In this document: positions 1 through 48,233 of the stretch, piece by piece
How positions within the stretch are numbered: the first letter of the stretch is position 1
Layout of the letters: every line of letters begins with the position of its first letter
Origin: Romeriopsis navalis LEGE 11480
GTDB taxonomy: Bacteria > Cyanobacteriota > Cyanobacteriia > Leptolyngbyales > Leptolyngbyaceae
DNA length: 48,233 nt
Direction of reading: 5' to 3'
NCBI RefSeq assembly: GCF_015207035.1
Contig: NZ_JADEXQ010000045.1
Span: 1 to 48,233 of the forward strand
Program-made: the position numbers and the translations under genes
The notes under the pieces: generated by a model
Told to the model about the DNA's origin: nothing
Databases searched by the model: none
The model's input: the letters and a program-made list of their open reading frames with translations, nothing else

Positions 1-243
1 TTGTGCCGCCATATGTTGGCAGACCACGAGTTCGCGGGTAAACCAATGGTCACCGGATCGAATGCTTCCAGCGAGTTCGCTCATCCGGACGATCACGGGT
101 GTGGGGGTGAAGTGAATCACCACATTGCCGCGATCGCTTAAAACAATTGGCTGGTCGAAATTTAAGCCCTGACGATGGGCGACTTTGATGCTGGCTTTGA
201 TGGCGCGACTAGCGCGTTCAATATTATGCGTAACTTGTCCCAT
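1..243 (-). CDS. phosphotransferase-like protein, N-terminal part (cut by window edge)
   Basis: The frame is open for 81 codons from an ATG at 243 to the window edge, with an AAGG ribosome binding site just upstream. The peptide has an amphipathic N-terminus, a beta-strand pair around residues 38-52 (NVVIHFTPTPVIVRM) and then W-F-T-R-E-L-V-V-C-Q-H-M-A-A. That order of nucleotide-binding strands followed by an RE-containing helix resembles the N-lobe of aminoglycoside/choline-kinase type phosphotransferases. It starts 7 bases after the recombinase stop, so the two are probably co-transcribed. The catalytic loop lies outside the window, so the family is an inference; that this is coding is more certain. 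Confidence 0.55.
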   Translation of the reverse strand, partial: MGQVTHNIERASRAIKASIKVAHRQGLNFDQPIVLSDRGNVVIHFTPTPVIVRMSELAGSIRSGDHWFTRELVVCQHMAAQ

Positions 244-250
244 ATGGGCC

Positions 251-1264
251 TTAACCTGCCCAACTGGCAATATCGGATGGGGTATCGGTCTCACCGATTG
301 CGTTATAAAAGGCGCGTTCAGCTGCCAATTGCTCGGCGGCTTTGCTGTAGCGCCGGAAATTCTGGGGTGATTTATGGCGGGTGAGGGTCATGATGTGGTG
401 CGGATTCATGCCCTTGAGCATGAGGTTAGTTGCATAGGTGTGGCGAAACTGGTGGGCGTGAAATTTAAAGCCAACGGTGGCCGAGAGTTTATCCATCAAA
501 TTCCGAATGCCGCCATAGCCTAAGCGATCACCACAATTTTGACGCGAGTAGGATAGAAATAATGGGTTGCTGGACTGTAGGTGCTCGCCGGCGGCTTCGC
601 GCCACTTGAGATAAGTATCGAGCCAAGCCCGCGCTTCCAGGTTGAGGGGAACAATGCCCGTACTATTGGCCTTGGCTTGGCGAATGGTGAGCCGTTGGCC
701 GTCGTAGTCGGCATAGTTGAGCGCACAAACTTCTCCGGCTCGCAGATTGTGATTCAGTACCCAAAGTAGGGCGAGATTGCGTTCGGGCAGTTGCGTGTCG
801 ATCGCCGCCGCAAAAATGTGTTGAACTTGTTGATCGCTCAAATGCTGAATTGGGGGTTCGGCTAATTTGGGTAAGTCGATCGCGGCAGCGGGATTATGGG
901 TTACATAGCCCATGCGTTGCATCCAATTGTAAAAATTGCGCAGTGTGCCCAACGTCCGGCGGATTGTGGCATCGCTTAAGCGACGTTGATGCGTAGCCGC
1001 TTGACAGCGTGAGCGATCGGTTTTGAACTGAATCACTTGCCTTGCGGTGATTGATTCCCATGCGCCGTGACCGTTGCTCGATCGCCGTGCGTCATACCAA
1101 GCACAAAATATTTTCAGATCTTGACGATAGGCCCGTTGACTATTGCGACTCAGTGATTTTGCTTGGAGAAATTCATCAATGCGTGCTTCTCTCAGATGAA
1201 TGATGTGAGGTTCACCGATCGCATTGGCGATGGGATCGGTGACAACGGAAATCAATGCAGCCAT
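251..1264 (-). CDS. tyrosine recombinase / phage-type integrase (XerC/D-like)
   Basis: A site-specific DNA recombinase of 337 residues, close to the usual 300-330. Residues 23-125 form a SAM-like core-binding domain (REARIDEFLQAKSLSRNSQRAY onward). Residues 140-325 form the catalytic domain with the full set of expected residues: Arg175 (NLRAGEV), Lys198 (QAKANSTG), His271-x-x-Arg274 (HQFRHTYATNL), His297 (TRHKSPQNF) and nucleophile Tyr306. It should therefore be active. There is no tRNA or obvious att repeat next to it, and no excisionase or phage gene. The downstream frame begins 7 bases after its stop. The host dimer-resolution recombinase is possible, but the divergent TRHKS box suggests a stand-alone integrase. 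Confidence 0.9.
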   Translation of the reverse strand: MAALISVVTDPIANAIGEPHIIHLREARIDEFLQAKSLSRNSQRAYRQDLKIFCAWYDARRSSNGHGAWESITARQVIQFKTDRSRCQAATHQRRLSDATIRRTLGTLRNFYNWMQRMGYVTHNPAAAIDLPKLAEPPIQHLSDQQVQHIFAAAIDTQLPERNLALLWVLNHNLRAGEVCALNYADYDGQRLTIRQAKANSTGIVPLNLEARAWLDTYLKWREAAGEHLQSSNPLFLSYSRQNCGDRLGYGGIRNLMDKLSATVGFKFHAHQFRHTYATNLMLKGMNPHHIMTLTRHKSPQNFRRYSKAAEQLAAERAFYNAIGETDTPSDIASWAG

Positions 1265-1336
1265 AGCACCAGCTTGGTTGTAGTACGCTTATTGTAGGTA
1301 GCGGCTCGCTGTGACTCGATCGGTCGTGGGTGATTC

Positions 1337-2197
1337 TTAACGAAAAACCACGGTTTTATTGCCGTGCCGCAATACTCGATCTTCAACGTGATAGCGCAAC
1401 CCGCGCGCAAGTACCGTTTTCTCAATGTCTTTGCCGTAGCGAATTAGATCCGCGGTGGTGTCTGAGTGATCGATGCGAATCACATCCTGCTCAATGATTG
1501 GTCCGGCATCGAGTTCTTCAGTGACATAGTGACAAGTGGCCCCAATCAGTTTGACGCCCCGAGCGTAGGCTTGATGGTAGGGTTTTGCGCCGACAAAAGA
1601 AGGCAGAAATGAGTGATGAATATTAATAATCTGGCCGCGATATCGATCGCACATCTGCGGCGATAACACCTGCATATACCGGGCTAAAACCATAGTGTTG
1701 CCCTGGGCCGCATCGTAAGTCTGCATGACTTTTTCGTAAGCGGCTTCCTTGGTTTCACGGGTGACGGGAATATAGTGAAATGGAATATCGTGCCATTCAA
1801 CCAGTTTGCGAAAGCGCTCATGATTGGAAATGACGCAGGGAATGTCGATATCGAGTTCGCCACTTTGCCACCGGGACAGCAAATCATAAATGCAATGCTC
1901 GGATTTTGAAACTAAAATCACCACCCGTTTTTTCTGCGCTGAGTCTGTGATTTCCCAGTCCATCTGAAATTCAGTGGCAATCGATTGAAAGGCTTCCCGG
2001 AATTGTTCGAGGGAGATTGCGAGGGACGCCGCCAAAATCTCCTCACGCATAAAAAATCGCTGATCTAACTCATCCGAGTGGTGTTGGGCTTCGATAATCC
2101 AGCCTTGATGCTGGGCGATAAACCCACTAACGGCCGCGACGACACCCACGCGATCGGGACAAGATAGCGTCAAGATATATTTCTGAGATGCGGTCAT
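1337..2197 (-). CDS. purU: formyltetrahydrofolate deformylase PurU
   Basis: Hydrolyses 10-formyl-tetrahydrofolate to tetrahydrofolate and formate, balancing the one-carbon pool and feeding formate to purine synthesis. Its 286 residues match the family length. Residues 6-85 form an ACT regulatory domain (LTLSCPDRVGVVAAVSGFI). Residues 90-280 form the formyltransferase-type hydrolase domain, with Asn192-Ile-His194-His195 in NIHHSFLPSFVGAKPYHQAY and Asp230 in EELDAGPIIEQDV. The ATG at 2197 fits the usual PurU N-terminus. It is followed after 72 bases by the recombinase gene on the same strand. Nothing odd is visible. Confidence 0.97.
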   Translation of the reverse strand: MTASQKYILTLSCPDRVGVVAAVSGFIAQHQGWIIEAQHHSDELDQRFFMREEILAASLAISLEQFREAFQSIATEFQMDWEITDSAQKKRVVILVSKSEHCIYDLLSRWQSGELDIDIPCVISNHERFRKLVEWHDIPFHYIPVTRETKEAAYEKVMQTYDAAQGNTMVLARYMQVLSPQMCDRYRGQIINIHHSFLPSFVGAKPYHQAYARGVKLIGATCHYVTEELDAGPIIEQDVIRIDHSDTTADLIRYGKDIEKTVLARGLRYHVEDRVLRHGNKTVVFR

Positions 2198-2300
2198 GAC
2201 TTCCTAAAAGGGGCGCTGGGATGTTGCGTTAATTCGATCTCTAGTTTTACGGATGCGATCGGGAATCGCCGGAAATCTATCCAAATATTTCGGATTTGGG

Positions 2301-2966
2301 TTAGCGCGATTCGGGTTGCGGGCACTTAAAGGATTGGAAAACGCGATCGAGTTGAGGCGCTGCTTCTGGGCCGATGGCGAAGAGTTGGATGCTATTTTGG
2401 GTGCGTTTTTGGGATTGCACCACTAAGTATTCCCGCATTTGGACGAGCCGCCTGGGGGCTTCAAGCAAGCGATAGCTGCCTTCGCGAATCGTAACGGGCA
2501 CGGTTTTGCCACAAAATTGCTTTTGCTCGACGCGTTTGGTGTTTTGATGCCAAGTCCCGACGAGGGCCGATGGAATATCGAGTTCTTCAGCGAGATTAAT
2601 GGGGACTTCACCATCCATGCCTTCGACTGGTGCTTGGCTGACCAGGAGCAGTAAATTGGAAGAAGGATGACGACGATTACCGACTAAAGCAAAGGCTTCG
2701 GTATTGGTTTGAAAACTTTTCAGCCCTTGAGAGCCCCCGGGCATCTCGTATTCCACGACTTGTGCAACGATCGATTCTGCCTGTTCGGGGTTCTTGATTT
2801 TGGCCAGGAATTGATTGGCAATTTCGATCACCGCAAACACGACAATCGCTGTGGCGCCCACTCCGACCACAATGAATTCCACTAATTTCACGGGGTAGTC
2901 CGGAATGGTTTGTCCGTTTGCCGCCGTCGTGGGTTTGTCTGTGGAAGGAGAAGCTGGCTGCATCAT
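2301..2966 (-). CDS. single-pass membrane protein of unknown function
   Basis: I do not recognise the family. The frame extends back to a GTG at 2996 overlapping the ATPase, but tandem ATG codons at 2966 and 2963 begin 7 bases after the ATPase stop and are more likely starts; this gives about 221 residues. A short polar N-terminus is followed by one membrane helix near residues 25-48 (FIVVGVGATAIVVFAVIEIA). A soluble alpha/beta domain follows, with a VEYEMPGG stretch and two cysteines (FCGKT, SFKCPQ). The position behind the P-type ATPase suggests co-transcription, perhaps as an accessory factor, but that is inference from spacing only. Confidence 0.8.
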   Translation of the reverse strand: MMQPASPSTDKPTTAANGQTIPDYPVKLVEFIVVGVGATAIVVFAVIEIANQFLAKIKNPEQAESIVAQVVEYEMPGGSQGLKSFQTNTEAFALVGNRRHPSSNLLLLVSQAPVEGMDGEVPINLAEELDIPSALVGTWHQNTKRVEQKQFCGKTVPVTIREGSYRLLEAPRRLVQMREYLVVQSQKRTQNSIQLFAIGPEAAPQLDRVFQSFKCPQPESR

Positions 2967-2973
2967 GGTTTGT

Positions 2974-5403
2974 TTAACGCCGCAGGAGGTCAACACCGAG
3001 GAAGCGATCGAAGAATTTCATCCGCCAAGTTAGCCGGAGAATCAAGGCCCATTCTAAAGCAACGAGAAGCAAAAAGCCGATGTCCCGGAGACTCAGGGCG
3101 GCCAGCTCATAGAATTGGCGCACGGGCGGAATCACTAAAATTAGCATCAATCCGGTGGTGAGTACGATCGCGGCGATTGTGTAACGCCAGTCGCCACTGT
3201 AGGGTTCGCCGCCGCCGCAGCTGTCGTGGGGGGGTTTGAGAAATGGTAAAAGCACGAGATGACACAGAATCAAAATCGTCACCAGTGCGGTGCGGGGCAA
3301 GGTGTAGTCAATTTGGGTGATGTCGTCGCCCCCCGGCAGTTCGAGTACCGCTTTGACTAGATAGAGCAGATAAACGAATAGTGAAACTAACGTCATTGTG
3401 ATGGAAGCGGGAATTGTGAAGTGCAGTAATGACTGGACAACACTGGTTTTATGACGTTGTTTTCCCGGTTTTGCCCAAAGTGGAAAAACGCCAGTCGGTA
3501 AGCCGACCCCAAAGAGGGCGAGCAAAGCACTATGTTTATTGATCAAGGGGAAGCTCTCGGTGACCATGGCGATCGCGAAGATCAATAACGTCACCGTTGT
3601 GACTCGCACGAGGAATAGGGCAAGGGAATCTCGAATGCCATTGCGAATCCGCTGACCCTCGATAAAAGCCCGTGGCAAGGCGGAGAATGAGTCATTAAGG
3701 AGAATGATGTCGGCCACCGCCCGTGTGGCTTTACTGCCGCTTTCCATGGCAATGCCGAGGTTGGATTGTTTGAGCGATAGGACATCATTCACCCCATCCC
3801 CAATCATGGCGACGTATTTATCTTGAGTGCGGAGCGCTTTGACCAGTTCGGCTTTTTGATCCGGGGTGATACGTCCGAAGATACTCGCGGTAGCGGCGGC
3901 TTGGGCAAAATCGAGCCCATTTTTCTCGCTCAGTTCGAGGCCTGATACAACACCGACATCGCCGAATCCGGCTTGCTTGGCGAGGGCGGCGACAGTATCG
4001 GGATTATCACCAGAAATGACTTTTAACTCGATGCCAGCGCGAGTAAATTCGGCTAGGGTTTCGGCGACATTTGTCCGAAGTTGATCACTGAAATGCAGGA
4101 TGCCTAGGGGCTCCAGCTTTGGCAAGCATAGGTGATTAGGGTCATCAACCTGATGCCAATGGGTGTCGCTGGTTTGAGCAAAGAGCAAAACCCGTAAACC
4201 TTGATGAAGGCCCGCTTCAATCTGGGCCGCCATTTCGGGGGTGAAGGTGACGCATTTGGCCATCATCTCCGGCGCCCCGAGCACGTAGGTGACGTCATGG
4301 ACGATCGCACTCCATTTGCGGGCGGAAGAGAAAGGCACTTCGGCTGTGATGTTGAGGTATTTGCCGTGGCAACTGGTTTGGAGCGCTTCGATGGTCCGAT
4401 TTGGCGAATTGGTCGTGACGGCATAGTTGCCGAGATGTTGTCGCAATTCCTGGTCCGAGATACCGATCGGATAAGTCGTTTGTAGGTTGATTTGGTTCGT
4501 CGTTAAGGTGCCGGTTTTATCGAGGCAGAGGACATCGACATTACTTAAAGATTCAACCGCATTGGTCTGTTGAATCAGAATATCCTCGCTGAGCATCCGC
4601 ACAGCGGCCGTCCCGTAGGCGAGGGTAATCGCAATTAACAAACCCGTAGGGACGATTCCCGCAACGACTGCCGCATGTTGTACGATGTCGCCGAAGCTAT
4701 AGGAACGACTAAAGTAGCTAATCGCGACCAGCAGCAGTAAAAAACAAGCTAGTAAGAGTAAGGCGCGAATAATCAGATTGATTTCTTGTTGGAGTGGAGT
4801 ATAGACCTGACGAAAGGTGCGGGCGCCGGTGACCAATTTGTAGGCGACGGTATCACTGCCGACTTTGGTGGCTTCGAAATAGGCGGAGCCGCTGACACAG
4901 TTGCTGCCGGAAAAGACTTCATCGCCATGATTTTTGGGTACTAAATCCGACTCTCCAGTGAGCAGTGATTCATCGACTTCGACCCGACCTTCGCCGACCA
5001 TGTGGCCATCAACCAAAATTTGGTCTCCGGCTTCCAATACAATGAGGTCGCCCAGAACGATTTCCTCGGGCGTAATGTCTTGGGCTTGGCCATCGCGAAT
5101 GACGGTCGCTTTGGGGCGGCTGAGTAAAGCGATTTCGTCGAGTTTCCGCTTGGCCCAGATTTCTTGGACGATTGAGATAATCACCCCGGTGGAGATAATC
5201 ACGACCACCAGAAATGCGTCCCCATATCGCTTCAATGCGAACATTAACAAACTCAGCGTAAAGAAGACGAAGTTGATAAATGTGAGCAAATTTTCACGGA
5301 AGATTTGCCAATAGGAGCGGCTTGTCGGCAGCTTGGCATTATTGCCTTGGCCATTGGCGCGGCGTTTCAGTACTTCTTGCGCAGTTAGTCCTTGGGGTTG
5401 CAT
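2974..5403 (-). CDS. P-type cation-transporting ATPase, CtpE-like
   Basis: An ATP-driven cation pump of 809 residues. Visible parts are: actuator TGES at 149-152 (SLLTGESDLVPK); phosphorylation loop DKTGTLT with Asp295; nucleotide-binding KWSA at 363-366; and hinge GDGVND at 535-540. There are about ten membrane helices (40-80, 212-270, then six from 585 to the C-terminus). The N-terminus (GLTAQEV..R...G) and overall order resemble mycobacterial CtpE, a calcium-uptake type ATPase. There is no heavy-metal CPC motif and no metal-binding N-terminal domain. In M4 the usual PEGL is PTGL (252-255), replacing the ion-coordinating Glu with Thr, so the ion cannot be named safely. The membrane gene downstream is probably in the same operon. 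Confidence 0.93.
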   Translation of the reverse strand: MQPQGLTAQEVLKRRANGQGNNAKLPTSRSYWQIFRENLLTFINFVFFTLSLLMFALKRYGDAFLVVVIISTGVIISIVQEIWAKRKLDEIALLSRPKATVIRDGQAQDITPEEIVLGDLIVLEAGDQILVDGHMVGEGRVEVDESLLTGESDLVPKNHGDEVFSGSNCVSGSAYFEATKVGSDTVAYKLVTGARTFRQVYTPLQQEINLIIRALLLLACFLLLLVAISYFSRSYSFGDIVQHAAVVAGIVPTGLLIAITLAYGTAAVRMLSEDILIQQTNAVESLSNVDVLCLDKTGTLTTNQINLQTTYPIGISDQELRQHLGNYAVTTNSPNRTIEALQTSCHGKYLNITAEVPFSSARKWSAIVHDVTYVLGAPEMMAKCVTFTPEMAAQIEAGLHQGLRVLLFAQTSDTHWHQVDDPNHLCLPKLEPLGILHFSDQLRTNVAETLAEFTRAGIELKVISGDNPDTVAALAKQAGFGDVGVVSGLELSEKNGLDFAQAAATASIFGRITPDQKAELVKALRTQDKYVAMIGDGVNDVLSLKQSNLGIAMESGSKATRAVADIILLNDSFSALPRAFIEGQRIRNGIRDSLALFLVRVTTVTLLIFAIAMVTESFPLINKHSALLALFGVGLPTGVFPLWAKPGKQRHKTSVVQSLLHFTIPASITMTLVSLFVYLLYLVKAVLELPGGDDITQIDYTLPRTALVTILILCHLVLLPFLKPPHDSCGGGEPYSGDWRYTIAAIVLTTGLMLILVIPPVRQFYELAALSLRDIGFLLLVALEWALILRLTWRMKFFDRFLGVDLLRR

Positions 5404-5461
5404 GGAGGCAGCGGTTCGTTAGGGCACGGAAATGAAGCGTGATGGAGTTGGAACAATTTGA

Positions 5462-6046
5462 CTAATGGTAAAGCCAGGTCGTCCAGGCATATTTCTTGCC
5501 AGCCGTGACGGGCAGTGCTTGATGTGGATGGGTGTAGTAAGCCGGGAAAATAATGGCACTGCCAGCTTTTGGCTTGACTTTAAGCTTGGATCGATCGAAG
5601 AAGGTTTCACCCCCTTCAAAATCATCATTTAAATATCCCACGATACTGATATCACGAGTGGGAATGCCTTGTTCGACTTCTTGAAAGCGGCTTGCGAGCA
5701 AAATATTATCGACATGGCGCTTGTACTGCTGTCCCGGCAAGTAGCGCAAAACTGAGCAGGTTTCGGCATGGGGAAACTGGACGCCATACCAGCGATAGAG
5801 GGCCTCCTGCACGGTTTTGACGGATTGCAGCAATAGCTGATTGGTGGATTGCTGCACCGGATTGCGCGGGTTGAGCGGCAGGATGCCACTGTTTCGGACA
5901 TCGGGATCGACTGACTCGACTAAAATTGCAGCCGCTTCAAAATGGCAATGTTCAGCCACATCAATGACATGCTGGCAGATATCCGGGGGGAGAATATCCT
6001 CAATTAATAGAACTTCGGAACCAAGGTCAGTTACGGTATAATCCAC
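5462..6046 (-). CDS. 2-oxoglutarate/Fe(II) oxygenase, prolyl 4-hydroxylase type
   Basis: A dioxygenase of 194 residues that uses iron, oxygen and 2-oxoglutarate to hydroxylate an unknown substrate. The double-stranded beta-helix fold carries the iron triad His111-x-Asp113 (KRHVDN) and a distal His at 173 or 175 (YTHPHQ). Lys184 or Lys185 (AGKKYAW) would bind 2-oxoglutarate. YLNDDFEGGETFF (138-150) is the typical P4H strand-turn-strand. The start is a GTG at 6046: an in-frame TAG lies 18 bases upstream and no ATG is near. It sits between the ATPase and an ABC permease, both on the same strand but 50-90 bases away. Protein prolyl hydroxylation is the family role; the target here is unknown. Confidence 0.9.
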   Translation of the reverse strand: MDYTVTDLGSEVLLIEDILPPDICQHVIDVAEHCHFEAAAILVESVDPDVRNSGILPLNPRNPVQQSTNQLLLQSVKTVQEALYRWYGVQFPHAETCSVLRYLPGQQYKRHVDNILLASRFQEVEQGIPTRDISIVGYLNDDFEGGETFFDRSKLKVKPKAGSAIIFPAYYTHPHQALPVTAGKKYAWTTWLYH

Positions 6047-6137
6047 GTTCTTGCGATCAGCCTAGAGTTAGTTTAATTCTGCCCTTAATCTGTGGGATTT
6101 AACGGGTGATTTTTGATGAATTATCGGGTTAGACTTG

Positions 6138-6980
6138 TTAGCCCTTAACGCCACTGCCAGTTTCACTGGGCACGATCGACCGTTGCATCATGATGAAGAA
6201 GGCCAAAATGGGGGCGATCGATAGGACCGAACCGGCGGCAATCACGCGCCAGTCGGCATCCGATGTGCCCGTCAGTTTTGATACTCCTAGGGGCAAGGTA
6301 TACATTTCCGGTTGATTGACGATCAGCAGTGGCCAGAGGAAATCACTCCAAGCACCAATAAAGACAAAAATTGAGAGTGTGACGAGGGCCGGTCGTACCG
6401 ACGGCAGCATCACATTCCACCAAATTCCAAGGGGGGAGCAGCCATCAATCTGCGCCGCTTCTTCGAGTTCTTTGGGGACCCCTTGAAAGGCTTGGCGAAG
6501 GAGAAAAATCCCAAAAGCCGAGGCGATCGACGGGAAAATCATGCCCAGATAGCTGTTCACCAAACCAAGGTTGCGAATCAAGATAAACAGCGGAATCATC
6601 ACAATTTGGAAGGGAATCAAAATTGTGGCAACGATGGCGGAGAAGATCAGGCGACGGCCGGCAAATTCCATACGAGCTAAGGGATAGGCGGCGAGGGAGC
6701 AGAAGAGTAAATTCAGACTAACGGTGAGGACTGCAACCAGAATGCTATTGAAAAAATATCGACCGAAGGGATGATTATTCCAAACGTTGACGAAGTTCTC
6801 CAGGGTTGGCTGTGCCGGAATCAACTGTGGCGGAAATTGAAATAGATCCTCCCCGGCCCCTTTAAATGAGGTGCTGATGAGCCATAGCATTGGCATCAGC
6901 ATGATGGTCGCGATCAATCCCAGCAGCAGATAATTCAGCAGCAATCGGGTCATTTTAGAAGCGGGTTGTGATGGTGCCAT
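6138..6980 (-). CDS. carbohydrate ABC transporter permease, MalG/UgpE-type
   Basis: An inner-membrane permease of 280 residues with six predicted helices and the cytoplasmic EAA loop that docks on the ATPase (EEAAQIDGCSPLGIWWNVML, about residues 190-209, ending in LPSVRPAL). The start (helix then MLWLISTSFKG) and the periplasmic ENFVNVWNNHPFGRYFFNS segment are typical of the MalG subfamily for sugars or glycerol phosphate. No MalF partner, solute-binding protein or ATPase lies beside it, so it must work with subunits encoded elsewhere, which is common in cyanobacteria. The ATG at 6980 is a good start. Confidence 0.93.
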   Translation of the reverse strand: MAPSQPASKMTRLLLNYLLLGLIATIMLMPMLWLISTSFKGAGEDLFQFPPQLIPAQPTLENFVNVWNNHPFGRYFFNSILVAVLTVSLNLLFCSLAAYPLARMEFAGRRLIFSAIVATILIPFQIVMIPLFILIRNLGLVNSYLGMIFPSIASAFGIFLLRQAFQGVPKELEEAAQIDGCSPLGIWWNVMLPSVRPALVTLSIFVFIGAWSDFLWPLLIVNQPEMYTLPLGVSKLTGTSDADWRVIAAGSVLSIAPILAFFIMMQRSIVPSETGSGVKG

Positions 6981-7069
6981 ATGCCCCAGGCAAGAACGAT
7001 CAACCCGTCATTTATAGCATTCGCTGATTGATTCCGATGGAATTTGCGCGGCTCCGAGGTGTCGGAAGT

Positions 7070-7888
7070 TTATTTGGTGGCAACGACGGCAACGTTCCAA
7101 GCCATGCGTTGCATTCCTGGAAGCTTTTTCAAGAAACGATCGACTTTCTCCAAGCGTCGATAGGTGGGGCGGAGGCGGTTGGCTTCGAGGATGATCTTCT
7201 TCCAATAGCGTTCCTCATTAGGATTGACTCGCTCGATCAGATAGAACTGCAAGAAAATCCAGAGTGTGGCGATCCAGAAGGTATCGGCATGGGTGGTGGA
7301 AAAGCGCGATTCTACCTGTTTGATCAGATTGATATGCAGTGGAGTTTCGTCTTCGGTGCGAACTTCCGTGGCGATGCGGCGGTAGACGTTGATCACGGGA
7401 TTATGCTGCAGTGGATCCCAAAAACACATCTTGCCGCCGGGTTTCAGCACCCGATGAATTTCCTGAATCGTCACCAGTGGATCGGGAATGTGGTGCAGCA
7501 GATTCGCCGCGTAGACAATATCAAAGGAATTATCGGGATAGTCAATTTCCATCGCATTGATCACGCGGCCGGCGATCGCCACACCATGTTGATCAGCCAG
7601 CTTTAGTGCCACATCCACCATGCCGGGTGAATAGTCGGATGCCACACAATTTGCCCCCTGCTGGGCAAAATACACGCTGTTTTCCCCCGCGCCACAGCCG
7701 AGATCTAATAGCGATTTGCCGGATACATTGCCGAGCTGCCGTAGGATGAAGCGATTTTCTGGGGCTGTGCAGGCTTCAAAGTAGGCTTCGACCGGTACTT
7801 CATCCAGGTTGATCGTACTGGCCCACTGGTCATGGAAGGCTTGTTCGCGTTGGAGTAAATCGGTCGTTGGCTGCTCAGGCTGAGACAT
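7070..7888 (-). CDS. SAM-dependent class I methyltransferase
   Basis: A soluble methyltransferase of 272 residues. The SAM-binding glycine loop is LLDLGCGAGENSVYFA (60-75). The acidic strand end is VASDYSPGMVDVAL, and motif II-III reads SFDIVYAANLLHHIPDPL then VLKPGGKMCFWDP. About 90 further C-terminal residues form an alpha-helical extension (FLQFYLIERVNPNEERYWKK) that probably recognises the substrate. This combination is seen in enzymes acting on lipids, quinones or small metabolites, and I cannot choose among them. It is divergent from rpiA with a 144-base shared upstream region. Confidence 0.88.
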   Translation of the reverse strand: MSQPEQPTTDLLQREQAFHDQWASTINLDEVPVEAYFEACTAPENRFILRQLGNVSGKSLLDLGCGAGENSVYFAQQGANCVASDYSPGMVDVALKLADQHGVAIAGRVINAMEIDYPDNSFDIVYAANLLHHIPDPLVTIQEIHRVLKPGGKMCFWDPLQHNPVINVYRRIATEVRTEDETPLHINLIKQVESRFSTTHADTFWIATLWIFLQFYLIERVNPNEERYWKKIILEANRLRPTYRRLEKVDRFLKKLPGMQRMAWNVAVVATK

Positions 7889-8032
7889 GGGGATGCAAAA
7901 TTTGGGCTGGGGATGATAGTTGTCAGTTTAACGAGTTCCGGTGGTTTGCTTCAAAATAACGTCTCTCACACGCTTCGCTGTAAACTGAAAAGCTGTGAAT
8001 AATTTTTGTGATTAATTTAAGGGGAAACTGCG

Positions 8033-8731
8033 ATGGATGCCGTAAACCAGATGAAGAAAGCCGTAGGTGATGCGGCGGCCCAGCGAGTCAAGTCCGGTAT
8101 GGTGGTGGGACTTGGGACTGGTTCGACCACGGTGATGGCGATTAAGGCGATCGGTGAACGGTTGGCCAGCGGTGACCTCAAGGATATTAAGGGTGTGCCG
8201 ACTTCGTTTCAGGCGATCGTCCTTTCCCGAGAGTTGGGGATTCCTTTGGTGAGTTTGGATGAAGTCGAGAAAATTGATATTGCGATCGATGGGGCGGATG
8301 AAGTTGATCCCCAGAAGAACTTGATCAAAGGGGGTGGTGCGGCTCACACCCAGGAGAAGCTGGTGGATTCCCTGGCGGAAGAGTTCATTGTCGTAGTGGA
8401 TAGCGGCAAAATTGTCGATAAGTTGGGTTCGACTTTCCTCTTGCCGGTGGAAGTGATGCCGATGGCAATTACCCCGGTGACGCGGGCGTTGACTGCTCTG
8501 GGTGGTCAGCCAGAATTGCGGATGGGCGTGAAGAAAGCGGGGCCAGTGGTGACCGACCAGGGTAACTTGGTGATCGATGTGAAATTCAACGACATTCCGA
8601 ACCCGGCGGAGCTAGAGATGAAGATTAACAACATCCCGGGTGTTTTGGAGAATGGGTTGTTTGTCGGTGTGGCCGATATCGTTTTGATCGGTGACGTAAT
8701 CGATGGTCAACCTTCCGTCCGCGAAATGTAA
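8033..8731 (+). CDS. rpiA: ribose-5-phosphate isomerase A
   Basis: Interconverts ribose 5-phosphate and ribulose 5-phosphate in the Calvin cycle and pentose phosphate pathway. At 232 residues it has the family length. It shows the phosphate-binding GLGTGST loop (26-32), the substrate-binding [13 protein letters not shown] (81-93) and the catalytic segment [16 protein letters not shown] with Glu108. The ATG at 8033 is preceded by an AAGGGGA ribosome binding site, and an extended -10-like TGTGAATAAT lies about 30 bases upstream. A hairpin follows the gene, so it is probably transcribed alone. Confidence 0.98.
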
Positions 8732-8738
8732 TTGGGTT

Positions 8739-8775
8739 AATCCGTCGGGGTGTGTTTTCCGTGCCCCGACGGATT
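8739..8775 (+). terminator. rpiA 3' hairpin
   Basis: A 12-bp perfect inverted repeat (AATCCGTCGGGG / CCCCGACGGATT) with a 13-base loop starts 7 bases after the rpiA stop. There is no T run behind it, so it could be an RNA-stabilising hairpin rather than a classical terminator. Confidence 0.6.
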
Positions 8776-8794
8776 CATTGGAAACCGATCGATG

Positions 8795-8885
8795 AATCAA
8801 TTGGTCGGTTTCCTGGGGATTGATAGTGGGTTGACCGATTGATTAATCAATCAATTGGTCCGGTTGTCTGGGGATTGATGGTGGG
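8795..8885. repeat. degenerate direct repeat, two copies of about 36 bp
   Basis: Copy 1 (8795-8830) and copy 2 (8849-8885) both read AATCAATTGGT, then a CGGTT-containing stretch, then CTGGGGATTGAT and GTGGG. They differ by a few substitutions and one base of length. Copy 2 is preceded by extra GATTAATCAATC units. The block lies between rpiA and the aldo/keto reductase gene and is non-coding. Confidence 0.65.
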
Positions 8886-8911
8886 CGGGGGATGCCCGTC
8901 CCTACGGGGAA
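8881..8911. repeat. GC-rich dispersed-repeat-like element
   Basis: The stretch GTGGGCGGGGGATGCCCGTC followed by CCTACGGGG can fold on itself (GGGC with GCCC, CCC with GGG). It resembles short dispersed repeats of the type often seen in cyanobacterial intergenic regions. Only one copy is seen in this window, so its repeat nature is an inference from memory. Confidence 0.35.
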
Positions 8912-8959
8912 ATGGGTTAAATTGGTGAAATCACTCGCTATGAATCTGTTTTAATTCCT

Positions 8960-10147
8960 ATGCTGTATCGCCGTTTTGGCCGCACAGAATTGCAAATGCC
9001 CGTGTTTTCCTGTGGCGGAATGCGCTATCAGCACAAGTGGCAGGATGTGCCGCTATCGGAAATTCCAGCGGCGAATCAGCGAAATCTGGAAGCGACGATT
9101 CATCGATCGTTTGAGTTAGGGATTAATCATATTGAAACGGCTCGGGCCTATGGCACTTCCGAGTTGCAACTCGGACAGGTGTTGCCCCAACTGCCGCGTG
9201 ATCAACTGATTATTCAAACCAAGGTGGTGGTGAAGGAAACCCCCCAGGCATTTCTCGAAACGTTTGAACAGTCGCTGAAGCTATTGCAACTGGATTATGT
9301 GGATTTGCTTTCGGTGCATGGCATCAACTTAGATGAGCATCTTGAGTCCTGCATGGCTCCCGGCGGTTTGTTGGATGTGATTCGGAAGTTGCAGGCGCAA
9401 GGCAAAGTCCGTTTTGTGGGGTTCTCGACGCATGGGCCGACCGATGTGATTGTCCGTGCCGTGGAAACCAATCAGTTCGACTATGTAAACGTCCACTGGT
9501 ATTACATCAATCAGCTGAATTGGCCAGTCGTTGAAGCGGCGACTGCGCGGGATATGGGGGTGTTTATTATCAGCCCATCGGATAAAGGTGGACATTTGCA
9601 TACGCCCCCGCCGAAGTTGGTGGAATTATGCCAGCCCCTCAGTCCAATGGTGTTTAATAATCTGTTTTGTCTGAGTCATTCACAGGTGCATACGCTCAGT
9701 CTGGGGGCCGCACGACCCAGTGATTTTGATGAGCATTTGAAGACATTGGAGTTGATCGATCTGGCCGACGAAATTTTGCCACCGATTTTGACCCGGCTGG
9801 AGCAAGCGGGGATGGCGGCGCTAGGAGAGGACTGGTGGAAGAACTGGCGCACTGGGTTGCCGGAACCCGAGGAGACTCCCGATCGGCTGAATATCCCCCT
9901 CATCTTATGGCTACGTAATCTCGCTTTGGCCTATGACATGACGGATTATGCCCAAGCGCGCTATAACCTCTTGGGCGGGGCCGCGAGTCATTGGTTCCCT
10001 GGTTCACGGGCAGAACGAGTGAATGACGGGGAATTGCGATCGCTATTGCAAAATAGCCCCTTTGCAGAGCAGATTCCCCATCTCTTGCGCGATGCCCACA
10101 GAATCCTCGGTGGCGCCGCGGTGAAACGGCTGTCGCAGTCAGATTAG
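8960..10147 (+). CDS. aldo/keto reductase
   Basis: An NADPH-dependent oxidoreductase with a TIM-barrel fold. The N-terminal barrel carries the catalytic set as Glu59 (usually Asp) in IETARAYG, Tyr64, Lys88 (IQTKVVV) and His120 (LLSVHGIN). The segment RFVGFSTHGPTDVIVRAV is also typical. At 395 residues it is longer than the usual 280-330. The extra 90 residues at the C-terminus include WWKNWRTGLPEPEETP, seen in bacterial reductases of the YdhF/'predicted oxidoreductase' group. The substrate is unknown. It converges on the protease gene with a 6-base gap. Confidence 0.93.
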   Translation: MLYRRFGRTELQMPVFSCGGMRYQHKWQDVPLSEIPAANQRNLEATIHRSFELGINHIETARAYGTSELQLGQVLPQLPRDQLIIQTKVVVKETPQAFLETFEQSLKLLQLDYVDLLSVHGINLDEHLESCMAPGGLLDVIRKLQAQGKVRFVGFSTHGPTDVIVRAVETNQFDYVNVHWYYINQLNWPVVEAATARDMGVFIISPSDKGGHLHTPPPKLVELCQPLSPMVFNNLFCLSHSQVHTLSLGAARPSDFDEHLKTLELIDLADEILPPILTRLEQAGMAALGEDWWKNWRTGLPEPEETPDRLNIPLILWLRNLALAYDMTDYAQARYNLLGGAASHWFPGSRAERVNDGELRSLLQNSPFAEQIPHLLRDAHRILGGAAVKRLSQSD

Positions 10148-10153
10148 CGCGCT

Positions 10154-10768
10154 TTACTTTTGGGGATGGAGTTCAATCTCGTTGCGCTTGATTTTGATGT
10201 CATAGTTGCCGAAAAAGTCGTGGCCGAGTAAACCGACATCGGCTTTGTTGGCGATCGTGACTTCGATATTTCTGTTGGTGAGGCCACCAGCGCTAATTTG
10301 CTTGATCGAGGTGACGGGCATCTTTACGGTGGAGCCATCCGCGATGATCACTTCGCGATAGCCTGTGGGTTGGATATTCAGTGCGTTGGCCATGCCCTGG
10401 GTAATCAGTGTGCTGCTAGCGCCGGTATCAAAGATCATTTCAAAGGTTTTACCATTGAAGGCGACGTTGACGACAGGCGTAGAGGCGTAGCGCTTCTTGA
10501 TCTTGAGCCGTACGACACTGGATTTGCTGATTGTCGGAGCCGGGACGTTTTCTTCGCCGCAGAGGCTGCCGAGATTGAGTTGCTTACCGGAAGAGGTGAC
10601 CATGAAGCAGGTGCCACCGCTGGTCGATCGATTCAGTTGTGCGGTGGCAGGTGAGGCGAGGAGGATGGTGCCGCAGGTGCTGCCGCAAAGTCCTAGGGTG
10701 AAGTATCGGAATAGTTTTGAACCACGCAATCGTGCTCTACTGTCTGGTTGAGTTTCCTTTGGTTGCAT
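10154..10768 (-). CDS. exported retropepsin-like aspartic protease (clan AA)
   Basis: A 204-residue protein with a signal peptide near residues 16-43 (cleavage likely after ATA). A single-lobe aspartic protease domain spans about 95-200. It has one catalytic motif, FDTGASSTLIT, with Asp114, followed by the ADGSTVKMPV flap strand and the closing GLLGHDFFGNYDI. Such proteins act as homodimers, like retroviral proteases. Cyanobacterial members are stand-alone secreted or periplasmic proteins of unknown target. The ATG at 10768 is used. Two extra cysteine pairs lie before the domain (GTCFMV, GSLCGE). Confidence 0.9.
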   Translation of the reverse strand: MQPKETQPDSRARLRGSKLFRYFTLGLCGSTCGTILLASPATAQLNRSTSGGTCFMVTSSGKQLNLGSLCGEENVPAPTISKSSVVRLKIKKRYASTPVVNVAFNGKTFEMIFDTGASSTLITQGMANALNIQPTGYREVIIADGSTVKMPVTSIKQISAGGLTNRNIEVTIANKADVGLLGHDFFGNYDIKIKRNEIELHPQK

Positions 10769-11034
10769 GGAAGCCTTCTACTCTCTCACACTAAATAAAC
10801 ACATCATTCAAACTGGTATTGGGTGATTGCCCATACCATATGCACCCAACATTTTGGCTAATCCGCCCACATAATAATAGGTTGCCCCGCCTAAACTCAA
10901 TCTATCAATTAGCCGATTTTGGCTTATGGGTGGTGTGTGAGGTGGGTGATGTCACGCTTGTTCCGAATCACGATAATCTGGATATTCCGGCGTTTCGACG
11001 CTACATGTGCAAAATCATTGAGGCGACCAAACAG

Positions 11035-11145
11035 ATGGAATCACTTAACAGTATGGATATGGTCGTAGTGGGATTGGCGCTGATCATTGGTGCTGCAGCA
11101 TTATTTATGTTGATCTCCGGCGTCTGGGCTGCCCGAGACAAGTAA
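11035..11145 (+). CDS. small single-helix membrane protein, 36 residues
   Basis: The frame is open further upstream, but the upstream part has poor protein character. From the ATG at 11035 the product is a polar MESLNSMD, one hydrophobic helix (VVVGLALIIGAAALFMLISG) and a short basic tail WAARDK. That layout is like the tiny subunits of photosynthetic complexes, though it matches none of the psb/pet/psa proteins I can recall. A weak GAGG lies about 10 bases upstream. Existence and start are uncertain. Confidence 0.5.
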   Translation: MESLNSMDMVVVGLALIIGAAALFMLISGVWAARDK

Positions 11146-11192
11146 ATACATCAGCAAAACCAAATGCTGTTCAGATTGAAATGATTAAATAA

Positions 11193-11266
<74 letters not shown>

Positions 11267-11296
11267 AAGCCGTAAATGAGAATAGCATGGTCGGTT

Positions 11297-11677
11297 CTAG
11301 AAATGCAAGTATTTTGTTAGAAGTGGTTCGACTTCATCGGTGTCAATCCTCATCAGCTCATGCGGCGCTGTCTCGAGATAATCAACGTATGGAAAGTTCG
11401 AGTTGATTTGGCCAAAGAATCTTCTGCTACTTGTGACTCGGATGTTCACTTGTCTTGTCTGTCCGAGCAGTCTTTTAAGTGAAATGGTTTTGGGTGTTGA
11501 GGCAGATCCCGATGAATCTTTAGTGCCAGTCATAGAAATAGGCTTCATCGGCACCTGGTACGGTCTAACGACTGAACCAACGAAGGCTTCTAACTTGGTC
11601 GTGTTGTTGTGATATTCATGCTCTATTGCAGAACCGTTACAAATAATCGGCTGATCGTAAACAACCTTGAAGAACAA
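11297..11677 (-). CDS. hypothetical protein (uncertain)
   Basis: A 126-codon frame starting at a TTG (11677), with an in-frame TAA 21 bases upstream; a later ATG gives about 84 residues. I recognise no domain. The composition is rather polar with TPKTISLKRLLGQTRQVNIRVTS and SNFPYVDYLETAPHEL segments that could be beta-rich. The region is more A+T rich than its neighbours and lies behind tRNA-Val, which fits either acquired DNA or a non-coding stretch. No ribosome binding site is visible. Confidence 0.35.
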   Translation of the reverse strand: MFFKVVYDQPIICNGSAIEHEYHNNTTKLEAFVGSVVRPYQVPMKPISMTGTKDSSGSASTPKTISLKRLLGQTRQVNIRVTSSRRFFGQINSNFPYVDYLETAPHELMRIDTDEVEPLLTKYLHF

Positions 11678-11812
11678 TAGCGAAACGTTATCGGTTTAAT
11701 TAATAATCATCTTGAGCAAGCAGTCATACCTGTAAGCTATCTACTAATATCGTTTTATATTTGCATGGGCGCAAGTGCGCCTTGAGCTCTACAACTTCCT
11801 GGGAGAACGTTT

Positions 11813-12010
11813 GTGAATTCCAATACTCAGCCAATGTCTCAACCGCAGTCACGCGAAGACTTTAGCGATTATGTAGCACACCTGCATGTGCATATGGGGT
11901 TACAATCACGCAAACTCACCCGTCCCTTAGTCTATGGCGGTGATAGCTGCGACAAGCTGCTAGAGCAGACCCAGGCGTCGATCGAGAAGCAAGCTTCCCG
12001 CAACTCCTAG
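11813..12010 (+). CDS. small hypothetical protein, 65 residues
   Basis: A soluble, polar small protein (FSDYVAHLHVHMGLQSRKL, then VYGGDSCDKLLEQTQASIEK). The start is a GTG at 11813 behind GGGAGA, or an ATG at 11834. I do not recognise the family. A small hairpin (GGCGC-AAGT-GCGCC, 11768-11781) lies in the leader. A clear rho-independent terminator follows about 95 bases downstream, which supports a real transcription unit. Confidence 0.65.
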   Translation: MNSNTQPMSQPQSREDFSDYVAHLHVHMGLQSRKLTRPLVYGGDSCDKLLEQTQASIEKQASRNS

Positions 12011-12104
12011 GCAAATGCTGATCACAAGATTATGTGATGATGTCTGCCTTGGTAAGTTTTAAGTTTTTACCTTTGCTCCGCACATTCCAAACAGTTCTGA
12101 TGCT

Positions 12105-12133
12105 GGTCAGCGTGTTTTTGCGCTGACCTTTTT
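12105..12133 (+). terminator. rho-independent terminator
   Basis: An 8-bp stem GGTCAGCG/CGCTGACC with loop TGTTTTTG is followed by TTTTT. It ends the transcript of the 65-residue gene upstream. Confidence 0.85.
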
Positions 12134-12215
12134 CATCGGTTGGGGATACCGTCTCGCCGCAATCCCAACGAAAGTCTTTACAATAGAGCAGCAATCGTAC
12201 AAAGCATATCGATTT

Positions 12216-12389
12216 ATGAACTCAGCTGCTATCCAAACCCGTGTCAAAGCGATCGAAAGCAAGCGCGAATTTCTCGTCAAATTGCTCGAGCGTCCTGACC
12301 TCGGTCTCCTAACCATTGATGTGAATCAGGCGATCGAAGAAATGGATGAATTAATCGCTGAATTCAAGCAGACATTTCCTGAAAACTAG
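12216..12389 (+). CDS. small conserved-looking protein, 57 residues
   Basis: ATG at 12216 to TAG at 12387-12389. The product is a charged two-helix protein (IQTRVKAIESKREFLVKLLE, then IDVNQAIEEMDELIAEFKQ) with heptad-like spacing, probably a short helical hairpin. Codon usage, including GCGATCGAA around HIP1-like sites, matches the neighbours. It lies between a terminator and purN, 95 bases upstream of the latter. No function can be assigned. Confidence 0.7.
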   Translation: MNSAAIQTRVKAIESKREFLVKLLERPDLGLLTIDVNQAIEEMDELIAEFKQTFPEN

Positions 12390-12484
12390 ATTCTGTCTGG
12401 ACTCAGCTGAATATTGCGACATGGGATGTAACAATGTTATCCGGCTAAATTGTTTAAGCCAGTTGTTCATCCCTGCAAACTGCT

Positions 12485-13120
12485 ATGAGTTTGAGTTTGG
12501 CTTGTCTTGTCTCACCCACTTTGCCCAATCCCTGGCCCCGTTCAGTTAAGCCAATGCGGCTTGGGGTGATGGCCTCCGGCTCGGGTAGTAATTTTGAAGC
12601 GATTGCCCAAGCGATTCGCGATCAGCAGCTCAATGCCCAAATTCAGACAGTAATTTATAACAATCCTGGTGCCGGTGTCGTCGCGCGGGCCGATCGTTTT
12701 GGTGTGGGACACCAGCTCTTTGACCATCGGCAATTCCCCAGTCGGGAAGCCCTCGATGCGGCGATTGTTTCGGCGCTCCAAGCGGCAGATGTGGATTGGG
12801 TGATTATGGCGGGCTGGATGCGGATCGTGACGCCAATTTTGATTAATGCCTTCCCCAATCGAGTATTAAATATTCATCCCAGTTTATTACCCAGCTTTCG
12901 CGGCATTCGAGCCGTCGAACAAGCTCTCGCGGCGGGTGTGAAAGTCACCGGTTGTACCGTGCATCTTGTCGTGCCGGAAGTTGATGCCGGTGAAATTATT
13001 ATGCAGGCCGCTGTGCCGGTGCTGATTGATGATACGGCGGCCACTTTGCAACAGCGAATTCATACCCAAGAGCATGTGATTTATCCCCGGGCGATCGCCC
13101 TTTGTTGCGATCGGATTTGA
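12485..13120 (+). CDS. purN: phosphoribosylglycinamide formyltransferase PurN
   Basis: Transfers a formyl group from 10-formyl-tetrahydrofolate to GAR, the third step of purine synthesis. The 211 residues match the family. The first 23 are a non-conserved extension; an internal ATG at 12554 would give the core (MRLGVMASGSGSNFEAIAQA). The catalytic triad is visible as Asn129 and His131 in NIHPSLLPSF and Asp167 in VPEVDAGEIIM. The nucleotide-binding GSGSNF loop is intact. The loop after LLPSF reads RGIRAVEQAL instead of the common PGxHAHxQAL; this variant is unusual but leaves the triad intact. Confidence 0.96.
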   Translation: MSLSLACLVSPTLPNPWPRSVKPMRLGVMASGSGSNFEAIAQAIRDQQLNAQIQTVIYNNPGAGVVARADRFGVGHQLFDHRQFPSREALDAAIVSALQAADVDWVIMAGWMRIVTPILINAFPNRVLNIHPSLLPSFRGIRAVEQALAAGVKVTGCTVHLVVPEVDAGEIIMQAAVPVLIDDTAATLQQRIHTQEHVIYPRAIALCCDRI

Positions 13121-13352
13121 GGATGACTCGATGCCAAATGTCAATTGTGGCCGGGCTTGCGTAAGTGCAGTATCGGATATTACGTATGTTTTGAAACGTC
13201 GCCTAGTTGAGAATGCGGGAACTTTGTCTTAGCTTTAAGATATACGTCTTTAGACATCCCAAAACCCCCTGTCTTATCCACCCTAGGATGGATGTGGATT
13301 TAATCTGCATTAGCGATAATACATACAGATTGAGAAGCTAATTGTCTAGCAC

Positions 13353-13387
13353 AAAAGCAGTCCAAACCGGGTAGGGACTGCTTTTTT
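13353..13387 (+). terminator. rho-independent terminator without an adjacent gene
   Basis: An 11-bp stem AAAAGCAGTCC/GGACTGCTTTT with an 11-base loop runs into TTTTTT. It ends either a long purN 3' UTR or a separate small RNA starting in the preceding 200 bases. Confidence 0.85.
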
Positions 13388-13409
13388 ATTGCTTATTTTT
13401 AAGCGAAGA

Positions 13410-13452
13410 AATAATTTTAATTGGCACATTTTTATCGCGAATTAAAATTATT
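13410..13452. repeat. perfect 13-bp AT-rich inverted repeat
   Basis: AATAATTTTAATT (13410-13422) and AATTAAAATTATT (13440-13452) are exact inverse complements separated by 17 bases. The element lies about 100 bases before the permease start codon, so it may be an operator or a leader hairpin. Confidence 0.8.
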
Positions 13453-13550
13453 AATTGTGGTATTCACGTTGGGCATGCTTTTCAAACGTCCCCGGTTCAT
13501 GCACAATCGAGGGCGGTATCCCTAGTAATGAAACGTTGGTCGCTCTTCGC

Positions 13551-14438
13551 ATGGATCAGATTCCTCAGCTTTTAGTCAATGGTATTTCGTTAGGTAGCAT
13601 CATTGCCTTAGCGGCGGTGGGCTTGACGCTTACCTATGGCATTCTGCGTTTATCAAACTTTGCTCACGGTGACTACATGACCCTGGGGGCGTATCTGACA
13701 TTGATGTTTGATGCGCTGTTGAATAATTTTCTTGGTGCGAATATCTTCAACGTTTGGCTGGCGATCGCCATTTCGACGGTGCTGATGATTGGGTATGCGC
13801 TACTGTGCGAAAAAATTCTCTGGAAGCCCATGCGGGCCAAACGTGCCTCTTCGACAACGCTAGTGATTCTGTCGATTGGACTGGCCCTGTTTATGCGTAA
13901 TGCAGTGATCTTGTTCTGGGGTGCTGGCAGTCAGCGTTATCAGTTGCCTGTGCCAGAAGCCTTAGATGTGCTGGGGGTGAAAATCCGCGTATTTGATCTA
14001 GTGGTGACGGTTTTAGCTGTGGTGGCGATCGCGGGTTTACACTATCTGCTCCAAAATACCAAGATTGGTAAAGCAATGCGGGCGGTGGCGGATGATATTG
14101 ATTTGGCGCGGGTGACGGGGATCAACGTCGATCGTGTGGTGATGTGGACCTGGATTATTGCTGGTGGGTTGACCGCGCTTGGTGGCAGTATGTTCGGCTT
14201 GATTGAAGCGGTACGTCCGAATATGGGTTGGTTTTTAATCCTGCCATTGTTCGCTTCCGTAATTTTGGGCGGAATTGGTAATCCTTATGGGGCGATTGCT
14301 GGCGCCTTCATTATTGGAATTGCCCAGGAAGTCTGCACTTTATTTATTCCTGTGCAATACAAGACAGGGATTGCGCTTTTGATCATGATGTTGGTTTTGA
14401 TCGTGCGTCCGCAAGGATTGTTTCGCGGCACGATGTGA
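13551..14438 (+). CDS. natD: branched-chain/neutral amino acid ABC permease, LivH/NatD type
   Basis: A membrane subunit of an ABC importer. From the ATG at 13551 (MDQIPQLLVNG) the product has 295 residues and about eight helices; the frame runs 32 codons further upstream but that part is not conserved-looking. Family marks are GISLGSIIALAAVGLTLTYG, LSNFAHGDYMTLGAYL, the cytoplasmic loop NTKIGKAMRAVADDIDLARV (docking on the ATPase) and the C-terminal VRPQGLFRG. In cyanobacteria such a lone LivH gene is typically natD of the N-II neutral amino acid system, with subunits scattered in the genome. That identity is an inference; a urea-type (UrtB) permease is less likely without urt neighbours. Confidence 0.9.
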   Translation: MDQIPQLLVNGISLGSIIALAAVGLTLTYGILRLSNFAHGDYMTLGAYLTLMFDALLNNFLGANIFNVWLAIAISTVLMIGYALLCEKILWKPMRAKRASSTTLVILSIGLALFMRNAVILFWGAGSQRYQLPVPEALDVLGVKIRVFDLVVTVLAVVAIAGLHYLLQNTKIGKAMRAVADDIDLARVTGINVDRVVMWTWIIAGGLTALGGSMFGLIEAVRPNMGWFLILPLFASVILGGIGNPYGAIAGAFIIGIAQEVCTLFIPVQYKTGIALLIMMLVLIVRPQGLFRGTM

Positions 14439-14482
14439 CTAGGCTGCAATTGTGATTGGGCCGCAATACTGCGTGCTGGTTA

Positions 14483-14524
14483 TAAAAAATCAAACAGCGG
14501 CCAAAACGAAGTCAAAGGCCGCTG
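14483..14524 (-). terminator. terminator between converging genes
   Basis: An 8-bp stem CAGCGGCC/GGCCGCTG (14495-14502, 14517-14524) is followed on the minus strand by a T-rich run (TTTGATTTTTTAT). It ends the DUF6464-type gene and may also stop the permease transcript from the other side. Confidence 0.7.
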
Positions 14525-14582
14525 TCTGATTTGGGGGGGAAGTTCTATTTTTATAGCTTGTTGATCTCGTGGTAAATGCCGC

Positions 14583-14954
14583 TCAGCATTCGTCAATCGC
14601 GCTCACTTTCTCAAAATGTCGACATCCTTCGCAGGGGCCTTCTGGCTTTACGGCACACCGCACCAGCTCGGATCTCGCATTGTAGGTGCAGCTAGCATCG
14701 CCGATGACCCAACGGCCTTGAATAAAACTTTTCTCGTCTGGACGTTGGGCTGTTTGTACATAAACCGCCATTTTATGTAAATGATAGCGACCTGACTTGA
14801 GTTGATAGCGGTGGCGTCGCTCCAGGACCGTATAGGTCTGACCATCCAAATCAAAGTAAGAACCAGGTTGGGGAGTCCAATCTAACTCGACTTTTCCGAG
14901 GGTGCGTTTTGGATGGGTCAAAATGACCTCTGTCGGCAATGAAGGTTGCTCCAT
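14583..14954 (-). CDS. conserved cyanobacterial protein, DUF6464-like
   Basis: From the ATG at 14954 the product has 123 residues (a TTG at 15011 would add 19). It starts MEQPSLPTEVILTHPKRTLG and has a beta-rich middle (GSYFDLDGQTYTVLERRHRY, LKSGRYHLHKMAVYVQ). The C-terminus carries four cysteines (DASCTYNARSELVRC, EGPCEGCRHFE) plus a last CysStop, which could bind a metal or form disulfides. The pattern is that of a family conserved across cyanobacteria with no known function; the DUF number is from memory. It is followed by a terminator. Confidence 0.8.
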   Translation of the reverse strand: MEQPSLPTEVILTHPKRTLGKVELDWTPQPGSYFDLDGQTYTVLERRHRYQLKSGRYHLHKMAVYVQTAQRPDEKSFIQGRWVIGDASCTYNARSELVRCAVKPEGPCEGCRHFEKVSAIDEC

Positions 14955-15129
14955 AGATCTCTTGAAAGAATTGGCAAACAAATCTTCAGAAGTAAATTGC
15001 AACCCAGCCAATAAACGTTCTGAATATTTTAGTAGGTCTCGATATTAACCCGATTCACTGTCTGGAAGTCTAAAACAAATTTTAGGATCCAAGATTGTGC
15101 TGGTCGGGCAGTCTTTTCTCCTGGGAAGC

Positions 15130-16689
15130 TTACTCCGGCGCTTCGGCTGGATAACCATCCCAGGGATTGACTTCTAGTTGACCATTCGGCTTGAAGACAA
15201 CTTTAAACCGAGCATAGTCACCGTCCGGTGCTTGATTTAAATCGCCCTCTTTCCCGAGATCGGGCAGTGGCGTTTCGCCTTTGTAGTTACCGGCCGCTTG
15301 ATCGTAAGGTACGTAGTCAAGGATTTTGCCGCCGGCATCGGCCCGGACTGAAAACGTTAGATTTTCTTGAAAAGCTACACCATTTGGGGCTTTCCAGGAC
15401 TTGTCCACTTGATTGTAGATTTGCTTTTGGAGTTCAACTAGCTTCGATCGTTGGCGAATTGCGCCGTTGTCGCTAGCCGAACTTTGAGCCGTTGTGTCGG
15501 TGGTTGACTTGGCTGCATCATTTGGTTGATTCTTTGATGCGGTCTCAGTTGATGCCGGTTGAGTACCCGTGGCAGCATCGCTAGGCTGGATTGTGGCTGA
15601 TTTAACGGCTTCACGAGTTGAGGATGTCTGATTCGTCCCAGACTGAGCGGTTCCATCATCAGTTACTGGTTGAACGCGCACTGCGCCTTCTGGGGTAAAT
15701 TCTGCTCGGAAACTGGCGAGCGGCTCTTCGTTCGTTGTGCCACCCTCGACGGGCTTGTAGCGCAAATCTGGGAGTGGTGTTTGATTGACCAAGCTAGTGG
15801 CTGCACCATTCTCCGGCTCAAAGTCCAGAATTTTGCCATCTTGGCCGAGCAACACTTTGTAGGCTACGACTTCTGTGACGGGAGTGTCGGGATTAAAGCT
15901 ACCTTGGAGCTCTTTTTCAAGCTTATTTTGAAGTTTTTTGAGCTCTTCTGGATCCGAAATCTGCGCTGTCTTCGTTGGCGCTGCCGCTTGATTCGGCTGG
16001 CTCTCTGCTGTTGTTGAATTAACTTTTGTGGTTTGGCTCTCGCTGTTGCTTGTGCCAGAAGGTTTGTCGCTGGGTTGCTGCTCGTCCTTCTTTTTGGTCG
16101 TTTGTTCAGTCGGGGTAAAAACTAAATCGTTTGGCTGCTTGATCTGCGCGATCGGCATTGCCGCAAAGACCACAGACGCCAGAACGAGACTGCCTAACCC
16201 GGCGGCAAGGGGTACGGCTTGCTTGGTCAGTGGTTCTTGTGGTGCAAATTTCTTCGAAGCCGGCTTGAGGCCTAAGGACCATTGAGGCAACGTTTGTGCG
16301 TCGGCGATAAATTGGTCGATCGCTTCAACTAAGTCAAACAATTGAACGGTATTAAGTTCCAATGTTTGCGGCTCGCCATCTTCTGGGGCAAACGTGAGTT
16401 GGTGTTGATCGGGGCCGAGGCGCTCAAGGTGAACGGCATGATTACCATCATCGGCGGCTGGGACGCGAATCCCACTCAAGACTTCTTGAGCATAGAGACT
16501 GACCGTGGCGATCAAACCTTCAAAGAAATCCTTGCCACCGCGAATGGCGGACTGTCCAATCAAGCTGCATTCGGCGTTGGTCAGGATAGACATGACTGGC
16601 CGCAGGTCGCTGGGGCTACTACTCCCATCACCAAAGCCATCAAGGGTTAAGCTGCAGTTGGGCAGGCTATACTGTCGCTGAATTGTCAT
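15130..16689 (-). CDS. DUF4335 protein: cytosolic domain, one membrane helix, two TonB-C-like domains
   Basis: 519 residues. Residues 1-140 form the conserved DUF4335 N-domain (RQYSLPNCSLTLDGFGDG onward). One membrane helix spans about 158-180 (AAGLGSLVLASVVFAAMPIA). A Ser/Thr/Pro/Gln-rich linker covers 184-247. A domain at about 250-343 is repeated at 418-512 after a second low-complexity linker (345-412). Both copies share L-Q-x-x-(L/I), a G-K-I-L-D core (DGKILDFEP, GGKILDYVP), TPLPDL and a final F-x-PxGxxxVxP. The layout recalls TonB/TolA C-terminal domains. The start overlaps the DUF3038 stop by four bases, so the two are translationally coupled. Function is unknown. Confidence 0.92.
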   Translation of the reverse strand: MTIQRQYSLPNCSLTLDGFGDGSSSPSDLRPVMSILTNAECSLIGQSAIRGGKDFFEGLIATVSLYAQEVLSGIRVPAADDGNHAVHLERLGPDQHQLTFAPEDGEPQTLELNTVQLFDLVEAIDQFIADAQTLPQWSLGLKPASKKFAPQEPLTKQAVPLAAGLGSLVLASVVFAAMPIAQIKQPNDLVFTPTEQTTKKKDEQQPSDKPSGTSNSESQTTKVNSTTAESQPNQAAAPTKTAQISDPEELKKLQNKLEKELQGSFNPDTPVTEVVAYKVLLGQDGKILDFEPENGAATSLVNQTPLPDLRYKPVEGGTTNEEPLASFRAEFTPEGAVRVQPVTDDGTAQSGTNQTSSTREAVKSATIQPSDAATGTQPASTETASKNQPNDAAKSTTDTTAQSSASDNGAIRQRSKLVELQKQIYNQVDKSWKAPNGVAFQENLTFSVRADAGGKILDYVPYDQAAGNYKGETPLPDLGKEGDLNQAPDGDYARFKVVFKPNGQLEVNPWDGYPAEAPE

Positions 16690-17297
16690 GCCACTTCTCC
16701 ATCAAACAAACTAATCCATAGGCGTTGTAAACCGGATGTGCCGGTGCAAAACAGAAGACGCGTGAGTTGTTCAAGCGCCAGTGTATTTAGGGCTTCATCG
16801 GAATCATAAAGGCTCATCGTGCGCCGCTGATTCATGCGGGCGCGGAATAAGGCACGATAGCGATCGAGATAGTCTTGCAGTTGTAATACTTGAATCGCTG
16901 AGTCTTCCCCTTGCGCCATCTGGCGTTGGGCCAAAACCAACTGGCGAAGGATCACCGTGAGCCGACGGGCTAAATTGCAAATAATCACCGTCAGGGCTTT
17001 GGCTTCGGATAGATTCATGGGCTGACGTTGGCTGAGCCGGCGCATGGGGTTAGTGCTGCGGAGACGCCAAAGTGCAACCCGATGGCGGATCACACTTTGC
17101 AGATCAAGTTCCTGCGACACGGCCAAAATAGCTTCTGAGCCAGTTAAATCCAGCGCTTCGATCGCCAATAGTAGCAAATCGAGCTGTGAACGGGTGCGAC
17201 GGGGACATTCACTGTCTTCCGCGAGGACGTTGGGTAAAGTTTCCAAAATCAAGGGCGTCGCTGCCGTGGAATTGGGGATAGGGGGGTTCTCTTGCAT
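16686..17297 (-). CDS. DUF3038 protein
   Basis: A helical cyanobacterial protein. The ATG at 17297 has a GAAGG ribosome binding site 6 bases upstream and is preferred over ATG 17318 and TTG 17366; this gives about 203 residues. Conserved segments are QLDLLLLAIEALDLTGSEA, LRSTNPMRR and the long helices LSEAKALTVIICNLARRLTV and LRQLVLAQRQMAQG. It has no membrane segment or enzyme motif. The stop overlaps the start of the DUF4335 gene (ATGA-type overlap), and the two families are regularly paired in cyanobacteria, so they probably act together. Confidence 0.9.
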   Translation of the reverse strand: MQENPPIPNSTAATPLILETLPNVLAEDSECPRRTRSQLDLLLLAIEALDLTGSEAILAVSQELDLQSVIRHRVALWRLRSTNPMRRLSQRQPMNLSEAKALTVIICNLARRLTVILRQLVLAQRQMAQGEDSAIQVLQLQDYLDRYRALFRARMNQRRTMSLYDSDEALNTLALEQLTRLLFCTGTSGLQRLWISLFDGEVA

Positions 17298-17834
17298 TAC
17301 GCCTTCGGAGACAATCATGAGTTCACGCAGATAGAAACGATTGAGAGAGCAACAGTGCCGACTCAACGGCTGACTGGAGGATGTTGGTGAGAGTTCCTGC
17401 CGGAAACCTGCCGAATCTAAAATCCAGGGCTTACCGCAAACGATTTCAGCAATTCATGCTCTAGATCGGTTCACACCAACGACATCTACCGTAACTAGCA
17501 TGGGCAAGTGCGACCCATTTCTATCTGGTTGGGGGCAACTCCTGCTCGAATGTCGGTTTGACGGTCTCACCACGCGAAGTGATGTTTGGGTGTCGCACAG
17601 ACATACAGTCAGGGTTAATTTGGTACTGTTGATATAGATCCACAGTCAAGCAGCATTTTACCGGAAGGTTAGAGCCGCAGGGTACTTTTTTTGCGTCTGT
17701 GACGTTTTGCGATGAGAAATTTTCCCGGTTGATGGGATTTCCTGCTCTGTCTTGCTGTGGGAATCGGCCGCTCTCCGTTATATTTATTAATGATTAACTC
17801 TGATTCCGACCTCATCTAAGGCACCGCAAGACTT
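17298..17834. other. 537-base divergent intergenic region
   Basis: Separates DUF3038 (minus) from the PsbP-like gene (plus). It contains several A+T-rich -10-like stretches (for example GATATAGAT near 17630 and TATATTTATTAATG near 17780) but no clear -35/-10 pair, terminator or repeat. A 45-codon frame near 17500 has no support. Confidence 0.5.
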
Positions 17835-18380
17835 ATGCTTAAACGGCTTCTGGCAATCTTCCTAGTTATGTGCACCACGCTGACGCTACAAGGCTGTACG
17901 TCCCTCGGCGGTGGCCTGAACGCCTTTGTGGACGATATTGATGGGTATCGCTTCCTCTATCCCAATGGCTGGGTTCAGATTGCTGTTTCGAATGGCCCAG
18001 ATGTGGTATTCCACGACATTATTGAGCAGACGGAAAATGTCAGCGTTGTGATCAATCCGGTGCCTGGTCGGAAAACGTTATCGGATTTAGGCACGCCGGG
18101 GGAAGTGGGATATCAATTGTCGAATTCGGCGATTGCACCTCCGGGGTCCGGTCGAACGGCGGAACTCGTGGATGCTCAAGAACGCGATGTCAATGGTCGG
18201 ATTTATTACACATTGGAATATTTGGTGAAGCTCTCTGATGGCCGTGAACGTCATAATCTCGCGAGTGCTTCAATTAGCCGCGGTAAGCTGTTTACCATCA
18301 ATGCGTCGACGCCGGAAGGGCGTTGGGCTGATATGCAAGATGCCCTGCAACGCTCGGTGCAGTCATTTTTGGTTAATTAG
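17835..18380 (+). CDS. psbP: PsbP-like photosystem II lipoprotein (CyanoP)
   Basis: A thylakoid-lumen lipoprotein of 181 residues that supports photosystem II assembly or the oxygen-evolving side. A lipoprotein signal peptide ends in LQGC with Cys21 as the lipidated residue. The PsbP fold starts with DDIDGYRFLYPNGWVQIAVS and continues with VFHDIIEQTENVSVVINPV, AELVDAQERDVNGRIYYTLEY and the closing FTINASTPEGRWADM..LQRSVQSF. The ATG at 17835 fits the signal peptide. maf follows after 19 bases on the same strand, so they are probably co-transcribed. Confidence 0.95.
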   Translation: MLKRLLAIFLVMCTTLTLQGCTSLGGGLNAFVDDIDGYRFLYPNGWVQIAVSNGPDVVFHDIIEQTENVSVVINPVPGRKTLSDLGTPGEVGYQLSNSAIAPPGSGRTAELVDAQERDVNGRIYYTLEYLVKLSDGRERHNLASASISRGKLFTINASTPEGRWADMQDALQRSVQSFLVN

Positions 18381-18399
18381 TTTTTAGGGTGAGACTGGC

Positions 18400-19014
18400 A
18401 TGTTGCCGCGATTTATTTTGGCCTCGCAATCCCCGGCCCGTCGGCGCTTGTTGCAGCAGGCCGGGATTGAGCCGGAATGCATGCCGAGTCAGTTTGACGA
18501 GGATTCAATTCAGTCGCCAAATCCCTCACATCTAGTTGAGAGTTTGGCGATCGGTAAAGCGACCGTGATTGCCCAGAAACTAGCGAAATCATCGCCACAA
18601 TCGGCGGTGGTTTTGGGTTGCGACTCGGTACTCGCAATTAATGGCGAAATTCACGGTAAACCGGACAGTCCTAGTCATGCGATCGAACGCTGGCAATACA
18701 TGCGTGGGCGAGTTGGCGAGTTATATACCGGTCACGCCTTAATTCAGCTTCTGCCAACGGGGTCATCGCGCCAACTAGTGCGTTGTGCGATGACCCAGGT
18801 ACATTTTGCCCAGCCGACGGATCGCCAGATTCGAGCCTACGTGGCCTCAGGTGAGCCGTTGCATTGTGCAGGGTGTTTTGCCCTAGAAGGGAAAGGCAGT
18901 TTATTTATTGAGCGATTGCAGGGGTGCCACACGAATGTGATTGGGCTGAGTATGCCACTGCTACGCCAGATGTTAGGAGAAATGGATTGTGACGTGACGG
19001 CTTTTTGGCGCTGA
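18400..19014 (+). CDS. maf: Maf-type nucleoside triphosphate pyrophosphatase
   Basis: Hydrolyses non-canonical or modified nucleoside triphosphates (dTTP/UTP type in related enzymes), keeping them out of nucleic acids. The 204 residues carry the signature [18 protein letters not shown] (5-22), the catalytic Asp75 in [18 protein letters not shown] and the [12 protein letters not shown] segment. The C-terminal [20 protein letters not shown] loop and IGLSMPLL are also typical. It begins 19 bases after the PsbP-like gene. Confidence 0.95.
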
Positions 19015-19020
19015 TGCTGC

Positions 19021-19060
19021 GGTGTCAAGCCCAACAACGTGGTGTGAAGCCCAACAAAGC
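19021..19060. repeat. 20-bp tandem repeat, two copies
   Basis: GGTGTCAAGCCCAACAACGT (19021-19040) and GGTGTGAAGCCCAACAAAGC (19041-19060) match at 17 of 20 positions. The pair fills the gap between the converging maf and aat genes. Confidence 0.75.
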
Positions 19061-19065
19061 GGGGT

Positions 19066-19638
19066 TTAGCAAAAATCACAATTTTGGGCCATCGCCGTCT
19101 CCAGCAATCCATCATATTCCTCACTCCGAATCATGTAAGCGCCAAACCGTTCGAGATGTGGGTTCATGAGCTGTGCATCGAAGAGGGTGAATTGGCGTTG
19201 ACGCAGATGCTCAACTAATTTGACCATCGCAACTTTTGAGCCTTCCGGAATCCGAAAAAACATTGATTCTCCAATGAATGCCCCGTGGATCACAATGCCC
19301 AGAATCCCACCGGCAAGTTGGTCGCCTTGCCATGTTTCAAAGCTGTGGGCCCACCCAGCGGCATAGAGGGTGCGGTAAATTTCTTTAAGTTCGTCGGAAA
19401 TCCAAGTTTCTTCACGATCGCTGCAGCCCTCAATCACGGCATCAAAGGCCCGGTCGATCGCGACGTCGAATCGCTGTTGGTTGAGCACCCGCTGGAGTGA
19501 TTTGGGATAGCGAAAGCGTTGATCCAGGGGGATTAACGTTCTGGCTTGACTGCGATACCAACCGAGTTGATCCGTTTCATCTGCCATCAAGAAATAGCCT
19601 TGAGCATAACCATTGACGATCGAAGACAGGTCAAACAT
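19066..19638 (-). CDS. aat: leucyl/phenylalanyl-tRNA--protein transferase
   Basis: Adds Leu or Phe from aminoacyl-tRNA to proteins with N-terminal Arg or Lys, marking them for ClpAP/ClpS degradation (N-degron pathway). The family body is clear: [28 protein letters not shown], the RRVL-like [41 protein letters not shown] and [20 protein letters not shown]. At 190 residues it is shorter than the E. coli enzyme (about 234), mainly at the N-terminus, as in other cyanobacteria. The ATG at 19638 is used. The gene converges on maf. Confidence 0.95.
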
Positions 19639-19787
19639 GATGAATGGTGCAACCCAAATGGAAATGTCATTGTGTATGGATCAACGCATTGTTCAGCATT
19701 ATGCGTTTGTGTTTGATTTTACGTTGATTCAATCCCTGTCTGCTGCGATCTCGTCTCTCTGTATTTTGTTGCGTGGGTGTGACCGGA

Positions 19788-22382
19788 TTAGCAATAACAA
19801 GCGGCTAAGTGCTGATCGACGATGGTGGCCAGTTGTTTGAGTTTGACGGGTTTGGCGAGGTAGTCATTTGCACCGGCTTTGAGACAGCGGTCGGCATCAC
19901 CGGGCATGGCCAGGGCGGTTAAGGCGATGATTGGGACTTGGCCGCAGGCGGATGGGTCGCGGCGGATTTGTCGTGTGGCCTCAAGGCCATCCATTTGGGG
20001 CATTTGAATATCCATTAAGATCAGTTGTGGTTGTTTGCTGCAATTGATTTCGATCGCCTCGAGCCCATTTTGGGCAATCAGTACCTGATAGCCTTGAGCG
20101 TTTAAATAATCAGTCAAAATCTCAATATTCATCGCATTATCTTCAGCCAACAAGATTAATGGGGCTTCACGATGAATGACTTTGGGTGGCCATACCTCAA
20201 GGCTGGGCTGGGGAACTTCTGGGTTGCGCAGAGGGGTGATGGGTAGTTCAACGGTAAAACAGCTGCCGCTATTTTCGGTACTCTCGACGGAAATTGTGCC
20301 GTTGTGGAGATTCACAATCCGTTTGACTAAGGTCAAGCCGAGTCCGGTGCCAGAAAATTGGCGGCTGAGATTACTGTCAATTTGGATAAATGGCTGGAAT
20401 AGTTGTGGTAAATCATCGGGCGCAATGCCAATGCCATTATCTTTGATCTGGAATTGAAACCGTTTGGTGATCGCGTCATATTGCGTGTTTAATTCAACAC
20501 AACCGCCACCGGGCGTGAATTTGACGGCATTACTGAGCAAATTAATTAAGACTTGGCGCATCCGTCGCTCGTCAACGTATATGTAATCTTCGCCATAATT
20601 GCCATCATGTTTTAGCTGGATCACTTTGTTGATGGCTGTTTGGCGCACAAAGCTCAAACTGGACTCACATAGATACTTTAATGAGGTATTGCTGGGTTTG
20701 ATGGCTAGTTTGTTAGCTTCGATTTTGGCTAAATCGAGAATGTCATTAATCAGCTCAAGTAAGTGTTGACCGCTTTGTTCGATGATTTTGAGCGATTTGC
20801 GATATTGGCCACTGAGGGGGCCATAGACTTCATCGAGGACAGCTTCCGAAATGCCTAAAATTGCATTTAACGGCGTGCGTAATTCGTGACTCATATTTGC
20901 GAGAAATTCGTCTTTGAGGCGTGTCGCACGGGCGAGTTCGGAGTTGCTGATCTGCAGCTGTTCATTGGTTTTAATGAGTCGGTCTTCTGCCAGCCGGCGC
21001 GGGGTAATATCGGCGGTATAACCCACGGCTTCGATCGCCACACCATTTGCGTCAACTAGCACCTTCATTGCACTATAGAGCCATTGATAGGTGCCTAAAT
21101 TATTCCGTAGTCGGTACTCGGCTTGGCATTCACCTTGGTTGCGAATGGTGTTGCAGTAGAGCCGGAATATGTGATGCCGGTCCTGGGGATGAATTCGTTT
21201 GGCCCAGTTCGATAATGAGCCCATAAATTGGCTCGTTTGATAGCCGAGGATGGCTTCAACGTTCTCACTAATAAAGGAGATTTGATGCGTGCCCGGATCA
21301 CGGGCATCCGGCTTGAGACTAATACTGTGAATAATGGCGGGGGTGGTCGCGACTAAAAAATGTAAACGGGCTTGGGCCTGTTGGAGAGCTTGTTCGGCCA
21401 GCTTGCGGGTATTAATATCGCGGATAATGCCTTGAAAGCCAATCAAATTGCCATATTCGTCTTCGAGGGGGGCAGAATTGTTGGCGGCCGCCCAGAAATA
21501 GGAGCCATCCTGTCGCCGCAACCGAAATTCAAACTCATTGTTCTGTTGCCGTTTGAGCAGCTGAAGTTTGAGCATCCGATACATTCTGGGCAAATCATCA
21601 GGATGTGTTAGGTGGGTGAATGACTTATTGATGTAGTCCTGTGGGGCAAACCCCACCATATCTTGGAATTTGGGTGAGAGGTAGCTAAAACGACCGTCGA
21701 TCGTGATCATAAAAATCACATCATTGGCATTTTCCACCAGTTGTTGGAAGGTTCTAGCGGCGTGAAATTCTTCCGAGTTAGGGCATGGCAGGTGCCGGAC
21801 GGGAATTGTCCAGGTGGGGGTGAGCGGCTCTGACGACTTGATTGATGGGCCTTGTATCGCAACTTCATGCGCTGTCGGTTGGGGTGTCCCTGCTTCTAGA
21901 TGTTTCAGCGAAATTGCCGCTTGGCAGCAGATGCCTTTGATTAAGCGAATTTGGCTGTTGCTCCAGGGTGGAATGGGTGTGTGTGGTGCCGCTGGATCAT
22001 CCCCCGGGGTGCTTGATTGCTTCTCAATATAAATTGCGCCCAGTAGCTGTTTATCGTAGGTCAGTGGTAAGCAGAGCAAATGTCGTGGCGATCGTGATTG
22101 CCAGTATGGATCGCCTCTGAAAGGATGGTGATCGGTGAGGTCATTGATCACAATGGCTCCCTGGCAGCCCAAGACTGTTTTGAGCATTACCTGCGGAATT
22201 CCCGCAAAACTAGTTAAGGGAATTTGTGCGTAGGATTGTGATTGTAACTGATGCTCGGACTGAACCGAAATTCGCCAAACTGTCTCTGTATCTCTGGTTC
22301 GCGTGATCACAACACACCGATCAATATCGAAATCGGTGCTCAGGGTTTGTAGCAGAGTCTGAAAGATAAAGCGCTGTGACAT
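19788..22382 (-). CDS. hybrid sensor histidine kinase (GAF-PAS-PAS-HisKA-HATPase-REC)
   Basis: The longest frame starts at a TTG (22421); the ATG at 22382 is preferred and gives 864 residues. In that numbering: GAF about 10-165; PAS about 210-330 (LVENANDVIFMITIDGRFSY); second PAS about 340-465; dimerisation H-box with His499 in FLANMSHELRTPLNAIL; ATP-binding N box (LINLLSNAVKFTPGGG) and G boxes (DNGIGIAPDD, GTGLGLTLV); receiver domain about 742-860 with Asp791 in LILMDIQMPQMDG. There is no membrane segment, so the kinase is soluble. The GAF domain lacks the bilin-attachment Cys motif, so the signal is unknown. No cognate regulator lies beside it. Confidence 0.95.
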   Translation of the reverse strand: MSQRFIFQTLLQTLSTDFDIDRCVVITRTRDTETVWRISVQSEHQLQSQSYAQIPLTSFAGIPQVMLKTVLGCQGAIVINDLTDHHPFRGDPYWQSRSPRHLLCLPLTYDKQLLGAIYIEKQSSTPGDDPAAPHTPIPPWSNSQIRLIKGICCQAAISLKHLEAGTPQPTAHEVAIQGPSIKSSEPLTPTWTIPVRHLPCPNSEEFHAARTFQQLVENANDVIFMITIDGRFSYLSPKFQDMVGFAPQDYINKSFTHLTHPDDLPRMYRMLKLQLLKRQQNNEFEFRLRRQDGSYFWAAANNSAPLEDEYGNLIGFQGIIRDINTRKLAEQALQQAQARLHFLVATTPAIIHSISLKPDARDPGTHQISFISENVEAILGYQTSQFMGSLSNWAKRIHPQDRHHIFRLYCNTIRNQGECQAEYRLRNNLGTYQWLYSAMKVLVDANGVAIEAVGYTADITPRRLAEDRLIKTNEQLQISNSELARATRLKDEFLANMSHELRTPLNAILGISEAVLDEVYGPLSGQYRKSLKIIEQSGQHLLELINDILDLAKIEANKLAIKPSNTSLKYLCESSLSFVRQTAINKVIQLKHDGNYGEDYIYVDERRMRQVLINLLSNAVKFTPGGGCVELNTQYDAITKRFQFQIKDNGIGIAPDDLPQLFQPFIQIDSNLSRQFSGTGLGLTLVKRIVNLHNGTISVESTENSGSCFTVELPITPLRNPEVPQPSLEVWPPKVIHREAPLILLAEDNAMNIEILTDYLNAQGYQVLIAQNGLEAIEINCSKQPQLILMDIQMPQMDGLEATRQIRRDPSACGQVPIIALTALAMPGDADRCLKAGANDYLAKPVKLKQLATIVDQHLAACYC

Positions 22383-22516
22383 AAATTTCAGTGTGGGGTG
22401 TTTAAGGGGTAAACCACACAACTCGGTCGAATCAGCAACAGGGGATGGGCGGCGGTCGGACTAAAACTACTGTTCGTGCTGTTGGACTAGCACGGTGTTA
22501 CTTCTGAGGATAGGGA

Positions 22517-23452
22517 TTACTTGGACTGGGTCTCGGCATAGGCATCATAGACACCCTGGACGTTATACCAATTGAGGAAAATGCGGGCGGCTTCGAGGGC
22601 AAGCTGGGGCTTGCCTTGGTCAATGAGCCATTGCAACAGTGGGGCCATTGTGTTTTCGTTGAGACGCCCACCCAGGGATAGCAGTCCCCACAGGAGTTTG
22701 TGTAACCAGGTCATTTGGATCATCATGCGGACTTCCCAGGTCGGATGTTTTTCGTAGAACAACACCCCCATGCGCCCCCGCTGGATTTCTTGGTCAATTA
22801 ACTTGGGAATTTGTTCGAGGCTAAATGCTGGATGCCAGTGATAGCCTACGGCATCCGGGGCCTTGAGTAATTTCAAACCGAGACGTTTGAGGCGGACACC
22901 GAGTTCTAAATCCTCCCAGCCGTATAGTTGAAAGCCGGTATCAAATAGTCCGGCTTCAACCAGCCAATGTTTGGCGATCGCAACATTGCCAGTGGCAAAG
23001 AAGGCAGCAGAAAAGTCAGTGACTTTATAGGGCTCGGCGGTTGGATCATCGAAATTGGCAGTGTTGATCACCCGGCCGTAGGTGAAAAAGTGATCGTTGC
23101 CGAGGGCCAGTTGACCATCGCGCAGCATTTCGCCATGGGCCTGCAAAAAGCGACTGGTGACGACTAAATCACTATCAATGAAAACGATCGTATCGCCTTG
23201 CGCTTCCTGGACGCCAAGATTACGGGCGGCTGAGGGCCCCATATGTTGCTGTTCAAATAGCTGCACATGGGGGAAATCAGCCGCATTTTGGCGCAGCCAA
23301 GCAATGGTGCCATCGGTTGAGCCATCGTCAACGACGACGATTTCATAGGCCTCAATCACTTCTGGATCGTACTGTTGACCTTCCAGCGCCCGCAGACACT
23401 TCTCCAAAATCGGCAGGCGATTATAGGTCGGAATAACCACACTCAAAAACAC
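22517..23452 (-). CDS. family 2 glycosyltransferase
   Basis: A GT-A fold transferase of 311 residues for polysaccharide or glycolipid synthesis. Visible are the N-terminal LSVVIPTYNRLPILEKCL, the sugar-nucleotide site VVVDDGSTDGTIAWL, the DxD-type metal site FIDSDLVV and the acceptor-side FDTGFQLYGWEDLELGVRLK (ED motif). The start is GTG at 23452. No membrane helix is evident. It is on the same strand as, and 112 bases downstream of, the GH57 gene. Donor and acceptor are unknown. Confidence 0.93.
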   Translation of the reverse strand: MFLSVVIPTYNRLPILEKCLRALEGQQYDPEVIEAYEIVVVDDGSTDGTIAWLRQNAADFPHVQLFEQQHMGPSAARNLGVQEAQGDTIVFIDSDLVVTSRFLQAHGEMLRDGQLALGNDHFFTYGRVINTANFDDPTAEPYKVTDFSAAFFATGNVAIAKHWLVEAGLFDTGFQLYGWEDLELGVRLKRLGLKLLKAPDAVGYHWHPAFSLEQIPKLIDQEIQRGRMGVLFYEKHPTWEVRMMIQMTWLHKLLWGLLSLGGRLNENTMAPLLQWLIDQGKPQLALEAARIFLNWYNVQGVYDAYAETQSK

Positions 23453-23564
23453 ACAAGACTCCAGCCAAGATTTAAGTTATGAAAACACAAGATAAGGACA
23501 GGAACTCATTGTAAAGAGGCAGGGAATATTGAGTATCCCTATGAAACGTAGAAAAAGTAAAAAA

Positions 23565-25808
23565 CTAGGGAATTGTCAGGTTGATCATCCCGGTTTCGGG
23601 AATTAACTGACGGTACCGTCCACCCTCTGACATTACTAGGATAAGCTGCAATGTCGCATCTGGCTCGATGCCTAAATCCGTCCAAGGCAGACTCAATTCG
23701 AGACATCGATCAAGACCAATTTGTGCCCGTGTTGCTCGCGATTCCCAGCGCCAATGCTCGATCGCTTCTTGGAGCCAAATTGTTTTGGTCAGTAGATTAA
23801 TTCCGAGGTGATGGTGGTAGTGGTGATCGAGGGGCGACTGTGATGCTAGCTCCACTAGGGGGATGGGGCTGTTATGCATGGTTTTGTTGCTGTAGTACCA
23901 GAACAGATTGAGTTCGGAGGGAACGTCACTACCGATTTTGATGCCAGCCTTGAAGTCAAGGCGTAGATAGAGGTTGTGGTGGTTCACCCCATACCAGAGG
24001 CGTTGAATGGCGCTGCTTTGGTGCATCGTGCCCCGGGCTCCCCCCAATTCGATGCGGCCGGCTTTATCCCAATCTTGTTCGTCGCCGCTGCCATCGATGC
24101 GGGCGTTTACATAACCTTCTGGTTGGCGCGTATCGCGTGTGGTATGTGTTTCGATCGGGCGGCGAACATTATCGGGAATCGGCTCATTTAAACTTTGGTA
24201 TAGCGCCATCAGATGTTCACGGAACAACTGGTCAAACATGGCATCTTGATTGGACGAATGTCCTTCACCAAACCACCAAAACCAGTCGGATCCTTCGGCG
24301 GCATAAAGGGCTTCCCAGGCCTCGGGATTGGTCGCTTCGGTGGCCTCGGGATGATTGGCGAGGGTTTGTCGCGCTGTCGTCAGCAGATCCCAGGCCCGAT
24401 TTTTGGCGGGGTCGCCAATCCAAGTTGTGAAGCTGCCATCGACCCAAGAACCACTGTGTAATTTTGCCGCCGGTAAGGTTTCACGGGGTGGGAATTGGTC
24501 GAGATACTCGCTTACCGTGACGAGTTTGATATTGGCATCGTCGCTTAACTGGCTGTAGAGGGATTCCAGGAAGGGTTTGCCATCCTGTTCATAGAATTCC
24601 CAGCAGTTCTCGCCGTCAAGGGCGATCGTGACTAACCAGGGTTCATCCAGACTGGTGGTGCCAGAGTCTTGTTGGGCTTGGAGATTTTGAGCAATGGTAT
24701 GCAGCTGTGTGACTAAATCGGTAGCGGCAGCGGCGGCGGGCATGCCCCCATAGGTAAAGCCGATTAAGTCGGAGAGCCGATGATCGCGGAAAACGATCGC
24801 TAAATCGCCGTGGGGGGTTTCTAACCGGTAGGGTTGGTAGAGTTTCTCCGGCGCCGTGATATGGCTTTTCTCATCACGTTGGAAGAAATGATCCAGGGTC
24901 CAGCCCAAAACCGCTTCATCACTGCAAATCCATTCGAACCCGGCTTGACTGATATCCGGCAGAATCGCCGGGCTGACCGATTGCTCTGAGGGCCAGAGGC
25001 CACGGGGCGCCCGATCGAAGCGATCGCTGTACATTTCTTTCGCTTTGCGCAGATGACGCGGCATATCTTCGGCCCACTGAAAGCGCTGCTCCGGCAGTGG
25101 TAGATCACGGACCGCGACCCGGCCGGAATTGGTATCGGCTAAGAGTGGCAGAATCGGATGGGTATAGGGAGTTGTGGTGATTTCCAACTGCCCGGCATTT
25201 TGCATTTTTTTATGTTGAGGGATAATGCGGCGGAGGATTTCCCGTTGTTTGGAATAGATGTGCTGGCGATCGGCTAATGTGAAGCCCCGATCTTTTTTCA
25301 ACCAGCCTGAAATTTGTGGATCGTCCCAAAATAGGGGATCAATCCAAGATAAATTGTGCCAGGCCAATAGGTCGCCAAAGTCGTCATCAGCCCAATTCTC
25401 AAAGCACCACCGCTGTCCTTTTGCTTGGCGGATTTCGTAGAGTTCGCTGTAGCGTGGGTGGGGATCAATCAGTGTCCGATGGTTGCCATCAAAAAAGTGG
25501 GCGACAATAAATTCTTTTTGCGCCTGGGTCAATTGCTCGATTGGCGTTAATGCGGCAGTTAGATAGGGGTCTAGTGCTGTGCCCGCAATATAATCTTCCA
25601 ACTGCATAATGAGTGAAGGCACGAGATTTACGGTTTGGTGCAGCTTCGGATATTGTTCGAGCAGTAAGACCAGATCGAGGTAATCCTTGGTGCCGTGCAG
25701 CCGGACCCAAGGTAGACGGTATTGGCCTTCGGCGGAGTTGCTCTGACGACTTTTGTAGAGGGGCTGATGTTGGTGCCAGATGAATGCAACGTGAAGCGGA
25801 TGGGGCAT
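23565..25808 (-). CDS. glycoside hydrolase family 57 (amylase/pullulanase type) with C-terminal beta-module
   Basis: An alpha-glucan active enzyme of 747 residues. GH57 marks are WHQHQPLY (11-18), RGLWPSEQSVSPAIL with likely nucleophile Glu275, FEWICSDEAVLGWTL, and the RDHRLSDLIGFTYG region containing the likely acid (Asp342 or Asp347). Catalytic and helical parts extend to about 560. Residues about 570-747 form a separate beta-rich module (YVNARIDGSGDEQDWDKAG, LYLRLDFKAGIKIG, LELSLPWTDLGIEPDA), like the DOMON/glucodextranase-type modules fused to GH57 enzymes. There is no signal peptide, so it is probably cytoplasmic and acts on glycogen or related dextrins. Confidence 0.95.
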   Translation of the reverse strand: MPHPLHVAFIWHQHQPLYKSRQSNSAEGQYRLPWVRLHGTKDYLDLVLLLEQYPKLHQTVNLVPSLIMQLEDYIAGTALDPYLTAALTPIEQLTQAQKEFIVAHFFDGNHRTLIDPHPRYSELYEIRQAKGQRWCFENWADDDFGDLLAWHNLSWIDPLFWDDPQISGWLKKDRGFTLADRQHIYSKQREILRRIIPQHKKMQNAGQLEITTTPYTHPILPLLADTNSGRVAVRDLPLPEQRFQWAEDMPRHLRKAKEMYSDRFDRAPRGLWPSEQSVSPAILPDISQAGFEWICSDEAVLGWTLDHFFQRDEKSHITAPEKLYQPYRLETPHGDLAIVFRDHRLSDLIGFTYGGMPAAAAATDLVTQLHTIAQNLQAQQDSGTTSLDEPWLVTIALDGENCWEFYEQDGKPFLESLYSQLSDDANIKLVTVSEYLDQFPPRETLPAAKLHSGSWVDGSFTTWIGDPAKNRAWDLLTTARQTLANHPEATEATNPEAWEALYAAEGSDWFWWFGEGHSSNQDAMFDQLFREHLMALYQSLNEPIPDNVRRPIETHTTRDTRQPEGYVNARIDGSGDEQDWDKAGRIELGGARGTMHQSSAIQRLWYGVNHHNLYLRLDFKAGIKIGSDVPSELNLFWYYSNKTMHNSPIPLVELASQSPLDHHYHHHLGINLLTKTIWLQEAIEHWRWESRATRAQIGLDRCLELSLPWTDLGIEPDATLQLILVMSEGGRYRQLIPETGMINLTIP

Positions 25809-25937
25809 AGGTACTTACGAGGTGCTGGAAGTTTTGCGGTTCACACGTCTCAAATTCTAATCACTTCCGATCGTTGTGGGTCTTAAAATTTATGGTGCGA
25901 ATTGCGCCATCAGCCTATCGCTCTAGGGCTGTGACAT

Positions 25938-25985
25938 AAAAAATGCCCCCGTCACAGTGATGTTTGAATTCACCGCCACGGGGCA
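25938..25985 (-). terminator. terminator behind the nfu gene
   Basis: On the minus strand TGCCCCGT pairs with ACGGGGGCA (one bulge) across a 25-base loop and runs into ATTTTTTAT. It lies 30 bases after the nfu stop. Confidence 0.7.
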
Positions 25986-26015
25986 GAAAGCCGATTGAAG
26001 TTCTCGTTAAAGGGG

Positions 26016-26252
26016 TTAAACAACCTGTTCAACTTCGTTGATTTCGGGAATCTGTTCTCGTAAACGTCGTTCGATGCCCATACGTAGCGTCATCGTGGAG
26101 CTGGGGCAGGAACCACAAGCGCCATTTAGTCGTAGTTTTACGGTCGGGCCATCAATGTCCACTAGCTCAACGTTGCCACCATCGGCCATGAGATAGGGAC
26201 GCAATTCGTCGAGTACAGTTTCGACGTTGTCATTGGTTAGTGCTAATGCCAT
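26016..26252 (-). CDS. nfu: NifU-like iron-sulfur scaffold (Nfu/CnfU)
   Basis: A 78-residue protein that consists only of the NifU C-terminal domain. It assembles and passes on iron-sulfur clusters, in cyanobacteria mostly for photosystem I and ferredoxin. The cluster-binding CxxC is Cys46-Gly-Ser-Cys49 in [17 protein letters not shown]. The helix [21 protein letters not shown] precedes it. Length and sequence match the single-domain cyanobacterial form. The start is ATG 26252, and a terminator follows. Confidence 0.96.
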
Positions 26253-26313
26253 GAATGTTACCTGTGAGTCGATTGATTATCCCAAGCAATGAGGTTGAGG
26301 CCAAAGGCTGGGT

Positions 26314-26955
26314 CTACTTGAGTAGCTGGATATTGGAGAAGGTAAATTCCATCGTACCTTCCTCGGTTTTGATTTCGCGGCGGTTGAGGATTTGATAATT
26401 CCCTACCCGTTCATAGGTATCAGTGAATTCACTTTTGCCGCCTTTCGGTTCGCCAGTTTTGGCATCTTGATAGACGGAGTCATAAGTGTGGGATAAACAC
26501 CCCTCCCCCGTATCGTGGAAGGAGAATGTGTTGATGGTGACGATGCTGCCGTGAATTGTGCGATGGACTAAGACAATCTCTTGGTCGCGTACCTTATAGT
26601 GGTCAACTTTGCCATCGATCAAAATTTCTACGGCGCCGCTTTCGTCAGTTTTGCCAAAGCTGAATTGATTGTCAGCGTGGGTTTTCTCAAAGGGCCGACG
26701 AACACGGTGTACGGCAATCTCCCAAAGCTGTCCTTGAACCGCTTTGAGCACTGCTTCGTCCGTAATTTCGGTGACTTCACCTTTAAATCCCATGCGTGGG
26801 TCCGGTGAAACCTTGGCTTTCCCGTGAAATTCGGTGCCTTCGCAACGGTAAGTTACATCAGCTGTGTAGCCTGGAAAATCATGATCCCAGGTATAGCGAT
26901 TATCGTAAGCTGCTTTAAACAGGGTGGTTGCATCGGTGCCCACAGCAATATTCAT
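26314..26955 (-). CDS. DUF3386 protein
   Basis: A cyanobacterial/chloroplast-type conserved protein of 213 residues. It is soluble and beta-rich, with no signal peptide: FKAAYDNRYTWDHDFPGY at the start, then VTYRCEGTEFHGKAKV, an INTFSFHDTGEGCLSHTYDS centre and the closing FTDTYERVGNYQILNRRE. The order matches the DUF3386 family as I remember it. Its role is unknown. It is 61 bases upstream of nfu on the same strand, so co-transcription is possible. Confidence 0.88.
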   Translation of the reverse strand: MNIAVGTDATTLFKAAYDNRYTWDHDFPGYTADVTYRCEGTEFHGKAKVSPDPRMGFKGEVTEITDEAVLKAVQGQLWEIAVHRVRRPFEKTHADNQFSFGKTDESGAVEILIDGKVDHYKVRDQEIVLVHRTIHGSIVTINTFSFHDTGEGCLSHTYDSVYQDAKTGEPKGGKSEFTDTYERVGNYQILNRREIKTEEGTMEFTFSNIQLLK

Positions 26956-27060
26956 AGACCAAACTCCGTAAGCTCTGCATCTACTAGCATACTAAGTTCT
27001 GTGGCTGACGTGTAGGTTGGGCTGAGGTCGTAGTTTTACGCTATGGGCTGAGTGTTGGAC

Positions 27061-28848
27061 TTAGCCCGAATTGATCACCGGTTCTTGAAACAACGGAATG
27101 GTAAATGTAACTGTGGATCCAAGGCCTTCGCCGAGGCTATAGAAGTTAATCGTGCCCCCCATTTCCTCAATTAGTCGTTGGGAAATGGCTAGCCCGAGTC
27201 CAGTGCCGCCGTAGCGTCGAGTGAGAGAGCCATCAATTTGGCTAAAGGATTGGAAGAGCCGGTCTTGCTTTTCTAGGGAAACGCCAATTCCGGTATCCGC
27301 AACTTTGACCATGGCGACGCCAGGAAATTCCCGATCATGCACAGCGACTTTCTTCCGGATGATTTCGGTGGTAATCGTAATCCCCCCTTCGTGGGTGAAT
27401 TTGATCGCGTTGCCGGCGAGATTGATCAAGACCTGCTTGAGACATTTAAAGTTGCCATAGACAATCACTGGGTCGAGGGTCGAGGGCATTTGGACTTCGC
27501 AGCTCAGATCTTTGTGATAGGCTGAGGGGCCTTGTTGACGATCGATATCTTGGAGCAGTTCATTCAGATTAACGGCACTGCATTCAATTTGCATTTTGCC
27601 CGCTTCGATCTTGGCCAAGTTCAGCACATCATTCAGGACTTCGAGCAGATGCTCCGATAACTGAAAGGCTTCCCGCAAAAATTCGTCTTGTTCTTCCTGG
27701 TCGTCGGCCATGCCGTCAAGGACTAGTTTGAGAAAACCCATCAGCCCATTTAGGGGGGTGCGTAGTTCGTGTGAAGTATTGGCTAAAAATTCACTTTTGA
27801 GCCGTGAAGCCTCTTCTGCCTGTTGTCGAGCTTCTTCTAGGGCTTCCTGTTTGCGGACGGCCTTAGTACTTGCTTTCTGCAGCTCATTGAATAAGGTTGC
27901 ATGGGCAATCGCGGTGCCAACTTGATCGGCTAGTTCTCGCACAAATGCCACTTCGGTAGCGGCCCAACGGCGGGGGCGATCGCATTGCTCAAGCACAATC
28001 AGACCGTTTGGTTTGTCTTGGTAGCCGGTGGCAATAATTAAGCGCGTACTGGGTTTCTGAGTCTCTGGATCGACTTCTTGGGCGACAACGCACGGACTAT
28101 GGGGAGTGATCGAGGCGTTGGGTGCTTCTAGGTCTGTGGGCCGGAATCGTTTGAGCGCTTGGGCGAGGGCCTGATCTTGCGCAATTTCCAGGGTCGTGCC
28201 GAGCGTGGCTGGGAGGTCGGGTTGGCGATATTCTGCTTCGATCGTGACATGCTGCCCCTTCGGGTCGATCGAATAAATACAGCAACGACAGACCTGAATA
28301 TCTTCGCCGAGGCCATTGACCGCTTGTTGCCAAATCGTGTTCAGGTCGAGGGTCTGCCGGATTTTCCAGGCGAGTTGATTCGCATGCCGCGAATCAAGAT
28401 GTGGGTGGGTGGGAGCAACGGTGTTACTTGCCAGTGAGATGCCAGTGACCGTGATCCCAATCGTTGTTTGATCCGGTGCTTGGAGTGGTGCCATTGCCAG
28501 GGCGAGCCGTTCAGTAATCGTGCCCCGTTGAAAGTCACATTCGAAATGTTCTGGCTGTCCGGTGTGGAGGACGCGATCAAATCGTTGTAAATAGTTGTCT
28601 AAGCTAACGGGGCGGATCGCCGCGTCCTGTAAAGGCTGACCAACCATTTGCCCCAGCACAATTCCTTGTGCCTCAGCGTTGGCCCAGTGGATTGAGAGGC
28701 AATGGCCAGAACGATCGTGAAGCAGCAAGAAATTCACTGACTCCGGATCCGATTTTAAGTCTGCAGTGCAGGCATTAAACAGCATGAACAGAGGAAGGTT
28801 GGGTAATTGATTGAGACATTGGGGCTCCGTTAAGGATGATGCGGTCAC
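27061..28848 (-). CDS. sensor histidine kinase (PAS-GAF-HisKA-HATPase)
   Basis: 595 residues from GTG 28848. A PAS-like N-domain (about 35-135) is followed by GAF (about 165-320; VCRCCIYSID, TEVAFVRELADQVGTAIAHA), a coiled linker (325-350), the H-box FLANTSHELRTPLNGLMGF with His360, the N box LKQVLINLAGNAIKFTHEGG, and G boxes DTGIGVSLEKQ and GTGLGLAISQRL. There is no receiver domain or membrane helix. The GAF ending WAATEVAFVRELADQV is typical of phytochrome-like and cyanobacterial GAF kinases, but no bilin Cys is seen in the expected place. The partner regulator is not in the neighbourhood. Confidence 0.94.
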   Translation of the reverse strand: MTASSLTEPQCLNQLPNLPLFMLFNACTADLKSDPESVNFLLLHDRSGHCLSIHWANAEAQGIVLGQMVGQPLQDAAIRPVSLDNYLQRFDRVLHTGQPEHFECDFQRGTITERLALAMAPLQAPDQTTIGITVTGISLASNTVAPTHPHLDSRHANQLAWKIRQTLDLNTIWQQAVNGLGEDIQVCRCCIYSIDPKGQHVTIEAEYRQPDLPATLGTTLEIAQDQALAQALKRFRPTDLEAPNASITPHSPCVVAQEVDPETQKPSTRLIIATGYQDKPNGLIVLEQCDRPRRWAATEVAFVRELADQVGTAIAHATLFNELQKASTKAVRKQEALEEARQQAEEASRLKSEFLANTSHELRTPLNGLMGFLKLVLDGMADDQEEQDEFLREAFQLSEHLLEVLNDVLNLAKIEAGKMQIECSAVNLNELLQDIDRQQGPSAYHKDLSCEVQMPSTLDPVIVYGNFKCLKQVLINLAGNAIKFTHEGGITITTEIIRKKVAVHDREFPGVAMVKVADTGIGVSLEKQDRLFQSFSQIDGSLTRRYGGTGLGLAISQRLIEEMGGTINFYSLGEGLGSTVTFTIPLFQEPVINSG

Positions 28849-29159
28849 GCGAAGAACGTCGGATGCCGTTGGCTAAACTCCGCAGAACTACCAATAATAG
28901 AATCGCGAATTTATGAAGATTTCGCAAATACCCATATGCTAATGACGCCATTTGCGGATGCACAATCGTCCAATTACGGAGAATTGCGTTAATGCGATTT
29001 TGCTTGGGCGGCCGGTGCGCAATGCATCAATCCTTTCAATATATTTTCTCTCGAACCGGAAAATAAGCGGCGATAATTCTCTAGGGGGCGTATGATTTGC
29101 CATCGGCCTGATTGGGCCTAGAATATGGTTAAGAAACTTCAACTTGTTTAAGTGGCCCC
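28849..29159. other. 311-base divergent promoter region
   Basis: Lies between the kinase (minus) and lepA (plus). Apart from the lepA promoter candidate at 29097-29124 I see no conserved element, and no credible small frame. Confidence 0.5.
29097..29124 (+). promoter_or_regulatory. candidate lepA promoter
   Basis: TTGCCA (29097-29102) and TAGAAT (29119-29124) are spaced by 16 bases, close to the sigma-70 consensus. They lie 36 bases before the lepA ATG. Confidence 0.5.
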
Positions 29160-30974
29160 ATGACCGACGTACCCGTTCAACGTATCCGTAACTTCTCGAT
29201 CATCGCGCATATCGACCATGGTAAGTCTACCCTTGCTGATCGGTTGCTCCAGGAGACGGGCACTGTCGAATCGCGGGATATGAAGGAGCAGTTTCTCGAC
29301 AGTATGGATATTGAGCGGGAACGGGGAATTACGATCAAGCTGCAGGCGGCCCGGATGAATTACACGGCCCAGGATGGGGAAGAGTACATCCTGAACTTGA
29401 TCGATACGCCCGGACATGTGGACTTTTCCTATGAAGTTTCGCGCTCATTGGCCGCCTGTGAAGGTGCTTTGCTCGTGGTTGATGCCTCGCAAGGCGTGGA
29501 GGCCCAAACCTTGGCCAATGTATATCTCGCTTTAGAGAATGATCTAGAGGTGATTCCGGTATTAAATAAAATTGATTTGCCCGGCGCTGAACCCGATCGG
29601 GTGGCGGGTGAAATTGAGGAAGTAATTGGTCTGGACTGTACCGAGGCGATTCAAGCATCGGCGAAAGCGGGGATCGGCATTGATGCGATTTTAGAGTCGA
29701 TTGTCAAAGATGTCCCGCCGCCTCAGGACAATGTGGATAAGCCATTGCGGGCTTTGGTATTTGACAGCTATTACGATGCTTATCGTGGGGTCGTCGTCTA
29801 TTTTCGGGTGATGGATGGCACGGTCAAGACCGGCGATAAGGTGCGGTTTATGGCTTCGGGTAAAGAATACGTGCTGGATGAGGTCGGTGTGCTGGCCCCG
29901 AATCAAGTCAAGGTTGATGCGCTACATGCAGGCGAAGTGGGTTACTTATCGGCTTCGATTAAGGCGGTGGAAGACGCCCGTGTGGGTGACACGATCACCT
30001 TGGCTACCAAGCCGGCTAAGGAGCCATTCCCCGGCTATGTGGAAGCGACCCCGATGGTTTTTTGTGGTCTGTTTCCCACAGATGCGGATCAATTTCCTGA
30101 TTTGCGCGAGGCCCTCGATAAGTTGCGTCTGAATGATGCGGCATTGCAGTACGAACCGGAAACTTCCAGTGCAATGGGCTTTGGATTCCGCTGTGGCTTC
30201 CTCGGTCTGCTGCATATGGAGATCGTGCAGGAGCGTTTGGAGCGGGAATATAATTTGGATTTGATTACAACGGCGCCATCGGTGGTTTATCGGGTCACGA
30301 CGATTAAGGATGAAGTCGTGCTGGTGGATAATCCGGCCCACCTCCCCGATGTGCAACATCGGGAGAAAATGGAAGAGCCCTACGTCAAGATGGAAGTGAT
30401 TACACCTGAGACTTATGTGGGCACGCTGATGGAGTTATGTCAGCAGCGGCGTGGGGCGTTTATTGACATGAAATATTTGACACCGGGCCGGACGACTTTA
30501 GTTTATGAAATGCCTTTGGCGGAGGTCGTGACGGATTTCTTTGATCAGATGAAGTCGCGTTCGCGGGGGTATGCCAGCATGGAATATCAGCTAATTGGCT
30601 ACCGCGTTAATAACTTGGTGAAGTTGGATGTAATGATTAATGGTGATCCGGTTGATCCGTTGGCGACGATCGTGCATCGCGATAAAGCCTATGGAGTCGG
30701 ACGGGCGTTAGCGGAGAAGCTGAAAGAGCTGATTCCACGGCATCAGTTCAAGATTCCGATTCAAGCCGCGATCGGAGCGAAGGTGATTGCCAGTGAACAT
30801 ATTCCCGCTTTGCGCAAGGACGTCTTGGCCAAGTGCTACGGGGGCGATATCTCCCGGAAGAAAAAGTTATTGCAGAAACAGGCGAAAGGTAAAAAACGGA
30901 TGAAGTCGATCGGCACAGTTGACGTACCGCAAGCGGCATTTATGGCCGTGTTGAAGATCGGTTCCGATTCCTAG
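29160..30974 (+). CDS. lepA: elongation factor 4 (LepA)
   Basis: A ribosome-associated GTPase that binds after translocation and helps translation or ribosome assembly under stress. It has 604 residues. G-domain motifs are [15 protein letters not shown] (G1), the switch I region with [20 protein letters not shown] (G3) and [13 protein letters not shown] (G4). EF-G-like domains II, III and V follow, and the LepA-specific C-terminal domain ends with [20 protein letters not shown] and [18 protein letters not shown]. The ATG at 29160 is the conserved start. It is followed by its own terminator. Confidence 0.98.
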
Positions 30975-31337
30975 GATTGACTGGATAATCGGAATAATCT
31001 GAGGGATTAACGCGCGGCAGCAGTGCACTCGATCGGCTGCCGCGTGCTTTTGTATTTATTCCAGTAAAATTATTTTTATGAATTCTTCACCTTAGAAAGG
31101 TAAAAAAAGTCAAGGGCTAAATAGCTGAAGTTCCAAATCCTTTTAAAATTCATTTCAGAGAAATTCGGTTGACCGAGTGGGATGAATCCGAGGATCGGGG
31201 AAACGGTATAGCGATGCTGCAGATTCCGTGAACTCATCAAGATAGCAGTTGGGTAGTCTGGGGCATCTTAGGATCAACGGATTGCCGACATACGGCTATA
31301 GACCAAATTATTGACAACGCACTAGCGAGTACAACGT
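30975..31337. other. 363-base intergenic region: lepA terminator and long uxs leader
   Basis: After the lepA terminator, about 285 bases remain before uxs. They contain short self-complementary pieces (CGGTTGACCG near 31168; GGATTGCCG..CGGC near 31279) and a -10-like TATAGA at 31297-31302 without a good -35 box. I recognise no known riboswitch. Confidence 0.5.
31012..31052 (+). terminator. lepA terminator
   Basis: A 9-10 bp stem CGCGGCAGC/GCTGCCGCG (31013-31021 and 31036-31044) with a 14-base loop is followed by TGCTTTTGT. It begins 38 bases after the lepA stop. Confidence 0.75.
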
Positions 31338-32297
31338 ATGCGAATTCTTGTGACAGGTGGCGCAGGCTTTATCGGCTCTCACCTCATTGATCGGTTGATG
31401 AACCAGGGGCATGAAGTCATCTGCTTGGATAACTTTTATACCGGAACAAAGCGCAATATTGAGCATTGGATAGGCAATCCGTATTTTGAGTTGGTACGCC
31501 ACGACATCACTGAGCCAATTCGCTTAGAAGTTGATCAAATTTATCATTTAGCTTGTCCGGCTTCCCCGGTTCACTATCAGTCCAATCCGGTCAAGACGAT
31601 CAAGACCAATGTGATGGGCACGCTGAACATGTTGGGCTTGGCCAAGCGCGTTAACGCGCGCTTCTTGTTAGCTTCGACCTCCGAAGTTTATGGGGACCCG
31701 GAAGTTCACCCGCAGCCAGAAGAGTATCGTGGCAATGTTAATCCGATCGGAATTCGGAGCTGTTATGACGAAGGCAAGCGGGTCGCTGAAACCTTAGCAT
31801 TTGATTACCACCGACAAAACCAGGTGGATATTCGCGTGATGCGGATTTTTAATACCTATGGTCCACGGATGTTGGAAAACGATGGCCGCGTTGTCAGTAA
31901 CCTTATCGTGCAAGCACTGAAAGGAATTCCGCTCACAATCTACGGTGACGGTTCACAAACCCGCAGCTTCTGCTATGTGTCTGACTTGGTCGAAGGCATG
32001 ATGCGGTTAATGAATGGCGACCAAATTGGGCCGATTAATATTGGTAATCCCGGGGAGTACACCATCCTCGAACTGGCGAAAACGATTCAGGAAATGATCA
32101 ATCCGGATACGGATCTGAAATTTGAGCCGTTGCCGCAGGATGACCCATTGCGCCGTAAGCCAGATATTACAAAAGCCAAACAGTATTTGGATTGGGAGCC
32201 GACGATTGCCTTGCAAGAGGGCCTCACCAAAACGATTGAAGATTTCCGGAAACGGGTTGAGATTTCGGCGGCGGAAGCAGCTCTCTCGGCCAAGTAG
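31338..32297 (+). CDS. uxs: UDP-glucuronate decarboxylase (UDP-xylose synthase)
   Basis: An extended short-chain dehydrogenase of 319 residues that converts UDP-glucuronate to UDP-xylose. It has the NAD-binding GGAGFIGSH (7-15), Asp31 for the ribose, the catalytic Ser/Thr-Glu region [17 protein letters not shown] and Tyr143-x3-Lys147 (SCYDEGKR). The pair [18 protein letters not shown] and [18 protein letters not shown] and the Arg/Glu set HDITEP and [15 protein letters not shown] are typical of UXS. It lies 90 bases upstream of ugd, which supplies its substrate, so the two form a pathway operon for capsule or exopolysaccharide. Confidence 0.96.
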
Positions 32298-32387
32298 AAC
32301 GGGATTTCTCGTGGCCTAAGCGCGTTTTGTACTCGTTTGGGCAGTCTTAATGTAAACCATCAACCATTGTTTGTTAGAGGATTTGCT

Positions 32388-33767
32388 ATGCGCGTCTGTG
32401 TAATCGGAACTGGGTATGTCGGATTGGTGACGGGTGCTTGTTTGGCCCATATTGGCCATGAAGTGATCTGCGTTGATAATAACGAAGCTAAAGTTAAGCT
32501 GATGCAATCCGGTCAGTCGCCGATTTTTGAGCCAGGCTTGTCGGAAATCATGCAGGATGCGATTCAAGCCAATCGCTTGACCTTTACTGCTGACTTGTCC
32601 GCCGGTGTTGAGCATGGCGAAGTTTTGTATATTGCCGTGGGTACACCCGCATTGCCAAGCGGTGACAGTGATACACGTTATGTTGAAGCCGTCGCCCGTG
32701 GCATTGGTGGTTGCCTCAACGGTGGTTATAAAGTTGTGGTCAACAAATCGACTGTGCCCATTGGTTCCGGCGATTGGGTGCGGATGCTGATTCTCGATGG
32801 TATTGCTGAGCGTCAGGCAGAAGCCGTTGGGGCTGGCAGTGTGGCAACGCGACCATCGGAGCCAGAGTTCGATGTGATCAGCAACCCCGAATTCCTGCGT
32901 GAAGGTTCGGCGGTCCTCGATACGTTTAACCCCGATCGCATTGTGCTGGGTGGGAACAGCGATCGGGCGATCAACATGATGAAAGATTTGTACGCCCCAA
33001 TTATTTCCCGTGAGTTTGCGTCGGATAAATCGGCGGCATCCGTGCCCGTTGTGACCACTGATCTGAGTTCCGCTGAGATGATCAAATATGCGGCTAACGC
33101 GTTTTTGGCAACTAAGATTAGCTTTATCAACGAAGTTGCGAATATCTGCGATCGTGTTGGTGCTGATGTCACGCAGGTGGCGAAAGGCATTGGCCTGGAT
33201 TCTCGCATTGGTAGTAAGTTCCTCAATGCTGGCCTGGGTTGGGGGGGATCTTGCTTCCCGAAGGATGTATCAGCACTGATTCACACTGCGGATGATTATG
33301 GATATGAAGCGCAGTTGATGAAAGCGGCGGTTGAAGTCAATCAACGTCAACGCAGTATTACCTTGGAGAAGCTACAGCAAGTTCTCAAGATCTTGAAAGG
33401 TAAGACGGTTGGTTTATTGGGGTTGACCTTCAAACCGGATACCGATGACCTGCGTGATGCCCCAGCATTAGTTTTAATCGAGAATTTGACTCGTCTGGGT
33501 GCGAAGGTAAAAGCCTATGACCCGATTATTTCTCAGAGTGGCATGCGTCATGGGTTATCTGATGTCTTGGTCGAAACTGATCCTGAGCGTTTAGCGGATG
33601 GCTGTGATGCTTTGGTGTTAGTCACTGAGTGGGAAGAGTTCTTGAAACTGGATTATAAAAAAATGGCAGATTTGATGGATTCCCCCATCTTGATTGATGG
33701 TCGGAACTTCCTTGATCAGCCGTCCTTAGAATCCTTTGGCTTCCGCTATGTAGGGATTGGCCGTTAA
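32388..33767 (+). CDS. ugd: UDP-glucose 6-dehydrogenase
   Basis: Oxidises UDP-glucose to UDP-glucuronate with two NAD+. The frame is open from a TTG at 32337, but the ATG at 32388 with an AGAGG ribosome binding site 8 bases upstream gives the proper start MRVCVIGTGYVGLVTG and 459 residues. The domains are NAD-binding (1-200), a central helical domain with SSAEMIKYAANAFLATKISF, and the UDP-binding C-domain. The catalytic thiol is Cys289 in LGWGGSCFPKD. GLTFKPDTDDLRDAPAL is also diagnostic. It is the second gene of the uxs-ugd unit and is followed by two hairpins. Confidence 0.97.
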   Translation: MRVCVIGTGYVGLVTGACLAHIGHEVICVDNNEAKVKLMQSGQSPIFEPGLSEIMQDAIQANRLTFTADLSAGVEHGEVLYIAVGTPALPSGDSDTRYVEAVARGIGGCLNGGYKVVVNKSTVPIGSGDWVRMLILDGIAERQAEAVGAGSVATRPSEPEFDVISNPEFLREGSAVLDTFNPDRIVLGGNSDRAINMMKDLYAPIISREFASDKSAASVPVVTTDLSSAEMIKYAANAFLATKISFINEVANICDRVGADVTQVAKGIGLDSRIGSKFLNAGLGWGGSCFPKDVSALIHTADDYGYEAQLMKAAVEVNQRQRSITLEKLQQVLKILKGKTVGLLGLTFKPDTDDLRDAPALVLIENLTRLGAKVKAYDPIISQSGMRHGLSDVLVETDPERLADGCDALVLVTEWEEFLKLDYKKMADLMDSPILIDGRNFLDQPSLESFGFRYVGIGR

Positions 33768-33777
33768 AGCCCTAATT

Positions 33778-33818
33778 AATCGATCGCTGGTTGGACATCG
33801 TATCGCCAGCGATCGATT
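33778..33818. repeat. 13-bp inverted repeat after ugd
   Basis: AATCGATCGCTGG (33778-33790) pairs with CCAGCGATCGATT (33806-33818) over a 15-base loop. It has no T run, so it is probably a 3'-end stabilising hairpin or HIP1-derived repeat. Confidence 0.65.
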
Positions 33819-33834
33819 GAAATAGTTCCAAAGT

Positions 33835-33870
33835 AAAAAGGCGGCTCCGCTGATGGGAGACCGCCTTTTT
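33835..33870 (+). terminator. bidirectional terminator between ugd and tRNA-Val
   Basis: AAAAAGGCGG (33835-33844) pairs with CCGCCTTTTT (33861-33870). The ends are T runs in both directions, so it can stop the ugd transcript on the plus strand and the tRNA transcript on the minus strand. Confidence 0.85.
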
Positions 33871-33885
33871 AGTAGTAGATTGCAA

Positions 33886-33957
33886 TGGGCAATGAGGGAT
33901 TCGAACCCCCGGCCTTCTCCTTGTAAGGGAGACACTCTACCGCTGAGTTAATTGCCC
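33886..33957 (-). tRNA. tRNA-Val (UAC anticodon)
   Basis: On the minus strand it folds with acceptor GGGCAAT/ATTGCCC, D arm AACTCAGCGGTAGAGT, anticodon stem TCTCC/GGAGA enclosing CTTACAA (anticodon UAC) and T arm GGGGGTTCGAATCCCTC. The discriminator is A and no CCA is encoded. A -10-like TATAGT lies just upstream (plus-strand 33972-33977). Confidence 0.97.
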
Positions 33958-34011
33958 ACTCAGTGATACTTACTATATCAGACTGTTTGAAAAATTGGAA
34001 TTGAGAATTTG

Positions 34012-34025
34012 GCCTGGCGCCAGGC
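34012..34025. promoter_or_regulatory. perfect 14-bp palindrome
   Basis: GCCTGGCGCCAGGC is self-complementary. It lies in the divergent space between tRNA-Val(UAC) and the DUF2227 gene, 105 bases before the latter, and could be an operator. No factor is suggested by the sequence. Confidence 0.45.
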
Positions 34026-34130
34026 TGAAATTTCCGTAGGAATAACCAGAAGCGAATTTTGGGATGGTCAGTACTATTAAGACCGAATTTTTGATAAATT
34101 CGTTTGTAATGCATCCGTTCTCTTTTTGCT

Positions 34131-34724
34131 ATGCCTTCTGGTCGGACTCATGACAGTATTACGCTCTGGTGTTTGCCGGTGTTGGCCTTCCTGGGCTGGT
34201 GGATGACGCAGGATGGGCTGTTGGTGCTAATTTTGTGTGGTTGTTTTCTCTTTAGTGGCCTGATGTTTGGGCCTGATTTAGATATTTATTCGCAGCAATA
34301 CCAGCGCTGGGGTGTGATTAAGTGGGTTTGGTTGCCCTATCGGCGCAGTATGAGTCATCGATCGGTACTATCCCATGGTGTGGTGATCGGTACGGTGCTG
34401 CGGGTTGCCTATGTCACGACGTTAGTTTTGTTGTCGACGGTCAGTATCTATTTTGTCTGGTCAATTTGGCAGCAGCTTTTGGGCAATATCAGCTACTGGC
34501 AAGCCTTGTTTCAGCCTTGGTTGGATGGTCATCTAACGGGTCTTTCGCGATCGTTACAGCGTGACCTGCATTTGTGGATTGCGGGATTTGTGGGCTTGGA
34601 GTTGGGTTCGATTAGCCATAGTCTGAGCGATACGGTTTGGTCGTCAATCAAGCGTTATCGCCGTCAGCAGATGCCGAGGGGCAAAAAGAAGTCGGCAAAG
34701 TCCCGAAAAAAGCGGCGGCGCTAA
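34131..34724 (+). CDS. DUF2227 putative metal-binding membrane protein
   Basis: 197 residues from the ATG at 34131. A metal-site pattern is visible: His7-Asp8 (GRTHDSIT), Asp49/Asp51 (FGPDLDIYSQQYQRWG) and His76/His82 (MSHRSVLSHG), with a last SHSLSD near 162. Three to four membrane helices alternate with these loops (about 12-45, 84-125, 145-165). The C-terminus is very basic (GKKKSAKSRKKRRR). The arrangement matches the DUF2227 family of predicted metal-dependent membrane proteins, distantly similar to YdjM-type hydrolases; no substrate is known. Confidence 0.88.
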   Translation: MPSGRTHDSITLWCLPVLAFLGWWMTQDGLLVLILCGCFLFSGLMFGPDLDIYSQQYQRWGVIKWVWLPYRRSMSHRSVLSHGVVIGTVLRVAYVTTLVLLSTVSIYFVWSIWQQLLGNISYWQALFQPWLDGHLTGLSRSLQRDLHLWIAGFVGLELGSISHSLSDTVWSSIKRYRRQQMPRGKKKSAKSRKKRRR

Positions 34725-34829
34725 GTTGCTGATGCGATTGGGATTACGTTCAAGAAAATTTTGTTTCAGCGAAGTTAAAGCCAAAAACGCTACAGTGATT
34801 AAGTCTTTTTTGCTCTGAGGACTGCGCCA

Positions 34830-35672
34830 ATGCCAATTCAGCCTGATTTCCCTGCCTCTGAAGCGGGCACTTTAAAAGCCTTGCAGCAGCTGATTGAAGT
34901 GGTGGCCAAGCTCCGGAATCCGGATGGTGGGTGTCCTTGGGATCTAGCTCAGACAGCGCGATCGTTAACGCCATATATTATCGAAGAAGCCTACGAAACG
35001 GTGCATGCGATTCAAAGTGGGGATCAATCGGAAATTGCCGAAGAATTAGGGGATCTGCTACTACAAGTGATTTTGCAGGCGCAGGTGGCGCAGGATGAGC
35101 AGCAGTTTGATTTAGCGTTCGTCGTACAGCAAATTACGGAAAAAATGATTCGGCGACATCCCCACGTATTTGGTGATATGGTCGTTGCCGATGCTGATGC
35201 CGTGAATCAGAATTGGGAGGCGATTAAAGCGAAGGAAAAAGGCCTCGATCAAAATGCTCAGACTTTGTCCGAGAAGCTCGGTCATAAGGCGAAGTCTTTA
35301 CCCGCCTTAGAAGCTGGTATGAAAATCTCTCAGAAAGCCGCTAAAGCCGGATTCGAATGGGAGAACATTGATGGCGTTTGGGATAAGTTCTATGAGGAAC
35401 TCGATGAATTCCGACATGCGCTGAAACATGAAACGTCCGCTGAGCAGACCGCTGAATTTGGTGATTTGATGTTTAGCTTGTTGCAACTTGCGCGCTGGAC
35501 CGGTATTGATCCGAGTGAAGCACTGGCTGGGACAAATCAACGATTTATCCAGCGGTTACAGAAAATGGAACAATTTGCCGATCGACCGCTAGAAACCTAC
35601 TGCCTCGAAGAGCTAGAAACACTATGGCAGCAGGCCAAGCAAAAACTGGGACAAGGTTCATCGGACGTCTGA
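34830..35672 (+). CDS. mazG: nucleoside triphosphate pyrophosphohydrolase MazG
   Basis: Hydrolyses nucleoside triphosphates, including damaged ones and possibly signalling substrates, to monophosphates and pyrophosphate. The 280 residues hold two MazG domains as in E. coli. The first has CPWDLAQTARSLTPYIIEEA with Glu52, Glu53, Glu56 and the partner EELGDLLLQV with Glu72, Asp75. The second has FYEELDEFRHAL and EFGDLMFSLLQLARW. RRHPHVFGD and NWEAIKAKEK between them are diagnostic. It lies 105 bases after the DUF2227 gene and converges on DUF3611. Confidence 0.97.
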   Translation: MPIQPDFPASEAGTLKALQQLIEVVAKLRNPDGGCPWDLAQTARSLTPYIIEEAYETVHAIQSGDQSEIAEELGDLLLQVILQAQVAQDEQQFDLAFVVQQITEKMIRRHPHVFGDMVVADADAVNQNWEAIKAKEKGLDQNAQTLSEKLGHKAKSLPALEAGMKISQKAAKAGFEWENIDGVWDKFYEELDEFRHALKHETSAEQTAEFGDLMFSLLQLARWTGIDPSEALAGTNQRFIQRLQKMEQFADRPLETYCLEELETLWQQAKQKLGQGSSDV

Positions 35673-35681
35673 CCGGATGAT

Positions 35682-36269
35682 TTAGCGATCGAGCCGGTTG
35701 AGTAGAAATAAGGTGATTGCTAATCCGAGTGAATGGGCCGTAATAACATGCACATTCGCGAGAACGAGGAAAATATCCAAGGGCTCGATGACTTGGACGG
35801 CGAGCGCGGGGCTATAGGGCGCACCAATGGAAGCGAATGACCGACCCAGCAAGATCCCACCGACGGCTTGGGCGGACAGAATTGCTAATCCCAGGCCACC
35901 GAAGGTAAAGAGTGTCGTGCGCCAGAGAAAATCGATCGTTTGGCCCTTGCGTGGGCGTTGGTTCGGGTCCTCCTGACGGAGTCGGCGTCCCGTTTGCACG
36001 CACTGAAAGGCGCGAAATGCCATGTAGATTTGGACCGCCAGGCTGAGAAATAACAGAACGCTCGTTTCGGTTAATCCAGCTGCGCGGGGTGCGCCAGTTT
36101 CGCCTTGACCGAATACGTTGCGACCGACGGTAAAGAGTGTCATGAGGAGTGCGACTAATCCGAGGATTATCTGAATCCAGAAATTTAGCCAGCTGAAGCG
36201 CCGCAGCATCAGCGAACTTTTACGCAATGCGGGAGAAATCCCGCTCTCTTCAAATCGCTCTTCTTGCAT
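35682..36269 (-). CDS. DUF3611 membrane protein
   Basis: A 195-residue integral membrane protein with four predicted helices (about 28-50, 68-90, 112-138, 163-190). A conserved-looking N-terminal cytoplasmic part reads SPALRKSSLMLRRFSWLNFW. The acidic/proline-rich loop RLRQEDPNQRPRKG sits between helices 2 and 3. Such DUF3611 proteins occur in cyanobacteria and chloroplast-bearing plants and have no assigned function. The ATG at 36269 is used. It converges on mazG with a 9-base gap and is divergent from the Rre1-like regulator. Confidence 0.88.
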   Translation of the reverse strand: MQEERFEESGISPALRKSSLMLRRFSWLNFWIQIILGLVALLMTLFTVGRNVFGQGETGAPRAAGLTETSVLLFLSLAVQIYMAFRAFQCVQTGRRLRQEDPNQRPRKGQTIDFLWRTTLFTFGGLGLAILSAQAVGGILLGRSFASIGAPYSPALAVQVIEPLDIFLVLANVHVITAHSLGLAITLFLLNRLDR

Positions 36270-36481
36270 GGGAACATCCTAAAAACGTAACGGCGGCATC
36301 AGTGTCGTGGGCGCGATCACCTGCCCGAAATGGGGGATTATCTAATTCTGCATGGATTTTATCACTCTTCTGAGAAGCCCTGGTAGCCGTGGGCTTTCCC
36401 AAATCTACTACAACGCTGATTTCCCCAACAGCTTATGATAAAAGTACTGCAAATCTCGTGCTCTTTTTTCTCGCTAGTGCC

Positions 36482-37144
36482 ATGCTGACGAACGAATCAA
36501 TTGGCGATGATATCGTCAAAATTGTGATTGTTGAAGATGACCCGATGATGCAGTTGGGGTTGGAGCAATCCCTACAGGACTATCCACATTTTCAGATTGT
36601 TGCTCAGGCCGAAGATGGCCTCCGGGGCGTTGAAGCGGTGCTGCGTCATCGCCCGGAGGTCGTGATTATGGACATTGGACTGCCGCGTAAAGATGGTATT
36701 CAAGCGACGAAAGAAATTAAGCAAGCCTTGCCCCAAGTGCGGGTAGTGATGTTGACCTCCCACACCTCAGATACAGAAATTGTGGCGGCATTATCCAGTG
36801 GTGCGGATGCTTACTGTATTAAAGGGGCAAATATTGATCTGTTGATTAATGCGATCGCGGCGGCCTGCGAGGGTGCGGTGTATCTTGATCCTCAAATTGC
36901 CCGAAAAGTTTTAGATCATTTACGTCCGCCCCCCCCAGAGGCCGAGAATATTGGGCATTTGTCACCGCGGGAAATGGATGTTTTGCAACTACTGGTGCAA
37001 GGCTTGAGTAATGCGGAAATTGCGGCAGAATTGTTTTTGAGCCCGAATACGATCAAAACTCATTTGCGCGGTGTCATGAATAAGCTGGCGGTTGACGATC
37101 GGGTCCAAGCTGCTGTCGTCGCCTTACGGGCGGGATTAGTCTAA
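36482..37144 (+). CDS. NarL/FixJ-type response regulator, Rre1-like
   Basis: The frame is open from 36389, but the ATG at 36482 (MLTNESIGDDIVKIVIVEDD) is the likely start, giving 220 residues. The receiver domain has the acidic pair EDD and the phosphoacceptor Asp in VVIMDIGLPRKDG, then VVMLTSHTSDTEIVAALSSG and Lys in YCIKGANIDL. The LuxR-type helix-turn-helix follows (LSPREMDVLQLLVQGLSNAE..LFLSPNTIKTHLRGVMNKL). The TSHTxxTEIxAALSSGADAYCIKG and LDPQIARKV stretches resemble Rre1 of other cyanobacteria, the partner of Hik2. A Hik2-type kinase lies 2.4 kb downstream, which fits. Rre1 identity is an inference. Confidence 0.85.
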   Translation: MLTNESIGDDIVKIVIVEDDPMMQLGLEQSLQDYPHFQIVAQAEDGLRGVEAVLRHRPEVVIMDIGLPRKDGIQATKEIKQALPQVRVVMLTSHTSDTEIVAALSSGADAYCIKGANIDLLINAIAAACEGAVYLDPQIARKVLDHLRPPPPEAENIGHLSPREMDVLQLLVQGLSNAEIAAELFLSPNTIKTHLRGVMNKLAVDDRVQAAVVALRAGLV

Positions 37145-37467
37145 AAAGTTATGGCAAATCTAAAATTTTTGAGATTAAGCAGCCAGACCGGGCAAAACAT
37201 CCGGCACACTAAATGTATTAGACAAGACGTTAGGCTTTGAAAATCACCCGATCGGTTCATTCAACACTGGTTTCGTCACACAATTCCTTTCGGTATTCCA
37301 ACGGAGTCGAAATTCTACAGTCAACGAGTTTTTACGAATGACGATTCCTCATCCCGGTTGCTTAGATAAGGTTGTGAGGTAGTTTGGATCGCTTTTGACC
37401 TATAGATTTAGCCATGTCGTCGCTATCAATCGATTCTGATGATTGATTTTCGGGCTGATTGCGTATG

Positions 37468-37495
37468 AATTGAGGGTTTACCACAACCCTTAATT
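37468..37495. promoter_or_regulatory. inverted repeat, candidate operator or leader hairpin
   Basis: Eleven paired positions (AATTGAGGGTT with AACCCTTAATT, one wobble) around TACCAC, 196 bases before the PadR start. Confidence 0.5.
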
Positions 37496-37530
37496 GCTAA
37501 TTAGCTATGAGGGGCAAGCGCAGATAATTT

Positions 37531-37550
37531 TTGGAAACATAATTTTCCAA
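37531..37550. promoter_or_regulatory. TTGGAAA-N6-TTTCCAA inverted repeat, candidate operator
   Basis: A perfect 7-bp inverted repeat with a 6-base spacer, 141 bases before the PadR gene. The spacing (centres about 13 bases apart) suits a dimeric winged-helix protein, so autoregulation is possible. Confidence 0.5.
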
Positions 37551-37690
37551 GATGGAGTCTGCAACTTTATCTCCCTGGACAGAGGTAATTCCTCCGAGAG
37601 ACCGCTAAATTTATAGCATTGAGTCCCAGGCTGATCGACTGATCACGCTTCACACAACCTTGTCGTCACTACACTCTGGAAGCTAAAACT

Positions 37691-38050
37691 ATGAAATTTG
37701 AGGATATCTACCAGTTCTTTAAGGATCCACCACCTTTTTACCTCAACAAAGAATTGGCAGTTTGTTACGTTCTGTCAGTGTTATTGCGAAATGACTCCTA
37801 CGGTACGGAGTTGATCAATTTGTTGGAGACAGAATATCCGTTCTATCGTTTGTCTGATACGGTTCTGTATAGTGCCTTGAAATTTCTCGAAGATCAGGAC
37901 ATGGTAACGGGCTATTGGAAGAAGGTGGAAGGACGGGGTCGTCCTCGGCGGATGTACCAGATTCGCGAGGAAATGATGGATCAAGCTCGCGACTTGGCCC
38001 GTTTGTGGCAGAGCTATGCCGTAGAAAAAGAGCGCACAGTGGTGCGTTAA
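37691..38050 (+). CDS. PadR-family transcriptional regulator
   Basis: A 119-residue winged-helix DNA-binding protein. It starts MKFEDIYQFFKDPPPFYLNK, then the helix ELAVCYVLSVLLRNDSYGTE, the recognition helix region YRLSDTVLYSALKFLEDQDM and the basic wing KKVEGRGRPRRMYQI, ending in a dimerisation helix. The long, distinctive FFKDPPPFYLNKELAVCY opening marks a cyanobacterial subgroup. The circadian period regulator Pex is a PadR-type protein in cyanobacteria; relation to it is only a possibility. The gene is monocistronic: long leader, and a terminator 37 bases after the stop. Confidence 0.92.
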   Translation: MKFEDIYQFFKDPPPFYLNKELAVCYVLSVLLRNDSYGTELINLLETEYPFYRLSDTVLYSALKFLEDQDMVTGYWKKVEGRGRPRRMYQIREEMMDQARDLARLWQSYAVEKERTVVR

Positions 38051-38086
38051 GTCGGTTCTAAGCCAGCGGTTTGTTCGCTTAATGCA

Positions 38087-38130
38087 TTAGCCCAATGACC
38101 GGAACTCGGCCATTGGGCTAAATTCGTTTT
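38087..38130 (+). terminator. PadR gene terminator
   Basis: A perfect 11-bp stem TTAGCCCAATG/CATTGGGCTAA (38087-38097, 38111-38121) with a 13-base loop, then ATTCGTTTT. Confidence 0.8.
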
Positions 38131-38200
38131 GCTGGTTTAGTTGTACTTCGTCAGAGCCTCACGGATAATGTTGTACGCTGTCTGTTCGATCAATTGATGT

Positions 38201-38746
38201 ATGGATAACTCTGTCCTGAATTCCACCCTTTTCCTCACCTTGCTCATGGTGGTGGGCATGCTATTTTTCATTCGTGCGGCGGCCAAGGATCGCACACAGA
38301 TTGTGACACTGGGTTCGGAGCAAGACGGTGATCAGCTTTTGGCGGCGTTAAAACAATATTTCGTTGATCGATCCTATCAAGTTGATGCGATTGATGCGGT
38401 GCGTAATCAGGTTTTGTTGTCTGGTCAAGTGCGAGCCAGCGTTTTCCTCGCTGTGTTTTTATCATTGATGGCGGGTGTTGGCGCGTTATGTTTGGGCTTG
38501 ATCTTGACCGTATCGTTGCCGGATGTCCCTTATCTGTGGGCGGTCTTTTTGGGTTTTGCGCCCCTCGCCGGTTGGTTATATTGGCGTAAAGCGAGTCGTG
38601 TTGAGCAGGTTTCGTTCCGACTTGATGAGACTCAACAGCCAACCGTTGGCAGCTGGTTGAGAGTAAAAGCGCATCGGGATGAAGTGGAAGCCTTACAAGA
38701 AGCACTGAATTTGCAAGTAGTAGATAATGATGTCATCGCGGATTAG
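38201..38746 (+). CDS. cofactor assembly of complex C protein (CCB family)
   Basis: A 181-residue membrane protein of the family that attaches heme c' (heme ci) to cytochrome b6. Residues 8-30 form a first helix (FLTLLMVVGMLFFIRAAAKDRT; the RAAxKDRT end is characteristic). A soluble ferredoxin-like loop follows (LLAALKQYFVDRSYQVDAID, QVLLSGQVRASVFLAVFLS). Two more helices span about 82-105 and 108-128, and then a cytoplasmic/stromal-side tail with WLYWRKASRVEQVSF. NCBI-type annotation for this pattern is 'cofactor assembly of complex C subunit B'; which CCB paralog is not certain. The gene ends at a strong hairpin. Confidence 0.85.
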   Translation: MDNSVLNSTLFLTLLMVVGMLFFIRAAAKDRTQIVTLGSEQDGDQLLAALKQYFVDRSYQVDAIDAVRNQVLLSGQVRASVFLAVFLSLMAGVGALCLGLILTVSLPDVPYLWAVFLGFAPLAGWLYWRKASRVEQVSFRLDETQQPTVGSWLRVKAHRDEVEALQEALNLQVVDNDVIAD

Positions 38747-38798
38747 TGGTGATGCCAATGGCAACTAACCCGCGCATCACAAATCTGTGCATCCAACA

Positions 38799-38836
38799 TA
38801 AAAGCGCGGTAGCCCCTGAGAGCTACCGCGCTTTTA
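38799..38836. terminator. bidirectional terminator, 15-bp perfect stem
   Basis: TAAAAGCGCGGTAGC (38799-38813) pairs with GCTACCGCGCTTTTA (38822-38836) over an 8-base loop. It separates the converging CCB and DUF3155 genes and has T-rich ends both ways. Confidence 0.85.
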
Positions 38837-38891
38837 ATTTCTCAACTAGCCGAGTTTAAACAGGGTCAGAAGAATGTATCGGTGATGTGAC

Positions 38892-39191
38892 TTAAACCAG
38901 TACTGCCTCATCTTCTTCCGGCTGCCTCAAGCTGGGAAAGAGGAAGTGATTCTCTTCTACATATTGGGCGCCGAACAGACCTTTCTCAGCCCAAAAATAT
39001 CGATCAGTTGTATGCTCGTTGCGTTTCACCAACAAAAGTGCAGGTGGTAGAACCCCCTGATCGTGGATAAACTTCCGAGCTGCAGTGACTGGCTTATCCT
39101 CGCCGCAATCAATGCTAAACTGGGGAATGCTTTCGAGGATCTTTCGTCCTTCTTGCCGCCGCCGACTCTTACGCTTACGTCTCCGTGCCAA
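38892..39191 (-). CDS. DUF3155 protein
   Basis: A 99-residue cyanobacterial protein. The N-terminus is strongly basic (MARRRKRKSRRRQEGRK), suggesting nucleic acid or ribosome binding. A conserved-looking core follows: ILESIPQFSIDCGEDKPVTA, ARKFIHDQGVLPPALLLVKR and TDRYFWAEKGLFGAQYVEEN. The acidic C-terminus ends in EEDEAVLV. The ATG at 39191 is the first Met. It lies between the CCB gene (converging) and the kinase gene (diverging). Function is unknown. Confidence 0.9.
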   Translation of the reverse strand: MARRRKRKSRRRQEGRKILESIPQFSIDCGEDKPVTAARKFIHDQGVLPPALLLVKRNEHTTDRYFWAEKGLFGAQYVEENHFLFPSLRQPEEDEAVLV

Positions 39192-39537
39192 GACCCCGTT
39201 CCTCCTTGAACAACAATTGTTTTTGTATTGCCAGTTACAAGACCGCTTTCGAGTATATCGGGACTACCCAAAAAATTCAACTAGTCTTAAGATTTTCGCA
39301 ATCTTGTGTAAATAACCTACAAAATACTTTTGGCAAAGCAATTCACCTGTGCAAGCTACAATCAAAAGACTGTCGAACGCCAAGGATTTATAAATAAAAT
39401 GTAACAAATCCGACAGAAAATTCGCTCCGCTATTCTTCTTAATTTACTAGTTGTAAACACTGAAAGTCAATCCTTGTCTGCCTATGCTTATTCATCCGAT
39501 CATTCCATTTCCCCTATCGAGCCGAGGCGGTTGCTAG
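39192..39537. other. 346-base divergent intergenic region, A+T rich
   Basis: Shared promoter space of DUF3155 and the Hik2-type kinase. It is clearly richer in A+T than the rest. TGTAAATAACCTACAA (near 39307) is dyad-like but its GTA-TAC spacing is 7, not the 8 of an NtcA site. No gene or terminator is seen. Confidence 0.5.
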
Positions 39538-40836
39538 ATGCTGCTGCCAGCGAGTGCGGAATTTGTTGATCTCTGTCAATCGCAGTTGTGGCTGCTGGTT
39601 CAGACTTTGGGTGCATCGGTCAGTGTGGTGTATTTGACGGAGGAAGTTGCGAGTACAGCCGAAACGCGGCTAGTGCGGATTGCTTCGGCGCCAGATGGGG
39701 CGGCAATGCCTGGCGGAGAAGGTGGTACAGCGTTATCTCCGGTGGCGGATGTAGGGCGATCGTCAGAAAGTCCTCAATCGACTGAATTGGCGGATCCGAA
39801 AAGTTCGACAATGGCATCTTCAACGGCAGTGCCGATCGCGCCTTTACCATCGCCGGATATGGTGCCGGAACGGTTGGTGGTGCCCTTGATCCATGAAGAG
39901 ATTGTTTTAGGATTGCTGGTAACGGAGCGCAATGATCGTCGCTGGCAGGTGCGCGAGCGCCAGCAAATTGAGCAGATTGTCCAGACGCTGAGCTTAGCCT
40001 GTGTGTTAGATAAGCGATCGCAATGGTTGCAGCAGCGTCAGGCGCAGCAAGCGCAGTTGCAGGCGCAGCAACATGATGTGATGGACAATCTCGTGCATCA
40101 GTTTCGCAATCCACTGACGGCACTGCGGACATTTGGAAAATTACTGTTGAAGCGCTTGCCCGAGGACGATCGAAATTATGTCGCGGCGTCGAGTATTGTC
40201 CGAGAAAGTGATCGGCTCCAAGAATTGCTATTGCAAATCGATCGGGCAATTGACCTGACGGAGTCTTTCCCGGATGAAGTGAAGGTAACGACGCCAGCGG
40301 CATTGCCGAGCGCGGGGCCGTTGGGTGAAGCGCAGCTAGCACTGAAGCCCTGCGATGTCGGGCAGATTTTGCAGCCCTTGGTCGTGTCGGCTTCCGCAGT
40401 GGCCCAAGAAAAGCAGTTGGTCTTGCATGCCGAGTTGCCGGATGTGATTCCGTTGGTGCAGGCAGATCAATCAGCGCTACGGGAAGTTTTGAGTAATTTG
40501 ATTGATAATGCGGTGAAATATACACCGGCTGGCGGTGAAGTCCATGTGCGGCTGCAGGTGTTGGGCAAGCAATTGGTTGTACGCGTGACCGACAATGGCG
40601 CGGGGATTCCCGATACGGATTTGCCGCAGCTATTTCAACGGCATTTTCGGGGCGTCCAAGATCAGACGGAGATTCCTGGGACCGGTTTGGGTTTAGCGAT
40701 TGCCCGTGAGTTGGTGCAGCAGATGCAGGGTGATATTCAGGTGTTTAGTCCGATGCAACCCGAGGGATGGTTAGGGGAATATTTACCCGCTGAGCGTGGT
40801 GTGACGTTTGTGGTTGCGCTGCCGACGCTAAGCTGA
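39538..40836 (+). CDS. hik2: Hik2/CSK-type sensor histidine kinase
   Basis: 432 residues. The GAF sensor domain (about 5-155) starts FVDLCQSQLWLLVQTLGASV; Cys13 lies where Hik2 and the chloroplast sensor kinase have the cysteine linked to redox sensing (an iron-sulfur cluster has been reported for that family). A coiled Q-rich linker (162-180) leads to the dimerisation domain with His187 in VHQFRNPLTALRTFGKLLLK, close to the Hik2 signature. The ATPase domain follows (LSNLIDNAVKYTPAGG, DNGAGIPDTD, GTGLGLAIARELV). Residues about 50-108 are a low-complexity Ala/Ser/Pro-rich insert inside GAF. The family signals plastoquinone redox state, salt and other stress through Rre1. The stop is 1 base from that of larB. 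Confidence 0.85.
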   Translation: MLLPASAEFVDLCQSQLWLLVQTLGASVSVVYLTEEVASTAETRLVRIASAPDGAAMPGGEGGTALSPVADVGRSSESPQSTELADPKSSTMASSTAVPIAPLPSPDMVPERLVVPLIHEEIVLGLLVTERNDRRWQVRERQQIEQIVQTLSLACVLDKRSQWLQQRQAQQAQLQAQQHDVMDNLVHQFRNPLTALRTFGKLLLKRLPEDDRNYVAASSIVRESDRLQELLLQIDRAIDLTESFPDEVKVTTPAALPSAGPLGEAQLALKPCDVGQILQPLVVSASAVAQEKQLVLHAELPDVIPLVQADQSALREVLSNLIDNAVKYTPAGGEVHVRLQVLGKQLVVRVTDNGAGIPDTDLPQLFQRHFRGVQDQTEIPGTGLGLAIARELVQQMQGDIQVFSPMQPEGWLGEYLPAERGVTFVVALPTLS

Positions 40837-40837
40837 C

Positions 40838-41620
40838 CTATAACGGTTGATTGCTTAGTTTGCTTGCCGTGCGGAGAATCTGACCCGCGAGAATTGCGGC
40901 TCCAAATCCATTATCGATATTTACTACGCCCAGTCCAGCGGCGCAGGAGTTCAACATGCCTAGTAGTGGTGTGATACCGTTAAAACTCGCGCCATAGCCA
41001 ATACTTGTGGGAACTGCAATGATCGGGCAATCGGCGAGGCCACCCACAACGCTGGGTAAGGCTCCTTCCATGCCCGCAGCAACAATCAAGACATCGGCAT
41101 TGTCAATTACGTGGCGATTGCTCAGTAAACGCTGAATCCCGGCGACGCCGACATCCCAAAGTCGCTCTACCTGAAAGCCACAAAGCTCGGCCGTCAGGGC
41201 CGCTTCTTCGGCAACGGGCAGATCCGCTGTCCCGGCAGAAAGAATGCCGATTGTGCCAAGCCGCTGTGGCATTTTTGCTTGGTTAACGATCGCACAAATT
41301 CGCGCCCGATCGTTGTACTGCACCTCCGGCAAGATTTGCTGAATGCATTCAGCTTTACCGGGTGTAACGCGGGTGGCCATGACAACATGTGTGCGATCAC
41401 GCATGGCTGTCATAATTTTGGTGATTTGTTCCGGTGTTTTGTCTTGTCCCCAGATCACCTCTGGGAAGCCGGTGCGCAGGGTGCGATGATGATCAATCCG
41501 GGCAAAGTCGCCCACCGGTTCGAAGTCAAAATGCTTCAAATCTTGGAGGGCGGCTTCTGGACTGATTTCTCCCTGGGCAACGGCTTGGAGGAGGTTTTGC
41601 AGGGCTTCGGGTTGGCTCAT
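40838..41620 (-). CDS. larB: nickel-pincer nucleotide synthesis carboxylase LarB
   Basis: A 260-residue enzyme that carboxylates and hydrolyses nicotinate adenine dinucleotide in synthesis of the nickel-pincer cofactor of lactate racemase-type enzymes. The N-domain has LKHFDFEPVGDFARIDHHRT and the short-helix segment EVIWGQDKTPEQI. The PurE-like C-domain has GILSAGTADLPVAEEAALTA, LWDVGVAGIQRLLS, IVAAGMEGALPSVVGGLA and PTSIGYGASFNGITPLL. The CDS is full length. larA, larC and larE are not in this window, which is common in cyanobacteria. The gene converges on the kinase with no room for a terminator. Confidence 0.95.
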   Translation of the reverse strand: MSQPEALQNLLQAVAQGEISPEAALQDLKHFDFEPVGDFARIDHHRTLRTGFPEVIWGQDKTPEQITKIMTAMRDRTHVVMATRVTPGKAECIQQILPEVQYNDRARICAIVNQAKMPQRLGTIGILSAGTADLPVAEEAALTAELCGFQVERLWDVGVAGIQRLLSNRHVIDNADVLIVAAGMEGALPSVVGGLADCPIIAVPTSIGYGASFNGITPLLGMLNSCAAGLGVVNIDNGFGAAILAGQILRTASKLSNQPL

Positions 41621-41714
41621 GGAAGGCGGAAAATCAAATGCTCTTGCCTACCATAACTGCATTTTGGCCGGGGTGTGGCTTGAGAATTGAGAATTAGGAA
41701 TTGCAAATGTCGAA

Positions 41715-42257
41715 TTAATCAGTAAAGATGCGCCGGTGACTTGATTTGGTGGGAATTAAATATGTCCCTGGATGATAGGTCGGATAGCGACGACGCGGAT
41801 TATATCGCCGGTTTTGACGGTATTTGCGATATTTTCGGTAACGCCGGCTGGGCCGAATGATTGTGCGGTTGGGCACGATATATTCGGGATCTTCGAGGAT
41901 TACCCGACTGCGGCGATTTGGCCCCACGACCTCGGTCCGACGGTAGATAATGTCTGGCTGATCATAGATTACGCGGGGAGCACGGTAAACGCTGCCACGA
42001 CCATAAGTCCCTGAATCGCGATAGACGCTGCTAGAGCGGCGGCGATTGTGGTACTTGCGACGGTTGCGGCGATATTTCCGATAGCGGCGGGGAGCATAGT
42101 CGCGCGATCGATTACCGCCAATCCGAATGCCAAAATTCTCGTTTCGAATAATGATTTCGGCTTTGGCTGCGGGCACAAATGTGGTTGCGGCGATCGGCAG
42201 CGCCAACAGACTCGCGATGAAGGCGAAGGCGAAGCGTGGGGCTTTGATATGTGTCAT
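41715..42257 (-). CDS. secreted Arg/Tyr-rich basic protein
   Basis: The frame opens at a GTG (42266), but the ATG at 42257 with an AGGTG ribosome binding site fits a signal peptide (about 1-33, cleavage after AKA). The mature part is about 148 residues and extremely basic, with repeated RYRKYR-type blocks (residues about 57-73, RYRKYRRNRRKYHNRRR, and again near 140-155). A central beta-like part holds VIYDQPDIIYRRTEVVGP and VILEDPEYIVPNRTIIRPS. It has no enzyme motif and no cysteine. It is probably a surface or periplasmic protein binding acidic polymer or nucleic acid; that is inference from composition. Confidence 0.8.
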   Translation of the reverse strand: MTHIKAPRFAFAFIASLLALPIAATTFVPAAKAEIIIRNENFGIRIGGNRSRDYAPRRYRKYRRNRRKYHNRRRSSSVYRDSGTYGRGSVYRAPRVIYDQPDIIYRRTEVVGPNRRSRVILEDPEYIVPNRTIIRPSRRYRKYRKYRQNRRYNPRRRYPTYHPGTYLIPTKSSHRRIFTD

Positions 42258-42352
42258 AACTTGCACCTGCGGTGTGGTGGATCAGCAGTGGTAGTGCAAT
42301 TGGATCTCCCTGACGGTGTGAGATCGGGTAGAGAAAGCTAATACTGATTATT

Positions 42353-43588
42353 CTAAGCCGTGATTTCACTCATTGCTTGCCCCGCGAGCCAGCCAGTTGT
42401 CCAAGCACTCTGGAAATTGAAGCCGCCGGTCACACCATCAATGTCCAAAACTTCCCCCGCGAAATATAGACCGGGGCAAATTTTGCTTTCCATTGTTTTG
42501 AAGTTGACTTGCTTCAGCGGAACCCCACCACAGGTGACGAATTCTTCTTTAAAGACGCCCTTCCCAGTAATTTGGTACTGCCCTTGAATCAATTCCAGCA
42601 TTAGTTTGTTGAGACTTTTCTTGGGGAGATCGGCCCAGCGTAAATCGGAAGCAATTCCTGCAGTCAGAGTAAGACTTTCCCAAAGGCGTTTGGGAATCAT
42701 CACGGGACAAGACGTGGCAATCACCCGCCGCGGTAATTGGCCTTTGACCATAAGTAATTCTTTGTTCAGGGTTTCGAGATTATGTTTGGGTAGCCAGTTG
42801 ATGGTGAGTTTGGCGTTGTACTTGGCATTGTGGAGAATGCGTGCGCCCCAGGCGGAGAGCTTCAGTACAGCCGGGCCGCTGAGTCCCCAGTGGGTAATAA
42901 GGACTGGGCCAGTTTGTTCCAGCTTATGTTTACCAATTTGCAATTTCACCTGGCCGGGATTGACAGCGACACCCGCCAATCCTTCAATGCGCGAATCTTT
43001 GATGTTGAAGGTAAAGAGCGATGGCACGGGGGATTCGATCGTATGCCCTAGTGATGTGGCAATCGCGTGGCCCTGTGGACTACTGCCGGTCGCGAGCAGG
43101 ACTTTGTCGGCGGCCATGACTTGGCCCGATCTCAGGGTGATTTGAAAACTATTGTCGATTTTTTCAATGGTTTTGACCGCAGCCCCGGCATAGAGTTTGG
43201 CTCTAGCGGCTTTCGCCGATTCCATGAGACATTCGACGATCGTCATCGAGTCGTCGGTCGTGGGAAACATGCGCCCATCGGCTTCGGTTTTGAGTTTGAT
43301 CTGGCGTTGACCGAACCAGTCGATCGTATCTTGGGGCTGAAACCGACTGAAGGGACCACGCAGAGCTTTGCCGCCACGGGGATAGTGCTGCACCAAGATG
43401 GCGGGGTCGAAGCAGGAATGGGTCACATTGCAGCGCCCTCCCCCAGAAATCTTGACTTTAGTAAGCGGTTCGCGTCCAGCTTCGAGGATCGTGACTTGCG
43501 CGTGGGGATGACCTTCCGCGCAGGCGATCGCTCCCATGAATCCAGCCGCACCGCCGCCAATCACAATTATTTTCTGGGGTTCTGACAC
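42353..43588 (-). CDS. HI0933/BaiN-type FAD-dependent oxidoreductase
   Basis: A flavoprotein of 411 residues. The N-terminal FAD dinucleotide site is VIGGGAAGFMGAIACAEG (6-23), followed by the family signature KVKISGGGRCNVTHSCFDP and the NADPH/FAD closing motif LLATGSSPQGHAIATSLGH. The C-terminal signature reads LYFAGEVLDIDGVTGGFNFQ. Proteins of this group (HI0933, YhiN, BaiN/RdsA) reduce unknown or steroid-like substrates in other bacteria; the cyanobacterial role is unknown. The ATG at 43588 is used. It is not obviously in an operon. Confidence 0.93.
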   Translation of the reverse strand: MSEPQKIIVIGGGAAGFMGAIACAEGHPHAQVTILEAGREPLTKVKISGGGRCNVTHSCFDPAILVQHYPRGGKALRGPFSRFQPQDTIDWFGQRQIKLKTEADGRMFPTTDDSMTIVECLMESAKAARAKLYAGAAVKTIEKIDNSFQITLRSGQVMAADKVLLATGSSPQGHAIATSLGHTIESPVPSLFTFNIKDSRIEGLAGVAVNPGQVKLQIGKHKLEQTGPVLITHWGLSGPAVLKLSAWGARILHNAKYNAKLTINWLPKHNLETLNKELLMVKGQLPRRVIATSCPVMIPKRLWESLTLTAGIASDLRWADLPKKSLNKLMLELIQGQYQITGKGVFKEEFVTCGGVPLKQVNFKTMESKICPGLYFAGEVLDIDGVTGGFNFQSAWTTGWLAGQAMSEITA

Positions 43589-43712
43589 GCGGTTCTCCTT
43601 GGGACTTAGAATCCTGACCAGCTGATTACTCTAACTTGGCTTTCAGGCAGGTTACAGCTTACCAAGCAACTTGTTGCATTGGGTGTGAGGTTCTCTGAAC
43701 CAGATTTGAGCA

Positions 43713-44054
43713 CTATTTGCCCCCACTTTTCTTGGCCTTATATCCGAGGCCAACCAAGATTTCGACTAGCTTGGCCACATGGTCGCCTTGGATTTCGACA
43801 TTGCCATCCTTGAGCGTACCGCCGCTACCACACTGGCTTTTGAGCTTTTTCGCCAGGGCCGTGAGTTTTTCGGGTGGATGTTGCAAGCCGGTGACGACGG
43901 TGACGGTTTTGCCGCCTTTGCCTTTGCGTGAGATCTGCACTCGGACTTGCTGCTGCTGTGGCGGCAGATCGATGACTGCTTCCTCGATCGATTCAACGGC
44001 TTCGCCGAACTCGCGGTAAACCACGCCATCTTGATTTCGTTTCTTTTTTGCCAT
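43713..44054 (-). CDS. SUI1/eIF1-like translation initiation factor
   Basis: A 113-residue protein with the SUI1 (eIF1/YciH) fold in residues about 35-110: VRVQISRKGKGGKTVTVVTG, LAKKLKSQCGSGGTLKDGNV and VEIQGDHVAKLVEILVGLGY. The N-terminal arm MAKKKRNQDGVVYREFGEAV is variable. In bacteria the family may monitor start-codon choice, by analogy to eIF1, but the role is not settled. The ATG at 44054 is preferred to a GTG three bases before it. It is divergent from trpB with a 66-base gap. Confidence 0.95.
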   Translation of the reverse strand: MAKKKRNQDGVVYREFGEAVESIEEAVIDLPPQQQQVRVQISRKGKGGKTVTVVTGLQHPPEKLTALAKKLKSQCGSGGTLKDGNVEIQGDHVAKLVEILVGLGYKAKKSGGK

Positions 44055-44085
44055 CACAATCTCCCAACGCCAAACCTGAAAACCT

Positions 44086-44091
44086 TATAAT
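44086..44091 (+). promoter_or_regulatory. candidate -10 box of trpB
   Basis: A consensus TATAAT lies 29 bases before the trpB GTG start, in the 66-base gap to the divergent SUI1 gene. No good -35 box is seen at 16-18 bases upstream. Confidence 0.45.
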
Positions 44092-44120
44092 AACCAGTGA
44101 CCAGTACCAAAACTTGACCT

Positions 44121-45386
44121 GTGACTACGACACCGCGCCCCAAGCCTTCTGATACTCAACCGACGGACCCAATGGCGCTCGAAAATCGCCCGGATACCTT
44201 GGGACGCTATGGTCAATTCGGGGGAAAATATGTCCCCGAAACTTTGATGCCAGCGCTGTTTGAACTTGAAGCTGCTTATCGGCAGTACAGCCAAGATCCA
44301 GAATTTCAAGCCGAACTCGATGGTTTGCTCAAAGACTATGTGGGGCGGCCGAATCCACTGTATTTTGCGGAACGTTTGACAGCGCACTATGCCCGACCCG
44401 ACGGTAGTGGCCCGCAAATTTACCTGAAGCGGGAAGATCTGAACCATACAGGGGCTCACAAAATTAATAATGCGATCGCCCAAGCCCTTTTAGCGAAACG
44501 TATGGGTAAACAGCGGATTATTGCCGAAACGGGTGCGGGACAGCATGGTGTGGCTACGGCCACGGCTTGTGCGCGGTTTGGTCTAGATTGCATTATCTAT
44601 ATGGGCGTTCACGATATGGAACGCCAATCACTGAACGTTTTCCGCATGAAACTGATGGGTGCTGAAGTGCGGGGTGTCGCAGCGGGTACCGGTACGCTCA
44701 AAGATGCGACATCGGAGGCAATTCGCGACTGGGTGACGAATGTTGAAAGTACTCACTATATTCTGGGGTCGGTTGCTGGGCCGCATCCTTATCCGATGAT
44801 TGTGCGCGACTTCCACAACATCATCGGCCGCGAGACACGTCGTCAGTGCGAAGAGAAATGGGGTGGCCTGCCCGATATCCTGATCGCCTGTGTGGGCGGT
44901 GGCTCGAATGCGATGGGTTTATTCCATGAGTTTATTCAGGAAGAAAGCATTCGTATTATCGGGGTCGAAGCGGCTGGATTTGGTGTTGAGACCGAGAAGC
45001 ACGCCGCGACGCTGACCAAAGGTCGGGTGGGGGTGCTCCACGGTGCGATGAGCTACTTACTCCAAGATGAAGATGGCCAGGTGATCGAACCGCATTCGAT
45101 TAGTGCGGGTTTGGATTATCCAGGAGTTGGCCCAGAGCATAGCTACCTGATGGCGGAGGGTCGGGCGGAATATTACGCCGTGACGGATGCTCAGGCCCTA
45201 GAAGCGTTTCAGCGAATTAGTCAACTTGAAGGCATTATCCCGGCATTGGAGACTTCCCACGCAATCGCTTATTTGGAGACGCTTTGCCCAACTCTGGAAG
45301 GCAGTCCGAAAATTGTACTCAATTGTTCAGGGCGTGGAGACAAAGATGTCTTGAGTGTGTCAAAGGTGCTGCATCCTGACGGTTAA
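44121..45386 (+). CDS. trpB: tryptophan synthase beta chain
   Basis: A PLP enzyme that joins indole and serine into tryptophan, working in a TrpA2B2 complex. From GTG 44121 it has 421 residues with a weakly conserved 25-residue N-extension; ATG 44172 is an alternative start. Conserved parts are [20 protein letters not shown], Lys114 binding PLP in [18 protein letters not shown], the catalytic Glu in [16 protein letters not shown], and the PLP phosphate loop [10 protein letters not shown]. It stands alone, not with trpA, as is usual in cyanobacteria. It is followed by a strong terminator. Confidence 0.98.
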
Positions 45387-45410
45387 ATCGTTCTGGTGTT
45401 ACAGGTTCTA

Positions 45411-45444
45411 ACCGATCGTGTGAAGATGCACGATCGGTTTTTTA
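45411..45444 (+). terminator. trpB terminator
   Basis: A perfect 11-bp stem AACCGATCGTG/CACGATCGGTT (45411-45421, 45430-45440) runs into TTTTTT, 25 bases after the trpB stop. Confidence 0.9.
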
Positions 45445-45507
45445 ATGCGTTATTTCACGGCTGGGTAAACGCGGATCGAATTAGCGTTTGATGTGAGATG
45501 TGCCTCA

Positions 45508-46230
45508 CTAAACGGGTTTGCGAAAAATCAGAAGATGTTGCTGGGGCAGATCTTGTTTGTTCTCGATGAATTCTAAGCCCACTGCTTCTAGTTCGTGGCG
45601 GACTTGACGCTGAGTCATTTTGTGGAGTTTTTTGATCGGAATCAGGGGGTTCTCGCCTTTGTATTCCAGTAGTGCTACCCGTCCTCCCGGTTTCAACGCG
45701 GTCACAAGGCCCTGCATCATTTCTTTGGGGTAATCGAATTCGTGATACGCATCCACCATCAATGCCAGGTCGATCGTGTCAGCAGTTAAATTGGGATTTT
45801 GATTAGCGCCAAGCACCCGATCGACATTCTCAATATGCTTTTCTGACTGGATTTCAGCCATGATGTCGAGCATTTCTGGCTGTACATCGACGGCATAGAC
45901 TTGTTTGACTTGTGGTGCCATGCGAAAGGCAAAGTAGCCGGTTCCTGCACCGATGTCGGCAACAGTGTCGCTCGGTTGTAGGTCTAGTAAGTCAATTGCT
46001 TGCTGGGGACGTTCTTCTAAGCCTCTGGCCGATCGTTCCAGCCAAGCAGCCCCTTGATGTCCCATCACTTGGGCGATTTCGCGACCCATATAGATCTTGC
46101 CAATCCCGTCAGGGCGGTGGTTGACTTTAGTTGTGTAATCGGTTGTGTCGGCAAAGGCTGGGCTAGAAAGCATAAGGAAGCTGAGACAGACTAAGCTCAC
46201 CCAGTAACTCCATCGCTGGAAAATTCGCAT
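45508..46230 (-). CDS. exported SAM-dependent methyltransferase
   Basis: From the ATG at 46230 (a TTG at 46239 is less likely) it has 240 residues. A Sec signal peptide covers about 1-28 (WVSLVCLSFLMLSSPAFA, cut after AFA). The methyltransferase fold follows: VADIGAGTGYFAFRMAPQV, the acidic strand VYAVDVQPEMLDIM, DLALMVDAYHEFDYP and LKPGGRVALLEYKG. The segment GKIYMGREIAQVMGHQGAAW before it marks a family of signal-peptide-bearing methyltransferases of unknown substrate. It starts 17 bases after the stop of the caspase-like gene, so the two probably form an operon. Confidence 0.9.
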   Translation of the reverse strand: MRIFQRWSYWVSLVCLSFLMLSSPAFADTTDYTTKVNHRPDGIGKIYMGREIAQVMGHQGAAWLERSARGLEERPQQAIDLLDLQPSDTVADIGAGTGYFAFRMAPQVKQVYAVDVQPEMLDIMAEIQSEKHIENVDRVLGANQNPNLTADTIDLALMVDAYHEFDYPKEMMQGLVTALKPGGRVALLEYKGENPLIPIKKLHKMTQRQVRHELEAVGLEFIENKQDLPQQHLLIFRKPV

Positions 46231-46247
46231 ATGACTCAAAGTATATT

Positions 46248-48218
46248 TTAGGCAACTTGATATTTGAGCGGGATCACAGCATAGCGATTCATATCTAAGC
46301 CATAAGCATCGGATGACTCAAATCCCGGTGCGGACAGATCTTTCAATAAAGCCTGTATGACTTCTAAGGGCTGTGGCAGCCGATGCAAATATGTTTCGGG
46401 TTGGACGACGTTGAGGGCCTTCAGCACTTCTGTGGTTTGGACGAAGGGCCGATCGCTGGTCACTAAATAAGCGGTTGCTTCGCCAACGGGGCCACGCACT
46501 GACCAATTATCTCCACTCTCACGGAAGGGCAGACTGGTAGTTGTCCCAACGCCTAAAACGGCCGATTCTTTGTCAACTGGCGGCAATACAACGTAGGTGT
46601 CATGGCGACTATTCCATCCAACGAGCATCCAATACAGTGGCGTATTGGATTGATTCGTCGCGCGGTAGCATAGCTGCGTTCCAGCGGCTAAACCGGGCAA
46701 GGTTGTCATGTCTGTATTTTTGACTTGGGCGAGTGCGGTTGACTGCCGGAAAAATAATTTGGCTTGGGGCGTGAGTCGATCACTCTCAACACTCACGGCT
46801 AAATTGGCGCTATGGAGGTTTTCTAGCAGGTTGAGCACTTTGTCGGCATACAGTGCTTCGACGATCGGCGCAAACCGCTTCACCATGGTTTTGACGGCTT
46901 CACCGGCTTCGCCGGAGGTGGTAGAAATGCGTTGGTTGTCCGCTGTGAATAGTGCGTAATGTGGTGCCGGCACCACATCTTTTAGCGGTGCATCGGGCAG
47001 GGCGGCGACGAGACTACTAATCGGATCGGCTTCTTGCACTTTCGCTAAGATGTAATCTGCTGCACCATCGCCAATTAGTTTGGTGCTGACATTGGCCAAA
47101 CCGGATAATGCGCCGATCGCATCAACGCGCTCGATTTTACTTAAGCTATGGTCGATCACAATCTGAATCGCCAGGTCGCGGGGCATTGTGCGCAGTTGTT
47201 CGGCAATCGTCGTGCCTAAATTCAAGGGAGTGGCCGGGCTATCCATGCCCGTCACTCGCACTGCGGCTTTGAGGCCTTGACGCGCTTGAACTTTGAGTAA
47301 CTGGCCATCACCAGCTTTGAGTAAGGCTTGAGGATTGACTAACGCTACTTGCTCCGCCGGCAACCCGCCAAGCCAGAGATCCCCGGTTGTGCCGGTCGAA
47401 TCGAGATTAACCAGTGCCCCGATCGATGCGGGCATTGTACTGGTCGCAATCAGGCGATCAATTAATTTACGATCGTTCTTGCCACCACTGATCGAACCGA
47501 GTGCGGACTCGTCCAGGGACGACTTTGTGGGCGTTTGCCAAAGTGATTGGGTCAGGCCGTAGGTAAATCGACCAGCACTGAAATCGGGATAATCGACTTC
47601 GACGGCTAATTGGTCAGTTGTCGCGGCCGATAAAACGATGCCGGGTAATCCGGCATTCATGATGTTGACTGGGGTATGAGCGCTGTCGGCAACATGGGCC
47701 CGAACCCGCAGATTCCCGTCCAGGGGTTGACCATCGGATTGGTAACAGGTATCCAGTACAGTAATGACTTTGCGGCTGCCACAGAGGTTGAGTAACCGCG
47801 CTAAATCGACCAGGAGCAAGGATTCATCCCCAGACAAGGATAACGCCGGTTGTTGGGCGGGGCCGATCGCGCCTTTTCCACTGAAATGCACGAAGACAAC
47901 ATCGTTGGGTTGGAGCTGCTGCAATGTGCTGCCAAAGATCTGTTTGATCCCATCCAAAGTTGCCGCTTGGTTGGTTAATCGGAGAATATTCTCAGGGGCA
48001 AATCCAAAACGCTGTGTGAGTAAGTTTGCTTGCAGTTCAACATCGGTGATACACCCTCTTAGTGCATCCTGTGCGTAATGATCAACCCCAATCAGTAGGG
48101 CAATCTTGCGTATATCCGATGCCGCGAGCACCGATTGACAATTACCCAACAGCAGATTCCCGACCCCTAAGGCCGTGAGATAAGCAGCACCTGATTGTAG
48201 AAAAGCACGGCGTTTCAT
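46248..48218 (-). CDS. caspase-fold (peptidase C14) protein with altered catalytic His
   Basis: 656 residues. The N-terminus MKRRAFLQSG is a Tat-type signal peptide or membrane anchor (with LLGNCQS near 23-29, a weak lipobox). The caspase p20 domain (about 36-250) starts KIALLIGVDHYAQDALRGC. The catalytic Cys158 is present in VLDTCYQSDG, but the His site reads VHFSGKGA with Lys115 instead of His. A long middle part (260-470) has no clear domain. Residues about 480-620 resemble DUF4384 (LYWMLVGWNSRHDTYVVLPP, VRGPVGEATAYLVTSDRPF). Bacterial caspase homologues (orthocaspases) act in stress or cell death; here activity is doubtful. It is upstream of, and probably co-transcribed with, the exported methyltransferase. 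Confidence 0.93.
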   Translation of the reverse strand: MKRRAFLQSGAAYLTALGVGNLLLGNCQSVLAASDIRKIALLIGVDHYAQDALRGCITDVELQANLLTQRFGFAPENILRLTNQAATLDGIKQIFGSTLQQLQPNDVVFVHFSGKGAIGPAQQPALSLSGDESLLLVDLARLLNLCGSRKVITVLDTCYQSDGQPLDGNLRVRAHVADSAHTPVNIMNAGLPGIVLSAATTDQLAVEVDYPDFSAGRFTYGLTQSLWQTPTKSSLDESALGSISGGKNDRKLIDRLIATSTMPASIGALVNLDSTGTTGDLWLGGLPAEQVALVNPQALLKAGDGQLLKVQARQGLKAAVRVTGMDSPATPLNLGTTIAEQLRTMPRDLAIQIVIDHSLSKIERVDAIGALSGLANVSTKLIGDGAADYILAKVQEADPISSLVAALPDAPLKDVVPAPHYALFTADNQRISTTSGEAGEAVKTMVKRFAPIVEALYADKVLNLLENLHSANLAVSVESDRLTPQAKLFFRQSTALAQVKNTDMTTLPGLAAGTQLCYRATNQSNTPLYWMLVGWNSRHDTYVVLPPVDKESAVLGVGTTTSLPFRESGDNWSVRGPVGEATAYLVTSDRPFVQTTEVLKALNVVQPETYLHRLPQPLEVIQALLKDLSAPGFESSDAYGLDMNRYAVIPLKYQVA

Positions 48219-48233
48219 ACGTCCATTGTAGGA

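Follow-up and report, generated by a model that had tools for sequence, protein, structure and literature searches.

The caspase-like protein encoded close to the end of the window (the whole stretch of DNA analysed here, 48,233 nucleotides of Romeriopsis navalis LEGE 11480) is, judging from its sequence, probably a derived and fast-evolving member of the YS-type pseudo-orthocaspases, a group already known and widespread in cyanobacteria. The His-Cys catalytic dyad of active orthocaspases is absent from it, a lysine (K115) standing at the His site. This is a further isolated variant at a position prone to drift within the group, which makes the finding largely ordinary. A candidate new protease class is thereby removed, and a picture emerges of what the group keeps, testable in laboratory cyanobacteria.

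The gene and its dyad residues

The gene is an open reading frame of 656 amino acids (46248-48218, minus strand) that runs uninterrupted from an ATG, begins with MKRRAFLQ and is complete although the contig ends 15 bases upstream of its start. Both FSGKG (K115) and LDTCYQS (C158) lie inside its translation (Table 1). The caspase p20 fold was indicated by a Pfam match to Peptidase_C14 (PF00656; residues 37-234, E 1.9e-14) and by structural comparison: in an AlphaFold model of the protein (mean pLDDT 80), the p20 region matched metacaspase 4 (6w8s_A) with Z 19.7 and rmsd 3.1 over 201 aligned residues. The structural match to the metacaspase reaches residue 257, and neither of the two families that Pfam found in the protein is a p10 model, p10 being the domain whose absence sets orthocaspases apart from metacaspases. 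The PADLOC "caspase" model also matched (E 5.6e-18); the NCBIfam match fell far under its cut-off (33 versus 140 bits). By direct alignment, HFSGKG corresponds to HYSGHG of metacaspase-1 and -4, and against two paralogues from the same genome K115 aligns with His and C158 with Cys. The reading frame, codons, Pfam match and alignments thus confirm what the initial annotation had described, a caspase-like protein with Lys115 (AAA) in FSGKG and Cys158 in LDTCYQS; its view that the His is lost is supported, and the pseudo-protease that it named as one possibility is the most likely reading.

Table 1. Position of the gene and of its main features in the window
Feature	Position	Strand	Basis
Probable YS-type pseudo-orthocaspase gene, 656 aa, dyad Lys/Cys	46248..48218	(-)	
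Tat-like signal region, ~residues 1-34 (MKRRAFLQ ... SVLAA)	48117..48218	(-)	by eye
p20 (Peptidase_C14) domain, residues 37-234	47517..48110	(-)	Pfam match
D59, presumed pocket Asp	48042..48044	(-)	192/192 relatives, 20/20 active paralogues; presumed equivalent to the published pocket residue
K115 (AAA), catalytic His position	47874..47876	(-)	metacaspase and paralogue alignments
D156, presumed pocket Asp	47751..47753	(-)	192/192 relatives, 20/20 active paralogues; presumed equivalent to the published pocket residue
C158 (TGT), catalytic Cys position	47745..47747	(-)	paralogue alignment
C-terminal region, residues 264-656, alignable throughout the group	46251..47429	(-)	

Relatives and tree placement

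Matches to the window protein at E 0.001 or better were found in 33 of the 42 genomes of its family, its own included; the gene-order search covered the same 42. No close orthologue carrying His at the K115 site, which the initial annotation had named as the sign of a strain mutation or sequencing error, was found, but the nearest relative outside the window's genome (L006, in genome G001) shares only ~38% identity. None of the 388 class genomes drawn scored above L006 in a search that scored at most three candidates per genome with a listing threshold of E 1e-40, weaker relatives going uncounted. Outside the family, 116 genomes of the same class matched, of which 104 were read (24 and 80) and 12 were left out. 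A single-protein query over the named genome contigs returned no relative; a scan of these contigs with an alignment profile returned 414, the best 80 of which were kept (L035-L114) and include Leptolyngbya, Stenomitos, Myxacorys, Nostoc, Calothrix, Microcoleus and others. As an active set, we fetched on purpose 20 His/Cys paralogues, from the window's family only. Two of these come from the window's own genome (G000), on contigs C198 (cut by the contig's end) and C9, and are referred to as L133 and L134.

Dyads were read in two sets. The 96-row set holds the window protein, 93 relatives and the two paralogues, without L001 and L004 (duplicate loci of one gene) and without L024 and L026 (partial pieces). 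The 216-row set holds the window protein, 195 relatives and the 20 active paralogues, with identical sequences entered once and the broken L026 gene entered as two pieces (L026, unreadable, and L026b, Tyr/Gly). Column tallies over 192 relatives leave out L024, L026 and L034, whose sites are unreadable. In the 114-row tree, which uses 93 relatives, L133 and L134 stand for L002 and L003 (the same genes). The wider relative set was placed by FastTree alone (212 rows, without L024, L026, L034 and L026b).

In the 114-row tree, built with both dyad columns removed, a single branch with support 100 separated the 94 rows without His/Cys from the 20 rows with it. The same split recurred with support 100 in trees of 42, 25 and 212 rows (in the last, FastTree, 192 versus 20). 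The window protein falls on the pseudo side, where the commonest dyad is Tyr/Ser. There it grouped with L006 and L034 (99) within 12 rows of its family (96) in the 114-row tree; its pairing with L006 received 100/99 in the 25-row tree and 99 in the 212-row tree, in the latter within another set of ten. The window protein has a long end branch (from 1.0 up to 2.2 changes per column across the four trees); its join with L006 was flagged as a possible long-branch effect in the 114-row and 212-row trees, and its place inside the group varies by tree. L034 (1495-3273) is itself a more degenerate relative, with FHVSGLL, no clear Cys site and the longest end branch of the 114-row tree; its dyad reads Leu/Gln in one alignment and falls in gaps in another.

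From matching features, the group of relatives collected here appears to be the published YS clade. In the parts of the literature consulted, YS-type pseudo-orthocaspases (PMC6426788; PMC2853523) share with the window protein the p20 fold, the lost His/Cys, a Tat-like N-terminus and an acidic pocket, and clade I is described as having one orthologue in each cyanobacterium. Klemencic et al. 2019 (PMC6426788) report clades with Tyr/Ser and with Tyr/Asn, an N-terminus of Tat-like type and conservation of the acidic pocket; according to Jiang et al. 2010 (PMC2853523), every cyanobacterium having such proteins, Gloeobacter excepted, carries a single orthologous copy that is mutated. The earlier remark that inactive cyanobacterial orthocaspases mostly carry Tyr/Ser agrees with these sources, as far as consulted, in which they are mostly Tyr/Ser or Tyr/Asn. 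The window protein differs from the YS-type by its Lys/Cys dyad, its long branch and several shorter loops (e.g. after residues 183 and 187); it lacks stretches that most relatives have, such as two of 15 columns each that would follow residues 183 and 553. SyOC (sll0148) of Synechocystis sp. PCC 6803 is likewise a cyanobacterial p20 protein with a lost dyad and differs, in a comparison made by description, in its Tyr/Gly pair; its deletion is reported, in the part of the source consulted, to increase oxidative-stress tolerance (PMC7889975). The His/Cys paralogues, L133 and L134 among them, share the p20 domain and the twin-Arg start with the window protein but differ in having His and Cys in all 20 read and in forming a separate branch.

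Variation at the dyad positions and the origin of Lys115 and Cys158

Among the 192 relatives without His/Cys, the His site holds Tyr in 134, Leu in 29, Phe in 13, Cys in 12, His in 3 and Lys in 1, and the Cys site holds Ser in 115, Gly in 68, Thr in 6, Cys in 2 and Ala in 1. The two dyad columns are of middling variability: when the 199 p20 columns are ordered from the least variable upwards and numbered from 0, they rank 102 and 130. The 96-row set reads mostly Tyr/Ser (61), followed by Tyr/Gly (8), Phe/Gly (6), Phe/Ser and Cys/Ser (5 each), Leu/Ser (4), Tyr/Cys and His/Cys (2 each) and Lys/Cys, Lys/Ser and Leu/Gln (1 each). The 216-row set reads Tyr/Ser in 85, Tyr/Gly in 43, His/Cys in 20, Leu/Ser in 15, Leu/Gly in 12, Phe/Ser and Cys/Ser in 7 each, Phe/Gly in 6, Cys/Gly in 5, Tyr/Thr in 4, Tyr/Cys and His/Gly in 2 each and Lys/Cys, Lys/Ser, Leu/Ala, Leu/Thr and His/Thr in 1 each, with 3 unreadable; these tallies are biased as rates, since relatives entered the set for resembling the window protein or its alignment, and the active paralogues were fetched on purpose. 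No relative on the pseudo side has His together with Cys; all 20 active paralogues have both.

Rare dyads have been described before: a 2021 survey (PMC8283722) lists, in the part consulted, 16 rarer ones, Tyr/Cys and Arg/Gly among them, and a 2020 review (PMC7475262) assigns Tyr/Cys, Tyr/Gly and further pairs to the Tyr/Ser clade, Tyr/Ser being the commonest pair. Lys/Cys is absent from the 16 rarer dyads of the former and from the consulted text of the latter, and so appears unpublished as far as these texts and the literature searches reach.

The Cys at position 158 had been taken as intact. It is probably not the retained catalytic residue: because the nearest relative, L006, is Leu/Ser, C158 is likely, and most simply, a one-base return from Ser. 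The serine of L006 is encoded by AGT, one base from the TGT of the window gene, and all 115 rows with Ser at this site use an AGY codon, which a single base change turns into Cys TGY. The alternative, in which C158 was kept from an active ancestor and the lineage lost the His alone, is unlikely on present evidence, although the trees do not settle it. Grouping the window protein with the active paralogues was rejected by the AU test when L006 was in the set (25 rows, p 0.017), and the alternative also has against it both the sister relationship with L006 and the uniform AGY codons; without L006, however, the same grouping was not rejected (42 rows, p 0.23), nor does the test speak strongly against moving L006 and the window protein together to the active paralogues (25 rows, p 0.077).

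Very improbable is the proposal that Lys with Cys forms a separate class with its own chemistry, in which Lys would act as a base for Cys158. Lys and Cys do fill both dyad positions and the presumed acidic pocket is intact, but the pair occurs in 1 of the 193 rows with readable non-His/Cys sites (192 relatives and the window protein), on the pseudo side rich in Tyr/Ser. Each residue recurs with a different partner. The only other Lys at the His site, in L045 (AAG; 2223-4484, a Microcoleaceae MAG), is accompanied by Ser and lies elsewhere on the tree, and Cys at the Cys site recurs in two relatives, L029 and L069, both with Tyr. Aligning the p20 domains, the check that had been suggested for a conserved Lys/Cys clade, yielded none: a joint clade of the window protein and L045 was rejected by the AU test (p 0.0059 with 25 rows; marginally, 0.047, with 42), which supports separate origins of the two lysines. 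With a single genome carrying it, the pair offers no way to show that it is conserved.

The Cys adjacent to the Lys could still be chemically reactive, and redox-switchable Lys-Cys covalent bridges exist in proteins. It is conceivable, at very long odds, that a dead site has been re-used here, with K115 and a regained C158 forming a reactive pair (a Lys-assisted thiolate or a redox-switchable Lys-Cys bridge) beside a pocket for basic residues that is intact, the protein itself being probably lumenal or periplasmic.

A sequencing or assembly error at K115 is highly improbable: the contig does end near the gene and one genome of the window's genus was among those searched, but the frame is intact, the protein keeps 59 of the 63 columns in which 95% or more of the relatives agree, and a single-base error would not explain K115, since no codon seen there for Tyr, Leu, Phe, Cys or His can become AAA with fewer than two base changes. 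The same 59 columns show that the window protein, though diverged, is still under constraint.

Retained features and gene neighbourhood

The frame around the lysine is fixed, S113, G114 and G116 (SG.G) being present in all 192 relatives. The role presumed for the pocket aspartates D59 and D156 is that given, in the part consulted, in PMC6426788. C56 is kept in 173 of the 192 relatives. We considered H111 as a replacement for the catalytic His, the initial annotation having raised the possibility that another conserved His takes over the role; it is kept in 188 of the 192 relatives but equally in all 20 active paralogues, and was rejected. The other p20 histidines of the window protein are H47, H175 and H181, and the relatives' consensus at position 47 is Gln.

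At the N-terminus, a twin-Arg motif (MKRRAFLQ) and an A-x-A-like signal (SVLAA) were recognised by eye in the window protein. R3 and R4 do not vary in either of two alignments (26 and 50 rows), in which the start codons of the relatives were picked with the twin-Arg motif as a guide. Towards the C-terminus, Pfam gave a weak match to DUF4384 (residues 523-591; 24.8 bits, below the cut-off of 27). The start of the C-terminal region (residues 264-344; 47187-47429) is modelled as a small beta-barrel resembling F1-ATPase subunits, and residues 1-81 of the C-terminal model matched F1-ATPase chains with a best Z of 10.3 over 72 residues.

Beside the tree place, the dyad drift, the fixed aspartates and the fixed signal arginines observed here, the window protein is best read as a putative non-cleaving, Tat-exported p20 binding module on a fast-evolving branch. 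The ancestor of the group would have lost the His-Cys pair long ago, and afterwards the His site would have drifted (Tyr, Leu, Phe, Cys, Lys and rarely His) together with the Cys site (Ser, Gly, Thr, Ala and rarely Cys), with the fold, the twin-Arg start and both presumed pocket aspartates held constant throughout. Tat would carry the folded protein to the thylakoid lumen or the periplasm. Its acidic pocket, which has been retained, may bind a basic (Arg/Lys) peptide that is not then cleaved, so that the protein, jointly with its C-terminal region, would serve as a scaffold, decoy or receptor; K115 would then be a tolerated substitution. Binding without cleavage fits the data because, across the 192 relatives, the dyad drifts and the presumed pocket aspartates and the SG.G frame remain unchanged.

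In 139 of the 182 relatives with at least 700 bp of upstream DNA, the gene is preceded on its own strand by an ATP sulfurylase gene (sat), at a median gap of 119 bp; the rest comprise 40 without sat and 3 with sat otherwise placed. Within the named set the corresponding figure is 61 of the 74 loci whose upstream DNA reaches 1500 bp or more, and three of these gaps exceed 1 kb. Many members of the window's own family, L006 included, have no adjoining sat, and in the window's genome sat is internal to another contig. The active paralogues are a weak control, as 18 of the 20 rows have too little upstream DNA and the other 2 are without sat. Since an ATP-sulfurylase neighbour, Cyanobacteria-specific among metacaspase operons, was already reported in 2012 (PMC3501461, the consulted part of which does not state which metacaspases), the wide linkage seen here is at most an extension.

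Directly downstream of the window gene, 8 bases away on the same strand, lies a gene (45508-46239) whose product has a methyltransferase domain and, as judged by eye, a signal-like N-terminus; the 1399 ORFs flanking the 80 named loci include no relative of it. In these loci, with names assigned by eye, MnmA-like genes were seen further upstream in 23 of the 80 and an MTA-phosphorylase-like gene downstream in 14.
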